A stretch of 64,000 nucleotides of DNA from Geminocystis sp. NIES-3709 (GTDB taxonomy: Bacteria; Cyanobacteriota; Cyanobacteriia; Cyanobacteriales; Cyanobacteriaceae), in the NCBI RefSeq assembly GCF_001548115.1, contig NZ_AP014821.1, forward strand, positions 620,001 through 684,000, read 5' to 3'. Position 1 is the first letter of the stretch. Each line of letters starts with the position of its first letter. The notes beneath the pieces are model-generated. The model ran no database searches and had not been told where the DNA came from. It saw nothing but the letters and a program-made list of their open reading frames with translations. A program made the translations under genes and the position numbers. Below are positions 1 to 64,000 of the stretch, piece by piece.

Positions 1-373
1 CTAAAGATTGCCAACGATTAGCAGAATCCTCTGCTGTTTCAAAAGTGCCGTAATCACCTAAGATTAATCTTTCTTCAATTAGCTTATTCGGTAATGGTTG
101 AGCTACGATCGATAATTTTAATTGATTGGTAGTTAAAGTTTTTTCTTCTTGGTTAGAAATATTAGTAAATTTCACAGTTAGAGAGTCACCTTCATTACTT
201 TTAAGGGTAATTTCATCTTCTAATTCATCTCCAAATCTTTGTACAATACCGACTTTTAAATCTACAGCTAAAACGGGGAGATTCGGAAAAAACAATGCAC
301 CAAGTAATAAAGGTAAAGTTAACCAAAGTTGGGGAGAGATTAAATTAAAATTGAGGCAAGAATTAAACTTCAT
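1..373 (-). CDS. SpoIID/LytB-domain protein, N-terminal part (cut by window start)
   Basis: The minus strand reads about 124 codons from an ATG at 373 down to the window edge without a stop. The N-terminus is a signal peptide: a hydrophobic stretch around residues 15-32 ends at a likely cleavage after PVLA. It is followed by VGIVQRFGDE and later FETAEDSANRW, which I recall from cyanobacterial SpoIID/LytB (amidase-enhancer-like) proteins acting on the cell wall. The catalytic-type domain lies outside the window, so the family call rests on remembered N-terminal similarity. The plus-strand frame over the same bases is a shadow. Confidence 0.55.
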   Translation of the reverse strand, partial: MKFNSCLNFNLISPQLWLTLPLLLGALFFPNLPVLAVDLKVGIVQRFGDELEDEITLKSNEGDSLTVKFTNISNQEEKTLTTNQLKLSIVAQPLPNKLIEERLILGDYGTFETAEDSANRWQSL

Positions 374-650
374 AACATCGAGATTACTTTTACACACACC
401 AATTACAATAGGTAAAGGATTAGTTACTTTCAAGATTATATCTTAATTGAGGTGTACTGAAAAAGTGTAATTTTTAAACTGAGGAATTTCGATGATAAAA
501 CATGAAAGTATAAAACTTTAGATAGAGAGAGTTTATAAGTAAAGAGAATAGTAAAAGGGTTAAGAATTTCGTTTGTTTAGATCAATACTTTATATATAGA
601 AAATAAACAGCGATCGATAATCTTAATAGATTTTATTAATGAATATAAAA

Positions 651-1832
651 TTAAGAATCAATACTAAGCTCGCCATTAGATTTTAAAATAAAGTGATTGT
701 TTCCCCATTTTATTTTATTACCAAATAAAGCTATTGACCAAATATAAAATCTAATTAAATCAACAACAAAAATTAATCCTAAATACTGAATGATTGTATC
801 ATTATTAAGATATTTAAAACTTAGTTTATAATTTAATAAAAGTTTAAGAGAAAGAGTTATTATCAACACTATTAAACTAAAAAAAGAGAGGTGATTAAAT
901 AAACAAAAAATAATACTATTGATTGTACCATAAGTAAAAATCATACCTAAATATCCTTTAAATCTTTGTACTCGGATACAACGAAACCAGCGAATTTGTC
1001 TTTTTAGATAATGATTAAAAATTTCTTCAGTTATTTGATGTTTTACTATATAGTTAGATAAAACTGTTTCATAACCTAATTTTGTTGGTAAGTTTCCTAA
1101 TAAAAAATCATCGGCTAAACTATTTGCTATTCTCTCAAAACTACCAATTTTTTCTAAGATTTTTTTTCTGATTAAAATAGTTGAACCAAAAGCAAATTTT
1201 ACTCCTTCTAATTGTCTAGCAGTTAATACATTAGGAATAAAATTACAAGCAACTCCTAAAGATTCAATAATTCCCGTAAAATTATGACTTAAAGACTGAT
1301 ATAAACAAGTCACAACGCCTACTTTTTCCTGTTGCAATGGTTGGACTATTTTTTTTAAATAATCTTCTTTAACTTCTATATCACTATCAGCTATTAAAAT
1401 TAAATTATAATCACAATACTTTAAACCATTAGCTAAATTACTTACTTTATAGTTATAACCAATTATCCGATCGTTCACTATTAATTTTAAATCTCGATCG
1501 GCATATCTATTAATTAGTTTTTCTACCAGTAAAATAACGGGATCATGTTTATCTCGAACACAAAAAATAATTTGATATTGAGGATAATTTTGTATAATAA
1601 AAGATGTTAAATTTTCTTCAAGATTATATTCTAAACCCCATAAAGGTTTAAGTATAGAAATAGGTGGAGAAAAATCAACATTAACCTCTTCTTTTTGGGA
1701 AAAAAAACGATAACAGGAATAAAGACTATATAGATAATAGACGATCGATCCCAAAGTTAGAATAAAAAAAACTAAAGAGAAAAAATTAATAATTAGTGAT
1801 GGATAATTAATAACTAATAGTGAATTAAGCAT
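651..1832 (-). CDS. GT21-like membrane glycosyltransferase (ceramide glucosyltransferase/HpnI type)
   Basis: A 393-residue family-2-fold glycosyltransferase of the ceramide glucosyltransferase (GT21) type. One N-terminal membrane segment (about residues 12-36) precedes the catalytic domain. Visible motifs are the opening PPISILKPL at 56-63, the nucleotide-sugar DSD at 149-151, an acidic DD pair at 241-242 and the QIRW form of (Q/R)XXRW at 279-282. Further hydrophobic segments occupy about 290-375. It probably sugar-modifies a membrane lipid; the acceptor cannot be read from sequence. It lies 47 bp downstream of ychF on the same strand and may be cotranscribed. Confidence 0.8.
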   Translation of the reverse strand: MLNSLLVINYPSLIINFFSLVFFILTLGSIVYYLYSLYSCYRFFSQKEEVNVDFSPPISILKPLWGLEYNLEENLTSFIIQNYPQYQIIFCVRDKHDPVILLVEKLINRYADRDLKLIVNDRIIGYNYKVSNLANGLKYCDYNLILIADSDIEVKEDYLKKIVQPLQQEKVGVVTCLYQSLSHNFTGIIESLGVACNFIPNVLTARQLEGVKFAFGSTILIRKKILEKIGSFERIANSLADDFLLGNLPTKLGYETVLSNYIVKHQITEEIFNHYLKRQIRWFRCIRVQRFKGYLGMIFTYGTINSIIFCLFNHLSFFSLIVLIITLSLKLLLNYKLSFKYLNNDTIIQYLGLIFVVDLIRFYIWSIALFGNKIKWGNNHFILKSNGELSIDS

Positions 1833-1879
1833 AATTGCTTTAAATTGTCTTATATAATCAATTGTTAATTGTTCATTGG

Positions 1880-2971
1880 TTAAACATTGAAGCGAAATAA
1901 CATCACATCTCCCTCCTTTACAATATACTCTTTTCCTTCCGAGCGAACTAAACCTTGTTCTTTTGCCGCCGCCATGCTACCAGTTTTAACTAAATCTTCA
2001 TAGGCAACAGTTTCCGCACGAATAAATCCCCTTTCAAAATCAGTATGAATTACTCCGGCTGCTTGAGGTGCCTTCATTCCAGCGATGATTGTCCATGCCC
2101 TAGTTTCTGTTTCCCCTGTGGTAATATAAGTACGCAATCCTAATAATTCATAAGTTGCTTTAATCAATGACTGCAAACCCCCTTCAGTAACTCCTAGAGA
2201 CTCTAAAAATTCCGCTTTTTCTTCTAAGGATAATTCTACCAACTCTGATTCTACTTGAGCTGAAACTACGACCACTTTAGCATTTTCTGAGGCGACTTGT
2301 TGTTTAACTTGCTCTACCCATTCATTACCGGTGGCTAAATCTTCATCAGTAACGTTAGCCGCATAAATCACTGGTTTGGAAGTTAGTAATCCCAACGGCT
2401 TAACAATTATTTCTTCCTCTGGGGTTAAGTTTAAAAATCTAGCAGGTTTACCATCATTGAGAATAGGTAAAATTCGCTCTAAAATGCCCATTTCTTCAGC
2501 CGCTTCTTTATTATTTTTCACCTGCTTTCTCAATCTTTCTACTCGGCGCTCAACTTGAGTTAAATCAGCTAAAGCTAATTCTAAATTGATAACTTCAATG
2601 TCTCTAATAGGATCAACTGATCCAGAAACGTGGATAATATCATCATCGTCGAAACATCTTACTACATGAACGATGGCATCTACTTCCCTAATATTTGCTA
2701 GAAATTGATTTCCTAAACCTTCCCCTTTCGATGCACCTTTTACTAACCCTGCAATATCCACAAATTCAATACGAGTAGGAATAATTTTTACAGATTTAGA
2801 TATTTTAGCTAATACTTCCAAACGTTCATCAGGTACAGCTACAACTCCCACATTAGGCTCGATCGTACAAAAAGGGAAATTTGCGGCATCGGCTTTGGCG
2901 TTAGCTACTACGGCATTAAATAAGGTAGATTTGCCTACATTGGGCAATCCCACAATTCCAGCTCTTAACAT
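1880..2971 (-). CDS. ychF: Redox-regulated ATPase YchF (Obg-like)
   Basis: A full-length (363 aa) member of the universally conserved YchF/OLA1 family, a P-loop protein that prefers ATP over GTP and associates with ribosomes. The G1 motif GLPNVGKS is at residues 8-15, followed by NFPFCTIEPN in the switch region, DIAGLV as G3, and a C-terminal TGS domain from about 280 onward. The ATG at 2971 gives the usual N-terminus MLRAGIVGLPNVGKS. The start is typical and nothing is missing. Confidence 0.97.
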   Translation of the reverse strand: MLRAGIVGLPNVGKSTLFNAVVANAKADAANFPFCTIEPNVGVVAVPDERLEVLAKISKSVKIIPTRIEFVDIAGLVKGASKGEGLGNQFLANIREVDAIVHVVRCFDDDDIIHVSGSVDPIRDIEVINLELALADLTQVERRVERLRKQVKNNKEAAEEMGILERILPILNDGKPARFLNLTPEEEIIVKPLGLLTSKPVIYAANVTDEDLATGNEWVEQVKQQVASENAKVVVVSAQVESELVELSLEEKAEFLESLGVTEGGLQSLIKATYELLGLRTYITTGETETRAWTIIAGMKAPQAAGVIHTDFERGFIRAETVAYEDLVKTGSMAAAKEQGLVRSEGKEYIVKEGDVMLFRFNV

Positions 2972-3069
2972 AAGATATAGTTATTTTAAATATTGGTCAA
3001 GATTTTATTATTGCTTATTTAAGTGCTTATGGAAAATGAATAAAGGTTATCAATGTTGTTCGATCGTCT

Positions 3070-3366
3070 TTAGTCAACTATCCAAGGTGGCAAAGGATTC
3101 TCAAATTGCCAGTCCACACCAATTATGTCTTCATCTTCTTTTTCGATTAAGTACTTAGCTTGATGAAAAGCCTGATCTGCATTAATAGCAACTAAATTAG
3201 CGTCAGATCCTTCAACTCGTTGATTCTCTAATATAGTACTATACCAAGAGGCAATCCATTCTCCATTACTTTCTTCAAGAGTCAAAGTATATCTATTTCC
3301 AGTACGACTATTATCTAGGAACATACGATAACGTTTTGGAGAGTTTTCTATTTCTGAGGTTATCAT
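3070..3366 (-). CDS. Conserved-looking hypothetical protein (98 aa)
   Basis: A small acidic soluble protein with no recognised domain. I chose the ATG at 3366 (MITSEIENSPKRYRMFLDNS) over an upstream in-frame TTG because the extra residues look like untranslated leader. The sequence mixes a beta-rich centre (YTLTLEESNGEWIASWY) with a helical AFHQAKYLIEKEDED stretch and ends in LPPWIVD. No signal peptide or membrane segment is visible. It lies downstream of nothing obvious and 98 bp before the ychF start, on the same strand. Confidence 0.6.
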   Translation of the reverse strand: MITSEIENSPKRYRMFLDNSRTGNRYTLTLEESNGEWIASWYSTILENQRVEGSDANLVAINADQAFHQAKYLIEKEDEDIIGVDWQFENPLPPWIVD

Positions 3367-3958
3367 ATTGATAATTAATTGTTTGAAATAAATAATCAAA
3401 TACTATACTAACAAAAACTGATCACTGATAATCTTAATCCAAGTTGATTAAAATTACTTATTACAAAAACGATCGAAAGCATAATTTAGTAATGTTTATG
3501 GGTAATGTCATCATATCAAAAACAACAACGAGAATATGATGAATTTTTATATCAAGCAAGATATTTAACATTTAATTGAAAACTTTTTTGCCAGATTCAA
3601 ACAATATACGGCAATAATCACCAGATATGATCAATGAAAAATAAATTTTGTTGTTGGTATTTATCTAGGGGCAATCCTCATTTGGCTTAATTGATGACAA
3701 GCTGTAACTTTAATCTCCCAAAATTATGTGAGATAATGTTACAATTTTAGCCTTTTTATGTTTCTAAAAATCTTAATTTAAAAATAAAATATAATTTCCT
3801 AATTCAAAATTACAATAACCCAAAGGAGAGTCAGAGAGATAGATTTATTCAATTTATTTTAAGGCTATTAGATTCAGATTTATTTGAATAATAATTTTCT
3901 CACAACAAACTTTTGATAGTATCTTTTATCTATCTCTTGTGTCCTGACTCATATTTGA
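3367..3958. other. Intergenic region of about 590 bp
   Basis: No convincing reading frame was seen. The right part, beyond the 3' end of crtR, holds the imperfect inverted repeat at 3828-3950 listed separately. The rest is AT-rich with one CGATCG site. Confidence 0.6.
3828..3950. repeat. Imperfect inverted repeat pair, MITE-like or long stem
   Basis: GAGTCAGAGAGATAGAT at 3828-3844 is matched in inverted form at 3928-3950 (ATCTATCTCT, six extra bases, CTGACTC). The arms enclose about 83 bp of AT-rich DNA, so the element spans 123 bp just beyond the crtR stop codon. It could be the ends of a small non-autonomous element, a crtR 3' structure, or chance in low-complexity DNA. Confidence 0.45.
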
Positions 3959-4840
3959 TCAATGTTTATCGTGAAATCTAATACCTAAAAATATATCGTA
4001 CAAAAAACTCCAAAAGTTTTTACCGTTGAGTAAGTCCAAAGATTGATCACAGCCTTTTGCGTCTAATAAGGGTTTAGTTGCATAATAGGCAGGCTCATAT
4101 TTATACCAAGGAATAGAAGGCCATAAATGATGAATTAAATGATAGTTTTGTCCGAGAATTAAAAGATTCAAAACTCTACCCGGATACACTCTCGCATTTT
4201 TCCATCGATCGCGTTCTCTAAAAGGACGATGAGGTAAGTAATCAAAAAATAAACCTAACGCAATACCAACTACTAAAGCAGGTACAAACCAAAAATTCAT
4301 TACATAACCTATAAAACCGTAGTTAATACCGAGAAAAACTACCGTAAAGAGAAATAAACGACTCAAAAACCATTCTAAAAGCTCATATTTTCGCCATAAT
4401 TGTCTCTTGAAGAAAAAAATCTCATGGTAGAAAAACCTAGCGGCAATCATCCATAAAGGGCCTCCTGTAGAGACATAATGATCAGGATCGTTCTCAGGAT
4501 CATTTACATTTGCATGGTGTTGTAGGTGAACCCTCGTAAAAACAGGAAAGGCAAAACCCAACATTAAGGCACTACCATGACCAAGAATTGAATTAATGAT
4601 TCGATCGCTATGGGCGCTATTATGAGAAGCATCATGAATAACAGTACCAGACATATGTAAGGCTAGTACATTGGCACAAAAACATATCCAATCTATCCAC
4701 CCCCACAAAAAATAACCCACGGTGGAAAATGTAATTAATAAAATAGCAGTAATAAACATCAGCACAGTAGGATTAAACCCTCCCGGTGCTTTTAAATATT
4801 CTCTTGGTACAGATGTCAATACAGGTGAAACCGACTGCAT
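3959..4840 (-). CDS. crtR: Beta-carotene hydroxylase CrtR
   Basis: A 293-residue membrane di-iron hydroxylase of the fatty-acid-desaturase superfamily that adds the 3-hydroxyl to beta-ionone rings in zeaxanthin formation. The three histidine boxes are visible: HDASH at 69-73, HLQHH at 105-109 and HLIHH at 234-238, with hydrophobic segments at about 28-66, 160-198 and 222-230. The sequence follows the cyanobacterial CrtR pattern closely (VPREYL near the start, NDPDHYVSTGGPLW, YLPHRPFRERDRWKNARVYP), which separates it from acyl-lipid desaturases. The gene stands alone. Confidence 0.93.
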   Translation of the reverse strand: MQSVSPVLTSVPREYLKAPGGFNPTVLMFITAILLITFSTVGYFLWGWIDWICFCANVLALHMSGTVIHDASHNSAHSDRIINSILGHGSALMLGFAFPVFTRVHLQHHANVNDPENDPDHYVSTGGPLWMIAARFFYHEIFFFKRQLWRKYELLEWFLSRLFLFTVVFLGINYGFIGYVMNFWFVPALVVGIALGLFFDYLPHRPFRERDRWKNARVYPGRVLNLLILGQNYHLIHHLWPSIPWYKYEPAYYATKPLLDAKGCDQSLDLLNGKNFWSFLYDIFLGIRFHDKH

Positions 4841-4949
4841 TGCTTTTATATGCTCCTTCTTTGAATCCGATAAATAAATTTTTTATTATGGTAGTTTACA
4901 ATATTTTGTTCTTAAGGTAAAGATTTGTAAATCTTCTCATTCTAGTTAT

Positions 4950-5342
4950 TTATTCTTCAAAGACTTCCTGAATAACTTGTTTAATTTCTTTATCTGGAGG
5001 GCGTTTAGTAAATTGTTGATGGCTATAAATCCATAAAGGCTTAATAATTTTATCTTTTTCATTAAGTAAATACATAATTCTAATTTGTCCAGATGCACCC
5101 TTAGCAATGACTATAACTAACTTATAAAATCTCCACTCTTGAGATAATTTTAAACCACTCGGTAAAGGTTCTGTTCTTGCTTGTGGCGGATAAGGATTTA
5201 TAATTAATGCGTCCAAATAGTTGCTAATATTTTGACTAAATCTAATTTTTTCATCTTGAGATTTATAAGTTTTAACTAATTTCTGGAAACTTTTTTCAAA
5301 GTAAACAGTTTGTTCAAGCAAGTAGAGAGTTGAGCCATTCAT
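4950..5342 (-). CDS. Putative toxin of a Panacea-type toxin-antitoxin pair (RelE/ParE-like)
   Basis: A 130-residue basic protein translated from an ATG with a strong Shine-Dalgarno (AAGGAGAAGTAA before ATG) embedded in the last codons of the upstream antitoxin gene; the two genes overlap by 29 bp. The sequence looks like a compact RelE/ParE-type fold: FEKSFQKLVKTY helix near the start, then LPSGLKLSQEWRFYKLVI and a closing strand-helix IYSHQQFTKRPPDKEI. The RelE-like assignment is inferred from this pattern plus the partner; catalytic residues were not assigned. It probably inhibits translation or another core process when unopposed. Confidence 0.65.
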   Translation of the reverse strand: MNGSTLYLLEQTVYFEKSFQKLVKTYKSQDEKIRFSQNISNYLDALIINPYPPQARTEPLPSGLKLSQEWRFYKLVIVIAKGASGQIRIMYLLNEKDKIIKPLWIYSHQQFTKRPPDKEIKQVIQEVFEE

Positions 5343-5901
5343 TTACTTCTCCTTGCTTTATGTATTGAGGTTTATATTTTTTGTGAGAATTAATTTCCCC
5401 TTTCAAAATATGAGAAATTATTTGCTCATAATGAGGGTGATTTTGTTCAATTTCTAACAATTTTTTTTGTCCTAAAAGTTTCATATCTTCTATTGAAATA
5501 GATTCATTTGAACTAGCATAACTAGGTAAGTCTTTTCGAGCTTTTTTCCATGGAAATTCCAGATGAGTTAAATCACTCAGATAATAAGCATGGTACTGTC
5601 CAAAATATTGCCAAACTTCTTCTAAAACCGCTTTTAATTCTTCGTTGATATATTCTGGAGTAGGAATCGGTAATTGTTGGGCTTCAAATTCACTGTAAAA
5701 ATGGTAAGCTGGTGGACAAACAGGGCCATAACGCCATGCTTGAATATCCTCGAGAAATAAAGGTTCATCAAATAGAGCTAAGTATAGACACTGACTATAA
5801 TAGAGAAGTTTTTGTAACTTCATATTAGTCATTTGATCATCTCTACCATCTTCATAAGCCCTAATAATAAAGTATTTAGCTACTGTTAGGGGGCTAACCA
5901 T
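5314..5901 (-). CDS. Panacea-domain (DUF4065, SocA-like) antitoxin
   Basis: The Panacea/DUF4065 pattern is clear: a first helix VAKYFIIRA, then MTNMKLQKLLYYSQCLYLA, then AWRYGPVCPPAYHFY. In known systems this domain neutralises very different toxins encoded next to it. Two starts are possible; I prefer the ATG at 5901 (MVSPLTVAKY) because AAAGGAAAATCTA precedes it, while the ATG at 5928 has no visible ribosome site. The 3' end overlaps the toxin gene, the usual translational coupling for such pairs. The C-terminus (about residues 150-195) is probably the toxin-contacting region. Confidence 0.85.
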   Translation of the reverse strand: MVSPLTVAKYFIIRAYEDGRDDQMTNMKLQKLLYYSQCLYLALFDEPLFLEDIQAWRYGPVCPPAYHFYSEFEAQQLPIPTPEYINEELKAVLEEVWQYFGQYHAYYLSDLTHLEFPWKKARKDLPSYASSNESISIEDMKLLGQKKLLEIEQNHPHYEQIISHILKGEINSHKKYKPQYIKQGEVNEWLNSLLA

Positions 5902-6084
5902 TAGATTTTCCTTTGGTGGATTTGTCATTAATAATTTTATTTTAACTTGACTTAGTGGTACTTATTACTTCTTAGCTTATTCTTAATCATAAATTTTTGA
6001 TAAATTATCTTTGCGTCTTTGCGTGAGAAAAATATTGATAGTTTTTGTTCAAAAAGAACCATAAAAAAGACGATCGACCCTAAA

Positions 6085-6105
6085 ATACCTCACTAAATGA
6101 GGTTA
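6085..6105 (-). terminator. Possible petBD terminator hairpin
   Basis: A perfect short stem ACCTCA / TGAGGT with a 5-base loop lies about 55 bp beyond the petD stop, followed on the minus strand by an AT-rich stretch and, about 20 bp on, a run of T. The stem is short, so this is tentative. Confidence 0.4.
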
Positions 6106-6156
6106 GAATCGATCGAGAGGGGTGTATTTTAATATTTTTGAGATTCAAGTCGAAAC

Positions 6157-6654
6157 TTAGAACAAACCCAAAGTTAAGGACTTATCAATGGGGAAGATAG
6201 AACCAGCACCTAACCAAAGAGTTACTAAAGTACCAAACAAAAATACAGTCATCGCAATGGGGCGACGGAAAGGATTTTGGAACTTGTTAACGCTTTCGAT
6301 GAAAGGTATTAGCATTAAACCTAAAGGAATTGCCGCTTGACAAGCGATACCTAAGAGTTTGTTGGGTAAAACTCGCAAAATTTGGAATACAGGATATAAA
6401 TACCACTCAGGTAAGATTTCCAAAGGAGTTGCAAAGGGATCAGCAGGTTCGCCAATCATAGCAGGATCTAGAATGGATAAACCAACGATTAAACCTAATG
6501 CCCCTAAAATACAGACAGGGAACATATACAGAATATCGTTAGGCCATGCAATTTCACCGTAGTAATGATGACCCATATTTTGAGCTAATTTTGCTCTTAA
6601 TTTTGGATCGTTAAGATCGGGTTTTTTGATTAATTGAGAATTAGGATTAGACAT
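6157..6654 (-). CDS. petD: Cytochrome b6f complex subunit IV (PetD)
   Basis: A thylakoid membrane subunit of the cytochrome b6f complex that, with PetB, builds the quinol oxidation site. Motifs include [25 protein letters not shown] near the N-terminus, the conserved PEWY of the Qo site, and three membrane segments at about 43-62, 93-118 and 131-152. The protein is 165 residues; five residues more at the N-terminus (SNPNSQ) than many homologues. It follows petB by 140 bp on the same strand, the normal cyanobacterial petBD order. Confidence 0.97.
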
Positions 6655-6794
6655 GATTTAAAAATTTCCCCTCAGTTAACGGGTATATAAGAAGAAGAAA
6701 CAGGATAATTTATATTTTATCCTGATTATATCTGAGCATTCTGTAACAAATGATTAACTTTAAAGACGATGGATTTCTCGACTTTAAATCTTAA

Positions 6795-7463
6795 TTACAA
6801 AGGACCAGAAATACCTTGTTTACGGATTAAGAGGAAGTGTAATAACATGAATACTGCCATTAACCAAGGTAAAACAAAGGTGTGAATGGTGTAGAAACGG
6901 GTTAAAGTTGCTTGACCTACACTGGCACCACCTCTTAAAAGTTCTACCATTTGATCTCCAACGACAGGAATAGCCGCAGGTACACCTGATACGATTTTAA
7001 CTGCCCAATAACCTACTTGATCCCAAGGTAAGGAGTAACCAGTTACACCGAAGGAAACGGTAATAACAGCCATTGTTACACCCACGATCCAAGTTAACTC
7101 ACGAGGTTTTTTGAATCCACCAGTTAAGTAAACACGAAATACATGGAGGATTAACATTAATACCATCATACTGGCAGACCAGCGATGAATCGATCGAATT
7201 AACCAGCCGAAGTTAACTTCATTCATGATAAATTGAACGGAGGTAAAGGCTTCGGTAACGGTGGGTTTGTAGTAAAAAGTCATGGCAAACCCAGTTGCAA
7301 ACTGAATTAAGAAGCAAGTTAGGGTAATTCCGCCTAAGCAATAAAAAATATTGACATGGGGGGGAACATATTTGCTACTAATATCATCGGAAATCGCATC
7401 TACTTCGAGGCGATCGTTAAACCATTTATAAACAGGAGAATCGGTTACTTGTTTAGTAAACAT
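6795..7463 (-). CDS. petB: Cytochrome b6 (PetB)
   Basis: The 222-residue cytochrome b6, carrying two b-type hemes and the covalently attached heme c(i) of the b6f complex. Recognisable segments are [14 protein letters not shown] with the heme-linking Cys, [12 protein letters not shown] and [20 protein letters not shown] with the heme-ligand histidines of helix B, and [14 protein letters not shown] plus [16 protein letters not shown] carrying those of helix D. Length and both ends match the family exactly. It precedes petD in the unit. Confidence 0.98.
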
Positions 7464-7667
7464 TAAGCCGTGAACTAGGAATTATTATGTACAGTGTTTT
7501 TTGTAATTTGGGATAACGATAAATCTCAGTTTAGTTAAAGATTTAAGGTTATAGTTAGTCAATGGAATTATATCATGACGTTGTAGCAAGACTAGGGATT
7601 CATTACGATCGTCAACAATTAATCAAATTCTCAGACTTACTACATAAAATTTAACATATTTTGCTCA

Positions 7668-7991
7668 TTAAAAACTTGGTAATGAAATTAGTTTAGCAAC
7701 GGCGGTTAATAATCCTGTCACCAGTATTCCTACGATACTCAAAAAGCCTATAGTCAAAGTATTCAGACGAGTATCTAAACCTTCCATTCTTTTATCTACT
7801 CCATCAATCCTTTTATCGATGGATTCCATGCGCTTATTTGATTCCTCATTCTGGACTTTCAATTTCTCTATATCAATTTTAATTTCTGTAACATCTGATT
7901 GAACTCGATCAATTTTATTTTCTAGAGGTTCAATTTTATTCTCTAGTCTTGTTAATACATCAACTAAATTTACTTCGACAATTTGAGTCAT
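7668..7991 (-). CDS. Hypothetical coiled-coil protein with C-terminal membrane anchor
   Basis: A 107-residue protein of unknown function. Residues 8-80 form a heptad-patterned coiled coil with repeated IDRV / IDKRIDGVDKRMEGLDTRL phrases; residues 81-102 are a single hydrophobic segment (LTIGFLSIVGILVTGLLTAV). This architecture is common in small bacterial tail-anchored proteins, often annotated as hypothetical or XhlA/DUF1640-like. No neighbour suggests a role: petB ends the unit upstream and the divergent gene is a carbonic-anhydrase-like protein. Confidence 0.65.
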   Translation of the reverse strand: MTQIVEVNLVDVLTRLENKIEPLENKIDRVQSDVTEIKIDIEKLKVQNEESNKRMESIDKRIDGVDKRMEGLDTRLNTLTIGFLSIVGILVTGLLTAVAKLISLPSF

Positions 7992-8113
7992 AATAGTATA
8001 GTGTTGATTTACTAAAGGTTGAGGATAGTTACCGCTATCCCTTCCTTATATTTTATACTTTAATTATTATTTGTTACAATGCCGAAGATGTGGAGATTTA
8101 TCTAAATACTGCG

Positions 8114-8626
8114 ATGAAATTGTTAAGAAATATTGATTTTCCTGAGAGTGCGTTTATTGCGGATAATGCCTCGATTATGGGAGATGTGGAAATAGGAAGG
8201 GGATCGAGTATTTGGTATAGTGCTGTAGTAAGGGGAGATGTGGAAAAAATTTCGATCGGATCTTATACTAATATTCAAGATGGAGCAGTATTACACGGAG
8301 ATCCTAATAAAGTAACGATTTTAGAAGATTATGTGACGATCGGACATAAAGCTGTAATTCACTCTGCCCATATCAAAACAGGTTGTTTAATTGGAATTGG
8401 CTCGATCGTTTTAGATGGTGTTACCGTAGGAGAGGGATCAATCATTGGAGCAGGTTGTGTTGTAACAAAAGATGTTGAGCCTCGATCTTTAATGGTTGGT
8501 ATCCCAGCAAAAAAGCTCAGAGAAATTGGAGAAGATGAAGCACAAGATTTAATTAATCACGCTAAAAAATATTATCAACTTGCCTTATATCATGGTGGAA
8601 AAAGTGATAATAAGGGATTTTATTAA
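8114..8626 (+). CDS. Gamma-class carbonic anhydrase family protein (hexapeptide repeat)
   Basis: A left-handed beta-helix protein of the gamma-carbonic anhydrase/YrdA/PaaY family. Hexapeptide turns such as ASIMGDVEIG, SIWYSAVVRG and CLIGIGSIVLDGVTVG run through most of the chain, with a C-terminal helix. The three metal-ligand histidines are present: one in LHGDP and two spaced by four residues in IGHKAVIH. Whether it is an active anhydrase is not readable. An in-frame GTG at 8090 is possible, but the ATG at 8114 gives the normal family N-terminus. Its 3' end overlaps the convergent HicB gene by 42 bp. Confidence 0.88.
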   Translation: MKLLRNIDFPESAFIADNASIMGDVEIGRGSSIWYSAVVRGDVEKISIGSYTNIQDGAVLHGDPNKVTILEDYVTIGHKAVIHSAHIKTGCLIGIGSIVLDGVTVGEGSIIGAGCVVTKDVEPRSLMVGIPAKKLREIGEDEAQDLINHAKKYYQLALYHGGKSDNKGFY

Positions 8627-8788
8627 GTTATCTGAAATTGGTTCGAGCATTAGATTAATTGCATCCTTTAAATATGAGATCGCCTCCTGTTTAGTATCTC
8701 CAAAAGATGAAACAAAACTTAATTTTGGACAAGTTGCCGTATAAGTTTCCGTTTCCTCATCCCATTCAACAATCGCTCTAACTATCAT
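8585..8788 (-). CDS. Orphan HicB-like antitoxin family protein
   Basis: A 67-residue HicB-fold protein: the strand pattern VRAIVEWDEETETYTATCPKL followed by the helix TKQEAISYLKDAINLML is typical. Classical hicAB pairs have a small hicA toxin (dsRBD-like) directly beside hicB. None was found: the 127 bp upstream hold no frame, and downstream lies the convergent hexapeptide gene, which it overlaps by 42 bp. It may be a stand-alone regulator or a leftover. The ATG at 8788 is the natural start. Confidence 0.7.
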   Translation of the reverse strand: MIVRAIVEWDEETETYTATCPKLSFVSSFGDTKQEAISYLKDAINLMLEPISDNLIKSLIITFSTMI

Positions 8789-8915
8789 AATTAATTTTTA
8801 GTTTATTTATTTTATCAATATTATAAATAACTAATAGCGATCGCATATTACCCTGTCCACCTGTATCCTATCTCCTTTCTTAACCGATAATTTTATAACT
8901 CACTCAGGTAATTAT

Positions 8916-9995
8916 TTACTCATCGATCGAGGTAAAATCTTCTTCAGAATCATCACTAGCCGTCTCAAAACTGACATTATTAATCTCTAATTCAGCTTTT
9001 ACTTTTTGCTCGATCTCACTAGCAATTTCAGGATTCTCCTCTAAATATTTAACTGCATTATCTCGCCCTTGGGCAATATTATCGCCATTGTAACTATACC
9101 AAGCCCCTTTACGAGTAACAGTATTAGTTTTTTCGGCTAAATCCAATAAACAACCAACACGGGAAATACCTGAACCGAAAATAATATCAAATTCTGCAAT
9201 ACGAAAAGGAGGTGCAACTTTATTTTTTGCAACCTTGACTTTCGCCCTAATACCATACTCCCCTTCACTACCTTTTTTCAAAGTTTGTATCCGACGAATA
9301 TCCAACCTTACGGAAGCATAGAATTTGAGAGCAGTACCACCTGTTGTAACTTCTGGACTACCGTAACTAATACCAATTTTTTGACGTAATTGGTTGAGAA
9401 AAATAACAGTAGAACCCGATTTACCTATATTTCCGGCCACTTTTCTTAAGGCTTTACTCATCAAACGTGCTTGTAAACCTACCTGTAAATCTCCCATTTC
9501 TCCCTCGATTTCTGCACGAGGTACTAGGGCTGCAACAGAATCAATTACTACTATATCAACAGCCGAACTGCGTACTAATTGATCCACGATTTCAAGGGCG
9601 GATTCTCCATTATCAGGTTGGGCTACCAATAAATTGTCAATGTCCACCCCCAAAGCGGCAGAGTAAGTTGGATCTAAGGCGTGTTCAGCATCAACGAAAG
9701 CCGCAATGCCTCCAGCTTTTTGCACCTCTGCGATCGCATGAAGTGCTAGAGTCGTTTTTCCAGAACTTTCAGGTCCATAGATTTCAATAATACGTCCTTT
9801 AGGTAAACCACCACCTAAAGCAAGATCAAGGGTTAAAGCACCACTAGAGATAGTTTCTATCTTCATTTTGGTAGCATCACCAAGACGCATAATTGAACCC
9901 TTGCCAAAATTACGTTCTATTTGAGTTAAAACAATATTTAATGCTTTTTCTTTATCAGATTTATCAGAATTTTGAGCCATTGTACTGGTAGCCAT
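8916..9995 (-). CDS. recA: Recombinase RecA
   Basis: A full-length 359-residue RecA for strand exchange and SOS signalling. Walker A GPESSGKT is at 74-81, the Walker B region is [24 protein letters not shown], and the L2 loop [22 protein letters not shown] is intact. The acidic C-terminal tail ([12 protein letters not shown]) is the usual autoregulatory tail. The start used is the ATG at 9995; a second Met at codon 6 is also possible. A LexA-like palindrome lies 71-84 bp upstream. Confidence 0.98.
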
Positions 9996-10332
9996 AAGCT
10001 GATTTTTATTTAACTTTGTTAATAATAATTGAATCTAGTATCTATGTCACAAATCTTCAACTTTTAGTACATAGGTATTAACATATTAACTTATTTTTGG
10101 AAGAATGGGGTAAAGTTTTACAAAAAGTTAAGAAAATTTAAAATTAGAAAGTATAAATCACAAATATTTTTCTCCAATCGTAGCCAAAGAAGTAAGTGAA
10201 TAGGCACAAATGAGTTAATATTCTCAATTATTCGGTTTGTTCACCACATCTTCATTTCTCCACAAGATCTTCACAATCATAGGCGTAAATAGAAATAACG
10301 AACAAGAAATTCTTTAAGAGGAAAGTTAAGAG
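9996..10332. other. Intergenic region between recA and the pentapeptide gene
   Basis: About 340 bp between divergent genes. It contains the LexA-like box listed separately. Apart from AT-rich DNA and the AGAGGAAAG ribosome site of the plus-strand gene nothing else was recognised. Confidence 0.6.
10066..10079 (-). promoter_or_regulatory. LexA-box-like palindrome upstream of recA
   Basis: The bases AGTACATAGGTATT match the published cyanobacterial LexA consensus RGTACNNNDGTWCB at 13 of 14 positions; the one mismatch is T for C near the 3' end. Read on the other strand it also matches 13 of 14. It sits 71-84 bp before the recA start codon, a plausible promoter position. LexA does not control SOS genes in every cyanobacterium, so function is inferred. 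Confidence 0.5.
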
Positions 10333-11040
10333 ATGACTAATCAACTACATTTACAGTATATTACTTCCTTGTCAGCTACAGAATGGAATACTTGGAGACA
10401 AAAAAATCCTCAAATCGTACCAGATTTAAGAAAAGCAGACTTAAGTCGTTTAAATTTGAGTAATTTTAATCTCAAAGAAGCGAATTTAATAGAAGTTGAT
10501 CTCAGTCAAGCTACTCTTATTAAAACTAATTTATCTAAAGCTAGTTTATCCAAGGCTAATTTTACCAGAGTATATAGTCGAGATGCTAATGTAAGTTTAG
10601 CTAATTTACAAGATGCTAACTTTTTTGGGGCTTATTTTACTGGTGCTGACTTTAGTAGATCTTGTTTATCAGGTGCTAATTTTCAAGAGGCTAATTGTTC
10701 AGACTCTTTTTTTATAACTTCTGATTTAACCTATGCTAATTTATCTCGTGGTATTTTTCGGGGTGTAAGTTTCATGGAAGCAAATCTTAATAATGCTGAC
10801 TTAAAAGAAACCGCTTTGAATCAAGGGGATTTTACTTTAGCCAAAGCTTATAATAGTGATTTTAGTAAAGCTACTTTAACCAATATTATTATTGAAGATT
10901 GGAAGATCAACAATCAAACTAAATTTAATCTAGTAATCTGTGATCATCTTTTCTTGAGAAGTCAACAAAGAATTAGTAGCGATAATCAAATTTTTCCAGA
11001 TACCGCCAAATTTTTAGAGTTTGCGGTAAATACACACTAA
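10333..11040 (+). CDS. Pentapeptide-repeat protein
   Basis: A 235-residue protein whose residues about 30-190 are tandem A(D/N)LXX pentapeptides (ADLSRLNLSNFNLKEANL, then ANFTRVYSRDANVSLANL and so on), which fold as a right-handed quadrilateral beta-helix. Such proteins are numerous in cyanobacteria and mostly of unknown function. There is no signal peptide or membrane segment. AGAGGAAAGTTAAGAG gives a fair ribosome site before the ATG. A hairpin with a T-run follows the stop codon. Confidence 0.85.
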   Translation: MTNQLHLQYITSLSATEWNTWRQKNPQIVPDLRKADLSRLNLSNFNLKEANLIEVDLSQATLIKTNLSKASLSKANFTRVYSRDANVSLANLQDANFFGAYFTGADFSRSCLSGANFQEANCSDSFFITSDLTYANLSRGIFRGVSFMEANLNNADLKETALNQGDFTLAKAYNSDFSKATLTNIIIEDWKINNQTKFNLVICDHLFLRSQQRISSDNQIFPDTAKFLEFAVNTH

Positions 11041-11050
11041 ATTGTATAAG

Positions 11051-11074
11051 TTTAGATAAATCTAATTTTTTTTT
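11051..11074 (+). terminator. Rho-independent-like terminator after the pentapeptide gene
   Basis: TTAGAT-AA-ATCTAA followed directly by nine T, 11 bp after the stop codon at 11040. The stem is AT-rich and weak, but position and T-run fit a terminator. Confidence 0.5.
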
Positions 11075-11189
11075 GAATAGGGTAATACCAAAAACGTAAT
11101 AGAGAATAATTTTAGCCTTTTTTTAACAACTTTAAAATATATAAATTTTATTTATTTGAATTTTTTAAATTAGTAAAATAGTATTTAAT

Positions 11190-13442
11190 TTAATGATTAA
11201 TAATTTTAGCTATCTTTCTCAGTAGTAATCTTGGTTGTAATGGTTTCAATAAATATTCATCAACTCCAGAATTAGAGAGATTTTCCCATTCATTACCACT
11301 TATTCTATCTCTGATTATCATCAAGTATAAATTATCTTCACTTTTCAATTTAATGTTTTGACTAATCTCTAGAGATATTTCCTGATTTTGTTCTAAGATT
11401 ACGATCGATGGGTTAATTAATTTAATCCGATTGATAGCTTCATAAACATCGACTAACCAAATAACTTGATATTCAGCCGCCGTCAATAATTGACATAAAA
11501 AAGTACCTATTTCATCATCTTCACAAATAATTACAATGGTTTTATTAGTTTTTAAATCAGAGATTTCTTTGTCACTAACTTTTGATTTTAAATTATGAGT
11601 TTGAGAGGAATTAGGTAAGATAACGGTAAAGGTAGAACCTTTATCAATGATTGATTTTACCTCAATTATGCCACCGTGTAATTCTACTAAATGTTTGCTC
11701 AAAGCTAATCCTAATCCTGTACCAGAATGAGTACGAGTGCGATAATTTTCTAATTGTTGAAACTTAGTAAATAATAAAGGTATTTGTTCTTGATTAATAC
11801 CGATTCCTGTGTCTTCTATTTGAAAAATAACTTGATTCTTATTTCTGGAAATTTTAATAATCACTTCTCCACCATAAGGAGTAAATTTAATGGCATTATC
11901 TACCAAGTTTAAAAGTATTTGATATACTCTTTCTCCGTCACAATAAAATAAATCTAAACTTTTATTAATAGTAGAGTCTAATTTAATATTTATCCCCTTA
12001 TTTCGAGCGATTTCTAAAGCTGATAAATAAAGCATTTTACCTAGATTTTCTAAGGATATTTCTTCCATATAAAGGAGTGATTTCCCCGCTTCAATATCAG
12101 CAAAATCTAAAATATTATTGATTAACTGTAATAACTTTCTTCCACTATCTTGAATAATTTTTAAGTATCTTATTTGTTGCTCTAAAGATAGGTTATTTTT
12201 AATATCTTTTGACCAATGTAACAAGGTTCCAGATAAACCAATTATACAGGTTAAAGGAGTTCTTAATTCATGACTAATACTTCCTAAAAATTCTGTTTTT
12301 GACTGGTTGGCAATTTGAGCGACAATCAAAGCATCTTGTAATTGTTTAGCTTTTTTTTCTATTTGTTCTTCTAATAATATTTTTTGTTCTTCTAGTTGAT
12401 GATAAGAGTTATATTGATAGATAGCGACTGCTAAGTATTCAGCAATATTTTTTAAGAAATTAATCTCATTACTTTTCCATTTTCTTTTAGCAAAACATTG
12501 ATGAGCAATTAATAATCCCCACAATTCATTTTTGACAATAATTGGAATAGCTATTTTAGCTTTTACTCCTAATTTTTGCATTAATTCTTTCAAACATAAA
12601 TTAATATTACTATTATGAATATCATCTATAGCTAAATAAAAACCTTTTAGATATTTTTCTTCGCAATCTTTAATATTATTAAAACAACTTTCTTCTTGGA
12701 AATTCAATACAGAGGGAATAACACTAGAGGCTTTTGCTTCATAAGTTACTGTATCAATTAATATTGTTTCTTCAGATGATTCTTGTTTAATCGGAACTCT
12801 AATTTGGTATATTAATAGACGATCGATCTGTAATAATGATTGTACTTGCTCGATCGTCATTTTAACAATAATTAATAGATCTAAATCTTGTTGTATTTGT
12901 TGGGTTACTTGATGAAGTATTCGTTCTTGTTCAATACGATTTCTTAAAATAACTTCGATGCTTTGATGGTGAGAATAATCAGCTAAATAGTTTTCTTGAA
13001 ATGCTAAAGGTTCAGTAATTATATTCATTAAAGTGAAGATAAAGTTTTCTTCTTGAATATTTTTTTGATTATTCGTTAATAAAATATTTTTTACATCACT
13101 AATTTTATCTCTATTTAAGCTAATTTTATGATCAATTAGTCCTAAAAAATCTAAGATTTCCTGATGTTCAAAAGAAATAGTTATCTGATAGTAAAATTCA
13201 TTTATTTTCTTTTCTACTAAAAGTAATGCTTGAATATTTTTTGATACAAATAATTGAAAACTATGAAAAGATGTTTTTTCATTTTTAACATTATCAACAT
13301 CTGAATTAATTAAATTATCTTCAGTGAAATATATTCCATTAAGACTATTCTCATTTACTAAATCTCGCCAAAGATGAGAAATTTTAGTAAACATTTGATA
13401 AGGAATAATTCTGCTAATAAGAGATAGACTAGGGATAAACAT
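11190..13442 (-). CDS. GAF-containing hybrid histidine kinase with a degenerate receiver
   Basis: A 750-residue soluble sensor kinase. An uncharacterised N-terminal part (1-160) is followed by a GAF domain (about 165-345) of the phytochrome/cyanobacteriochrome type, a coiled linker, HisKA with HELRTP (phospho-His at 391), and HATPase with NLVDNAIKF (512-520), DTGIGI (544-549) and GTGLGLAL (574-581). The C-terminal receiver (634-748) keeps the acidic pocket EDD (641-643) and the LKP lysine (733), but the phospho-acceptor position is Glu684 in VILEQ. The GAF keeps a Cys (283) at the usual bilin position, followed by Leu rather than His or Tyr. No response-regulator gene is adjacent. Confidence 0.85.
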   Translation of the reverse strand: MFIPSLSLISRIIPYQMFTKISHLWRDLVNENSLNGIYFTEDNLINSDVDNVKNEKTSFHSFQLFVSKNIQALLLVEKKINEFYYQITISFEHQEILDFLGLIDHKISLNRDKISDVKNILLTNNQKNIQEENFIFTLMNIITEPLAFQENYLADYSHHQSIEVILRNRIEQERILHQVTQQIQQDLDLLIIVKMTIEQVQSLLQIDRLLIYQIRVPIKQESSEETILIDTVTYEAKASSVIPSVLNFQEESCFNNIKDCEEKYLKGFYLAIDDIHNSNINLCLKELMQKLGVKAKIAIPIIVKNELWGLLIAHQCFAKRKWKSNEINFLKNIAEYLAVAIYQYNSYHQLEEQKILLEEQIEKKAKQLQDALIVAQIANQSKTEFLGSISHELRTPLTCIIGLSGTLLHWSKDIKNNLSLEQQIRYLKIIQDSGRKLLQLINNILDFADIEAGKSLLYMEEISLENLGKMLYLSALEIARNKGINIKLDSTINKSLDLFYCDGERVYQILLNLVDNAIKFTPYGGEVIIKISRNKNQVIFQIEDTGIGINQEQIPLLFTKFQQLENYRTRTHSGTGLGLALSKHLVELHGGIIEVKSIIDKGSTFTVILPNSSQTHNLKSKVSDKEISDLKTNKTIVIICEDDEIGTFLCQLLTAAEYQVIWLVDVYEAINRIKLINPSIVILEQNQEISLEISQNIKLKSEDNLYLMIIRDRISGNEWENLSNSGVDEYLLKPLQPRLLLRKIAKIINH

Positions 13443-13945
13443 TTATCAAAATTTTCTGCCTTGACACCTAATTACTATGATGTCCTTTTTTTCTAAGTAT
13501 TTGTTAAAACATAATCTTTTCTAAAGAAACATTAATTTAATTTCTCAACCCCTCCTCATCAGAATACAGAATTAAGAATAGAATGTATATGAAAGATAGA
13601 ATGAATAACAAAAAGGAAATTACAAAAAATTTAAACTCTAATTTTAATTAATATTATTTCCCTGAAAATCTTACCACATCGATTGTCCCAAAGTTTAATT
13701 TTATTATAAGCTAGTTTGCATTTAAGTTTATCAATGAGGGTAAGGAAGAGGGAAAAGAAAAGAGTTAAGAATTTGAGACATTTTTAAGGATTAGGAAAAA
13801 ATGTAAGTTAAATGTGCCTTAATTTATCCAGTAACGGAATAATTTAATCTTGATACAATTTTGAAATAGAGAATAAACAAGATTTTTTTCTGAATCAAGA
13901 AGGAAAAAGACGATTTTGTTATTTAATTAAATGGATTTTAGCTTA
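13443..13945. other. Intergenic region of about 500 bp
   Basis: AT-rich DNA between the upstream side of the kinase gene and the 3' end of the metallophosphoesterase gene. No reading frame, RNA gene or clear repeat was recognised; promoter elements for the kinase presumably lie near 13450-13550. Confidence 0.5.
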
Positions 13946-15025
13946 TCAGAGAATAATTTTAATATTATTATCGATCGTGCGAGGTTGTCCATCTTGATCA
14001 ACTGCCCCGAATAACTGAAAATATTGATTAATATGGGGAGGTAATTGAGTAAAGTCAAAAATCTTGTCACCATGGGCTATGTCTGCCCAAAAATTCTTTA
14101 ATAGTGGGGCATATTCTTTTGCTTCTGTCAAGGATAAGTTAAGGGGAGGAGATGTTAACATAGTAATCATAAAAGGAAACGATCGATCAGATGTCCATTT
14201 TTTAGAAAAATAGGCCAAATTTTTTATGTCAGGAAGTTGGGTGATATGATGAGACTCGATCGAGAGTTGATTATCTTTTAATTCTAGGATGCGATAAGGA
14301 TGAGGATAAGTAATTAATGAACCAGTAGTAATTTCATGAATACCATTAGAGGTGGCAATATCTTGAATGTGTAAATGTCCTGTAAAGATAAATCTTACCT
14401 GATACTTGTTCAAAATTGATAGTAATTGAGAAGCATTATCTAACATATATCTACACCCTAACACATGATTAGATTGATTAGGAAGGTGTTCAATTACATT
14501 ATGATGAATCATCACCAATACTAACTTATCCGTCAGTTTCGATAAAGTTTCTTCTAACCAAATCAATTGATTTTCCATTAGACAACCTAACTGTTTTTCC
14601 TCCTCATTAAAATGATTAGAGTTTAAAGCGACTAATTGTAAACCGTCTGCTAATTCGCAAGTGTAATCGTGACTTTTAGTGTTTTTATAACCAAATTTTT
14701 GATAATATTCGGGAAATTCTTGAAAGGCGATCGTGTTTTTGCTACCCTTTAAACTGGGGACATCATGATTACCCGGAATCACATAAACAGGATATGATAA
14801 AGTTTCTAATTTTGCCTGTAGCCACTGATGATTAACTATTTCGCCATTTTGGGTTAAATCTCCCGGTAGTAAGAGAAAATCCAAATTAAGGGTGTTTAAA
14901 TGTTGTAAAACCACTTCTAAGGCTGGTATGCTGAATTGAGTTAGGTGAAAACGATTAACGTTAGTATCGATGGTTTCAGGTAAAGCTATATGTAAATCAC
15001 TGGCGATCGCAAAACGTACATTCAT
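13946..15025 (-). CDS. Calcineurin-like metallophosphoesterase (CpdA-like)
   Basis: A 359-residue cytosolic metallophosphoesterase. All dinuclear-metal motifs are visible in order: ASDLH (D10, H12), LPGDLTQNGE, IPGNHDV, MIHHN and FTGHLH. The layout resembles the cyclic-nucleotide phosphodiesterase CpdA/Icc branch, but the substrate cannot be decided from motifs. The last 100 residues (after about 255) are a lineage-specific extension. It is divergent from trmB, with 36 bp between the two starts, so the promoters must overlap. Confidence 0.82.
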   Translation of the reverse strand: MNVRFAIASDLHIALPETIDTNVNRFHLTQFSIPALEVVLQHLNTLNLDFLLLPGDLTQNGEIVNHQWLQAKLETLSYPVYVIPGNHDVPSLKGSKNTIAFQEFPEYYQKFGYKNTKSHDYTCELADGLQLVALNSNHFNEEEKQLGCLMENQLIWLEETLSKLTDKLVLVMIHHNVIEHLPNQSNHVLGCRYMLDNASQLLSILNKYQVRFIFTGHLHIQDIATSNGIHEITTGSLITYPHPYRILELKDNQLSIESHHITQLPDIKNLAYFSKKWTSDRSFPFMITMLTSPPLNLSLTEAKEYAPLLKNFWADIAHGDKIFDFTQLPPHINQYFQLFGAVDQDGQPRTIDNNIKIIL

Positions 15026-15061
15026 AGTTCAAACCAACAAAAAACAAGGAGGAATAACCCA

Positions 15062-15709
15062 TTGGCAAGAGTGAGAGTGCGTCAACACGTCAACCCATTA
15101 AGTAACAGGTATCAGCAATTAATCTCAATCCCTGATTGGAGTCAAATATATTCTAATCTATCTTTGCCTTTTCATCTTGATTTAGGTTGTGCGCGAGGAC
15201 GTTTTTTATTACAGATGGCACAACAAAATCCCGACAGAAATTATTTAGGAGTGGAAATTAGAGAGGGTTTGGTAACAGAAGCCAACGAGATAAAAGAGGA
15301 ATATCATCTTAGCAATCTTTATTATGTTTTTGGCAATATTAACCATTCTTTAACAAATTTATTAGCTTCTTTACCTCCTTATAGTTTAGAATTGGTGACG
15401 ATACAATTTCCCGATCCTTGGTTTAAGAAAAAACATCAAAAAAGACGAGTTGTACAATCAGAAATTGTCGAAATTTTAGCTCAATTCTTATCACCTAAAG
15501 GACAAGTATTTTTACAATCTGATATTAAAGAAGTTGCAGAAGAAATGCTCGATCGATTTTTGGAAAACTCTCAATTTAAACCCTTAAAACCAGAAATTTG
15601 GCTAACAGAAAACCCATTAGAAGTGATGACAGAAAGAGAAATTGCCACAATAAACAAAGGAGAATCAATTTATCGTAGTATTTTAACAATAAATATCCGT
15701 AAGGATTAA
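15062..15709 (+). CDS. trmB: tRNA (guanine-N7)-methyltransferase TrmB
   Basis: The 215-residue SAM-dependent enzyme that makes m7G46 in tRNA. The Rossmann motif is LDLGCARGRFLLQMA, then YLGVEIRE for SAM binding, QFPDPWFKKKHQKRRVV (the family signature) and TEREIATINKGESIYR near the C-terminus. The start is a TTG at 15062: a perfect AAGGAGG ends 9 bases before it, and the resulting MARVRVRQHVNP matches family N-termini. Confidence 0.95.
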   Translation: MARVRVRQHVNPLSNRYQQLISIPDWSQIYSNLSLPFHLDLGCARGRFLLQMAQQNPDRNYLGVEIREGLVTEANEIKEEYHLSNLYYVFGNINHSLTNLLASLPPYSLELVTIQFPDPWFKKKHQKRRVVQSEIVEILAQFLSPKGQVFLQSDIKEVAEEMLDRFLENSQFKPLKPEIWLTENPLEVMTEREIATINKGESIYRSILTINIRKD

Positions 15710-16008
15710 AAATAAATATAGTCATTTCAGTTAAGTTTGAGACAGTTTGTCAAGGTGAAGTCCCCATTTGATAAGCGTCTCAGAATCTGATGATGTCTCA
15801 TTCTTATTTGAAACAACTATAAATTTGATTTAGAGCAGTTTTCATTTCTTTAAACCACACTTTGCATTTTTCTTTGTGACTTTGTGACTTTGCAAGAGAT
15901 AAAAAATGTAGTTTATTTATTGGAAAATTGCTGTAAACTTAGATTTTGCATCAGTATAATAATACTGATTAGATAAAATAGAAAAAATCAATTTTAGGGA
16001 TTTTAACA

Positions 16009-18201
16009 TCAATTCTTGTCACGATTCCCTTTTTTTGCCGATAATTTTATGTCAGACTGAGGTATAATTTTAGTTAAATTAACAGCACAGGCTTTTAACT
16101 CTGGTTGTTTAGAAATAGGACAAGCGTGAGGATGAGTTAAACTATTAGCTTCAGCATTTTTTGCCCACAAAAAACCCCAGTGCATTGGTACAAATACCGT
16201 TCCGGGGGCGATCGATCTGGTAATCTGGATCTTAAATTGAGCTTCCCCCCTAACAGATGCAACTTTAACAAAGTCATTATCTTCTAAATTGAGCTTATGT
16301 GCATCTTTGGGATGAATTTCTAAAAAAGGCTCAGGGTGCATCTTTTTAATTTTATCAATCCTACCAGTTCTGGTCATAGTGTGCCAATGTCCATATAAAC
16401 GTCCGATAGTTAAAACTAAGGGATAATCAGGGTTTGGAGGTTCGGCTAATCCTCGACTGTGTAAAGGAGCGAAATTTGCTTTTTCGTTTTTCGTGTGAAA
16501 TTTAAGATCTGTGTAAAGTCTTCTGCCGTAACGATTTTCAGGATTACTACCCAAAGGAAAAGGCCACTGAATTGCACCATATTGCTCTAAAAGTTGATGA
16601 GTCATCCCTGACATATCACAAGGACGATCTTCGGTTATACTAGCAAATTCTTGATGTACTTGAGCCACATTTTGAAAGTTGAAATATTGTTCAAATCCTA
16701 GTCTTCTACCTACTTCTGCAAAAATTTCCCAATCGGCTTTCGCTTCTCCGGGGGGATTACTAAACTTAGGGGCATAAGTAACCACACGCTCAGAATTAGT
16801 CATAGTACCTGATTTTTCACTCCATTGTGCCGCAGGTAACACTAAATGGGCATAATAAGCAGTTTCTGTGGGATAGTACGCATCTTGATAAACGGTGAAA
16901 GGAGATTTTAATAAGGCTTTTTTAGTACGTTCTAAATCTGGCATACTTACCACTGGATTTGTGGCGGCAACCCAAAATAAACCAACCTCTCCCGTCTCTA
17001 ATCCTAGGATCATTTCCCATACACTTTTACCTACTTTATCATCGATCGAGCCTGAAGGTAAACCCCATAATACCTCGACTTCTGCCCGATGGTTTGGATT
17101 TAAAACACTGCGATACCCCGGCAAAAGTTGGGCTAAACCCCCCGCTTCTCTGCCGCCCATAGCGTTAGGTTGCCCTGTTAAAGAAAATGGCCCACTTCCT
17201 GCTTTTCCTATTTTGCCCGTCATCAGGTGTAGATTAATCAAAGTTCTTACTTTTGCTGTACCTTCAGAAGATTGATTTAATCCCATTGACCACATTGATA
17301 ACACTTTATCCGATTCTACCCAATAACGAGTGCAAGTTTCCAAGTCTTCGATCGAAATTCCGCATTTTTGAGCAACTACTTCAGGGGGATAATGTAAAAT
17401 AATTTCTTTATAGTCTTCAAAATGATTCGTATATCGATCGATAAAAGAGTAATCAACTGCATTCCATTGTAAAAGTAGATAGGCGATACCGTTAAATAAA
17501 TCAATATCACTACCCGGATTAATAGGTAAATGAAGATCTGCAACCTCAGCAGTAGCAGTATGACGAGGATCAACCACAATAAGCTTAACATGAGGGTTTT
17601 TCTTATGATATGCCCTTAAACGATTAAAAACGATGGGGTGACATTCCGCAGTATTCGTACCAACTAAAAAAGCACAGTCTGTTAATTCTAAATCTTCATA
17701 GGTACAAGGAGGGCCATCAGCACCAAAACTGCCTATATATCCTGAAACGGCAGAAGACATACATAAACGAGAATTGGCATCGAAATTGTTTGTACCTAAG
17801 CACCCTTTAATTAATTTTTGGGCAATATAATAGTCTTCTGTTTGAAACTGTCCTGAACCGTACATACAAATACCATCAACTCCTATCGTTTCTCTGACAG
17901 TATTGATGCGGTTAACAATGAGATTATAAGCTGATTCCCACGAAATTTGACGAAATTCTTGATCTAATTTTTCTCGAAATAAAGGGTACTCAAGACGATT
18001 TTTTGCCATTGCTTCGGTGACAGTTGCCCCTTTTACACATACTTTTCCTAAACTTGACGGATGATTGCGATCGCCCATTACTTTCCAAATGGGATTACCT
18101 TCAGAATCACAATTAATAGTTTTACCCTCGGAAGGGGGTTGAACTTCTAAACCACAACCCACACCACAATAAGGACAAACGGTAGTAACTTTTTTACTCA
18201 T
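16009..18201 (-). CDS. narB: Ferredoxin-dependent nitrate reductase NarB
   Basis: The 730-residue assimilatory nitrate reductase of cyanobacteria, reducing nitrate to nitrite with electrons from reduced ferredoxin. Four cysteines for the [4Fe-4S] cluster are at 9, 12, 16 and 55 (CPYCGVGC and KVCVKG). Molybdopterin-guanine-dinucleotide binding segments follow ([13 protein letters not shown] with the Mo-coordinating Cys, [23 protein letters not shown]), and the C-terminal molydopterin-dinucleotide-binding domain ends near 700. The start is the ATG at 18201; an upstream TTG is unlikely. No nirA or nitrate transporter is nearby. An NtcA box lies about 125 bp upstream. Confidence 0.96.
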
Positions 18202-18552
18202 TCTTTGGATATATAACAATCAACAATTTATTTATTTCTAAAGACACTACGACAAAAACTTAATGCAAAATTAAAATAATTTATTTTTAATCAACGCTAT
18301 CGTGTCATCAGATTTTAAGCTAAAAAGTATATTACTATACTTATTCTTCCATCGAGATAGTTTTTTACATTTTAATTATGCTTATTTTACATACAAATCT
18401 TCAGTTAACTTTATAGTCTAAACTGATTGTGCTTTTTAATTGGTCATTCCTTATGAACTTAATTTTATGTTAATATTACAGATTGGCTATTTCCGATCGA
18501 GCTTTCATTTTTTCTCCTATAGCATATTAAAGCCATGATTAATTAAATTTCA
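18202..18552. other. Divergent promoter region narB / PAP2 gene
   Basis: About 350 bp between divergent genes, holding the NtcA box listed separately. No reading frame was seen. Confidence 0.6.
18327..18340 (-). promoter_or_regulatory. NtcA-binding site upstream of narB
   Basis: GTA-N8-TAC (GTATATTACTATAC) is an exact match to the NtcA consensus, 126-139 bp before the narB start. NtcA activation of nitrate assimilation genes is well established. A clean TAN3T minus-10 box at the usual 22-24 base distance is not seen toward narB; TAGCGT lies 27 bases away. The site could also serve the divergent gene. Confidence 0.6.
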
Positions 18553-19209
18553 ATGAAAATAAAGTATTTATTAAAACCTAAAAATTTTTTATATCATATT
18601 AATAAAGTTAACATCTTTTTTTGTAGTTTAGCCTTGTTATTTTTTTCTATTCTTAGTACTTTAGTTGCTACGGGAAAATTAAAAGAATTAGACGAATATT
18701 TATTGACTCAACTTCACGTTATTTTACCTGATTGGTTTGTTTATATTGCTAAGGCTTCTTATTTTGTTGGAGAAGCAGAGGTTGCAGTGTTTATTGTCTT
18801 ATTTAGTTTAGGTTTTTTAGTGTGGAAAAAATACTGGGATGAAGCCCAAGTTTTGGCGTTATTTACTTTATCTATTCTCATTTTAATTGATAAAATTCTT
18901 AAACCTTTTTTTGCTATTCCTCGTCCTCTCGATCGATTAGTAGATAATGCTTTTGGTAATAGTTTCCCCAGTGGTCACGCTTCTGGTAACTTATTATTAT
19001 ACTTTTTATTAGCTTATTTTTTCTCTCGATCATTCCCTGAAAATAAAACTTATTTTTATATTTTAGCCACATTTTTAATAATTTTAATGGGTATAAGTAG
19101 TGCTTATTTAAGAGTTCATTGGGTAACAGATATTTTAGCCTCTTATTGTGTAGGATATATTCTGTTTAGTTTAGCTGTCACTTTATTAAAAAGCTCTAAA
19201 AATAATTAG
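18553..19209 (+). CDS. PAP2-family membrane phosphatase
   Basis: A 218-residue integral membrane phosphatase of the PAP2/PgpB family with five or six hydrophobic segments. The three phosphatase motifs are present: KILKPFFAIPRP (KX6RP), FPSGHAS (PSGH) and SSAYLRVHWVTD (SRX5HX3D form). Family members hydrolyse undecaprenyl-pyrophosphate or phosphatidate-type lipids; the substrate here is open. A GT39-type transferase follows on the same strand after 78 bp, which hints at a shared polyprenyl-phosphate role. Confidence 0.88.
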   Translation: MKIKYLLKPKNFLYHINKVNIFFCSLALLFFSILSTLVATGKLKELDEYLLTQLHVILPDWFVYIAKASYFVGEAEVAVFIVLFSLGFLVWKKYWDEAQVLALFTLSILILIDKILKPFFAIPRPLDRLVDNAFGNSFPSGHASGNLLLYFLLAYFFSRSFPENKTYFYILATFLIILMGISSAYLRVHWVTDILASYCVGYILFSLAVTLLKSSKNN

Positions 19210-19287
19210 GAATTAAAAATTAACAACCTTGCATCTATTATTATTTTCTATTTATCGTATAAATTATTGAATATCTTTACAAGAAAA

Positions 19288-21048
19288 ATGCGAGAAAAAA
19301 AATTACAAATCAACTCAGAATCTTTGCAAAAATCTCCTGAAAAATTATGGGCTATTTCGATCGTTTCTTTATCTATAATTTGTGGAGTAGCCTTTTTTTT
19401 GAATATTGGTAACATTGGTTTAATCGATAAAACAGAGGCTTTATATGTAGAAGTTGCTCGACAGATGGTTATAACCAATAATTGGATTAGTCCTCATTGG
19501 AATGATAATTATTTTTACTCCTATCCTGCGGGTGGTTATTGGTTTTTAGCATTAAGTTTTAAGTTATTTGGTATCTCAGAGTTTTCCGCTAGATTGCCTA
19601 TCGCTTTGACAGCAACCGCCGTAGTTTTCATGGTATTTTATACTCTCCGTTACTTTGGCTATATCGAAAATAAGCCTAAAAACCCTCTCTATCTTTGGTT
19701 AACAGCATGGATTGGGGGAAGTATTATGGCTTTAAATCCTGCTTGGATTGCTTGGGGGAGAGTAGCAGTATCAGATATGTTGTTATCTAGTGCTGTGTCT
19801 TTAGCTATGTTGACATTTTTTCTCGGATATGCGCAACCAGATAAGCCAAAAACGCAACGGATTTTCTATTCTATTTTTCCCATTCTATTATCGATCGCTG
19901 TATTAGTCAAAGGGCCGATCGGAATTATTTTACCCGTGTTAGGAATCGGTATTTTTTTATTATATGTGGGCAAATTCTGGGAAATCTTCTGGGAAATCAA
20001 GACTTTTCGCACCATAGGAATTTTTCTCATCTTAACTTTACCTTGGTATATTGCCGCCATCATTATGGATGGAGAGATATTCGTCAATGAATTTTTAGCC
20101 GTTAGCAATTTTAAACGATTCACTAGCGTAGTTTTTAACCATCCCGGCCCTTGGTATTATTATATTATTTGGGGAACAGTGTTAATGTTACCTTGGATAG
20201 TTTATTTTCCTCTCGCTGTGATGAATTTATCCTGTTGGCGTTGGCAAAAAGTAAGACAATCTCCCCGACAATCCCAATTAGGATTATATGCTTTTTGTTG
20301 GTTTATCACTACCTTTGTTTTTTTCTCTGCGGCGGCTACCAAACTGCAAGGTTATATTCTTCCCGTCACTCCTGCGGTAGTTATTATCATTGCGTTATTC
20401 TGGGGGGAAAAGTTAAGAGAGTCTTCGCCAAAAAACGAGAAATTATTTTTAGTTAGTGCTATCTTCAATTTAATTATTTTGTTAGCATTATCGATCGCTT
20501 CTGCCATCAGTGTTAGTCTAATAGGAGAAGACACCTCTGCACCAACTTTTGCAGAAAATCTAGGAAAATCAGGAATACCCATAATTTCTGCTATTTCTTG
20601 GGGCTTAGGAGTTGTTACAGCGATAGCGTTGTTGTGGAAAAAACCTTTATGGCGCTGGTTTTGGAGTTCAAACTTACTCGCTTTTTTTGCTTTTGTTACC
20701 TTTGTTTTTCCTCCTTTGATACCTCTTTTAGATATAGAAAGACAGCAATCTTTTCGCGCAATATCTTTACAAATTAAGGAAGAAATTAAGCCTCAAGAAG
20801 AAGTTTTTTTAATTGGATTTACTCGTTACAGTATTGTTTATTATGCCGATCATTCTGTTAATTTTGTTCATGGCATAGAGGATTTTCAAGATCAAATAAA
20901 ACAAAAAAATCTTCAAGGAAAAACTATTTTAGTAGTAGTTGAATCTAAATATTTAGAAGACAGTCCATTAGGAAAAATGGATTATGATTTAGTTTCTCAA
21001 AAACAAGCCTATAAATTGATTAGAATTGCGAGGGATAATATATTATAG
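19288..21048 (+). CDS. ArnT/GT39-like membrane glycosyltransferase
   Basis: A 586-residue polytopic protein of the PMT/ArnT superfamily that uses polyprenyl-phosphate sugars. After one membrane segment, the first periplasmic loop carries the expected acidic motif (IDKTEALYVEVARQM) and PAGGYWFLAL. About eleven further hydrophobic segments run to residue 475, then a soluble C-terminal domain of about 110 residues. I chose the ATG at 19288; a TTG seven codons upstream is possible. The acceptor (lipid A, protein or glycan) cannot be told from sequence. The preceding PAP2 phosphatase may recycle the lipid carrier. Confidence 0.82.
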   Translation: MREKKLQINSESLQKSPEKLWAISIVSLSIICGVAFFLNIGNIGLIDKTEALYVEVARQMVITNNWISPHWNDNYFYSYPAGGYWFLALSFKLFGISEFSARLPIALTATAVVFMVFYTLRYFGYIENKPKNPLYLWLTAWIGGSIMALNPAWIAWGRVAVSDMLLSSAVSLAMLTFFLGYAQPDKPKTQRIFYSIFPILLSIAVLVKGPIGIILPVLGIGIFLLYVGKFWEIFWEIKTFRTIGIFLILTLPWYIAAIIMDGEIFVNEFLAVSNFKRFTSVVFNHPGPWYYYIIWGTVLMLPWIVYFPLAVMNLSCWRWQKVRQSPRQSQLGLYAFCWFITTFVFFSAAATKLQGYILPVTPAVVIIIALFWGEKLRESSPKNEKLFLVSAIFNLIILLALSIASAISVSLIGEDTSAPTFAENLGKSGIPIISAISWGLGVVTAIALLWKKPLWRWFWSSNLLAFFAFVTFVFPPLIPLLDIERQQSFRAISLQIKEEIKPQEEVFLIGFTRYSIVYYADHSVNFVHGIEDFQDQIKQKNLQGKTILVVVESKYLEDSPLGKMDYDLVSQKQAYKLIRIARDNIL

Positions 21049-21073
21049 GTGATGGTAGTGATTAGCTCTCCGG

Positions 21074-21149
21074 GATTAGCTTTTAGCCTTTTTTCCATTA
21101 AAGAACAACTAATCAATTACTAATGTTGACAAGAAATTTAACTTAACAA
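21074..21149. repeat. Dispersed intergenic repeat R1, copy 1
   Basis: About 75 bp that recur at 60058-60140. The last 40 bases (21110-21149) are identical to 60101-60140, and the part before (GATTAGCTTTTAGCCTTTTT...CCATTAAA) is near-identical. It lies between the 3' ends of the GT39 gene and metK. Confidence 0.85.
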
Positions 21150-21172
21150 CCTGTCCACTTGTCTTCATCATT

Positions 21173-21214
21173 TTACTTATTACTTATTACTTATTACTTA
21201 TTACTTATTACTTA
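21173..21214. repeat. Heptanucleotide tandem repeat (TTACTTA)x6
   Basis: Six exact copies of TTACTTA end two bases before the metK stop codon. Short tandemly repeated heptamers are typical of cyanobacterial intergenic DNA. Confidence 0.95.
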
Positions 21215-21216
21215 TT

Positions 21217-22473
21217 CTAGGCGATCGCCAATGTTTGACTTACAGCATCTCGCAGTAATGTGGCTTTATCAATTCTTTCCCAAGGAAGATCTAAATCCGT
21301 CCGTCCAAAATGTCCATAGGCGGCGACATCCTGATAAAAACGTCCATTTCTTTGGGCAGGTAAAGAACATAAATTAAACATTTGAATAATACCAGCCGGA
21401 CGTAAATCAAAATTAGCCTTAACTAAAGGTAATAGTTTTTCTTCTGGTACGGTAGCAGTTCCAAAAGTTTCAATAAAAATACTTACAGGTTGAGCAACAC
21501 CAATAGCGTAACTGACTTGGACTTCGCACTTAGTTGCTAAACCAGCCGCTACGATATTTTTTGCTACATAACGACAAGCATAAGAAGCACTTCGATCGAC
21601 TTTAGTGGGATCTTTCCCAGAAAAAGCACCCCCCCCATGACGAGAATAACCACCGTAGGTATCAATAATAATTTTACGACCTGTTAAACCAGAATCTCCT
21701 TGAGGGCCACCGATGACAAATTTACCTGTAGGATTAAGTAAGAAACGAGTTTTATCTGTCGGTTTAATTTGTAAATCATGAAATACTGGATTAACGACTA
21801 CCTCTTGAATTGCATCTCTTAAAGTAGCTTGAATTGCTTTATTATCAGTGATATTACCAATAGACGCAGCGTGTTGAGTGGAAATTAATATAGTATCAAT
21901 ACCTATAGGTTGATCATTTTCATAGGCGATCGTAACTTGAGTTTTACCATCAGGGCCTAAATATGGCAACTCTCCAGACTTTCTAACTAATCCCAAACGT
22001 CTGGCCATACGATGAGCTAAACTAATCGGTAAAGGCATTAATTCAGGAGTTTCATTACAGGCAAAACCAAACATAATACCCTGATCACCTGCTCCAATTT
22101 TGTCGAGTTCATCCTCACTAAGATTCTCTCGTTGTTCTTGAGCTTTATCGACTCCTTGGGCAATATCTGCGGATTGTTCATCTAAAGCGATTAAAACTGA
22201 GCAACTATCAGCAGAAAAGCCATTACCAGCATCAGTATAGCCAATATCAGCAATTTTTTTACGAGCTAAATCAATATAATTGACATTCGCTTTCGAGGAG
22301 ATTTCTCCAGTAATCAAAACTAAACCTGTGTTAACCACCACTTCCGCCGCTACTCGACTAGATGGATCTTGAGTTAACAACGCATCTAAAATAGTATCCG
22401 ATATTTGGTCACAAATTTTGTCCGGATGCCCCTCTGTAACGGACTCGGACGTAAATAGATAGTTACGACTCAA
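21217..22473 (-). CDS. metK: S-adenosylmethionine synthetase MetK
   Basis: A complete 418-residue MetK that makes SAM from methionine and ATP. Family signatures are [19 protein letters not shown] at the N-terminus, the [18 protein letters not shown] hexapeptide region, [26 protein letters not shown], and [17 protein letters not shown], which carries the phosphate-binding lysine. No riboswitch was recognised upstream. The stop codon abuts a heptamer repeat. Confidence 0.98.
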
Positions 22474-22570
22474 TTCTTTTATCCTCGATGATTTTTTGAT
22501 ATGATCTTATATGATATAAGTTAACATCGTCCTAGATCAAACTATTATAATAATCTTCTCTACAACTAAA

Positions 22571-23158
22571 TTGTTAAATTCCTCTTTGAAAATTCTTAAG
22601 TTTTTAGTTTCTGGTTTAATTTTGACTATTTCTGCTTGTCAAAAAGAGACTCCACAACCAACAGAATCTTCCCCTATTTCTTCTCAAAAAAAACAGGAAA
22701 TCATTAATAAGATTTATACTCAACAGAAAGAAATCAATCTTTGTAATCAACAGAGAGATAACGAATTAACTCATGATTCTGCTAATATTTATTTTTTAAA
22801 TGATCGAGAATATCTAATTGAAATTATTTGTTTTTTAGGAGCTTATCAAAGTAATTATCAATATCTTTTATTCGATCGAAAATCTTCAGAAATTAAAGTA
22901 ATAAATTTTGCCACTTTTGATAATAGTACGGATAATTTGAAATTAACTAATACGAATACTTTAAATGGTATGACGGATTTTGACTCTAACAATCAAACTT
23001 TAATTCTTATTACTAAATCTAGGGGGTTAGGAGACTGTGGTAGTTTTGCACAATATCACTGGAGAGATCATAGTTTTGAATTAAAAGAATATCGTTATAA
23101 ACAAGATTGTGATGAAGTATATTTACCCCCAGAAAATTACCCTCTAATTTATCCTTAA
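22571..23158 (+). CDS. Hypothetical lipoprotein
   Basis: A 195-residue protein with a lipoprotein signal: a hydrophobic core (ILKFLVSGLILTIS) ends in a lipobox with Cys23 (LTISAC). The mature part begins with a Pro/Ser/Gln linker, then a beta-rich domain containing DNRTVR-like acidic strands and a C-terminal DCGSFAQYHWRDHSFELKEY stretch with Cys pairs. No known family is recognised, though the general look resembles DUF1176-type periplasmic proteins. The only good starts are TTG codons (22571 used), so the N-terminus is uncertain. Confidence 0.65.
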   Translation: MLNSSLKILKFLVSGLILTISACQKETPQPTESSPISSQKKQEIINKIYTQQKEINLCNQQRDNELTHDSANIYFLNDREYLIEIICFLGAYQSNYQYLLFDRKSSEIKVINFATFDNSTDNLKLTNTNTLNGMTDFDSNNQTLILITKSRGLGDCGSFAQYHWRDHSFELKEYRYKQDCDEVYLPPENYPLIYP

Positions 23159-23190
23159 CATAGTTTAATTTTCTGTTCGATGTAAGAAAT

Positions 23191-23446
23191 TTATGGCTCT
23201 TTTACGGTAGTTATTATTAACGAATAATAATTAAAACTCTCTTTATAAAATCGATTTTGCTGATTAAAATGAGTGGATTCTAAATTAAATCCTCTGGTTT
23301 TAAACATTTCAAACAATAAACAATGTTTCAATGTCTCATCCATGAGCATAATCCGCAATGGCAATATCCGCAGAATCATTGCTCATCATAATCAGTAACT
23401 CTCCATCATCTAAACCTAGATCTGAAATATAAATGTGATAAAATTG
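23191..23446 (-). pseudogene. IS4-like transposase C-terminal remnant
   Basis: Two overlapping minus-strand frames together spell the end of an IS4-family transposase: one frame reads GLDDGELLIMMSND then IAIADYAHG, a stop where Trp is expected, and DIETLF; the second picks up FEMFKTRGFNLESTHF. The motif (W)xIETLFxxFKTRGFxLESTH is the conserved region around the C-terminal catalytic Glu. The rest of the transposase and terminal repeats were not found, so this is a decayed insertion sequence end between the lipoprotein gene and ppa. Confidence 0.75.
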
Positions 23447-23556
23447 CAATGTCTAAAAATATTACAACTTTTTTTCTTATTTTTTTGTCCTGTACTTAGC
23501 TTTTTATGGTTAAATATTAACCGTCTTTGTAAATTTAAGTTAAGGAACTATTAAAA

Positions 23557-24066
23557 ATGGATTTATCGAAAATTCCCCCCCAACCCAAAGCAGGTATTAT
23601 TAATGTTTTAATCGAAATACCCGGCGGTGGTAAAAATAAGTATGAGTTTGACAAAGAAATGAATGCCTTTATCTTGGATAGAGTATTATTTTCTTCCGTC
23701 AAATATCCTTATGATTATGGTTTTGTACCTAATACTTTAGCTGATGATGGTGATCCTCTTGATGGTATGGTAATGATGGATGAACCTACTTTCCCCGGTT
23801 GCGTTATTGCTTCTCGTCCTATTTGTATGTTAGAAATGATTGATGGTGGCGATCGAGATGAGAAAATATTATGTGTACCGGCGGAAGATCCACGTTATGA
23901 TCATGTTAAATCCATGAAAGATGTTGCCCCTCATATATTAGAAGAAATTGCTGAATTTTTCCGTAGCTATAAAAATTTAGAAAAAAAAGAAACTAATATT
24001 TTAGGTTGGAAAGATATTGATCAAGTTGCACCTTTAGTAGAACAATGCGTCAAAGCCTATAAATAA
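23557..24066 (+). CDS. ppa: Inorganic pyrophosphatase (family I)
   Basis: A 169-residue soluble pyrophosphatase. The signature DDGDPLDG with its metal-binding aspartates is present, as are the [16 protein letters not shown] and [12 protein letters not shown] segments. Length and both ends fit bacterial hexameric enzymes. AAGGAACTATTAAAA precedes the ATG. A hairpin with an AT-rich tail follows the stop. Confidence 0.98.
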
Positions 24067-24069
24067 AAC

Positions 24070-24108
24070 AATGGTAAGGTGGGTTTGTAACTCACCATTA
24101 TTAAATTT
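24070..24108 (+). terminator. ppa terminator-like hairpin
   Basis: GGTGGGTT-TGT-AACTCACC forms an 8-bp stem (one G-T pair) from 24078 to 24096, extended by ATGGT/ACCAT-like flanks, then ATTATTAAATTTT. It begins 11 bp after the ppa stop codon. Confidence 0.6.
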
Positions 24109-24193
24109 TGAAATATGTACCCATTATTTTGTCTTGAGAAGCTAAAATGCAAGTTTTTCTACGGGATTTTAAACTTATAACAAGTCAGTTTTT

Positions 24194-24236
24194 GTAACAA
24201 TTATTACCGAAAACCATTATTTAATCGAATTATATT
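24194..24236 (+). promoter_or_regulatory. NtcA-activated promoter of urtD
   Basis: GTAACAATTATTAC at 24194-24207 is an exact GTA-N8-TAC, and TATATT at 24231-24236 is a TAN3T minus-10 box exactly 23 bases further. This is the canonical layout of NtcA class II promoters, about 60 bp before the urtD start. It fits a nitrogen-scavenging transporter. Confidence 0.8.
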
Positions 24237-24297
24237 AGTTAGGCTACGAAAAAAGATTCTAAAGAATCAAAGTGAGTCTAATTATTATAAGTAAATA

Positions 24298-25398
24298 ATG
24301 AATGAAACTATATTAGAAATTGATGATTTAACGGTGAGTTTTGATGGTTTTAAAGCTCTAAATCATCTTAAGTTTAAAATGAATAAAGGTGAATTAAGAG
24401 TCATTATTGGTCCAAATGGTGCTGGAAAAACCACTTTTTTAGATGTTATCACAGGTAAAGTTCAACCAACCCAAGGTAATGTATTTTTCAAAGGTAAAAA
24501 TCTAAGAAAAATTAGCGAACATCAAATAGCGAGAATGGGTATTGGAAGAAAATTTCAAACTCCTAGAGTCTATTTAAACCTCACAGTAAAAGAAAATTTA
24601 GATTTAGTAGCAAATAAGACGAAAAATGTCTTTTCTACCCTGTTTAATAAGGCCACAGAACAAGATAAACGTAGTGTTGCCAGTTTATTAGAAACGATCG
24701 GGTTAACGGCAAAAGCAGAATTACAAGCCGCTTTATTATCCCATGGGGAAAAACAAAGATTAGAAATTGGAATGTTAGTAGCACAGTCTCCTGACTTATT
24801 ATTAGTAGATGAACCTGTAGCTGGTTTAACCGATGAAGAAACAGAAAATGTCGGCAATTTACTCTTAGCTTTAGCCGAGAGTCATTCTATCATAGTTATC
24901 GAACATGATATGGAATTTGTTAGACAGATAGCGAAACAAGTTACTGTATTACATCAAGGTACTGTATTATGTGAGGGGACAATGAATGAAGTACAAAACG
25001 ATCCCCGTGTAATTGAAGTATATTTGGGACAGGAAACTTCCTTAGAAAGAGATGAGATTGTTATTGTGCGTATCGCCGCAACTATGGCATGGGCAGATTT
25101 TAATTTAACTCCCGAAGAACAAGATATAATTATCACTAATTTAAGTAAACAATTTGCTACTTCCGAAGAAGATGAATTGCAGTTAAAAGAGGAATTAGTT
25201 AATTTTTTAGCAGAAAACATACCTTTAATTGATTTAGTTCCATTGTTAGAAACTCAACAAGAAAAGGAAAAAGTTTTAAAATTAAGTTATCAAATTATTA
25301 ATAATCATGGTATTAATGAGTTAGAAAATCAAGTTTATCAAGAGTTATTAGAATTATTGAATTTACCTGAAGAAATTGTTCATAGTATTATCAATTAG
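24298..25398 (+). CDS. urtD: Urea ABC transporter ATPase UrtD with fused C-terminal TerB-like domain
   Basis: Residues 1-244 are a complete LivG/UrtD-type ABC ATPase: Walker A GPNGAGKT (38-45), signature LSHGEKQ (147-153), Walker B LLLVDEP (167-173), H-loop His203, ending at VYLGQ where UrtD proteins normally stop. It then continues for 122 residues with a helical domain (from about 253) matching cyanobacterial TerB-like proteins: RIAATMAWADFNLTPEEQ, a central NIPLIDLVPLLETQQEKE and a final LLNLPEEIV. Energises uptake of urea with UrtABCE; urtA, urtB and urtC are not in the window. The substrate call rests on similarity to UrtD plus the NtcA promoter; branched amino acids are the alternative. 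Confidence 0.85.
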   Translation: MNETILEIDDLTVSFDGFKALNHLKFKMNKGELRVIIGPNGAGKTTFLDVITGKVQPTQGNVFFKGKNLRKISEHQIARMGIGRKFQTPRVYLNLTVKENLDLVANKTKNVFSTLFNKATEQDKRSVASLLETIGLTAKAELQAALLSHGEKQRLEIGMLVAQSPDLLLVDEPVAGLTDEETENVGNLLLALAESHSIIVIEHDMEFVRQIAKQVTVLHQGTVLCEGTMNEVQNDPRVIEVYLGQETSLERDEIVIVRIAATMAWADFNLTPEEQDIIITNLSKQFATSEEDELQLKEELVNFLAENIPLIDLVPLLETQQEKEKVLKLSYQIINNHGINELENQVYQELLELLNLPEEIVHSIIN

Positions 25399-25538
25399 TT
25401 TTAATTATTAATATCATTCGATCGTTAAAATTAAGATTTTTTATTCTCGCAAAGACGCAAATTTTTTTATCCATAAATTAATGGAATTTTTAACAAGTTT
25501 ATCCGTTATTAGTAAATTTTAGATTTAGTTTTATTACC

Positions 25539-26240
25539 ATGTTAAATTTATCGAGTTTAAATGTTTATTACGGAGAAAGTCACATTTTAAGAGATGTTGA
25601 TTTAAGTATTAATAGTGGTGAAATGGTATGCTTAATTGGTAGAAATGGCGTAGGTAAAACTACTTTATTAAAAACAATTATGGGATTATTAAAATCTCGC
25701 ACAGGAGAAATAAATTTTAAAGATAAAGTTATTGATAAAGTTACCACAGATCAACGAGCAAAATTGGGTATCGGTTATGTTCCTCAAGGTAGAGATATTA
25801 TACCTCGTTTAACCGTCAAAGAAAACTTGATTTTAGGTTTAGAAGCAATTCCGAATAAAGTGAAAGTCAAAAAAGAAGTTTCTGAAGAAATTTTTGAGTT
25901 ATTTCCTGTGTTAAAAACCATGCTAAATCGTATGGGAGGTGACTTGAGTGGTGGACAACAACAGCAATTATCCATCGCACGAGCATTAATGGGAAAACCA
26001 CAATTATTACTATTAGATGAGCCTACAGAGGGTATCCAACCATCAATTATTTTAGAGATTGAATCAGCAGTAAAAAAGATTATTAAAGAAACTGGTATTT
26101 CTGTTCTTTTAGTAGAACAACATTTGCATTTTGTACGTCAAGCCGATCGATATTATGCTATGCAAAAAGGAGGAATTGTTGCCTCTGGTTTAACAAGTCA
26201 ATTAAGTCAAAGAGTAATTCAAGAATTTTTAGCAGTGTAA
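25539..26240 (+). CDS. urtE: Urea ABC transporter ATPase UrtE
   Basis: A 233-residue LivF/UrtE-type ABC ATPase, partner of UrtD at the membrane. Walker A GRNGVGKT, the YVPQGRDIIPRLTVKENL stretch typical of UrtE, signature LSGGQQQQ, Walker B LLLLDEP and a H-loop in LLVEQH are all intact. It follows urtD on the same strand after 140 bp and probably shares its NtcA-controlled promoter. Confidence 0.9.
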   Translation: MLNLSSLNVYYGESHILRDVDLSINSGEMVCLIGRNGVGKTTLLKTIMGLLKSRTGEINFKDKVIDKVTTDQRAKLGIGYVPQGRDIIPRLTVKENLILGLEAIPNKVKVKKEVSEEIFELFPVLKTMLNRMGGDLSGGQQQQLSIARALMGKPQLLLLDEPTEGIQPSIILEIESAVKKIIKETGISVLLVEQHLHFVRQADRYYAMQKGGIVASGLTSQLSQRVIQEFLAV

Positions 26241-26322
26241 GAGATAATTGATAATTAATTTTATGTTCATTATGGTATAATTTAATCTTTGTGTTTAACA
26301 TTTATATTAATTTTATATCCTA

Positions 26323-27660
26323 ATGACTACTCGTGTAATTATAGTTCGTCATGGTCAAAGTAGCTACAATGCACAAAAAATGATACAAGGGCGTTGTAAT
26401 GAATCGATAATTACAGAAAAAGGAGAAAAACAAGCTCTTTTACTGGGAAAAACCCTTAAAAATATTAAGTTTAATGGATTTTATTGTAGCCCTCTACAAC
26501 GGGCTCACAAAACTGCTCAAATTATTCAAGAATTGAATGACTATAATCCTAATTTGACTATTGCGGAAAAATTACGAGAAATAAACCTCCCTATCTGGGA
26601 AAAATGGAAGAAAGAAGACGTTAAAAGAGAATATCCCGAAGAATATCGCCTTTGGAAAGAAAAACCTCATCAGTTAAAAATGATGGTTGACGGTGAAGAA
26701 TTCTATCCCGTGTTAGATTTATATCGTCAGGCAGAAGATTTTTGGCGAGAAATTATCCCTCAGCATAATAACGAAACTATTTTAATTACGGCTCATAATG
26801 GTATTAATCGTTGTTTGATTCTTACTGCATTGGGAATGTCACCTAGTTATTATCACACTATTCAACAGTCTAATTGCTGTATCAATGTGCTTAATTTTAC
26901 CGGTAATTTTGGTGAATCTGTGCAACTAGAATCTCTTAATCAAACTTCTCATTTAGGGATGGCTTTACCAGATTTTCGCCCGGAACAAAAACAAGGGTTA
27001 AGATTATTATTAGTACGTCATGGTGAAACAGAGTGGAATAGAATGTCAAGATTTCAAGGGGTTCAAGATATTCCTTTGAATGATAATGGCAGACAACAGG
27101 CACAAAAAGCCTCAGATTTTCTCAAAGATGTTAGTATCGATTTTGCTGTGACAAGTCCATTATTACGCCCTAAAGAAACTGCTGAAATTATTTTACAAAA
27201 TCATTCTTCTGTGACTCTTACTACAAAAAAAGATTTGGAAGAAATATCTCACGGTTTATGGGAGGGTAAATTAGAAACAGAAATTGAGGCAGAATATCCC
27301 GGATTGTTAAATCAGTGGAAAGAAAAACCAGAAACTGTACAAATGCCTGAAGGGGAAAACTTAGATCAAGTTTGGAAAAGAGCAGTCGATTCTTGGCATG
27401 AAATCATCAAAGAAAACTTAGAAGAAGGCAAAATGAAGACTGGTTTAGTAACTGCTCATGATGCTATTAATAAGGTAATTGTCTGTTATTTATTAGGTTT
27501 AAAACCTGCTAATTTTTGGAATATTAAACAAGGTAATGGTGCGGTAACTGTTATTGATTATCCTCAAGGTTTAGATGGTATGCCTATTTTTCAGGCTATA
27601 AATATTACCAGTCATTTAAGTGATAGTGTTTTCGATCGAACTGCGGCAGGGGCGCTATAG
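26323..27660 (+). CDS. Two-domain histidine phosphatase (phosphoglycerate-mutase-like)
   Basis: A 445-residue protein made of two tandem histidine-phosphatase domains, each about 215 residues. Each has its RHG motif (RHGQSSYN at about 8-15 and RHGETEWN at about 231-238) and a second catalytic His region (TAHNGINR, TAHDAINK). It ends in DRTAAGAL, as cyanobacterial homologues do. Members of this group are annotated as phosphoglycerate mutase, but several act as phosphatases on phosphoserine or other small phosphates; the sequence does not decide. Confidence 0.88.
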   Translation: MTTRVIIVRHGQSSYNAQKMIQGRCNESIITEKGEKQALLLGKTLKNIKFNGFYCSPLQRAHKTAQIIQELNDYNPNLTIAEKLREINLPIWEKWKKEDVKREYPEEYRLWKEKPHQLKMMVDGEEFYPVLDLYRQAEDFWREIIPQHNNETILITAHNGINRCLILTALGMSPSYYHTIQQSNCCINVLNFTGNFGESVQLESLNQTSHLGMALPDFRPEQKQGLRLLLVRHGETEWNRMSRFQGVQDIPLNDNGRQQAQKASDFLKDVSIDFAVTSPLLRPKETAEIILQNHSSVTLTTKKDLEEISHGLWEGKLETEIEAEYPGLLNQWKEKPETVQMPEGENLDQVWKRAVDSWHEIIKENLEEGKMKTGLVTAHDAINKVIVCYLLGLKPANFWNIKQGNGAVTVIDYPQGLDGMPIFQAINITSHLSDSVFDRTAAGAL

Positions 27661-27815
27661 TAATCTGAGTGAACTATAAAATTTTCGGTAAAGATAGGTA
27701 ATGAGTAATGAGTAAGAATTGACAAAACTATAGTAATAGACACGTTATTTAGGACATCTTAAAAATATTCGATAACTCATGGAATAATAGAGATAGTTAA
27801 TTATTAAGAAAAAAC

Positions 27816-28184
27816 ATGACTACTCATACTCAAGATAATTGCTGTACTCTGGTGCCATATTTTCAAGTCCATGAAGGTAAGATGAATGAATTTGAGAAAT
27901 TATGCCCTGAGTTTGTGGAAAAAACCCGTCAAGAAACCAAATGCCTTTATTATGGTTTTAGTTTTAATGGAAATATTGTTCATTGTCGAGAGGGTTATCA
28001 AGATGCAGAGGGTGTTTTAACTCATTTAGCCAATGTGGAAATATTATTACAACAAGCCTTAACTATTTCTGATTTAATTCGTCTTGAAATTCATGGCAAT
28101 GAAACCCAGTTAGAGAAGTTAAGACAACCTTTAGCTAATTTTAAACCTGATTTTTTTGTTCTTAAATACGGTTTTCGTAAATAA
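27816..28184 (+). CDS. ABM-like small protein, function unknown
   Basis: A 122-residue soluble protein. The pattern VPYFQVHEGKMNEFEKLCPEFV...ETKCLYYGFSF...CREGYQDAEGVLTHL resembles the dimeric alpha/beta barrel of antibiotic-biosynthesis-monooxygenase-like proteins. A cluster of cysteines (NCCTL) lies at the N-terminus. No catalytic role can be stated; family members range from quinol monooxygenases to structural relatives. The gene stands 47 bp before the pseudo-caspase gene on the same strand. Confidence 0.65.
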   Translation: MTTHTQDNCCTLVPYFQVHEGKMNEFEKLCPEFVEKTRQETKCLYYGFSFNGNIVHCREGYQDAEGVLTHLANVEILLQQALTISDLIRLEIHGNETQLEKLRQPLANFKPDFFVLKYGFRK

Positions 28185-28231
28185 TATCATTAACTACCAG
28201 TTATCACTATTTTAACGGAAAAGCGATCGCC

Positions 28232-30370
28232 ATGAAATTTTCCCGACGTAATTTTTTACACAGTATAGGTATTAGTCTCACTTCTTGGGGAGTATTAGGA
28301 GATAACATCTTCATCTCTAGCAATCCACAAACTGCTTATGACACAACCCTAACTTCTTCTCGCAAATTAGCTTTGTTAGTTGGTATTAATCAATATTCTC
28401 ATGGCAAAAATTTACGAGGATGTATTACTGATGTTGACTTACAAAAAGAACTGCTTATTCATCGTTTTGGCTTTTCCCCTAATGATATTATTACTTTACT
28501 CGATCGACAAGCAACTAGAGAAAATATTTTAACTGCTTTTCAACAACATTTAATTCAACAGGCAGAAAATAATGATGTAGTTATTTTTCACTTTAGCGGT
28601 TATGGAAGACAGGTAAAATTAAATTGGGATGAATCTTTATGGCAAAATAGTTTCATTACTTATGATAGCGTTACACCAAAAGATGATTGTGTTGAAGATA
28701 TTTTACTAGATACTCTTAATAAATTAGCCCAGTCTTTAAAAACTAATAAATATACATTTATTTTTGACACAAGTTTTATTTCTTCTCCTGACTCTATTGC
28801 TAATAAATTTTCTCTCCGTTGTCATGAATCAACACAAAAGTTTATAATTAGTACAATAGAATTAGACTTTAATCAACAATTAAAAAATAGTAATTCTAAA
28901 ATCACTTTATTAAAAAATAATAACTCTCTATCTAACTTTATTTTATCTCCTTCTTTGAACTCGATCGCAGTAGAAATAAATAGTTTGAATTTTAATGTAG
29001 GATTATTCACATATTGCTTAACTCAATCTTTGTGGGAAAATTTGCCTCAGACGGATAATTTAACTTTTATGAAAAAAGTTGCTTTTCAAGTCGCTTTATC
29101 TAGTGGGAATGGAGAAAAAATAATTTTTTATTCTAATAAAAAACAAGATGATTTTATTTATCACTTACCTTTTATTAAAGATACTCAAGGAGAGGCAATT
29201 ATTAATAATTTTACCGATCCAAATTTAGTTGATTTACAATTATTAGGTTTACCATTATTAGTTTTATATAACTATGGTTTAAACTCCTGTTTTGTTGCAA
29301 AAACAAAGGATGAAAAAATTATTACTATTCAAATTAATTCCTTACAAGGAAATAAGGCTAAAGGAATCTTAATTAATACTTCTAAAAATTTAATTACTCA
29401 AGGTTTAATTCTTCAAGAATCCCTCAGAGTTATCGATCGAAATACTGGATTAAATATAGGATTAAATAATAGTTTAGAAAAAATAGAAAAAGTCGATGCT
29501 ACCAGTGCTTTAAGTGCCGTGAGTAATATAGAATCTGTAATTAATTTAGGGGATAATTTTGTAGATTGTATTTTTGGAAAGTTTATTAACAAAATTAACT
29601 CTATTGAAGGTTATAGTTTATTTTCTCCTGCTGGAATTTTATTTCCCAATACTTATCCAAAAATAACGAATGAAGCAGTATCTTCTGCCGTCAAACGTTT
29701 AATTCCATCTTTTAAAATCGCCTTAGCAGAAAAATTATTGCATCTAACTTTCAATCAATCATCTTCTAATTCATATCTGAATATTAACCTTGAAATTAAC
29801 AACGATAATCAAACTTTTTCTCCCCCTTCACAAACAACTCCTAATCGAATAAAAACTTCCTCAAATTTTATTCAACAATCTGGAGATAATGGGGATAATT
29901 TATTAATTTCTATTCCTTTAGGCAGTCAATTTAAAGTTACGATTAACAACGAAAATGATCATGATTTATATTATCTTTTATTAGGTATAAATTCTTCCCG
30001 CCAAATTGTTGCCTATTTTTCTCCTAATTCTTATATGATTAATGCAAAAAATACTATTTCTATTCCTGAAAAGAGTAGCTCATTAAAATGGCTATTTAAT
30101 GATAAAAAAGGGATCGGAGAATTAATTTTGATTTGTGCAAAATCTCCCTTTAATCAAACTTTAAACCAGTTATATCAAATCTCAGAAATGAAGCCCAATA
30201 ATGAGCAAATAATTCTTTTAGAAAATCCTGTAATTATTGCTCAAGCTATTTTAGAAGATTTACATTTAGGGAGTAATATTAACAGTAATTTAGTTAATAA
30301 TTTAAGTGATGTTTATGCCTTAGATATAAACAATTGGACAACTTTTAATTTTGTTTATGAGATAGTATAA
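28232..30370 (+). CDS. Tat-exported pseudo-orthocaspase (Tyr/Ser variant)
   Basis: A 712-residue caspase-family protein. The N-terminus MKFSRRNFLHS is a twin-arginine signal, so it is probably exported folded. The p20-like domain spans about 44-265 (KLALLVGINQYS, then LRGCITDV). The position of the catalytic His is Tyr124 in FSGYG and that of the catalytic Cys is Ser181 in DTSF, so peptidase activity is not expected. This YS form is known among cyanobacterial orthocaspases. The C-terminal part (about 555-680) looks like DUF4384, a beta-sandwich common in such proteins; the middle is unassigned. Confidence 0.85.
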   Translation: MKFSRRNFLHSIGISLTSWGVLGDNIFISSNPQTAYDTTLTSSRKLALLVGINQYSHGKNLRGCITDVDLQKELLIHRFGFSPNDIITLLDRQATRENILTAFQQHLIQQAENNDVVIFHFSGYGRQVKLNWDESLWQNSFITYDSVTPKDDCVEDILLDTLNKLAQSLKTNKYTFIFDTSFISSPDSIANKFSLRCHESTQKFIISTIELDFNQQLKNSNSKITLLKNNNSLSNFILSPSLNSIAVEINSLNFNVGLFTYCLTQSLWENLPQTDNLTFMKKVAFQVALSSGNGEKIIFYSNKKQDDFIYHLPFIKDTQGEAIINNFTDPNLVDLQLLGLPLLVLYNYGLNSCFVAKTKDEKIITIQINSLQGNKAKGILINTSKNLITQGLILQESLRVIDRNTGLNIGLNNSLEKIEKVDATSALSAVSNIESVINLGDNFVDCIFGKFINKINSIEGYSLFSPAGILFPNTYPKITNEAVSSAVKRLIPSFKIALAEKLLHLTFNQSSSNSYLNINLEINNDNQTFSPPSQTTPNRIKTSSNFIQQSGDNGDNLLISIPLGSQFKVTINNENDHDLYYLLLGINSSRQIVAYFSPNSYMINAKNTISIPEKSSSLKWLFNDKKGIGELILICAKSPFNQTLNQLYQISEMKPNNEQIILLENPVIIAQAILEDLHLGSNINSNLVNNLSDVYALDINNWTTFNFVYEIV

Positions 30371-30608
30371 ATTTTATAACCCAATATCATATTTAGGGTG
30401 CGGTGAAAAAGTCTTTTTATGAGGTTAGAAGACAAGAGATAGTAATAACAATTGATTTAAAAATTAGTCAAATTGATTTGAGATAATTATTTACTAAATA
30501 TCATTCTTTTTTTTGCTAAAATTTGACGAAACTAAAAAACTATTTTTACGAAAGTCCTGACTTCTTTATTCACAACTTCGATCGTATTGTATTAATATAA
30601 AACCATCT

Positions 30609-33116
30609 TTAGACAAAGTTTACACCATTTTTATTCATGGACTGAAGAAAATTAGTAGCTTCATCGGCGGGTAAAGGATGACTGAAAAAATAACCCTGCA
30701 TAATTTCACATTGTAACTCTTTCAGTAATTTTAACTGTTCTAAAGTTTCAATACCTTCTGCTACAACCTCTAAATTAAATCCTTTACCTAAGGTAATTAC
30801 CGCAGAAATGATAGCTAAATCTTGAGGCTCATTTTTTAATTCCCTAACAAAACTTTGGTCTATTTTAATCTTCTGAAAAGGGAATTTTTTTAAGTATCCT
30901 AAAGAAGAATATCCTGAACCAAAATCATCCATAGAAATGGAAATTCCTAACTCTATAAGTTGATTAAGAATATCTTTAGTTAATTCTGGATGATCTATAA
31001 TACTGCTTTCTGTTATCTCTAATTCGAGGTATTTCGGATCAAGTTTTGTGTCTTCTAAAATTTTCTTAAAAGCAGATACTAAATTTTTTTGTTGAAATTG
31101 TCGAGGTGATAAATTAACCGCCATTTTTAACGGAGGTAAACCCATTTTTTCCCATATTTTATGTTGATTACAAGCAGTTAATAATACCCATTCACCAAGG
31201 GCATTTATTAACCCAGTTTGCTCGGCGATGGGAATAAATCGGATGGGAGAAACACAACCTAAAATGGGATGTTTCCAACGAATTAACGCTTCCATACCCA
31301 CTATTTGCCATGTTTTAACATTTATTTGAGGTTGATAATATAATTGAAACTGATTTTGCTTAATAGCTTCATATAAATAACCCTCCATACGCAATAATTC
31401 CTTTTGAGTACGGTTCATAGAGTCATTATAATACTGATAGTTATTACCTCCTTTTTCTTTAATTTGATACAAGGCGGTGTCAGCATTTTTTAATAAAGTG
31501 TCTAAGTTATCTCCATCTTGAGGATATATGGCAATTCCCATACTCAAGTAAGCTCGAAGTTCATATTCCATTACGGGAAAAGGTTTTTTCAAGGCTTGTA
31601 AAATTCTTTCGGCTACTAAGGCTGCATCCTGAGAAGTTTTGATTTCTGATAGGAGAATCGTAAATTCATCTCCTCCCCAACGGGCAATTAAGTCGGAGTT
31701 TCTTAAACAATCTCTAATTCTGTGGGCAACTCCTTGTAAAAATTTATCTCCTATATCATGACCTAAAGTATCGTTGATGTTTTTAAATCTGTCTAAGTCA
31801 ATAAACATAATGGCAAATTGATTTTTATATCTTTGCGCCCTAGCGATCGCTTTATGTAGTTGTTCGTTAAACAAGTTACGATTTCCTAACTCTGTCAATA
31901 AATCATGACAAGCCTGATAACGTAACATTTCTTCTGAGAGTTTTCTTTCTGTTATATCTCGTACTGCATAGCAAATAAATTCTTTAGCACTATAGTAAAT
32001 AATACTGATATTAACTTCAACATTAATTAAAGAACCATCTTTGTGACGATGAATGGATTCTTGAGTTACATTTAAACGATTTCTTTGTACTTTGCGAATA
32101 ATACTATCACTAATTTCGGGATCTGTGGCTACTAAATCAGATAATTTTAAGGAGAGAATTTCTGAAGGAGAATAACCCATTAAACTACAATAAGCGTTGT
32201 TGGCTTCGATAATTTGTTTGGTAATGGGATCTATTAAAATAATTCCTTCTGAAATTTGTCTGACAACAGCACGGTATTTTTCTTCATTTTCTCTCAGGGC
32301 ATTTTCAATATTATCTCTCTCACTGAAGGAGAATATATAACTTTTTATTTGTGTTTTATTTTCAATAAAATGAGCATATTGGGTATAGTTTTGTTCTTTA
32401 TATTTTATTTCTCGAATGCAAAATTTTTTATCATTTTTTGTTAATTCTAATACAAGATTTTTTATAAAAGGACTAAGTGTATAGTTTTGTCGAAAATCTG
32501 AGAATTTTTCTTTAAAAATATTGTTAGTATAAGTTACTTTATTATTGAGATCGATCGTTAAAATAGGGCAAATTAATTCTGTGTGTTGATTATGCAAAAT
32601 AAATAATATTTCTTCTAAGAAAAAGTCTGTTTTATCATCTTTTCCTGTTAAAGTTGTAACTCCTCTAATAGAAAAATCTTGAACCATTGTTTCTTTAGAG
32701 TCATCCAAGCTAGAAGAGTTATTATTAATATTTATGTCAGAACTAGCTATTTCTTCGTTATGAGCATCATTAGAAACAAAATAACTGACTTGTACTTGAT
32801 CACCACCAATCGTAATTTCATCTCCCGATTTTAGTTCATGGGATAGACATTTTATACCGTTGACAAACAAACCATTAGCACTACGATTTCCTTTTAAATC
32901 CCCGTCTATTATCCAAAATAATTCTTGTTGATTTTTGTCTTTATATTTGACTGGTAAAATTGAACAATGATAACGAGAAATGGTAGCATGATGAATAACT
33001 ATGCTATTCGTAGAATGACGACCAATAGAATAAACTTCATTTTTTAAAATAACATTTTGTTTAATTTTATCATATTTAATAGTTAATATATGTTTATTTT
33101 CTGCTGTGTCACTCAT
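30609..33116 (-). CDS. FHA-PAS-GGDEF-EAL cyclic-di-GMP protein
   Basis: An 835-residue soluble protein. The FHA domain (about 1-113) has GRHSTNS, SRYHC and the NG motif for phosphothreonine reading. A divergent sensor-like region follows, then a PAS domain (about 278-395), GGDEF (about 400-565; intact GGDEF at 481-485 with I-site RNSD at 472-475) and EAL (about 575-825; EAL at 609-611, DDFGSGYSSL and QGYFFSHPLP). All catalytic motifs are present, so both synthesis and breakdown of c-di-GMP are possible. The FHA suggests input from a Ser/Thr kinase. Confidence 0.93.
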   Translation of the reverse strand: MSDTAENKHILTIKYDKIKQNVILKNEVYSIGRHSTNSIVIHHATISRYHCSILPVKYKDKNQQELFWIIDGDLKGNRSANGLFVNGIKCLSHELKSGDEITIGGDQVQVSYFVSNDAHNEEIASSDININNNSSSLDDSKETMVQDFSIRGVTTLTGKDDKTDFFLEEILFILHNQHTELICPILTIDLNNKVTYTNNIFKEKFSDFRQNYTLSPFIKNLVLELTKNDKKFCIREIKYKEQNYTQYAHFIENKTQIKSYIFSFSERDNIENALRENEEKYRAVVRQISEGIILIDPITKQIIEANNAYCSLMGYSPSEILSLKLSDLVATDPEISDSIIRKVQRNRLNVTQESIHRHKDGSLINVEVNISIIYYSAKEFICYAVRDITERKLSEEMLRYQACHDLLTELGNRNLFNEQLHKAIARAQRYKNQFAIMFIDLDRFKNINDTLGHDIGDKFLQGVAHRIRDCLRNSDLIARWGGDEFTILLSEIKTSQDAALVAERILQALKKPFPVMEYELRAYLSMGIAIYPQDGDNLDTLLKNADTALYQIKEKGGNNYQYYNDSMNRTQKELLRMEGYLYEAIKQNQFQLYYQPQINVKTWQIVGMEALIRWKHPILGCVSPIRFIPIAEQTGLINALGEWVLLTACNQHKIWEKMGLPPLKMAVNLSPRQFQQKNLVSAFKKILEDTKLDPKYLELEITESSIIDHPELTKDILNQLIELGISISMDDFGSGYSSLGYLKKFPFQKIKIDQSFVRELKNEPQDLAIISAVITLGKGFNLEVVAEGIETLEQLKLLKELQCEIMQGYFFSHPLPADEATNFLQSMNKNGVNFV

Positions 33117-33235
33117 GAGATCATAAAAAAAGTTATTTAAACTTATTGTTAGTATAATTGGTCAATAAAAACACGGAAATTTTAAATAAAATTATAGAGT
33201 AATTATTTTTTGTGAAGAATTTAAGAATATAATCA

Positions 33236-34411
33236 CTAAATATAGTCATAATTTTTGAAACCTTTTAAGGGAATTTTATTTTGTGTTAATGTCAAATTTT
33301 TAGTTTGTAATAAAACACCAAAATTTCCTAGCCCTTCTGGATTGATTAAATTGTGTAATTCTTGCCTCCTTTGCAGTATTTGTGTTAAGGACATTTTACC
33401 ATTAGATAATTGATTTAATCGATCGCCCAATCCTAAACCCATTAAAAATAAGGCTTGTTTTGTATAACTAAGAGTACTTAAACCAAATAATTCTCCATAT
33501 TTTTGTAAGGCTGTAAAATTGACATGACAAGTAATATCTTGAGTTCCGATATTCACATAGGGATTATGGTGATGACGATGGTGATAATAACATTTTAATG
33601 TACCTTCACTGCGTTGGGGATGATAATATTTATCAGCACTATAACCGTAGTCGATCGTTAATAAGTAACCCTTTTTCAGTTTAGCAGAAATTTGTTTTAG
33701 CCAATCAATTGCGGATAAATTTACCTCTGTTTGATAATTTTCTGGATAAACATTTGATTTAAACACAACATTAATCATATCAAAATATTTTGATATTTCT
33801 TTCTGAGAAAGAGAATCATATTTTATGACTAAAGTATTGTTTTCTTTTGTAAGATAAATTTCTTGCAATTGTTGTTGAGAAAATCTGATTAAATTAACAG
33901 GCATTGCATCAATTAGTTCATTGCTAAAACAACAACCAATAATAGAATTATCATCAATTGATAATAAATTTTCCCATTTTATAGTTATTAAATTACTAAT
34001 TTTTTCAGTTAATAATTGTTTTTGTTTTTCTCTTAATTTTTCTGATTTTTCAATAATAATATATTCAATACAAGAGGCAAATTTAGGATAATGATTAATA
34101 ATATAATTAAGAATATTTAAAGCTAAATTACCATTCCCTGCACCCATTTCTACTAATTGAAATAAACAAGGTTTACCTAAAACTTCCCAAAATTCTTCTA
34201 GTTGAATGGCTAATAATTCTCCTAAATCTGGAGATAATGAAGCGGAAGTATAAAAGTCTCCTTCTTTACCGATAATAGTTTTTTCTGAGTTATAATAACC
34301 ATATTCTCGATCGTATAAACACAAGTTCATATATTCTGCAAAGGTTATTTTTTTTTCAGGAGAATTATTAATTCTCTCAAAAATTTTATCTAATAAAGGG
34401 TTATTTAACAT
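33236..34411 (-). CDS. MidA/NDUFAF7-type SAM-dependent methyltransferase
   Basis: A 391-residue protein of the MidA family (DUF185), whose mitochondrial member NDUFAF7 methylates an arginine of a complex I subunit. Visible features are ITFAEYMNLCLYDREYGYY near the N-terminus, the SAM-binding LVEMGAGNGNLA, FSNELIDAMPV and the late DYGYSADKYYHPQRSEGTL. A bacterial target, perhaps the NDH-1 subunit NdhH, is inference. I chose the ATG at 34411 over a TTG eight codons upstream. Heptamer repeats lie just upstream, between it and cpcT. Confidence 0.87.
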   Translation of the reverse strand: MLNNPLLDKIFERINNSPEKKITFAEYMNLCLYDREYGYYNSEKTIIGKEGDFYTSASLSPDLGELLAIQLEEFWEVLGKPCLFQLVEMGAGNGNLALNILNYIINHYPKFASCIEYIIIEKSEKLREKQKQLLTEKISNLITIKWENLLSIDDNSIIGCCFSNELIDAMPVNLIRFSQQQLQEIYLTKENNTLVIKYDSLSQKEISKYFDMINVVFKSNVYPENYQTEVNLSAIDWLKQISAKLKKGYLLTIDYGYSADKYYHPQRSEGTLKCYYHHRHHHNPYVNIGTQDITCHVNFTALQKYGELFGLSTLSYTKQALFLMGLGLGDRLNQLSNGKMSLTQILQRRQELHNLINPEGLGNFGVLLQTKNLTLTQNKIPLKGFKNYDYI

Positions 34412-34440
34412 TGCTTTTATAACAACAATCAACAATTATT

Positions 34441-34465
34441 AACAATCAACAATCAACAATCAACA
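34441..34465. repeat. Heptanucleotide tandem repeat (AACAATC)x3
   Basis: Three exact AACAATC copies plus a partial fourth lie in the 70-bp gap between cpcT and the methyltransferase gene. It is the same class of short repeat as at 21173 and 60903. Confidence 0.85.
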
Positions 34466-34481
34466 GCTAACGGCTAATTAT

Positions 34482-35066
34482 CTATACTTCATCAGCAAAG
34501 CTAGTGAGACGGGTAAAATGAAAAGGGCCGGCAACTGAACCCCATAATAATTCATCCGTAACTAAATCTCGTCCTCTATCAAAACTAATTAATTTTTCTT
34601 GGTCAATTTCAAAACTATTATCTAAATAAGATTCTTTATTTTTTCTAATAACAATACAGGCTTTTCCCGGTTTAACATAACCTTTAAAATAGTTTCCATT
34701 TCCTTCGGCAATCATATCACAACCATTCATTTTTTCTAAATGCTCGATCGATAATTCTTTTAATTTTTCAAGGTTTCTTGAAGCACCATAAAACTCAGTT
34801 TCTTCTTTTAATTTATAGTGTTCTAATTCTAAATGATCATCCACAACGTGAATTTTAAACACTCTTAAACGATAAGGTTGATTCAGTAAAAAATCGTAGG
34901 CTTGTTCTAAAAATAGACTCGTACCACCTAATAAAGAATCAGGTAAGGGACGCATACAAACTCGAATATGGGCAAAAAAAGGAGGATTATCAAAGGCTTG
35001 TTGTTGATTGCTAAAATCTGCAGCCATTAACTTAGCTAAAGCCTTAATATTTGTAGAATCAGTCAT
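34482..35066 (-). CDS. cpcT: Phycobiliprotein lyase CpcT
   Basis: A 194-residue CpcT/CpeT-type lyase, which in characterised cyanobacteria attaches phycocyanobilin to Cys153 of the phycocyanin beta subunit. It has the lipocalin-like beta-barrel pattern: FSNQQQAFDNPPFFAHIRVCMRPLP, EQAYDFLLNQPYRLRVF, and C-terminal DELLWGSVAGPFHF. It begins 6 bp after the cpcF stop, so the two genes form an operon of phycocyanin-maturation functions. Confidence 0.92.
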   Translation of the reverse strand: MTDSTNIKALAKLMAADFSNQQQAFDNPPFFAHIRVCMRPLPDSLLGGTSLFLEQAYDFLLNQPYRLRVFKIHVVDDHLELEHYKLKEETEFYGASRNLEKLKELSIEHLEKMNGCDMIAEGNGNYFKGYVKPGKACIVIRKNKESYLDNSFEIDQEKLISFDRGRDLVTDELLWGSVAGPFHFTRLTSFADEV

Positions 35067-35072
35067 TTTAAA

Positions 35073-35780
35073 TTATAGTTTATTATGGATTTTTTTCAAT
35101 GCTAGTTTAGCACGACTTTGGATAGCAATTTCTCCATCTTCTTTCATAATTTCAGTTAATTTTGCGGTAATTTGATTCAATAAATTTTCAGATAAATTAA
35201 TATCATTAACTTGATTGTTATCAATTATTTGAGCATTGCTAAAATTAGAATCTATCGCTAAATATAAATTTTCAAGAGAAACGATCGAAGCATAACGCAC
35301 TACCCATTCACCATCATTAATAGTAGTCAAAAGAGTGTCTAAAATTTGGACTTGAGTGGAAATAAGTTTTTCTGGAGATAATTGATGCCATTGTAAACTG
35401 CCTAAACCTTTGGCAGCAGCACGTCTCACACTTAAGGAAAAGTCATTAATCGCCGCTTTAATGAGTAAATCGAGAGCCCGAATATCTCCAATTCCGGCAA
35501 AAACTCTGACAGCCCAAGCTCTTGCACCATAATTGTAGTTATCTAAGCTAGTTAATAAAGGTTCGATAACAGATTCTCCTATAGAAATTAAGCCTTCCGT
35601 AGCCGCAACGGCTGCCCCCGGGTTGTTGTATCCTAAAACTTTAATTAAAGTGGGTATGGCTTCTTTCGATTGACTGTTAGCTAACTCAGTAACGGCATCC
35701 AATAATTTAGGGGCAGAATCAGCTTTTTCTACCGCTTCGATAAGTTGATTTACAGGGTTAATAGTTGTTTCTATACTCAT
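35073..35780 (-). CDS. cpcF: Phycocyanin alpha-subunit lyase subunit CpcF
   Basis: A 235-residue HEAT-repeat protein with the pattern of CpcF, which works as a heterodimer with CpcE to attach phycocyanobilin to the phycocyanin alpha subunit. Typical segments are ADSAPKLLDAVTELA, AIPTLIKVLGYNNPGAAVAA, NYGARAWAVRVFAGIGD and SVRRAAAKGLGSL. The cpcE partner is not in the window. Position next to cpcT strengthens the call over a general HEAT protein. Confidence 0.9.
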   Translation of the reverse strand: MSIETTINPVNQLIEAVEKADSAPKLLDAVTELANSQSKEAIPTLIKVLGYNNPGAAVAATEGLISIGESVIEPLLTSLDNYNYGARAWAVRVFAGIGDIRALDLLIKAAINDFSLSVRRAAAKGLGSLQWHQLSPEKLISTQVQILDTLLTTINDGEWVVRYASIVSLENLYLAIDSNFSNAQIIDNNQVNDINLSENLLNQITAKLTEIMKEDGEIAIQSRAKLALKKIHNKL

Positions 35781-35863
35781 GACAATTAAAGATTTAAGTC
35801 TGAATTTTAGTTAATGGACAATGAAGATTTGATAAGATTGCGATCGAGCATTTAAGATCAATT

Positions 35864-36151
35864 TTATTTCCTGATTATTTGTAAAAATTCTGAGGGAGTT
35901 AAATTTGACTGAATATATTGAGGATTGACAGGATTATAAGGACTCATAACTCGATCGAGCTTGAGAATAGAAGCCCCTGAAGATAAAATAGGTACATCAG
36001 GATCAAATTCAGTACCACCACTTAAATTACTAGAAAATCCTTTAAAAATCATGATTTTGACTTCTTCATGATTATCTTCAGCAGTGATAATTAAAACCTC
36101 TTGGGGATTTTGTTGACTATAAGTTTCTAATTCTCGAATATTAAGATTCAC
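35864..36151 (-). CDS. Hypothetical protein (95 aa) upstream of cpcF
   Basis: A 95-residue soluble protein read from a GTG at 36151. The sequence is plausible coding (IRELETYSQQNPQEVLIITAED, then KIMIFKGFSSNLSGGTEFDPDVPILS) and looks like a small cyanobacterial protein of unknown function. It precedes cpcF by 83 bp on the same strand and may be part of that transcript. No motif allows a role to be named. Confidence 0.6.
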   Translation of the reverse strand: MNLNIRELETYSQQNPQEVLIITAEDNHEEVKIMIFKGFSSNLSGGTEFDPDVPILSSGASILKLDRVMSPYNPVNPQYIQSNLTPSEFLQIIRK

Positions 36152-36281
36152 TGGACTTACAAAAATAAATTATTGATTTGCTTATTCTCAGATTAAAATT
36201 CAGATTTCTTAGTCGCTTTAGCCGACTTATGCTGTTAGGGATAAAATTTATTTCATCGTGAGATTAATCATTTTAACTATG

Positions 36282-36875
36282 TTATTGCTCAAGAGCAATT
36301 CTACCTTGTTTGATGAGTCGAAAAGTTAAGAAATAAAATAAATAAATAAGATATATGACTAAACCTGTCATACCTAAAAACCCTAAAAATCCGGGAGTTG
36401 AGTTAGCATGAAAAATGCTTTTATATTGCCAAGGGGCTTCTAACCACACTCGACAAAGTTTTTCTACACTGGCAGATGATGAAATACTACAACGCAAGAA
36501 GGGGATAAATAAGATCGAGCTTATCGTACCATAAAAAGTCATAGCCCAACGCCAACTTCTAAGAATTAAACGTAAAGAAGACTTTGGTAAATCTCGGATT
36601 TCGTCGTTAATATCCACCCAAAACCAAAGACTAATTACTACGAGAATATGACCTAAAAACCACGCAATATAACCCACCTGCCACACAGGAATTAATAAAT
36701 AAATTGCGATCGCCATTAAACTAGCAACTCGCCAATAAATCACCAATAAACGCTGGATAGACTGAATTTGAGCAGTCAAAGCCCATACAGAAAGAATTAA
36801 AGGTACTATTAAACATAAAAAAACGAATAACTTATAATTAGTCCAAACAAGAGCTTTGAGTAAAGTTTCTTCCAT
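36282..36875 (-). CDS. DUF3177-family membrane protein
   Basis: A 197-residue polytopic membrane protein of the cyanobacterial DUF3177 family. Five hydrophobic segments are visible, at about 16-34, 46-63, 65-82, 107-125 and 162-184. The conserved end GFLGFLGMTGLVIYLIYLFYFL...KQGRIALEQ is present. I chose the ATG at 36875 rather than a GTG 15 codons upstream. Its function is unknown; restriction to photosynthetic bacteria suggests a thylakoid or plasma-membrane role. Confidence 0.8.
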   Translation of the reverse strand: MEETLLKALVWTNYKLFVFLCLIVPLILSVWALTAQIQSIQRLLVIYWRVASLMAIAIYLLIPVWQVGYIAWFLGHILVVISLWFWVDINDEIRDLPKSSLRLILRSWRWAMTFYGTISSILFIPFLRCSISSSASVEKLCRVWLEAPWQYKSIFHANSTPGFLGFLGMTGLVIYLIYLFYFLTFRLIKQGRIALEQ

Positions 36876-36945
36876 AAATAAAAAAATAATGCAAAAATAA
36901 AAAGAGGTGGGAAAACCCACCTAATAAACTAAAAATAACGAAAAA

Positions 36946-37170
36946 TTAGTCTTCATAAAGACGACATTCCGCCGCATCGGGGTTAGCATCACAATATTGC
37001 TCTAAAGAAGTTTTCTGAGGCTCATTTTCTTTTTGGTGAGAGGCTTCTGCTTGTAATTCTTCTACTGCATCCCAAGCCGCCGCACATTCAGGAGAACCTT
37101 TACCGTTAATGTCACAAACCTCTCTAGCCTCTTTAATTTCTTCTTGAATTTTTTCTTGTATGTTACTCAT
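36946..37170 (-). CDS. cp12: CP12, Calvin-cycle regulatory protein
   Basis: A 74-residue intrinsically disordered protein that, when oxidised, joins GAPDH and phosphoribulokinase into an inactive complex in the dark. Both Cys pairs are present: CDINGKGSPEC in the N-terminal half and CDANPDAAEC at the end. The central AAWDAVEELQAEASH motif and terminal CRLYED fit the family. The start is the ATG at 37170. Confidence 0.96.
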   Translation of the reverse strand: MSNIQEKIQEEIKEAREVCDINGKGSPECAAAWDAVEELQAEASHQKENEPQKTSLEQYCDANPDAAECRLYED

Positions 37171-37738
37171 ATTTGTCAAATCCTTTGATTTTTTGTTATC
37201 TGTTTATAGCTTATAACAGAATTCTATTATTTGTTATTGGGATATACCCCATTGCTATCTACAAAATTATATCTTAAAGAGAAGCCCCAAGAAAAAGATC
37301 TAAATATTTTCATGAATTTTAAATTGTTATCTTTTCATATTCATGGAACAATGTCTTATTTTGATTTTAGATCTTGCACCTCTATCATAAATTTTCACTG
37401 ACGAGAAGAAAAAGTGACAATAATTGATTTTTCCAATTTTGTCTAGTTAATACTTTTATATTATTTTGTGTTTTGAATTAAAGACAAATTTAATTTTCTT
37501 CGTTCATTTTGAGGAAAGTATTGTCTATAATGATTTATGAATATTAGGGATTAATTAAAGTATTTTGAAGTTTTACATCCTTAACCCTTTAGGCGATTAA
37601 ATCTGTTTAAGTGGTTTTTAAACTTTAAAAAAATCCTAGATATAAAGAGTAATATTTTTTACTGTTCATAGTTCAATAATTACTATTCCCTATGACAATT
37701 ACTATAAAAAGGATTCTTGCCTCAAAATTTAAGCAACA
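37171..37738. other. Intergenic region between cp12 and the aminotransferase gene
   Basis: About 570 bp between divergent genes. It contains copy A of dispersed repeat R2 (listed separately). No reading frame was recognised. Confidence 0.55.
37369..37432. repeat. Dispersed intergenic repeat R2, copy A
   Basis: About 64 bp beginning AGATCTTGCACCTCTATCA and ending AATTGATTTTT match 46550-46612 at most positions. A shorter piece recurs at 42957-42983. The three copies are in unrelated intergenic regions. Confidence 0.8.
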
Positions 37739-38905
37739 ATGAATAAATTAGCTACTAGAATATCTCAAGTTAACCCTTCCATTACTCTCACTATCACAGC
37801 TAAAGCTAAAGCCATGAAAGCTGAGGGTTTGGATGTTTGTAGTTTTAGTGCCGGTGAGCCTGATTTTGATACTCCTGATCATATCAAATTAGCGGCTAAA
37901 CAAGCCTTAGATGATGGCAAAACTAAATATGGTGCGGCGGCGGGTGAAATGCCCTTGCGTCAAGCCATCGCTAATAAGCTCAAAAAAGACAATAATTTAG
38001 AATATAAAGCGGAGAATATCATCGTTACTAACGGAGGGAAACACTCTTTATATAATCTCATAATGGCACTTATCGAAAAGGATGACGAGGTAATAATTCC
38101 TGCACCCTATTGGTTAAGTTATCCTGAAATGGTCACATTAGCTGGGGGGAAATCTGTTATTGTCAACACAACGGCTGAAAATGAGTATAAAATCACCCCA
38201 GAGCAATTAATACAAGCGATTACCCCTAAAACTAAGTTATTTGTCTTGAATTCTCCCTCTAATCCCACCGGTTCAGTATATACTCCTGATGAGATTAAAG
38301 CATTAGCACAGATAATTGTCGATCGAGATATTCTAGTAGTTTCTGATGAAATTTACGAAAAAATTCTTTATGATGGTGCTACCCATTTAAGTATTGGTGC
38401 TGTCAACGAGGAGATTTTTAAACGCACTCTTATTAGTAACGGTTTTGCTAAGGCTTATTCTATGACAGGATGGCGTGTCGGTTATATCGCTGGGGATATT
38501 AATATTATCAAAGCGATGACAACTGTTCAAGGTCACAGTACTTCCAATGTTTGTACTTTTGCTCAATATGGTGCTATTGCTGCGCTAGAATCATCTCAAG
38601 AGTGTGTGGCAGAAATGTTATTATCTTTCACGGAAAGAAGAAAAGTAATGTATTCTGCCGTTGAATCTATTGCCAATGTTAGCACTCCTTTACCTTTAGG
38701 GGCTTTTTATCTATTTATCGATATTAGTAAAACTGGTTTAAAATCTCTTGAATTTTGCGATAAATTACTTACTCAAGAAAAAGTTGCAACTATCCCCGGT
38801 ATTGCCTTCGGTGATGATAACTGTATTCGTTTATCCTATGCTACTGATATGGATTCGATCGAAAAAGGCATGACAAGATTGGGTAATTTTATTAAATCTT
38901 TGTAA
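37739..38905 (+). CDS. aspC: Class I pyridoxal-phosphate aminotransferase (aspartate aminotransferase type)
   Basis: A 388-residue fold-type I aminotransferase of the Ib subgroup. Motifs include [13 protein letters not shown], the [15 protein letters not shown] stretch, [12 protein letters not shown], the PLP region [13 protein letters not shown] and the Schiff-base lysine in [16 protein letters not shown]. This subgroup supplies aspartate from oxaloacetate and glutamate; in cyanobacteria some members also act as prephenate aminotransferases, which the sequence alone does not exclude. Confidence 0.93.
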
Positions 38906-38952
38906 TAGGAAATAGTCGTTTTGAAAATTGAGTAAAAAACCGTTAGGATGCT

Positions 38953-39348
38953 TTATACAATCTCTTTTTTACTTTGATCAATTTTTGCCCCACGATAAGT
39001 AACGTTATTTTGTTTTGACTGGGGTATAGATTCAACATTTTTCAGACGGTTATATTTTAGACGATTATAATGAAATCCTCTATAAGTCATAGATGATTTT
39101 TTCTCCTGAGAATCTTCTATCGTGAGGGTATTAGAAGCAACTTCCAATTTTTCTATTCGGTTTTTATCTCGATCGTCCATAATAAAGGTAGTTTCAGTAA
39201 ACTTAGTAATAGATTTCTGAGTAAGCAACATTCCCGTGGCCAAAATTGCTAAAAGAATAGGAGTGGGTGCGGATACCAGCCCAACAATACAAGTAATAGC
39301 AGTGACAAAAGCTGATACCGCTAAGATCAAGCAAATAATCAGTTCCAT
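38953..39348 (-). CDS. DUF4278-motif membrane protein
   Basis: A 131-residue protein read from the ATG at 39348, which has a good ribosome site (GAGGTGAAAATT); the longer frame to 39432 lacks one. Two adjacent hydrophobic segments (about 3-21 and 24-42) are followed by a polar domain with two copies of the DUF4278 hallmark (MTYRGFHYN and VTYRGAKID). DUF4278 occurs almost only in cyanobacteria and has no known function. Confidence 0.75.
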   Translation of the reverse strand: MELIICLILAVSAFVTAITCIVGLVSAPTPILLAILATGMLLTQKSITKFTETTFIMDDRDKNRIEKLEVASNTLTIEDSQEKKSSMTYRGFHYNRLKYNRLKNVESIPQSKQNNVTYRGAKIDQSKKEIV

Positions 39349-39592
39349 AATTTTCACCTCTGAATATTTATTATTTATTTCTGGATTTTTGATAAGTGTT
39401 TTATAGGTAGAATAACGGGTTGAGTATAACATTTTTTATCATTTATTCACCGTTATTCATCATCCGATGAACCTTCCTATTCTATAACAAATTCAGTAGA
39501 TAAAAAAGTTATTAATAAAACTAATACACTAGGTTACTTGAGTAAACTTAGAGTTAGAACGTTTTTTTGTAACGAGCAATTGGGTTAAATCA

Positions 39593-40180
39593 TTAAAGAT
39601 TTTTTAAAAAATTACCTAATAATTTTAATCCTGAATCTGTCAAAATACTTTCGGGATGAAATTGCACTCCTTCTACTAATGAATATTCCTTGTGTCTCAA
39701 TCCCATAATAATTCCATCATCTGTCCATGCGGTAATCTCTAATGTAGAAGGAATGGTATTTTTATCTACCACTAAACTATGGTATCTAGTGGCATTAAAA
39801 GGAGTTTTTACGTCTTGAAAAATGCCAATATTATGATGATTAATAAGGGATGTTTTACCGTGCATGAGGGTGGGGGCGGAAACAATTTTTCCCCCGTAGG
39901 CTTGTCCAATAGTTTGGTGTCCTAAACATACCCCTAAAATGGGATAATTTGGGGCTAATTTTGTCACTAATTCTAAACAAATTCCCGCAGAATCAGGATT
40001 ACCCGGGCCTGGTGAAATTACTATACCATCGGGATTAAGGCTAATAATTTCCGTTACTGTAATTTGATCATTGCGATACACTTTGATTTCTTTGGCAACA
40101 GAATATTTATTCCCTAATTCTCCTAAGTATTGTACTAGGTTATATGTAAAGCTGTCGTAGTTATCTATAACCAGAATCAA
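39593..40180 (-). CDS. trpG: Anthranilate/aminodeoxychorismate synthase glutaminase (TrpG/PabA)
   Basis: A 195-residue class I glutamine amidotransferase supplying ammonia to TrpE and possibly PabB. The catalytic Cys is in GVCLGHQ, the His/Glu pair in FHPES, and MILVIDNYDSFTYNLVQYLGE is the usual N-terminus. The start is the TTG at 40180: CAGGAGAAAACAGA precedes it at ideal distance. Upstream TTG codons would add leader residues. The neighbourhood with dgkA and ybeY is common in cyanobacteria. Confidence 0.95.
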   Translation of the reverse strand: MILVIDNYDSFTYNLVQYLGELGNKYSVAKEIKVYRNDQITVTEIISLNPDGIVISPGPGNPDSAGICLELVTKLAPNYPILGVCLGHQTIGQAYGGKIVSAPTLMHGKTSLINHHNIGIFQDVKTPFNATRYHSLVVDKNTIPSTLEITAWTDDGIIMGLRHKEYSLVEGVQFHPESILTDSGLKLLGNFLKNL

Positions 40181-40525
40181 TCTGTTTTCTCCTGTGATCA
40201 ATTTGAAATGAGATTATTAAGTCTATCATGAAGTGTTGCTAAGAGGATGACCATTAGATGAAATTGCTTAAAACAACAGCAGAAATATTTTCTTGGTGAG
40301 ATAGGATTTACAAGGAAAAAGTTTTACGAATTTGAAGACTAAAAAACACAATCTTTAGCTTCTATTTTTGAGATTTCGGCAGTTGTTCGCCACAATTTTT
40401 AATATACTAAGGGAGATTATAATATAATGTTACAGAAAATAGTTGTTATTTGGTTATTTTACTGAACTCAAATTATTTATTCTCAAAGTATAGTTTCGTG
40501 AAATTGGTTTTTACAATATTTTGAT
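40181..40525. other. Intergenic region of about 345 bp
   Basis: AT-rich DNA between dgkA and trpG, all on the minus strand. No reading frame, RNA or repeat was recognised; it presumably holds the trpG promoter. Confidence 0.5.
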
Positions 40526-40990
40526 TTAAAGGATAAGTGCGATCGCATCCGGTAATAAAATAAAACTAGCAACTAATACAGATGCGATCGCCGAAATTAA
40601 TACTGCACCCGCCGCACAATCTTTAGCAATTTTGGCTAATTCATGGTAGCTTTGTTTTACGGTCAAATCTACGACAGACTCGATCGCTGTATTGAGCAAT
40701 TCTAAGACAAGGACAGTGGCACAAGTAAGAGAAATAATTGCCATTTCCACAGTAGTTGCATGGAGATAAAAACCGGCACTCAAAGCCACAGAAGTCATCA
40801 CCGTATGAATTCGGAAGTTCCTTTGAGTGACAAAAGCATATTTAACCCCCTGCCAAGCATATTTAAAACTAGAAATTAAGTTAGGTGCGACTTTCCATGC
40901 TAAATTACGTTTCTCTTTTTTTAACAATGTACCCGAAACACCATCGGGAATGGTGGATGGGGAAAGACTGATTATTTGAAATTTAGACAT
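40526..40990 (-). CDS. dgkA: Diacylglycerol kinase (DgkA family)
   Basis: A 154-residue trimeric-type membrane kinase that phosphorylates diacylglycerol or undecaprenol. About 35 extra residues precede the core. The active-site signature ELLNTAIESVVDL lies near residue 97, with three membrane segments around 62-80, 82-100 and 128-150, and the N-terminal FKYAWQGVKYAFVTQRNFRIH. It follows ybeY on the same strand, as in many bacteria. Confidence 0.93.
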   Translation of the reverse strand: MSKFQIISLSPSTIPDGVSGTLLKKEKRNLAWKVAPNLISSFKYAWQGVKYAFVTQRNFRIHTVMTSVALSAGFYLHATTVEMAIISLTCATVLVLELLNTAIESVVDLTVKQSYHELAKIAKDCAAGAVLISAIASVLVASFILLPDAIALIL

Positions 40991-41203
40991 ATTGTTAACT
41001 TTTGTTAATTAGTTTTCGATCGATTCTTTAGTATAAAGAGATCTTGACTTCTTTACATACTTGATGATGGCATTTTAGCTACTATTTCTCTTAATTATAC
41101 ATTTGAATTTTTTATTATTGTCATAATATTATTTTATGCTTTGCTAAAGTGAGTGTTGTAGTCAACATTTTTATAGACACAGAAACGATCAACTTTGATC
41201 ATA

Positions 41204-41722
41204 CTAAACAAAAAAATCTTGAACTGAAGGAGGTTGAATGCCAATACTATTAAGCAAAAATTCTTGTAAAGTGAGCATTTCTCGTAAAAAATTATCGTCA
41301 GGATGATCCCATCCTAATAAGTGTAAAAAACCATGACTTGCTAACCATACCAATTCAACGTTCAAAGAATGTCCTTGTAACTGTGCTTGTTTTTGAGCAG
41401 TTTGTACGGAAATGATAACATCCCCTAAAGAAACAGTATCCATAAAATCTGCATCGGGGAAATCTGTCTCTAAGGCGGCAAAAGATAATACGTCTGTTGG
41501 TTGATTTTTGTCTCTATATTGTTGATTCAAACTTTGGATTTCTTGATCATCAGTAAATATTAAACTTATCTCATAGGTTTTTTGAGGATCTAAATCTAAT
41601 TCTAAAAGACTTAACCACTTTTCAATCCAATCTTGCCATTGAGATTCCTGAATGGGAGACTCCTGTTGATTCTCAAAAAAAAATAAATCTTCCACATAAA
41701 GATCTGTTCTATATTGTTTCAT
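41204..41722 (-). CDS. ybeY: Endoribonuclease YbeY (rRNA maturation)
   Basis: A 172-residue zinc-dependent RNase for 16S rRNA 3'-end maturation and ribosome quality control. The HX3HX5H motif is seen in HGFLHLLGWDH, preceded by the conserved NQQYRDKNQPTDVLSF and GDVIIS stretches. The ATG at 41722 fits. Its place upstream of dgkA is a widespread arrangement. Confidence 0.95.
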   Translation of the reverse strand: MKQYRTDLYVEDLFFFENQQESPIQESQWQDWIEKWLSLLELDLDPQKTYEISLIFTDDQEIQSLNQQYRDKNQPTDVLSFAALETDFPDADFMDTVSLGDVIISVQTAQKQAQLQGHSLNVELVWLASHGFLHLLGWDHPDDNFLREMLTLQEFLLNSIGIQPPSVQDFFV

Positions 41723-42038
41723 AAAAATTATTGATCATTTAGTTAACTACGTTGCAACTTAATCAATAACATATTAATTATCGATCGTCTCTTTTTTCTC
41801 AAGACTAAATTGAGAATGAAAAAAATTTAATTTTCAGTACTTATGGAAATTTTAAATTCTTATTAGACTTCTCCAAAAATTTAAAATAAAACTCTTAAAA
41901 TATTTGACAGAAAGGAAAAGGAGAAAATTTATTAATTCCTAATTTCTAATTACTAATTCTCCTATTGATTGTTAATGATTAACTTTTAGTCGATAATGGA
42001 AATATTAGTTATTAATCAGGAATACATACAAAGAACTT
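41723..42038. other. Intergenic region of about 315 bp
   Basis: Between divergent ybeY and the DUF502 gene. AT-rich, with short TAATTCC/CTAATTT-like near-repeats around 41935-41965 that look like decayed heptamers. No gene was recognised. Confidence 0.45.
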
Positions 42039-42758
42039 GTGTTACAAAAAATAAAGCAAGATTTAAAAAATGATTTAATCGCAGGATTATTAGTGGTAAT
42101 TCCTTTAGCTACTACAATTTGGTTAAGCTATGTCATTGCAAACTGGGCGATTAAATTTTTAACTCAAATACCAAAACAGATTAATCCTTTTGATGGATTC
42201 GATCCCATTGTTACTAATTTACTCAATTTTTCCGTAGGGTTAACTGTTCCATTCGTGTTAATTCTAATCATTGGTTTAATGGCGAGAAATATTGTTGGTA
42301 AATGGTTACTAGATGTCGGAGAACGAGTTTTGCAAGGTATTCCCTTAGCAGGTTCGATTTATAAAACTCTCAAACAAATTTTAGAAACCTTATTTCAAGA
42401 TTCTCAAACAAAATTTAGAAGAGTTGTCATGGTGGAATATCCCCGCCAAGGCGTGTGGAGTGTGGGTTTTGTCACGGGAAAAGTTAGTGACATGATTCAA
42501 GTTCATCATCATAAACCTGTGTTAAGTGTTTTTATCCCAACTACTCCTAATCCTACCTCTGGTTGGTATGCAGTGATACCAGAAGAAGAAGTTATTACCT
42601 TGTCTATGTCTATTGAAGATGCTTTTAAAGTTCTTATTTCTGGTGGTATCGTTTCTCCTAACATGAATCAGAACAATTCTAAAACACCAATCTCGTTAAG
42701 TAATGCTCCCGTTTCTATTCAGAAGTCGATCGTTGAGTCTTCAGTTACAGAAGATTAA
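42039..42758 (+). CDS. DUF502-family membrane protein
   Basis: A 239-residue protein read from a GTG (MLQKIKQDLKNDLIAGLLVVIPLATTIWL). Two membrane segments, at about 13-36 and 58-82, are followed by the DUF502 soluble domain with VEYPRQGVWSVGFVTG, HKPVLSVFIPTTPNPTSGW and EEEVITLSMSIEDAFKVLISGG. The last 35 residues are a Ser/Asn-rich tail. Family members include the plant LCV (like-COV) proteins; the bacterial role is unknown. Confidence 0.85.
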   Translation: MLQKIKQDLKNDLIAGLLVVIPLATTIWLSYVIANWAIKFLTQIPKQINPFDGFDPIVTNLLNFSVGLTVPFVLILIIGLMARNIVGKWLLDVGERVLQGIPLAGSIYKTLKQILETLFQDSQTKFRRVVMVEYPRQGVWSVGFVTGKVSDMIQVHHHKPVLSVFIPTTPNPTSGWYAVIPEEEVITLSMSIEDAFKVLISGGIVSPNMNQNNSKTPISLSNAPVSIQKSIVESSVTED

Positions 42759-42830
42759 GAGATTGATCAGAATATTTTTACTCATTCATCAGATGATGAC
42801 AAAAAAATTTTACAAGTTATGTACTTTCTG

Positions 42831-42845
42831 TTACAATTATTGTAA
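42831..42845. promoter_or_regulatory. Palindrome TTACAA-TTA-TTGTAA
   Basis: A perfect 6-bp inverted repeat with a 3-base spacer, 73 bp after the DUF502 stop codon and 72 bp before a strong terminator. It could be an operator for a short transcript or a weak hairpin. Confidence 0.35.
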
Positions 42846-42917
42846 AGAAATCTAACAGAGAAGCATTGGATACTCCCTGCAAAGATTTCCTCAAGATTAA
42901 ACGACAATAAATACTTT

Positions 42918-42945
42918 ACCGACATTTATGTGTCGGTTTTTTATT
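42918..42945 (+). terminator. Strong rho-independent terminator
   Basis: ACCGACA-TTTATG-TGTCGGT with a perfect 7-bp stem is followed by TTTTTATT. It is 160 bp after the DUF502 stop codon, unusually far for that gene, so it may instead end a small RNA. Confidence 0.85.
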
Positions 42946-42956
42946 CTTTTGTAAAG

Positions 42957-42983
42957 AGAAGAAAAAGTCATAATAATTGATTC
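42957..42983. repeat. Dispersed repeat R2, partial copy C
   Basis: GAGAAGAAAAAGT, three differing bases, then AATAATTGATT match the second half of R2 copy A. Only this part of the unit is present. Confidence 0.55.
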
Positions 42984-43363
42984 AAAACTCCAAAGAATGG
43001 ATTTATTTCAATTGTTTTCTAACCATGATATTATCGATCGAGTATTTCTTACCTCAGTTCGACAGAAGAAAAATGATAAAGACGAGACAAGTGAACAAGT
43101 GGACAAGTCGAATGGAAGAAAAATTTTCAATATTTGTACATTATTGAGAGAATTTTATTCATTCACAAGAAATACAATCTACCTGTCTTCCAAGTCAAGT
43201 CAGTCATCATCTATTTTTATAGTTCACTCAGGTTTTCTTGAAATCGATCGTAATGGTGAAGTTACTTACTTGCTCAATCTGCTGTTTTTTAGATGCTGTC
43301 GTTTAATTTGAACCTTTCCAAGAAAATTCAGGTCTAAAGGTATGAGTACAACAAAAAATAAAG

Positions 43364-43963
43364 ATGATGAATGTCTTAGCAAATAATCCTGCCGAGATTA
43401 CTGATTTGGAGTTAGTGCAAAAATGCCAACAAGGAGATACAAATTCCTTTCGTTTACTATACCAACGGTATCAACAAAAAGTTAGAGCTACTTTATATAA
43501 GTTATGCGGTAATGAATTGTTGGATGACTTACAGCAAGATGTTTTTTTTAAGGCTTGGAAGTCTTTACCGAAGTTACGAAATTGTCAGTATTTTTCTACT
43601 TGGCTTTATCGCATCTGCTGGAATGTCGCTTATGATTATGGTAGTGCAAAAAAGCGCGATCGAGATCGAACTGAAGCGCACATTAATCAAGTAAAAGAAT
43701 CTCTACAAACGGATTTAGCTAGATCAACTAATCACCATCAAACAGGATTATTGCAATTACATTATCAGGATTTAATACAATCTGGATTGCAAAATCTTAG
43801 TTTAGATCATCGTGCTGTTATTGTTCTTCATGATTTAGAAGATATGCCACAAAAAGAAGTAGCTCAAATTCTCTCGATTCCTGTAGGTACAGTGAAATCC
43901 AGATTATTTAAGGCACGGAAAGAGTTACGTCAATTTTTGGAACAACAAGGAGTAAATTTATGA
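43364..43963 (+). CDS. ECF-type RNA polymerase sigma factor (SigH/SigG-like)
   Basis: A 199-residue sigma factor with only regions 2 and 4, typical for ECF type. Region 2 spans about 20-95 (LYQRYQQKVRATLYKLCGN...QDVFFKAWKSLPKL, FSTWLYRICWNVAYDY), and region 4 about 137-190 with the helix-turn-helix MPQKEVAQILSIPVGTVKSRLFKARKEL. The next gene overlaps by 4 bp (ATGA) and encodes a membrane protein with anti-sigma features, and then an LTXXQ periplasmic protein. This gene order recalls the SigH region of Synechocystis. An envelope-stress role is likely. Confidence 0.9.
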   Translation: MMNVLANNPAEITDLELVQKCQQGDTNSFRLLYQRYQQKVRATLYKLCGNELLDDLQQDVFFKAWKSLPKLRNCQYFSTWLYRICWNVAYDYGSAKKRDRDRTEAHINQVKESLQTDLARSTNHHQTGLLQLHYQDLIQSGLQNLSLDHRAVIVLHDLEDMPQKEVAQILSIPVGTVKSRLFKARKELRQFLEQQGVNL

Positions 43964-44313
43964 CACAAAATCAATCTAATCCTCAAGATGATGACTTAGT
44001 AAATTTTTTGAAGACTTATTCTCCCATTCCCCCAAAAGAAGACAAACCTTGTGAACAATTAGTAATGAGTTCGATCATATCTTCTACTACTTCACCATTA
44101 TTAAATAGCCGATGGTTAAGAAAAGGATGGGTATTATCGGGGACTTTAATTACTACTCTACTCATTTTAGGAGGTTATTTATTTAATCTCAACACTCGAT
44201 CGACCCCTCAAGTAGCCACAGAAATGGATCAATTAGAAGCCTTTATGATTGAAACTTGGTATGATTCAATGGCTCAAGAATCCGAATTAAATTATGTCAC
44301 AGTCAAAGATTAA
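43960..44313 (+). CDS. Putative membrane anti-sigma factor
   Basis: A 117-residue single-pass protein. A polar cytoplasmic part (1-48) with no zinc HX3CX2C motif is followed by one membrane segment (about 58-78) and a short outer tail. Translational coupling (4-bp overlap) with the ECF sigma gene suggests it binds that sigma factor. The lack of a recognisable anti-sigma domain means this is inferred from context only. Confidence 0.6.
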   Translation: MTQNQSNPQDDDLVNFLKTYSPIPPKEDKPCEQLVMSSIISSTTSPLLNSRWLRKGWVLSGTLITTLLILGGYLFNLNTRSTPQVATEMDQLEAFMIETWYDSMAQESELNYVTVKD

Positions 44314-44332
44314 ATTAGGAGTAAATTACACC

Positions 44333-44839
44333 ATGAACAATAGAATTAACTTTCTTCTTCCTTTAGTAACTTTAGCTACTATTTCTTTTAGTAGTAACGT
44401 GATGGCATTAGAAACCGTCAAAGAAGATTCTTTAAGTTTTGATACCTCTAACCCTACTATTTTGGCACAAATGGGACAAAGAGGAAAAGACAAAGGTGAT
44501 ATGTTAGAAAAACTAAATCTTAGTACCGAACAACAGCAACAAATGCAATCTATTCGGACGAAATATCAACCTCAAATGGAAACTCTCAAGCAACAAATGC
44601 GCACGGAAAAAGACAAACTTCGTCAAATGATGACAAATAATGACTCCCAAAATAATTTACGATCGCAACACAGCAAAATAACTTCTTTGAGTCAACAAAT
44701 GGGAGATTTAAGATTTCAAAGTATGTTAGAAATGCGAGAAGTTTTAACTCCTGAGCAACGTCAACAATGGAATCAAATGATGGAGGAAAAAAAAGCTAGT
44801 TGGCAGGAGAGAAGACAACAAAAACAACCTCAGCAGTAA
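44333..44839 (+). CDS. LTXXQ-motif (Spy/CpxP-like) periplasmic protein
   Basis: A 168-residue exported protein: signal peptide about 1-27 (core FLLPLVTLATISFSS, cleavage near VMA-LE), then a helical, Gln/Met-rich domain with two LTXXQ-type motifs (LSTEQQ and LTPEQR), as in Spy and CpxP chaperones that sense or buffer misfolded envelope proteins. I chose the ATG at 44333 because it gives the signal peptide and has AGGAG upstream; a longer frame from 44294 overlaps the anti-sigma gene. Third gene of the sigma operon. Confidence 0.82.
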   Translation: MNNRINFLLPLVTLATISFSSNVMALETVKEDSLSFDTSNPTILAQMGQRGKDKGDMLEKLNLSTEQQQQMQSIRTKYQPQMETLKQQMRTEKDKLRQMMTNNDSQNNLRSQHSKITSLSQQMGDLRFQSMLEMREVLTPEQRQQWNQMMEEKKASWQERRQQKQPQQ

Positions 44840-44903
44840 TTTTGAAAAATAGGAGTCGGAAACAAGAAAATTATGAAAAAATTTATTTACTCATTCCTAA
44901 CTC

Positions 44904-45165
44904 CTAATCACTAATTCCCAATTTCTTATTATCATAGGCTAGAGTTTGTTTTTCTCTGACAATAGCTAAACCTTCTTGAAGTGCGGGAAGTCGATCGTTC
45001 ATCCAGTGGTATTCAGGAATTAAACCTGCAATACCTAGTTTTTCCAGACGATTTCTGACTTTACCCGTTGCACCCACCATAATAACCTGATGATCATTTT
45101 CGTACGATCGAACTTGTGATTACAGCAGTCATTACAACCTTCATCGGGTCTGTAGGTAAGGAAAA
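44904..45165 (-). pseudogene. SulP-family transporter remnant (STAS C-terminus)
   Basis: The minus strand encodes, without an intact upstream gene, the end of a SulP anion transporter: IMVGATGKVRNRLEKLGI, LIPEYHWMNDRL and LQEGLAIV match the second half of a STAS domain, ending at a TAG at 44904. Going upstream this frame meets a stop near 45115. A different frame just beyond reads LPTDPMKVVMTAVIT, like a transporter membrane segment. Most of the transporter is missing, so a deletion has fused two pieces. Confidence 0.65.
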
Positions 45166-45238
45166 TGTTAAGAATTAAAAGTAAGTTTTTTTGATATTCT
45201 TAAATTATTTATCTAAGTTTTTTTAAAACTATGTCTCT

Positions 45239-46090
45239 TCACAATGAAAAATTCTCATTCATTCTTTGGCATTGAGGACAAAAATGACTCGATCGGCCAC
45301 CTAACTTCATTTTGTTAATCGTCGTACCACATATTCGACAAGATAAGCCTTTTCTACCATAAACCCATGCTATTCCTCCGTAGTTACCATTTACGCCTGT
45401 AATTTGGAGAAAATCACTAAAAGAAGTACCACCAGCTTCGATCGCATTTTCCAAAATCTCAATGATAGCTAATCTTAGAGCAGAAATTTGAGAAAATGTT
45501 AAATCACAAGCAAGGGTAAGGGGATGAATGTTTGATTTAAACAGAACTTCATCAGCGTAAATATTTCCAATCCCGGCGACTAAACTTTGATCTAGTAAAA
45601 ATGTTTTAATGTGACGGCGACTTTTGCTTAACTTAGATTGTAAATAAGAATCAGAAAAATCGGGAGAAAAAGGTTCATAACCCAACTTTTGTAAACCCGT
45701 AATAATATTTTCTGGAGATTCATCATTAGGAATAAACCACACTTTGCCAAAAGTTCTTGTATCCACAAACCGTAACTCTCGATTATCAGGGAAAAAGAGA
45801 CGAATACGAGTATGTTTATTTAAAGAAGTATCTTGAGTTAACCATAACAATTGTCCTGTCATCCGTAGATGTACTCCAAGCCAACCATGAGATAATTGAG
45901 CTAATAAATACTTCCCTCGGCGATGCCATGTAATAATTTTTCTTGACTTAATCCCTTCGATAAATGTAGCGTCAACTTTAGGATAAGCCAAACTGCGAGA
46001 CAATAAAACTTCTACACCAATAAAAGTGAGTCCGGAGGTTGCCTTATTTAGCCCCCGGCACACTGTTTCTACTTCAGGTAATTCAGGCAT
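45239..46090 (-). CDS. mutM: Formamidopyrimidine-DNA glycosylase (MutM/Fpg)
   Basis: A 283-residue bifunctional base-excision enzyme that removes 8-oxoguanine and related lesions. The catalytic N-terminal proline (MPELPEVETVCRGL), the H2TH region QSLVAGIGNIYADEVLF and the C-terminal zinc finger with four cysteines (CRIC...CPQC) are intact. The ATG at 46090 is required because the N-terminal Pro is catalytic. It follows psaE on the same strand with 34 bp between them. Confidence 0.96.
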   Translation of the reverse strand: MPELPEVETVCRGLNKATSGLTFIGVEVLLSRSLAYPKVDATFIEGIKSRKIITWHRRGKYLLAQLSHGWLGVHLRMTGQLLWLTQDTSLNKHTRIRLFFPDNRELRFVDTRTFGKVWFIPNDESPENIITGLQKLGYEPFSPDFSDSYLQSKLSKSRRHIKTFLLDQSLVAGIGNIYADEVLFKSNIHPLTLACDLTFSQISALRLAIIEILENAIEAGGTSFSDFLQITGVNGNYGGIAWVYGRKGLSCRICGTTINKMKLGGRSSHFCPQCQRMNENFSL

Positions 46091-46124
46091 AAATTAAGCC
46101 CTAATATAATGGATTTAAACTAGA

Positions 46125-46352
46125 TTATTTTTTCGCAGGTGCGGAAACTTCTTCTAGTTCATTTTCGGCGAAATTGTTAGTGTTAACGCCACCAGCACTA
46201 CCACTGAAACCGTTATAGTTAACTTGATCAAAACGAACAATTACAGGGTAAATAATACCACTTTTATCGATACTAGCAACAGTTCCTACATCTTTATACC
46301 AGTAGGATTCTTTGCGTAAAATTCTTACTTTTGAACCACGTTGAATTGCCAT
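46125..46352 (-). CDS. psaE: Photosystem I subunit IV (PsaE)
   Basis: A 75-residue stromal/cytosolic-side subunit of photosystem I that helps dock ferredoxin and supports cyclic electron flow. The sequence [17 protein letters not shown] is the family start, with SH3-like strands through [17 protein letters not shown] and [11 protein letters not shown]. The length and ends are complete. Confidence 0.97.
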
Positions 46353-46829
46353 AAATTAAATTATTTTTCTGAAAATGACCATCAAATAACAGATTACTAC
46401 TTGTTTGTCTCTCTGACATCAATTTTTACTTTAAGTTTTATTAAGTTTTTATTTAGTCACTGATTCACGAAATTTATTTTACTGCCATGTTTTACCCATT
46501 TTGTCATATCGATCGCTATCTTTTCATAAACCAAATAAAACTCTAATTCAGATTTTGCACCTCTATCATAAATTCTCACTGAGGAGAGGGAAAAGTGACT
46601 AGAATTGATTTTAACACTTCCAAAATTAATTTTTCCCGTTTTGTTTCGTTTTTCGATCGAGTTTAATTGTGATCATTCGCCAAAGGGAAATCAACCAAAG
46701 GCACAGACTTCGCTATTTATTCATCCATTTATTGATAAATAGGAACAAATTGAGAGTTGCATTTACAAAAAGTAAAGGTTATGATGGTTTTAGTGATAAT
46801 AAAAGTGTTATTAGGAGTCTTCTTTATTA
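46353..46829. other. Intergenic region upstream of psaE
   Basis: About 475 bp between divergent psaE and the small protein gene. It holds R2 copy B (46550-46612) and presumably the psaE promoter. No other gene was recognised. Confidence 0.55.
46550..46612. repeat. Dispersed intergenic repeat R2, copy B
   Basis: Matches copy A (37369-37432), sharing GCACCTCTATCATAAATT exactly and then TCACTGA-GAGA-G-AAAAGTGAC with a few differences. It lies roughly 200 bp upstream of psaE. Confidence 0.8.
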
Positions 46830-46964
46830 ATGGATCAAATAGAGAAAGTGATTGAAAAACTAAAAGAGTGGACTCAAAAATTAATTGAGGCTTTACTAGG
46901 ACCACAATCAGAACCTGAACCCGAATTAATTCCTATTCCAGTGAGGGATCGTAGTCGATATTAA
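46830..46964 (+). CDS. Small acidic protein (44 aa) upstream of aroQ
   Basis: An ATG at 46830 opens a 44-codon frame ending at TAA 46962-46964: MDQIEKVIEKLKEWTQKLIE, then ALLGPQSEPEPELIPIPVRD. It has an amphipathic helix followed by a Pro/Glu tail. I recall similar short cyanobacterial proteins with LIEALLGP and PEPELIPIPV, so it is likely real. A weak AGGAG lies 13 bases upstream. aroQ starts 49 bp further on the same strand, suggesting cotranscription. The function is unknown. Confidence 0.65.
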   Translation: MDQIEKVIEKLKEWTQKLIEALLGPQSEPEPELIPIPVRDRSRY

Positions 46965-47013
46965 ACCTAATTAAATCCAAATTTCGTTAATTTAATATAA
47001 AAGAGTCTTTCAC

Positions 47014-47469
47014 TTGTCTAAGTTTAGCATTTTAGTATTAAACGGTCCTAATCTTAATCTTTTGGGAAAAAGAGAACCGAGTATTTACGGGCATCTTACC
47101 CTAGAAGATATTAATAATATGTTAGAGCAAGAAGCCGAACGGCTAAATATAACCTTATCTTGCTTACAATCGAATCATGAAGGGGTTTTGGTAGATTCCA
47201 TTCATAATGCTTTGAATCGTCATCAAGGTATCTTAATTAATGCCGGCGCTTATACTCACACAAGTGTAGCCATCCGAGATGCTTTATCTGGGGTGGCTAT
47301 TCCCGTGGTAGAAGTTCATCTTAGTAATATTTATCGCCGAGAAGATTTCCGTCATCATTCTTATATAGCACCGATCGCAATTGGGCAGATAAGCGGTTTT
47401 GGTGCGGAAAGTTATCGTTTAGGATTACAAGCCTTAGTGAATCAATTATTAATTGATAATAGAGGTTGA
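47014..47469 (+). CDS. aroQ: Type II 3-dehydroquinate dehydratase (AroQ)
   Basis: A 151-residue dodecameric shikimate-pathway enzyme. Motifs are [18 protein letters not shown] with the catalytic Tyr, [29 protein letters not shown] and [17 protein letters not shown]. The only suitable start is the TTG at 47014. Another shikimate-branch gene, aroH, lies about 7 kb away beyond the accessory run. Confidence 0.95.
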
Positions 47470-47577
47470 ATATTGCTATGCTAAAACTCAGGGAATTTAC
47501 TATTACTTATTACTTGAAAATTTTTAACCGTCAATAACATTTCTTGTGAATGTTATTAATGAAAGAATTGGATTTTC

Positions 47578-47913
47578 CTATAAGTATTCTATATCCACTT
47601 GGTAACTAGGAATAGTTAAAGTACAACGAGCTGTTATAGAAGTACCTCCAGAGTTATAGCCTGATAAAATCAAAGTAGCGCCGCCTTTACCGGAAAAAGA
47701 ATCCACAATCCCAGTTACTGTTACGCCATATTCAGCCAGTTGGCTTGAACAAGCAGCATAAGCATCATCGATAATGGATGCAATCAGAAAGGATGAGCTT
47801 TGTATATTTTCTCGACTGGGTGGTAAATTTTGAGAAAAAGCTGGTGCAAATCCACCAAATAAACTTGTCATTAATGCAGAAATAGTGACACCAATCTTAA
47901 TTAAGGAAATCAT
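47578..47913 (-). CDS. Hypothetical secreted protein (111 aa)
   Basis: A small exported protein with a clear signal peptide: hydrophobic residues 4-26 (IGVTISALMTSLFGGFAPAFS) with cleavage near AFS-QN. The mature part has two Cys (C57 area and C98 area) and a beta-rich C-terminus (GATLILSGYNSGGTSITARCTL). No family is recognised. It is the last gene of the minus-strand accessory run. Confidence 0.65.
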   Translation of the reverse strand: MISLIKIGVTISALMTSLFGGFAPAFSQNLPPSRENIQSSSFLIASIIDDAYAACSSQLAEYGVTVTGIVDSFSGKGGATLILSGYNSGGTSITARCTLTIPSYQVDIEYL

Positions 47914-48071
47914 ATTTTTTAAAGTACCTAAACTAATAAAAAACCATTTTGGTTTTTAATGAATAAAATCAAATTATATTTTAGAGTAAATTAAAGCTAA
48001 TAGATCTCAAATTAAACTTTTATATTGTTAAAAATTATAAATTTTTGAGGAGATCTATTATTAATTATTGA

Positions 48072-48857
48072 TTATCTAAAATTAGCTAAGAAGTTTTGTC
48101 CATCAAGAGTACCTTGTCCAATTAAATTATTAATGGAATTACGTGCACCTAATTCAATAATAAAAAATCCTATAGCATCTGCCATGCCCGATCGATCGAC
48201 TTGTATTCTAATACTATAAGCATCTCGACTGGTTTGTCTTCCTTCAAAGTTGAAACTATTGCCATTTTTGAATAGTAAAGAAATTCTAGCTCTATTATTA
48301 CTATCAACATTAATAAAAACAGAGGTAATATTTTGATTAGGACGAGATTGTAAACTAAATAATCCTTCTCCTGATTGTTGAATATTAAGATTAGCAGTAT
48401 TATTCGGTTTAGAACTACTTTGATCTCCTCTAAATATCATGCGAAAATTTTGACCATCGAGAGAACCTTGACCGTTTAATAGACCAATAGTATTGTTTTT
48501 GGTGTATTCTAATAAGATTGAGCCTTGAGCCGTTGCCGCACCAGAGTTGGTTAAGTTAATTCTCCCTTGGGTTGCAGTTTGTCGGGTGAAATTTCCATCT
48601 AAACGCACTGTTCTATTATCTTGCAAAAATAGGGTAATTTGGGCTTTATTGTCAGTTTGTAAGGTAACAGAAGCTGATGTGACACTTATTGGACTTTTTC
48701 GCCCTACTTTCCATGTACCTTTACCCTGACTTAGTACATTTACTTGATTATTTTGGGCTAATACTTGGGAATTAGAGAAAGGAGGAATAAGAGTGACAGG
48801 AGACAATAACAGGGTTAAACCAATAGCGATCGATGAATAGGTTGATGATAAGCTCAT
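48072..48857 (-). CDS. Secreted protein with two internal repeats
   Basis: A 261-residue exported protein (signal peptide about 1-35, core SIAIGLTLLLSPVTL, AxA site QVLA). The mature part is an internal duplication of about 105 residues: SASVTLQTDNKAQITLFLQDN with GQGSLDGQNFRMIFRG matches SVFINVDSNNRARISLLFKNG with GQGTLDGQNFLANFR. Each half is all-beta with conserved LDGQNF. The family is not recognised. It lies 77 bp downstream of the RTX gene. Confidence 0.7.
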   Translation of the reverse strand: MSLSSTYSSIAIGLTLLLSPVTLIPPFSNSQVLAQNNQVNVLSQGKGTWKVGRKSPISVTSASVTLQTDNKAQITLFLQDNRTVRLDGNFTRQTATQGRINLTNSGAATAQGSILLEYTKNNTIGLLNGQGSLDGQNFRMIFRGDQSSSKPNNTANLNIQQSGEGLFSLQSRPNQNITSVFINVDSNNRARISLLFKNGNSFNFEGRQTSRDAYSIRIQVDRSGMADAIGFFIIELGARNSINNLIGQGTLDGQNFLANFR

Positions 48858-48934
48858 TTTTTTTGATAACTTTAATTTTAATTATTTATTATCTATGAGA
48901 ATTTATCAAAAATTAGTGATTTTAATGTGAATAT

Positions 48935-49990
48935 TTATGAAAAGTAACCATTATTGAGATATGAACTATAGTTAAGTTGATTGGTGTTAATATTGTGAAC
49001 AATTCCTAATAAATCATCGGCACTATCATAACGATTAGAGTAGTTGCCAGTGTCATGATAAATATAAGTATCTGAACCCATTTGTGTTAAAAGATGTTTT
49101 CTGCTTAAATTCTCAATCACTATCGTATCTATTTGATCTTCAAAATCTTCGATGATAAAATGACCATAATTACTATTTTGAGCAATAGTATAAATAAACC
49201 TGTCAGCTTCTGTACCACCTCTGAGTCGATCGATACCAGAACCTCCCATTAATATATCCCGTCCACTACCACCTGAAAGATAGTCGTTGCCGTATCCTCC
49301 TAAAAGGGTATCGTTTCCTGCATCTCCAATGATCAAATCATCATCTTTATTTCCGTTTAACCACTCAATACCTTCTCCTCCTCCTTCTAACCAATCATTT
49401 CCTTCTCCTCCTTCTAACCAATCATTTCCGTTTCCTGCATAGATTCGATCGTTCCCAAAACCGCCCAAAATAAAATCATCATCACTAATAGTGAATCCAG
49501 CAGTATAAAAAATTCCACCGTATAAGGTATCATCACCTAAACCACCATCAATAAAATCATCTCCCTCATTTCCCTCTATATAATCACTTTCATTCCCACC
49601 GTATAAAAAATCATCCCCTTCATTGCCTTGTATTTTGTCTGAACCACTATCTCCATAGATAAAATCATTTCCTGTACCACCACTTATATTATCTGTTCTA
49701 TCTCCGCCTTTGATGGTATCATTCCCACTTTGTCCATATAACCAATCCATGTCTGAATTTCCGTCGATGACATCGTTTCCTTCTCCACCGTAGATAGTGT
49801 CCATTCCTTCTCCACCATCGACATAATCATTCCCATTTCTGGCTAATATCAAGTCATTTCCATTGTACCCTTGTATATTATCTCGATCATTTGTGCCGAT
49901 TAATTCGTCATTTTCGATCGTACCATCGATAAAATTAACATAAAGAGTAATAGGAGGTAATAGATCTAAATTTAAGGTTGAATTAAACAT
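48935..49990 (-). CDS. RTX (hemolysin-type calcium-binding) repeat protein
   Basis: A 351-residue protein almost entirely made of GGXGXDXUX nonapeptides (EGNDVIDG, GGTGNDFIYG, GNEGDDFLYGG, GGYGNDYLSGG and others), from about residue 22 to 265. These form a calcium-binding beta-roll. A C-terminal region of about 80 residues, rich in Asp/Tyr/Asn (DRFIYTIAQNSNYGHFIIEDF), resembles the secretion-signal end of type I secreted proteins. No enzymatic domain or type I export genes are present in the window. It may be a surface or extracellular protein. Confidence 0.88.
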   Translation of the reverse strand: MFNSTLNLDLLPPITLYVNFIDGTIENDELIGTNDRDNIQGYNGNDLILARNGNDYVDGGEGMDTIYGGEGNDVIDGNSDMDWLYGQSGNDTIKGGDRTDNISGGTGNDFIYGDSGSDKIQGNEGDDFLYGGNESDYIEGNEGDDFIDGGLGDDTLYGGIFYTAGFTISDDDFILGGFGNDRIYAGNGNDWLEGGEGNDWLEGGGEGIEWLNGNKDDDLIIGDAGNDTLLGGYGNDYLSGGSGRDILMGGSGIDRLRGGTEADRFIYTIAQNSNYGHFIIEDFEDQIDTIVIENLSRKHLLTQMGSDTYIYHDTGNYSNRYDSADDLLGIVHNINTNQLNYSSYLNNGYFS

Positions 49991-50086
49991 AATATTATGA
50001 GTTAGTTTAGCAATAAATTCTTTTTCTATTCTAGCTTGATCGAATTTGTGGTTGTTTTTTATGCTTTCAAGGAAAAATTAATCACT

Positions 50087-53000
50087 TTACATTTTTTCAC
50101 GACATTTTTTTGCTTCCTCTAAATATCCTCCTTTTTCATAATATTTAATGGCAGTTTCAAAATCTTCCATCTTAAGACAAGCAGAAGCCGCTCTATCCCA
50201 TTTTTCCAAATATTGCCATAATTGAGCAACTTCTTCCCATTTTTCCTGATATTCACAGACGATCGCCAACTTTTCCCAACTGGATATTTTCCGCCAACAA
50301 TCTTCTGCTTTATCCCACTCTTGTGCTTTTTCGTAACAAATACCAGCCCTTTCTATTTCATTAACTAATAACCATGCTTTTGCCGCATCTGTCCATTTTT
50401 GTTGATGTTCGCAAACGATCGCAACTTTTTCCCATTTCCAGAGTTTACGCCAACATTCCTCTGCATTACTCAAATCTTCGGCTTTTTCATAACACAATCC
50501 TGCTTTTTCGCCTTTATTTGCTCGTAAATAAGCAGATGCCGCTAATTGCCATTGTTGTAACTGTTCACAAGCATTACCATATTTTTCCCAATTTTGTGAT
50601 TTCTGCCAATATTTAGCCGCTCTTTCCCAATCTTGACAGTTTTCATAGCATAGTGCCGCTTTTTCTATTTGATTCGACTTTAACCAATCATAAGCTGCTT
50701 TTTGCCATGTTCCTTGTTGTTTACAAGCATTTTCCACTCGTTCCCAATTTTCTAGTTTTTGCCAACAATCTTCTGCTAATCGCCAGTGTTTCCCTTCTTC
50801 ATAGCAAAGGGCGGCTTTTTCTATCTCTCCTAATTTTTCCCGACAATGCCCTGCTTTTTGCCATTCTCCTAATTTTTCCCAAATTTCAGCAGATTCTGTC
50901 CATTTTTCCTGTTTTTCCAACACTTTTGCCGTTCGATCGCTTCTTTGTAACTCCCGCCAACATTTTTCTGCTAATTGCCAATATTGTCCTTCTTCATAAC
51001 ACAAACCTGCTTTTTCAATTTCACGAATTTTCTCCCACGCTACTCCTGCCTTTTGCCATTCTCCTAAATTTTCCCAACTTTCAGCCGCTTCTTGCCATTT
51101 CTCTTGTTTTTCACAGGCTAAAATAATTCTTGTCCAGTTTTTCGCCGCTAACCAACATTTTTCGGCCTTATCCCATGCTTGGCACTGTTCATGACATAAT
51201 GCTTCTAACTCGTGAGGATTGGTTTTACTCCATGCCTGAGCGGCTTCTGTCCACTTATTTTGCTGTTGTAAACAAATAGCAACAAATCCCCAATAACCTA
51301 ACTCTTGCCATATATTTTCTGCTTTATGCCATTGATTTGCTTTTTGATAACACAGGGCAGCTTTTTCCGTTTCAGTGATTTTTAACCATGTTTTGGCGGC
51401 TAAATCCCAATTTTCTTCTTGTTCATAGGATAACGCCAATTCTTGCCAATTTCCTAATTCTTCCCAACATTTTTGGGCAGCAGTCCATTTTTCTGCTTTT
51501 TGCCAACAGAAAGCCGCTTTCTGCACATTGCCTTGTTTTTGCCAACAATTACCGGCTTTTTCCCACTGTTGTAAATCTTCCCAAATAATTGCTACTCGAT
51601 CCCATTTATCTAGTTTTGTCCACATTTTGATAGCAGAGGTAGCTTGATCATGTTCTCGATAATATTTATCTGCTAATTCATAATATTTATTTGCTTGTGA
51701 AGTTAAGTTTTTAGCAATACATTCGTCTCCGGCTAATTCCCATTGATGATCTTTTTCTAAACATCTTAATTTTCCCTCAAAATCTTTTGCTTTTTCATAA
51801 CAAAATTTTGCTAATTTATAGTCTTTTTCTTGTTCAAAATAAAGTCCTCTTATTTGCCATTCTTCTGTTTTTAAAACGCCCCATTTGGCTAACCACAATT
51901 TTTTATCTACTTCATTCCAACAATTAATTGCTTCATCAAAAATGCCTAATTTACTCCAAATATCTCCTGCTTTACCCCAATTTCCTTGTTCTTCTTCTAA
52001 TAATGCTTCTACTTTAGCTGCACCTATTACATCATTATAACGCTGATATATTTGACTAATTATTTGATAGGCTTGATCAGTACCTTTTTTTAAATAGTTA
52101 TTAGCAATAATTTTTATTTCTATTTCTGAATATTTAGTATCAAATAGTGATTCTAACTCTGTTTCATATCCAATATCTATCAAATTATTGATACTGCTAT
52201 CACTCCAAATATTATCGATCGAATCATCATAAAAATATAGTTTTTTCTTAGCTATATTTGTGCAGGTATAAATATGGTTATATTTGACATTAATTAATTC
52301 TTGATCCTCTAAACTATTACGATAGAGTTGAGAAATTTTAGTGAACATTTTCCAAACTAAAACCTGTTCAAATTCTAAATTTTCAATCTCTGAAAAATGT
52401 ATAATCCTATGGGTATCATTAGGAAAAATACTGTTTAATCTATTTCTTTCTTCTTCTTCAAAGACTACGATCGCACTATCAATATTAAGATAATTTTTAC
52501 TCATTAAAAATTCCAATGTTAAATCGGAAATAATTAAAGGTTTATAATCAGATTTATATAATGAAAAATGATGAAGATTTTTTCCTGATAAATTTGCAAT
52601 CGTAACTCCTAATTTAGAAATATTATCACAATAGCTAAAATTATAGGTTAACTCATGAGGTTCAATTAATTCTCGAATTTGTTTCCAAGTAGATAATTTA
52701 TGATAATTTTCTACCAATATTTTTTTTATTCTACTCCAAATTAAATTTTTACTATTTAAACTAACTTCATTTTCACCGACTAAAAATATTTGAGGAAAAT
52801 AATTATTTGCATCAGTAACTTTTAATAATTTAAGAATAAATTGTAATTGTAACTCACTAAATTTATTAATACCATCAATATAAATCCCCTCATATTCTCC
52901 TTGATAATTATCGGGAAACTTACTTAATAAATAGTTTGTTAAATCTAAATCATCCCAATAATTTTGTGATTCTAACCAATCTTGATATTGAGTAGCAAAA

Positions 53001-54016
53001 TTATAAATAGCTTTAAAGTCTATCGTAGGATTTAATAGGCTTTGATTTTTTAAAGCTAAATATTCCTCCAAACTAATTAAACTTTTTCCACTGCCAATAA
53101 TTTTATTTGAACCTTTAATAATTTGTCGAATTTCTTGCCATAAATCCTCAGCTTTAAGTGTAAATATTTTCTTTGGATTAAAAAATTGTTCTCTGAATTT
53201 ATATAAAGTTACTTGTCTTTGAGCCAAAAATTTATAAGTAAAAATTAAAGGATATTTTTCAATAATACTTTTAGTTAAACTAATATAATGATAAACATTT
53301 ATCGGATCACTGAAACTATATTGATTAATAATTTTTTTAGTTTCTTTTACTGAAAATTTATTGTCTGTTAAAAATAAAACTTTTTCCTCTTTTGTTGTGC
53401 TTAAAAAATGGGCTTTGTTTAAAGCTGAGTATATTGCGATCGTAGTTTTTCCCGTCATTCTATTACCAGTAATAAGTGCAGGAAAGTTAGGATTTTGATT
53501 TAAAATATTATACTGTTGTCCTGATACTAAATAAAATTCTTCAGATGTATTGTATTTTGAAGTATGAACAATGAAATCATTATCATTGTAAGTAAAATCT
53601 TGATGATTAAACTGATAATTATTTTCAGCTAAAATACTAATTCTTTCATCTTCTTTTTCTAAAGTTATTTTATTTAAAATATCTAAAGTTTCTATAACAG
53701 TGTCTATATTATTTTTAATAGTTAATAAATTATTTGATTTTGATTCTACATTAGTAAAATTAATTATTTTCAATAAAATCTGATTATTTTGACTATTACT
53801 TAACAATACTAAAGCCTCTAAAGAGTTATCATAAGGAAAACTTGTTATTACTTTAGGATTCTTCACTAACATTGAAGATAATTTATTATTTAAGTCAATA
53901 TCAGCTAATATTAGATAAAAATTTTTTAAGAAAGTAGTGCGCACTTCTAGCGGTAGTATATTTAATTTTGACCAAATGTCAAAGGAAACAGATACAACAA
54001 ATTCTGTAGAAGCCAT
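50087..54016 (-). CDS. Degenerate SF1 helicase-like protein with a 13-residue Trp/Cys tandem-repeat array
   Basis: A 1309-residue protein. Residues about 175-600 show the UvrD/TRANK1-type SF1 helicase layout: Walker A GNRMTGKT (184-191), NYWDDLDLTNYLLS (353-365), a Walker B site reading IYIDG where DE is expected (D381-G382), FLVGEN (411-416) for GDxxQ, YNFSY for NYRS (458-462), LEF of motif V (547-549) and YTCTNIAKKKL for motif VI (583-593), with Ile for the Arg finger. Helicase activity therefore looks lost. From 680 to the end are about 48 units of 13 residues (WxxAxxCWxxxxx), 37 in exact register from 805. In the most regular part every fourth unit is alike, giving a 52-residue repeat. 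It is not a TPR, whose period is 34. Function unknown. Confidence 0.8.
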   Translation of the reverse strand: MASTEFVVSVSFDIWSKLNILPLEVRTTFLKNFYLILADIDLNNKLSSMLVKNPKVITSFPYDNSLEALVLLSNSQNNQILLKIINFTNVESKSNNLLTIKNNIDTVIETLDILNKITLEKEDERISILAENNYQFNHQDFTYNDNDFIVHTSKYNTSEEFYLVSGQQYNILNQNPNFPALITGNRMTGKTTIAIYSALNKAHFLSTTKEEKVLFLTDNKFSVKETKKIINQYSFSDPINVYHYISLTKSIIEKYPLIFTYKFLAQRQVTLYKFREQFFNPKKIFTLKAEDLWQEIRQIIKGSNKIIGSGKSLISLEEYLALKNQSLLNPTIDFKAIYNFATQYQDWLESQNYWDDLDLTNYLLSKFPDNYQGEYEGIYIDGINKFSELQLQFILKLLKVTDANNYFPQIFLVGENEVSLNSKNLIWSRIKKILVENYHKLSTWKQIRELIEPHELTYNFSYCDNISKLGVTIANLSGKNLHHFSLYKSDYKPLIISDLTLEFLMSKNYLNIDSAIVVFEEEERNRLNSIFPNDTHRIIHFSEIENLEFEQVLVWKMFTKISQLYRNSLEDQELINVKYNHIYTCTNIAKKKLYFYDDSIDNIWSDSSINNLIDIGYETELESLFDTKYSEIEIKIIANNYLKKGTDQAYQIISQIYQRYNDVIGAAKVEALLEEEQGNWGKAGDIWSKLGIFDEAINCWNEVDKKLWLAKWGVLKTEEWQIRGLYFEQEKDYKLAKFCYEKAKDFEGKLRCLEKDHQWELAGDECIAKNLTSQANKYYELADKYYREHDQATSAIKMWTKLDKWDRVAIIWEDLQQWEKAGNCWQKQGNVQKAAFCWQKAEKWTAAQKCWEELGNWQELALSYEQEENWDLAAKTWLKITETEKAALCYQKANQWHKAENIWQELGYWGFVAICLQQQNKWTEAAQAWSKTNPHELEALCHEQCQAWDKAEKCWLAAKNWTRIILACEKQEKWQEAAESWENLGEWQKAGVAWEKIREIEKAGLCYEEGQYWQLAEKCWRELQRSDRTAKVLEKQEKWTESAEIWEKLGEWQKAGHCREKLGEIEKAALCYEEGKHWRLAEDCWQKLENWERVENACKQQGTWQKAAYDWLKSNQIEKAALCYENCQDWERAAKYWQKSQNWEKYGNACEQLQQWQLAASAYLRANKGEKAGLCYEKAEDLSNAEECWRKLWKWEKVAIVCEHQQKWTDAAKAWLLVNEIERAGICYEKAQEWDKAEDCWRKISSWEKLAIVCEYQEKWEEVAQLWQYLEKWDRAASACLKMEDFETAIKYYEKGGYLEEAKKCREKM
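50090..51604 (-). repeat. In-gene array of 13-codon (39-bp) repeats
   Basis: This part of the gene encodes residues 805-1309, an almost gapless run of 13-residue units. In the last third four different units follow each other in constant order (IEKAALCYE, W..AE.CW, W....I.CE, W..AA..W), so the DNA carries a 156-bp higher-order repeat. Units have diverged enough that this is old rather than a recent expansion. Confidence 0.85.
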
Positions 54017-54111
54017 AATTTAATACACCAATATATTTTTTAATAATAAAAGCTGATTCTAATAGTATAAATGATTAAACTTCACCTGTTAAATTAAAGA
54101 TCACACTTCTT

Positions 54112-54555
54112 TTAGTTATTATATTCTTCTTGATTAGGCACAATCTCTAACTTCTGTACTGTGTGTCTGTGAATAAGTAAATCTTCCTTAATTTGCTTTA
54201 TTCCCTCACTAATCGCAGTTTTATAATCATGAGTAGAAAAAGTAAATTGTTGGCGTTGGGGTTGATTAATCGTCCATTTTACGGTGTTTTGATGGTGAGT
54301 TACTTTTATACCCTGCTCAATTCCGGCACACTCAGGTACACCGCACCAACAGGTAATGATAAAATATTCTCCATCTTTTACAATACTATTGCTTAATTGT
54401 GTTAATGATGTAGCATAGTAGGAAAAATCTGTGAGAACTTCTCCGTCAACGAAAATCATGGTAACAAAATAAGCATGATCATCATTATCAAAACTATATA
54501 TTTTATTCTGTAACTTTAATTTATTCATTAGAGTAATCGTAGAGTCCCACTTCAT
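54112..54555 (-). CDS. Hypothetical protein with a CWCGVPECAG cysteine motif
   Basis: A 147-residue soluble protein. Residues 63-79 read EYFIITCWCGVPECAG, three cysteines at 69, 71 and 76 that could bind metal. Strands before it contain HAYFVTMIFVDGEVLTDFSYY, and the C-terminus is helical and polar. I recall hypothetical proteins with a similar CGVxxCAGI phrase but cannot name a function. It begins the minus-strand run and lies 95 bp upstream of the large repeat-protein gene. Confidence 0.7.
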   Translation of the reverse strand: MKWDSTITLMNKLKLQNKIYSFDNDDHAYFVTMIFVDGEVLTDFSYYATSLTQLSNSIVKDGEYFIITCWCGVPECAGIEQGIKVTHHQNTVKWTINQPQRQQFTFSTHDYKTAISEGIKQIKEDLLIHRHTVQKLEIVPNQEEYNN

Positions 54556-54880
54556 GATCGAACTCAGATATTATTATAAATATGCACTACTAATTTCTCT
54601 AATTATTCTCATGACATTAGCCTATCATTAAAGAAGATATAAGAGATATAGTGATTTTTATATTGGTTAAAATGCCATAAAATAGTTAAATAAAATCTGC
54701 TTTTTCTAAAAAAAATTAGAATAATTAACCTCTTTATTTCCTCAAAAACAGTCTTATTATCGTCAGGGGATGACAGCTATTTCCCTTATTCAATCTATAT
54801 TACGAGTGCTTTGTCCCTACCTGAAACTATGTCCTAACTCCTCTTTCCTATCCATCCTATGAGAAACTTTTTAGCAGTCC
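54556..54880. other. Intergenic region of about 325 bp
   Basis: Between the accessory run and aroH. AT-rich, no reading frame or repeat recognised. Confidence 0.5.
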
Positions 54881-55261
54881 TTACTGAGAATGAATTAGAC
54901 TTAAATCTGGACGCAAATTCTCAGCTTTTCGGAGGTAAGAATGATACATTTCTGTCTGTGGTTTGCTTGTATTGATATAGATTAGAACTCTAATACACTT
55001 TTCAAGACTACCTTTTACTTGCATTTGTTGTAAATCTAGTAAAGGTATGTTTGTCCACTGATGGTATTCTCTAGCGATCGCAGCAGGAAATACGGCATCT
55101 AAATCAGGAGTGACGGTAAAAATAACGCTAATAACGTCTTCATATTTGAGTTGATTACGGGTTTCGATGTCCGTCAATAATTCTCTTACAGCATCTCTCA
55201 TGGCTTCCATAGTATTTGCTGAGGCGGTAGTAGCGCCTCGAATTGCCCGTACATTCGACAT
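54881..55261 (-). CDS. aroH: Chorismate mutase (AroH type)
   Basis: A 126-residue AroH-fold (trimeric) monofunctional chorismate mutase converting chorismate to prephenate. NVRAIRGATTASANTMEAM carries the active-site Arg, followed by SVIFTVTPDLDAVFPAAIAREY and a late RVLIYINTS. I chose the ATG at 55261: GGGAGTAAGAAGTTG precedes it and the length then matches Bacillus AroH. It follows sppA by 45 bp and is probably cotranscribed. Confidence 0.94.
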   Translation of the reverse strand: MSNVRAIRGATTASANTMEAMRDAVRELLTDIETRNQLKYEDVISVIFTVTPDLDAVFPAAIAREYHQWTNIPLLDLQQMQVKGSLEKCIRVLIYINTSKPQTEMYHSYLRKAENLRPDLSLIHSQ

Positions 55262-55306
55262 CAACTTCTTACTCCCTTCCCAAGTTAAGTGCATATTTTC
55301 CATAGA

Positions 55307-56128
55307 TTAAGGACGATATAGCCATAAAGGTTGACCATTAGTAGCCAATTCAAATTCTAACCAATTAATAGCAGATCCTACTCCTGATTTTACCTGAGTT
55401 CGTCCATTAAGAAAACGATCGACAAAAGATTTAGGTTGTTCGATAGTTTGGCATTCTGTTTTGTCTGGATTAAGTTTCACCAATTCACAAGCCCATCTAA
55501 ATGCGTCTTTTTCAGTACCTAATCGATCGACTAACCCTAATTCTAAAGCCTGTTGTCCACTAAAAATACGTCCATCAGCAAAACTTTTCACCGTTTCTAC
55601 ACTTAATTTTCTTCCCTCGGCTACCGTTTGCACAAATTGCTCATAGGTACTATCAATTAACTGTTGTAAAATACTTTCTTCTTCGTTGGTCAAATCTCGA
55701 TCGAAGGATAGTATATCTTTATAAGGGCCTGATTTGATGACTTTAAAAGAAACTCCTACCTTATCCAACAATTTTTGTAGATTATTACCCCTAATAATCA
55801 CCCCCACACTACCAGTAATAGTACCCGGATTTGAGACAATATAATTCGCCCCCACCCCAACATAAACACCACCAGAAGCGGAAATATTGCCAAAACTAGC
55901 CACTATTTTGATTTTTTCCCCTAATTTCTTCAAAGCAGAGTAAATCTCTTGAGAATCCGCTACAGTGCCGCCGGGGGAGTCTATTCTTAATAATAGTGCT
56001 GGAAATTTCTTTTCTTCTACGACTTCTAAAGCCTCTAATACTTGTTCTCTAGTTTTAGATCCGATCGCACCTGTGATTTCAATACGAGCGATTTTTTTTG
56101 TAGATGATGGTTTAAAAGGCCAAATCAT
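55307..56128 (-). CDS. sppA: Signal peptide peptidase SppA
   Basis: A 273-residue serine peptidase with a Ser/Lys dyad that degrades leftover signal peptides and, in cyanobacteria, has been linked to light-stress adjustment of phycobilisomes. The nucleophile Ser is in FGNISASGGVYVG, the general-base Lys in KSGPYKDILSFDRDLT, and RIDSPGGTVADSQEIY marks the oxyanion region. There is no N-terminal membrane anchor, as in short bacterial forms. Confidence 0.93.
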   Translation of the reverse strand: MIWPFKPSSTKKIARIEITGAIGSKTREQVLEALEVVEEKKFPALLLRIDSPGGTVADSQEIYSALKKLGEKIKIVASFGNISASGGVYVGVGANYIVSNPGTITGSVGVIIRGNNLQKLLDKVGVSFKVIKSGPYKDILSFDRDLTNEEESILQQLIDSTYEQFVQTVAEGRKLSVETVKSFADGRIFSGQQALELGLVDRLGTEKDAFRWACELVKLNPDKTECQTIEQPKSFVDRFLNGRTQVKSGVGSAINWLEFELATNGQPLWLYRP

Positions 56129-56351
56129 TATATATTATAAGTATTTTAAGTGTAAGTCTTCTATTATACCCTTTAGGGTTTAGCTATCGGTATTCAATTT
56201 TAGATCATTGCGATAGATGCAGTATAAACTTTAAGGTGTTAGCTAATAGCTTACCTAAATCAAAGATTTTTGTGTCGAACTCAGGTTTTCTAGTAATTTA
56301 TATCTAGGACTTTAAAATAAATTAGTTAAGACTATTCCTATCAAAAAGATT

Positions 56352-57758
56352 ATGACTGAGACAAATAAAGATACTCGTATTGAAAAAGATAGCATGGGCG
56401 AAATTGAAGTAAAATCCGATCGATACTGGGGCGCACAAACGCAACGATCGATACATTATTTTTCCATTGGGGAAGATAAAATGCCCCTAGAAGTAATAAA
56501 AGCCCTTGCCATCGTCAAAAAAGCAGCCGCCATTACTAATAACCAATTGGGAGTGTTATCTACAGAAAAAACCCAACTCATTAACCAAGTCGCCGATGAA
56601 ATTATCGAGGGAAAGTTAGATGATCATTTTCCCCTGTACGTTTGGATGACAGGGAGCGGTACACAATCTAATATGAATGTTAATGAAGTTATTGCTAATC
56701 GTGCCATTGAAATTGTCGGAGGAGAATTAGGCAGTAAAAACCCTATTCATCCTAATGATGATGTGAATAAGTCTCAGTCTTCAAATGATGTCTTTCCTAC
56801 CGCTATGAATATAGCAGTTTCGATCGCAATTAATGAACGTTTAATCCCCAAAGTAACAAAATTAAGAGACGCATTAGAGGAAAAAGCTGAGGCATGGAAA
56901 GAAATTATAAAAATTGGTAGAACTCATTTACAAGATGCAGTACCCTTGAGTTTAGGGCAAGAATTTTCTGGTTATGTGGGGATGTTAGAGGATAATTTAA
57001 CGAGAATAAATCAAGCCTTACCCGGAATTTATCAATTGGCTTTAGGAGGCACAGCCCTAGGTACAGGTATAAATGCACCTATAGGCTTTCCAGCCAAATC
57101 CGCCCAATGTATCGCTGAATTGACGGGTTTACCCTTCATAACTGCCCCGAATAAATTTACCGTCATGGGCGCTCATGATGCTATGGTAATGTTAAGCTCA
57201 ACCTTAAAAACCCTTGCTTGTTCACTATATAAAATCGCTAATGATATTCGTTTATTGGCTTGTGGCCCTAGGGCGGGATTTAATGAGTTACAATTACCAG
57301 AAAATGAACCCGGATCGTCTATAATGCCGGGAAAGGTAAACCCGACACAGTGTGAAGCGTTAGCTATGGTGGCGGTGCAAGTTATGGGTTATGATACGGC
57401 GGTGGGTTTTGCCGGGGCAAGTGGTATTTTAGATATGAATGTTTATAAGCCTATGATGGTTTACAATGTTCTCCAATCCATCAAAATTTTATCTGATAGC
57501 TGTAACAACTTTACTGACTTTACCGTTAAGGATATGACACCGAATCTCCCCAGAATCAATGAGTTAGTGAATCAATCTTTGATGTTAGTAACGGCACTTA
57601 GTCCGAAAATTGGTTATGATAAAGCCTCGAAAATTGCCCATCTTGCCCATAAAAAACACCTTACCCTAAAACAAGCCACCCTCGAATTAGATTATCTCAC
57701 GGCAGAAGAATTCGATCGAGCTATTGATTTAAGACAAATGGCTTACCCTCATGAGTAA
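56352..57758 (+). CDS. fumC: Class II fumarate hydratase (FumC)
   Basis: A 468-residue oxygen-stable fumarase of the TCA cycle. Family signatures are [47 protein letters not shown] and the superfamily motif [15 protein letters not shown] containing the catalytic Ser loop. All parts of the tetramer active site are present and the length is normal. Confidence 0.97.
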
Positions 57759-57913
57759 CTTTTTTGAAATATTCAATTATTGACAAGGCAGAGTAATAAA
57801 TAATAAGTAATTCTCAACTTTTAATTAAAAATAACTTTATTTGCGATGATTTTTCTTTATCTATCTCCTAACTCCTATCTTCTACCCTCCCCAAAATATT
57901 TTTTTACCAACCC

Positions 57914-58852
57914 CTAATTATCAACTTGATAGCCAAATTCGGCTAATCTTAATCGTGATTGTCGCCATTTTGGTTCAACTTTGACAAATAACTCTAAATA
58001 GACTTTACCACTTAATAATTTTTGCATTTGTTGACGAGATGCCGATCCAATTTCTTTTAACATACTTCCTTTATGACCAATCATGATAGATTTTTGAGAA
58101 TTTCTCTCCACACTAATCGCCGCATAAATCTTGGTAAGTTTTGGACTTTCTTCCATCTTTTCCACTGTTACCGCTACGGAATGGGGTATTTCTTCTTTCG
58201 TTGATAATAATATTTGTTCTCTAATTAATTCTCCAATGATAAATCTCTCTGGTTGATCCGTTACCAAATCAGGGGGATAATAGTAAGGGCCATAATCTAG
58301 TTTTGTTATTAATTCCTGTTGTAAATTATCTAATCCTTCTCCTGTTATTGCTGAAAAATTAACTATTTGCCAGTTTTCTTGACAAATTTCCTGATAACTT
58401 TCATTGAGTTTTTCCCTATCTTCTCCTTGTAAGTCACTTTTGTTTAATCCTAAAATTATCGGTGTCTTGCTCTTGTGTAATAATTCGGTAATATATCGAT
58501 CGCCCCCCCCCGCAGAAGAAGAAGCATCTACCACAAATAAAACCACATCAGCATTATTAATAGCTGAAATAGCATTTTGTACCAAAACCTTACCTAATTC
58601 ATGGTGTGGCTTGTGAATACCGGGAGTATCAACGAAAATAATTTGTGCCTCTGGAGTGGTTAAAATGCCCCGTAAACGATTACGAGTAGTTTGTGCTACG
58701 GGAGAAGTAATTGCTACTTTTTGCCCCACTAAGTAATTCATTAAAGTAGATTTACCAACATTCGGACGTCCGATAATAGCGACAAACCCTGATTTAAACT
58801 CATCGGATGCAATGGGAATAATGGGTAAAAATGATTCAATAAGGTTAGACAT
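57914..58852 (-). CDS. era: GTPase Era
   Basis: A 312-residue ribosome-assembly GTPase that binds the 3' end of 16S rRNA. G1 GRPNVGKS, the switch region PVAQTTRNRLRGI, G3 DTPGIHKPHHELGK and G4 NKSD lie in the first 170 residues. The C-terminal KH domain has the motif MIGHKGSMLKEIG. Its start overlaps the end of the upstream deacylase gene by 8 bp, so the two are translationally coupled. Confidence 0.97.
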   Translation of the reverse strand: MSNLIESFLPIIPIASDEFKSGFVAIIGRPNVGKSTLMNYLVGQKVAITSPVAQTTRNRLRGILTTPEAQIIFVDTPGIHKPHHELGKVLVQNAISAINNADVVLFVVDASSSAGGGDRYITELLHKSKTPIILGLNKSDLQGEDREKLNESYQEICQENWQIVNFSAITGEGLDNLQQELITKLDYGPYYYPPDLVTDQPERFIIGELIREQILLSTKEEIPHSVAVTVEKMEESPKLTKIYAAISVERNSQKSIMIGHKGSMLKEIGSASRQQMQKLLSGKVYLELFVKVEPKWRQSRLRLAEFGYQVDN

Positions 58853-59969
58853 GGGGAAAAATACCTAAAATATACTCGCCTTGATTTACAGTATCGTTAG
58901 TAGAGACATCAAAAATTATGCCTTCATCTGCTGATTTTATCTCTATTATAGTGGGCATTACCTTCCCTTTAGAAAATGACAGAAGTTGATAAAGAATATC
59001 ACCCTTTTTAACACTTGTACCTTCCCTCCGGCGATTCCGAATAATTCCTCCTTGGGGTGCGTAATAACTTTTAATGGTATTTTTAGGTACAAATTTAGTA
59101 GTTTTTGAGGGTATTATCAGATCTAAATTAAGCATATTTTTTGCACATAAATAGTTAATAATTCCCCTAACACCTTTGGTTACAGATTCTTCATTCACTG
59201 TCATTCCTGAGCCTAATTCTAAAGTCCATGATTCTACGTCAAAAGTGATATTTCTTCCTGCTTGAATAAACTTTTTTTCTAATATTAACCAAGGATTTAA
59301 AAAGGCTTCATCAAAAGCATTCCCATCATATTTATTCATTAAAATAGCATAATCAAAGAGAAAATAATCAGCACTATTTTGACGAAAATCAAAACAATAA
59401 AGATAGTCGATCGCTTTGACACTGGAGCTATGAATATCTATAATATAATTAGCATCTAAAGACAAGGATTGTAAAATATTGCGGTAATGTTCAGAAAAAG
59501 AAATACTACGATCGAGATTGATATTATCAATTTTTTCTTTAAACTTATTAAGAATATCCTTTAAAAAATTAGCTTGTATTTCTTGATTATTTAGATTGAT
59601 ATTTTCTGCAACAAAATTATCAAAATTAACTTTCTCATGACTATAATCCCAGAAAATACGATTCCAATTATACCCATCATAAGGACTATATCTTCCTGTT
59701 GAAAAAAAGAGATTTCTCTGATTAATTCCTGTTGGATTACATACAGGTACTAATAAAATTTTTCCTTGAATATCATTATTATTTAATTTACTAAAAAACC
59801 TAATTAGTTCATAAATAACTGCATTACCAACAATTTCTGCACCATGTAAATTAGCTTGAATATATACTTTTTTATCACCTTTTTTTCCCTCAAAAGTATA
59901 AGTTGGTATCTCTAAAATATCTCCACTAGCTAAAGTTTGGATTTTTATTAATTGATAATCAGGAAACAT
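58845..59969 (-). CDS. Succinylglutamate desuccinylase/aspartoacylase-family deacylase
   Basis: A 374-residue M14-like zinc deacylase (AstE/AspA family). Zinc ligands are visible in QANLHGAEIVG (HXXE) and in IDIHSSS (His). The substrate-binding NPTGINQRN is present, and the C-terminal beta domain has PQGGIIRNRRREGTSVKKGDILYQL. The substrate is unknown; the family removes acyl groups from amino acids and related molecules. It lies directly upstream of era, overlapping it by 8 bp. Confidence 0.87.
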   Translation of the reverse strand: MFPDYQLIKIQTLASGDILEIPTYTFEGKKGDKKVYIQANLHGAEIVGNAVIYELIRFFSKLNNNDIQGKILLVPVCNPTGINQRNLFFSTGRYSPYDGYNWNRIFWDYSHEKVNFDNFVAENINLNNQEIQANFLKDILNKFKEKIDNINLDRSISFSEHYRNILQSLSLDANYIIDIHSSSVKAIDYLYCFDFRQNSADYFLFDYAILMNKYDGNAFDEAFLNPWLILEKKFIQAGRNITFDVESWTLELGSGMTVNEESVTKGVRGIINYLCAKNMLNLDLIIPSKTTKFVPKNTIKSYYAPQGGIIRNRRREGTSVKKGDILYQLLSFSKGKVMPTIIEIKSADEGIIFDVSTNDTVNQGEYILGIFPHV

Positions 59970-60057
59970 ATTAATTAGGGTTAAATGAAAATCTTGACAT
60001 ATTTCTGAGTTGTAAAAAGAAGCTGAGAAAGCTATAAAATTTATGGATAAAGGTAGG

Positions 60058-60140
60058 GATTAGCTCTTAGCTTTTAGCCTTTTTCCCATTAAAAAATCAG
60101 TAATCAATTACTAATGTTGACAAGAAATTTAACTTAACAA
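60058..60140. repeat. Dispersed intergenic repeat R1, copy 2
   Basis: Second copy of the repeat described at 21074-21149, identical over its last 40 bases (60101-60140). It lies between the upstream side of the deacylase gene and the 3' end of gcvP and is followed by TAGCTGATAGCTAAC, the heptamer also found inside gcvP. Confidence 0.85.
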
Positions 60141-60224
60141 TAGCTGATAGCTAACCTTTCGACAATATTTTTTCATCGAACTGAGGTAAAAAGAGTTTAG
60201 GCTTTATTTGAGCATAATTTTTGT

Positions 60225-63176
60225 TCAAGTCTCTTTAGTATTATATTGATCCATTCCTATACAAGAACATACTAAATTTCGATCGCCGTAAGCATTATCA
60301 ATACGTCCAACTACAGGCCAGAATTTATGCTGTTTAGTAAAAATATCAGGATACCCAGCATCTTCTCTACTGTAAGGATGACTCCAATCCTCAGAAATAA
60401 GACTAATAGCAGTATGAGGGGCATTTTTTAAGACATTATCCTCATGATCCATTGTACCCATTTCGATCGAGCTTATTTCCTGACGAATACTAATCATAGC
60501 ATCACAAAATCGATCGAGTTCAGCTAAAGATTCACTTTCTGTCGGTTCAATCATCATTGTACCAGCCACAGGCCATGACATAGTAGGAGCATGAAAACCA
60601 TAGTCAATTAAACGCTTGGCAACATCTTCCACTTCAATCTGAGCAGTTTTACGCAACGGACGTAAATCAATGATACACTCATGGGCAACTAACCCGGATT
60701 TCCCCGTAAAAAGAATAGGATAATGAGGAGCAAGACGATGAGCAATATAATTAGCATTGAGAATGGCTATTTTTGTGGCATCAGTTAACCCTTGACTTCC
60801 CATCATGGCAATATACATCCACGAGATAGGTAAAATACTCGCACTTCCCCAAGGCGCCGCCGAAACCATGCCTATAGAGTCACTATTACTAATTTCTAAA
60901 GACTGATAGCTGATAGCTGATAGCTGATAGCTAAGAGGTAAAAAAGGGACTAAATGAGGCATTACCCCAATAGGTCCTACACCCGGACCACCACCACCAT
61001 GAGGAATACAGAAAGTTTTATGTAAGTTGAGGTGACATACATCAGCACCGAAATCTCCAGGGCGACATAAACCGACTTGGGCATTCATATTCGCACCGTC
61101 AAGATAAACTTGTCCTCCAAAAGCATGGATAATACCGCATATATTTTTGATGCCTTCTTCAAAAACGCCGTGAGTAGAAGGATAAGTAATCATCAATGCG
61201 GCTAACTTATCCTTATATTTTTCCGCTTTCGCTTTTAAGTCTTCAATATTAATATCTCCCTCTGTATCACATTTCACGGGGATTACTTTTAATCCACACA
61301 TCACCGCACTGGCAGGATTTGTACCATGAGCAGATTCAGGAATTAAACAGATCGATCGTGCGAAATCCCCTCGACTATCATGGTATTTACGAATAACTTG
61401 TAACCCTGCATATTCTCCTTGTGATCCTGCATTGGGTTGCAAAGAGATACCAGCAAACCCTGTAATTTCCGCTAACCATGCCTCCAGTTGAGAAAAAAGA
61501 GTTTGATAACCCTGAGTTTGAGATAAAGGTGCAAAGGGGTGAATACTGTTAAATTCTGCCCATGTCACGGGCAACATCTCGGCAGTGGCATTAAGTTTCA
61601 TAGTACACGAACCTAACGCAATCATAGAAGTGGTTAAAGATAAATCCTTACTTTCGAGACGGTGTAAATAACGTAGTAACTCTGTCTCTGAGTGATATTG
61701 ATTGAAAACTGTTTCCGTAAGATAACGGCTTTGACGTTGCATATCTGAGGGAATACCCAAGTTATCTATGGCTAAATGTTCAATACTAAGCTCATTTTGT
61801 CCGAAAATAGCTAAAATTTGTTTAACATCCTTAAGGGTAGTGGTTTCATCAAGGCTAATTCCGATCGAGTTTTTATCATAACGGAAGTTGATTAAATTAC
61901 TTTCAGCTAAAGAAAGAACACTATCATAATCTTCAATTTCGATCGTTATAGTGTCGAAAAAGTATGGAGATTTAATTTGATAACCAAGTTTTTCTAAACC
62001 TTTTGCTAAAATTTTTGTCAATTTATGAACTCTTAAAGCAATATTTTTTATCCCTTCTTCCCCGTGATACACCGCATAAGTAGAAGCAATAACGGCTAAT
62101 AAAACTTGAGCAGTACAAATATTACTGGTTGCCTTATCTCTGCGAATATGTTGCTCTCTTGTCTGTAAAGCTAATCTTAAGGCTGGTTGTCCATGTACAT
62201 CCTTGGAAACTCCTACGATACGTCCCGGTACTTGACGTTTATATTCGTCTTTAGTTGCAAAATAGGCCGCATGAGGACCACCATAACCTAATGGTACACC
62301 AAAACGTTGGGTATTTCCTACTGCGATGTCAGCATTTAATTCACCGGGGGATTTTAAGAGGGCAAGACTTAACAAATCGGCGGCAAGAGTCACAAGACCT
62401 TTTTGTTGATGAATTTGCTCAATGACATTTGTATAATCGTAAATTGTGCCATCAGAAGCAGGATATTGAAATAAAGCACCAAAAATAGACGTTTCAAAGT
62501 CAAAAGTCTGAGGATTATCAATAATTAGCTCAATTTCGAGATATTTTGCTCTTGTTTTAATAACCTCAATGGTTTGAGGATGACAGTTTCGATCGACAAA
62601 AAAAGTATTAGACTTATGTTTAGTAACAGCATAACTCATCGTCATGGCTTCGGCGGCGGCGGTGGCTTCATCTAACAGAGAAGCGTTGGCAATTTCTAAC
62701 CCAGTGAAGTCGATAATCATGGTTTGGAAGTTTAATAATGCTTCCAATCTTCCTTGGGCGATTTCGGGTTGGTAGGGAGTATAAGCAGTGTACCAATTGG
62801 GATTTTCTAGGATATTACGTTGAATAACCGCAGGAGTGATGCAGTTATAATAACCCATGCCAATATAAGAACGATATACCTTATTTTCTTGGGCGATCGA
62901 TTTTAAAGTAGCTAAGGCTTCAATTTCTGTTTGAGGAGAGGGTAATTGTAAAGGATTCCTAAGACGAATAGCTTGAGGTACTGCGGAATCAATTAAGGTA
63001 TCTAAATCACCATAACCTAACTTTTTCAACATCAGTAGTTGTTCTTTTTCACCGATACCGATATGACGATGTTTAAATATATCTTTATCTTTACTAAGAG
63101 CATTATGAGAAGTTGGTGAAGCTATTAAACTATCTTCTGAGGGGGGAGAAGAATTGATGTTGTCTAAATCAAGCAT
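60225..63176 (-). CDS. gcvP: Glycine dehydrogenase, decarboxylating (P protein, GcvP)
   Basis: A 983-residue fused (alpha-beta) P protein of the glycine cleavage system, central to photorespiratory glycine breakdown. The PLP lysine is in [20 protein letters not shown], other signatures are [34 protein letters not shown] and [22 protein letters not shown]. The segment between VPFLP and SAAPWGS is partly encoded by a CTGATAG tandem repeat (60903-60930), giving [13 protein letters not shown] in a loop that varies in the family. The reading frame stays open. gcvT and gcvH are not adjacent. Confidence 0.97.
60903..60933. repeat. In-frame heptanucleotide repeat (CTGATAG)x4 within gcvP
   Basis: Four exact CTGATAG copies plus CTA sit inside the gcvP coding sequence. 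Because 7 is not a multiple of 3, each three copies (21 bp) encode seven residues, so the SYQLSAI pattern repeats. The same heptamer occurs once or twice outside the gene at 60141. Confidence 0.95.
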
Positions 63177-63230
63177 GGCTGACGGAAGTTATAAATTTAT
63201 ATATTTCTTAATATATCTTAACTTAATAAA

Positions 63231-63542
63231 CTATTCTTTTTCTTTTTGAATCACGACTTGACGAAATCCCAACACCACAAAAATATTAGATAAAGTTAAG
63301 AAAAATTCTGCACCGCCGTGTAACCAATCGACATTAGCCAAAGAGGTATGAAAATGTGTTTCTGCATAAATTCCTGCTGGAATAGTGATGGCAACAAAAA
63401 GTAATAACAAATAAAATCCCATCAGGGCAAGTTTAGGCATTTTTTGAGATTTCGTGAGAAACCACAAAAACCCTAGATAGGGAAACAAGGAAACGGCAAA
63501 TAATGTTTCCTTACTAACAAAATTAAGAGTAATAGATTCCAT
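63231..63542 (-). CDS. DUF3593-family membrane protein
   Basis: A 103-residue protein with three hydrophobic segments (about 10-28, 35-56 and 78-95) and a conserved HTSLANVDWLHGGAEFFLTLSN stretch. The DUF3593 family is restricted to cyanobacteria and plastid-bearing eukaryotes; its function is not known. It lies 54 bp upstream of gcvP on the same strand. Confidence 0.82.
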   Translation of the reverse strand: MESITLNFVSKETLFAVSLFPYLGFLWFLTKSQKMPKLALMGFYLLLLFVAITIPAGIYAETHFHTSLANVDWLHGGAEFFLTLSNIFVVLGFRQVVIQKEKE

Positions 63543-63765
63543 TTTTATTCAAATAAGTGACATGAATTTTACCTGAGTAAACCATAAAATTTTTGATGAA
63601 GGTAGGATATAGAAATTATTACCAATTGATAATTGATCCATTCAGGGGTTTAAAGCCTCCTTTTTTAAGGGGAAAAAGATAAAAGTCTAACCTTTGAAAA
63701 TTCAATCAAGAGTAAATTCTAGCGAGAGGTAATTGTCAATTTTACATTGTTCACTGTTGAAGGTG

Positions 63766-64000
63766 CTAACTATAACTTTGCAACTCTTGTAATTTAGTCA
63801 AAACTTCTTGAGAGTGAATAGCAGGGCGCACTCCTAAAAATTGAGCGATCAAAACTCCATCAGGATTGATAATATAAGTATGACGCATGGAAAAACCAGC
63901 TAACCATGAACCATAAGACTTACTAACTTTACCATCAGTATCGGCTAAAAGAGGATATTTCAAACCTTCTTCATCACAAAATTCTTGGTGAGAGTTAACG
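63766..64000 (-). CDS. Peroxiredoxin (AhpC/TSA, Bcp/PrxQ-like), C-terminal part cut by window end
   Basis: The minus strand is open from the window end to a stop at 63766 and reads the last 78 codons of a thioredoxin-fold peroxiredoxin: NSHQEFCDEEGLKYPLLAD, KSYGSWLAGFSMRHTYIINPDGVL and a final helix SQEVLTKLQELQSYS. The peroxidatic Cys lies upstream, outside the window. A short internal TTG frame is not the real start. Confidence 0.8.
   Translation of the reverse strand, partial: VNSHQEFCDEEGLKYPLLADTDGKVSKSYGSWLAGFSMRHTYIINPDGVLIAQFLGVRPAIHSQEVLTKLQELQSYS

Follow-up and report, generated by a model that had tools for sequence, protein, structure and literature searches.

UvrD, PcrA and Rep, as SF1A helicases, and likewise GajB are active enzymes that possess catalytic Glu and Arg residues. 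In ArmD of the ARMADA Type II system a helicase of the UvrD family (GajB-like) is fused to a RelE-like N-terminal domain (PMC12458937). That report presents ArmD as one of four ARMADA genes, each of them required for anti-phage defence, and states that the K266A replacement of the Walker A Lys abolishes defence while D454N in Walker B costs only part of it (PMC12458937). A second precedent is SLFN5, the SF1 helicase domain of which has the Walker B Glu changed to Asp and binds ATP, with hydrolysis being undetected (PMC8789055).

The gene analysed here occupies positions 50087–54016 on the minus strand of the window, i.e. the whole 64,000-nucleotide stretch of Geminocystis sp. NIES-3709 DNA under study. 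The open reading frame starts with ATG and encodes 1309 amino acids, in which a degenerate, probably RelE-like domain is followed by a UvrD-like pseudo-helicase and a solenoid of 13-residue units. Compared with ArmD as described, the protein would have the same first two parts by descent, but its gene lacks a recurring neighbour, its catalytic residues are lost and a long 13-residue solenoid is present. No ArmA, ArmB or ArmC was recognised among the window ORFs between 44 and 60 kb. When 14 loci of window-type genes were compared, no neighbour of the window gene recurred beside the orthologues, so the neighbour survey proposed in the initial annotation yielded no operon partner. The suggestion made there of an undescribed system is too strong because the RelE-like plus UvrD architecture is already known from ArmD and because no neighbour recurs. 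The titles and abstract openings of the open literature, searched with our terms, contained no report naming this cyanobacterial protein family.

The pseudo-helicase core, assigned by motifs and by profile and fold matches to the SF1/UvrD-like type, spans residues 160–620 (52157–53539; all features are on the minus strand unless stated otherwise). All the motif readings made earlier were confirmed by the alignment. Walker A GNRMTGKT (residues 184–191, including G184, G189, K190 and T191; 53444–53467) is retained, Walker B has become D381-G382 (52871–52876) with the Asp present and the catalytic Glu absent, and Arg is missing both from motif IV, which reads NFSY (N459 to Y462; 52631–52642), and from motif VI, TNIAKKKLY (T586-N-I588 onwards, residues 586–594; 52235–52261). 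UvrD, PcrA, Rep and GajB are among the profile matches of the core, in contrast to which the window clade lacks their Glu and Arg residues; SLFN5 and SLFN11 match weakly. AlphaFold2 predicts RecA-like domains, so that their absence, considered beforehand as an outcome, is not borne out, and the best fold matches of the core are PcrA, UvrD and Rep. In the Pfam search the window protein matched no UvrD model at E 1 or better, and ADDB_N was found at E 0.0058, below its cut-off. ATP-synthase matches in the PDB search were discarded as short P-loop matches only (E 0.74 or worse).

For the comparison of relatives we distinguish the window-type proteins (S, comprising the window protein and 12 orthologues, 13 in total), a longer sister paralogue (L, 10 proteins), the intact sister copies in genomes of the same family (M) and further relatives (O). 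The named-genome scan retained 80 of 82 confirmed loci; in another step, scoring covered the top two candidates of each genome. Motifs were counted in 110 aligned rows, 23 from the S+L clade and 87 others, after dropping the near-duplicates L077, L079 and L080, hits of ≤130 bits and open frames shorter than 800 aa (including pieces of L041/L078, L065/L082, L144 and L155); Walker A counts omit nine O rows without an aligned Walker A. The G/G/K/T-or-S residues of Walker A (GxxxxGK[TS]) and the Walker B Asp (D381) are present in 23/23 S+L members. The Walker B Glu is found in one of these 23, namely in L040, an orthologue of the window protein that reads DE, versus 87/87 of the other aligned relatives, and the Arg residues of motifs IV and VI occur in 0/23 versus 87/87 each. 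Homologues with intact motifs, which had been expected to indicate a sequence error, do exist, but sequencing error is contradicted because the same losses recur in 12 orthologues, each from a different genome than the window protein (one has Glu). In a tree built on 47 of the 110 rows the 23 proteins form one clade (support 100/99, or 99/97 without the motif columns), and a class-wide search gave seven matches outside the family, all motif-intact (one with Walker A unaligned). According to these alignments, the S+L clade derives from an intact RelE-like + UvrD-like family, and the window protein is no lone oddity.

The N-terminus of the window protein (residues 1–92; 53741–54016) probably descends from a RelE-like domain that is itself degenerate, a feature absent from the initial annotation. 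Its predicted beta-alpha-alpha-alpha-beta-beta-beta order fits RelE, with a strand, helices and antiparallel strands (pLDDT 63–75 for residues 1–90), and a chain of profiles connects S to M (98.3%) and M to O (95.5%). Three Pfam families of the RelE clan weakly match 5/14 O members each, below cut-off; no RelE family was matched by five members of the M-side N-domain alignment in the Pfam search, or by the N-domain profiles in the PDB search. The RelE-type R/R/H residues are present in 3/3 M and in 4/4 O proteins each (four O rows aligned), and in 0/10 L each. In S they are found in 1/13, 0/13 and 0/13, although sequence identity among the aligned S N-domains is low and single-column calls there are less sure. 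The conserved basic residues of the RelE active face thus appear to be lost in the window-type proteins.

The core is followed by a helical junction with looser units, delimited by the matrix scan and AlphaFold2 (residues 621–798; 51623–52156), and by an array of 39 gapless 13-residue units with one predicted helix per unit (residues 799–1305; 50102–51622). The initial count of 48 units with 37 in register was correct as to the existence of the array and needs revision in its numbers: the 13-column matrix finds 45 units, the 39 in perfect register and six looser ones scattered upstream. The matrix score of 863, against 19.9 ± 9.3 in 100 shuffles, comes from a lenient control because the matrix was trained on that very array. 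The untrained measure, lag-13 identity over residues 641–1309, is 0.192 versus 0.080 ± 0.011 for the 200 shuffled controls. Further peaks lie at lags 26, 39 and 52, and the 52-residue super-period noted earlier is real, since lag 52 gives the highest identity (0.292). Trp and Cys make up 8.2% and 4.5% of residues 641–1309. A DNA-level duplication of 195 bp (65 aa, five units) lies within the array (50761–51112, no strand assigned). The period, with peaks at 13, 26, 39 and 52 and a helix every 13 residues, rules out TPR or Sel1 identity, even though Pfam TPR_2 and TPR_1 exceed their cut-offs despite the non-34 period. In the AlphaFold2 model (pLDDT 85, pTM 0.37) residues 601–1309 form 53 helices, of which 39 belong to the gapless stretch; Foldseek TM-scores of the solenoid are low (≤0.27 among the 50 matches listed).

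Conservation in the window-type protein is highest in the solenoid, the length of which is nearly fixed. Among 12 full-length S proteins 192/507 positions are invariant in the array, compared with 71/460 in the helicase core and 2/160 in the N-domain, and the array measures 507 residues in 10 of the 12. The dN/dS ratio, computed on 10 pairs and then on four more, is far below 1 for both helicase core and solenoid (0.05–0.18 from residue 640 to the C-terminal end where dS is unsaturated). The array of the window type exceeds that of the nearest intact relatives in length. The 13-residue unit is nevertheless not confined to the pseudo-helicase: the period, confirmed here, is also clear in 6/6 intact members tested from outside the cyanobacteria, but not in four intact cyanobacterial ones. 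The wider family is of RelE-like + UvrD-like helicases, often with a 13-residue solenoid. Intact relatives mostly match GajB/UvrD models in PADLOC, where the window protein has no match, and 133 plasmid records match an intact relative (114 of them from Shigella or Escherichia; two cyanobacterial ones were opened). Two intact relatives match a phage DNA helicase family (PHROG). A phage origin was rejected, as no relative was confirmed in viral contigs and the window protein has no PHROG match.

Motifs, alignment, AlphaFold2 and fold matches uphold the initial view of an SF1/UvrD-type pseudo-helicase with a predicted ATP-binding site and a long solenoid. We favour, with a probability of roughly 0.58, the reading that this is an ATP-binding, non-hydrolysing double pseudoenzyme which acts as an ATP-gated scaffold or adaptor and not as a motor. 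Both catalytic centres seem to be lost while the ATP pocket and the very regular scaffold are conserved, and the protein is therefore probably an ATP-responsive docking platform rather than a helicase. Sequence and prediction establish where the core descends from, which residues were lost and which retained, the purifying selection and the solenoid fold, and the RelE-like origin of the N-domain is likely. The ancestor would have combined, in one fused chain, a RelE-like RNase domain, a UvrD-like helicase motor that was active and a helical solenoid. One cyanobacterial family would then have lost the nuclease-type residues together with the Walker B Glu and the Arg residues of motifs IV and VI, most simply in a single event preceding the duplication into S and L, and kept the predicted ATP/Mg-binding residues (Walker A, the Walker B Asp and, in S, the Q-motif Gln). 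ATP binding without turnover may set or stabilise how the RecA-like lobes are arranged relative to each other, which could gate the orientation or availability of the solenoid, the presumed working surface that would hold one or more conserved partner proteins. The precedent of ArmD is indirect here because its mutated Walker B residue is the Asp, which the window protein retains.

The conservation of the P-loop could be structural because the P-loop does not stand alone in it: S proteins show no variation at 68 of the 457 columns of the core, and the S+L core, too, is invariant outside the nucleotide site (24 columns overall, among them W293, E295, I296, K301, G302, D355 and D358). Together with the higher conservation of the solenoid, this would suit a plain protein scaffold, with the P-loop retained solely for folding of the RecA-like core and the nucleotide having no role. 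Such a scaffold seems rather unlikely to us, as GxxxxGK[TS] and the Mg-coordinating Asp persist throughout the clade despite its long branches, in contrast to other motif positions of this fold, which drift. The Q-motif Gln, present in 13/13 S proteins, also speaks against it, but is weak support for ATP binding because it occurs in just 5/10 L and 53/75 O rows.

The S-type solenoid is found in 15/15 genomes examined from the host's family, with an open full-length frame in 12 (the window genome included) and an interrupted one in G005 (67% complete). Intact M copies accompany S in three of the 15; L copies occur in 10, with a broken one in an 11th (G011). This co-occurrence might suggest that S regulates as a decoy or in a dominant-negative manner, by pairing with the L paralogue or with an active relative of RelE-like + UvrD-like make-up and holding it in check. 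We regard this as unlikely: M was not found in 12 of these genomes and L in four (one 67% complete), so that neither can be the obligate partner of S. Residual NTPase activity via replaced catalytic residues would agree with the intact Walker A and Walker B Asp, with the Asp or Asn that directly follows the latter in several S+L members, and with the DE of L040. Its chances are nonetheless slim, given that the Glu and both Arg are lost jointly in 22/23 and that no conserved substitute exists, the R461 and R588 positions varying freely and being among the most variable of the S core (entropy percentiles 93 and 98 in 13 S proteins). A decaying pseudogene or sequence error, to which the lost motifs and the broken frames of G005 and G011 might point, is ruled out by the dN/dS values and the presence of the gene in all 15 genomes, full-length and open in 12.

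The ATP-gated scaffold, as we read it, offers an internally controlled case of the transition from helicase to pseudo-helicase, as three of these 15 genomes also carry intact sister copies and the loss of catalytic residues maps most simply to one branch. It also makes the role of ATP binding after the loss of hydrolysis directly testable. The very regular solenoid, with 13 residues per helix, may find use in protein design. Should the intact members serve in defence, as ArmD does, a route from a conflict system to a housekeeping scaffold would be outlined.

Beyond ArmD, several known systems resemble parts of this protein. AddB and RecC are inactivated SF1 helicase folds put to another use, in the RecBCD/AddAB recombination machines; to our knowledge, they have neither a RelE-like domain nor a 13-residue solenoid. 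STAND-type sensors offer an analogy, with a like order of parts (effector domain, NTPase switch, repeat sensor) and an NTPase of another class. The N-terminal fold of Schlafen 5 differs from that of the window protein, and we know of no 13-residue array in Schlafen 5. The likeness to human Schlafen 5 consists in a nuclease-like N-domain joined to an SF1 helicase-like domain with an altered Walker B Glu (PMC8789055), and is an analogy, not membership. IFT-A subunits, clathrin and TPR proteins are helical-hairpin solenoids with weak sequence and fold matches to the array at low TM-scores, the TPR period being 34 as opposed to 13 per helix and 26 per hairpin here. It is possible, though tentative, that one cyanobacterial family has domesticated a RelE-like RNase + helicase of the defence type, turning it into a giant ATP-gated scaffold of the core genome in which both enzymes are off, the array has grown longer and 39 helices of equal pitch hold a fixed set of partners. 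If so, bacteria would have, in its logic, a counterpart to SLFN5 or to scaffolds of the IFT/clathrin type.

The core of the protein descends from UvrD-like helicases. The protein is encoded by a single ORF with an ATG start (50087–54016, minus strand, 1309 aa), in which all the motifs named by the initial annotation were found: GNRMTGKT at residues 184–191, D381-G382, NFSY at 459–462 and TNIAKKKLY at 586–594. The UvrD models of Pfam do not match the window protein alone, while they do match its intact relatives. The proposed profile search against SF1 helicases gave matches of the core to PcrA, UvrD, Rep, GajB, HelD and Schlafen, among others. The proposed structure prediction, an AlphaFold2 model of the first 740 residues (23 sequences; pLDDT 80, pTM 0.80), consists of an N-terminal domain followed by a helicase core and retrieved PcrA, UvrD, Rep and others in Foldseek (TM to query 0.32–0.42 in the top ten).

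The catalytic motifs of this core have been lost. Our motif alignment comprised 110 proteins, which we sorted ourselves, by alignment and tree, into 13 of the window type (S, window included), 10 longer paralogues (L), three intact proteins of the same cyanobacterial family (M) and 84 other relatives (O). The Walker B Glu and the Arg residues of motifs IV and VI are each present in 87/87 M and O proteins, whereas S and L together keep the Glu in 1/23 and each Arg in 0/23. The reading of the protein as a pseudo-helicase with a solenoid was right. The residues for ATP and Mg, i.e., the Walker A Gly, Gly, Lys and Thr/Ser and the Walker B Asp, are retained in 23/23 S and L proteins; nine O rows have no aligned Walker A. 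In S, the two lost Arg positions are freely variable. Of the 457 core columns, the 68 that are invariant in S include P-loop positions, and Thr/Ser191 is nearly invariant, while the Q-motif Gln occurs in 13/13 S, 5/10 L, 3/3 M and 53/75 O. Intact and degenerate proteins share near-invariant positions within core residues 293–302 and 338–358, namely W293, I296, K301, G302, Y344, D355 and D358. S and L form one clade (support 100/99, and 99/97 after removal of all motif columns) with M as its sister (98/97), in trees for which the root was not inferred and in which loci L086, L050 and, in the first tree, L059 were flagged as long branches. The simplest history is a single loss of the catalytic motifs before the S/L split. 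The L paralogue of the window's own genome (locus L007, 4628–9940; contig C1, about 3969650–3974930) has 1771 aa and 76 matched repeat units.

The N-terminal domain, modelled in the order strand-helix-helix-helix-strand-strand-strand, likely descends from a RelE-like domain. Its S and L profiles match the M-side sequences with 98.3% and 97.3% probability, and the latter match O with 95.5%. The O N-termini carry the pattern KKLKG...EAR...R...HDD and weakly match YoeB, Gp49 and HigB of the RelE clan (5/14 members each). Since these matches lie below the curated cut-offs, and since no RelE was found either by PDB profile searches with the N-domain profiles or by Pfam in five M-side members, we grade this ancestry as likely and not as proven. 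In a 30-row alignment, M (3/3) and O (4/4) keep each of the RelE-type residues R, R and H; S retains them in 1/13, 0/13 and 0/13, and L in 0/10 each, having instead N (10/10), E (10/10) and K or R (10/10).

In residues 641–1309 the identity at lag 13 (0.192) exceeds that of 200 shuffles (0.080 ± 0.011), and the highest value falls at lag 52 (0.292), in agreement with the 52-residue super-period described initially. The 13-residue array itself also stood, but not its counts of about 48 units with 37 in register: a 13-column matrix gives 45 units, 39 of them contiguous without a gap (residues 799–1305). The shuffle control of this count is lenient, as this very array served to train the matrix. 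In the nucleotide sequence, Tandem Repeats Finder gives only a 195-bp, five-unit duplication within the array (50761–51112). In the AlphaFold2 model of the C-terminal 709 residues (five sequences; mean pLDDT 85, pTM 0.37, 53 helices) the array helices are mostly of 10 residues with about 3 between them, one per unit and 39 for the 39 units; the solenoid matches IFT-A subunits, clathrin and TPR proteins, but with low TM values (at most 0.27 in the best 50 matches). The matrix counts 41–43 units in four S, 72–76 in four L, 23 and 31 in two M, 24 in L050 and 14 in Pseudanabaena L081, distant members being undercounted by this S-derived matrix. Among 22 proteins tested, the period is clear in six intact non-cyanobacterial members, weak in two Pseudanabaena proteins and absent in four other cyanobacterial members. 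Three of these four, the intact members L068, L102 and L118, have the 34-residue period of ordinary TPR in its place, so one solenoid type has apparently been swapped for the other.

The gene is under selection. Invariant positions in the 12 full-length S proteins amount to 2/160 in the N-domain, 71/460 in the helicase core and 192/507 in the array, whose length is 507 residues in 10/12 and 515 in L042 and L043. For S pairs, dN/dS was 0.09–0.85 (residues 1–150), 0.07–0.46 (160–620) and 0.05–0.18 (640 to the end), rough ranges from the unsaturated pairs among the 10 computed, dS being near or above 1 in many. The same regions gave 0.14–0.30, 0.16–0.21 and 0.14–0.16 in three L pairs, and 0.51, 0.10 and 0.07 in one M pair. 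It is surprising that both catalytic centres were lost, yet the nucleotide site is strictly kept, and that alongside this the solenoid is the best-conserved part of the protein.

Family matches occur in 30 of the 60 genomes compared, the window's own included, and the loci from named genomes (80 kept of 82) are spread over many phyla, including Spirochaetota, Aminicenantes, Acidobacteriota and Thermodesulfobacteriota, with one Heimdallarchaeota genome; viral contigs yielded no confirmed relative. A scan of 388 genomes of the class, in which two candidates from each genome were scored, gave matches with E no higher than 1e-30 in 13 genomes, six in the window's family and seven outside it, the latter all with intact catalytic motifs (Walker A unaligned in one). 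Type M is found in three genomes of the family. The S-type solenoid is present in 15/15 family genomes examined (interrupted in one, cut by contig ends in two), and because of this the gene looks core in its family. The interrupted copies are L041, the S gene of a 67% complete genome (G005), and L062, the L gene of genome G011.

The gene also looks solitary, since none of its neighbours is found again next to other S genes: across 14 S loci, matches to ORFs of the window were limited to the pseudo-helicase gene or its pieces, apart from one distant window ORF weakly matched in two loci. The neighbour listing suggested by the initial annotation thus yielded no partner gene recurring across these loci. 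No neighbour is common to all S loci, though close relatives share some with one another. A kinase-like ORF (~540 aa) lies just upstream on the same strand in three species of one genus (L047 4122–5756, L048 4184–5797, L049 9152–10777), and in L042–L045 an ORF stands head-to-head with the S gene. In the window, the ORF directly downstream (48935–49990) encodes a protein with RTX-type calcium-binding nonapeptide repeats (PF00353, E 1e-50) and contains a 27-bp tandem repeat at 49378–49436, and a 147-aa ORF (54112–54555, same strand) lies 95 bp upstream, has no credible family match and was not seen next to other S genes. Two intact cyanobacterial members (L175, L176) are located on plasmids near partition genes, on Euhalothece pEu1 near a ParB-family gene and an AAA ATPase and on Crinalium pCRI9333.06 near a ParA-family gene and integrases. 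Intact Aminicenantes and Acidobacteriota members (L084, L090, L126, L127, L153, L156) have a common conserved neighbouring ORF, which in L084 has 217 aa and lies just upstream.

The pseudo-helicase may bind ATP without turnover; this binding would position the two lobes and, through them, the solenoid, which in turn would hold partner proteins. Examples of inactive SF1 folds include RecC and AddB. Two described proteins are relevant to this mechanism as precedents. In human SLFN5 the SF1 helicase domain has the Walker B Glu replaced by Asp, ATP shifts the thermal unfolding, and ATP hydrolysis was not detected (PMC8789055). For ArmD, the ARMADA Type II protein joining a RelE-like domain to a UvrD-family helicase, the study states that K266A (Walker A) abolished protection and that D454N (Walker B) caused only a partial loss (PMC12458937). 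The observation from which this analysis started was sound, but the idea of an undescribed system has to be narrowed to a variant of the known RelE-like and UvrD-like fusion with a solenoid, which is not unheard-of; within this architecture, it is the window variant that is new.
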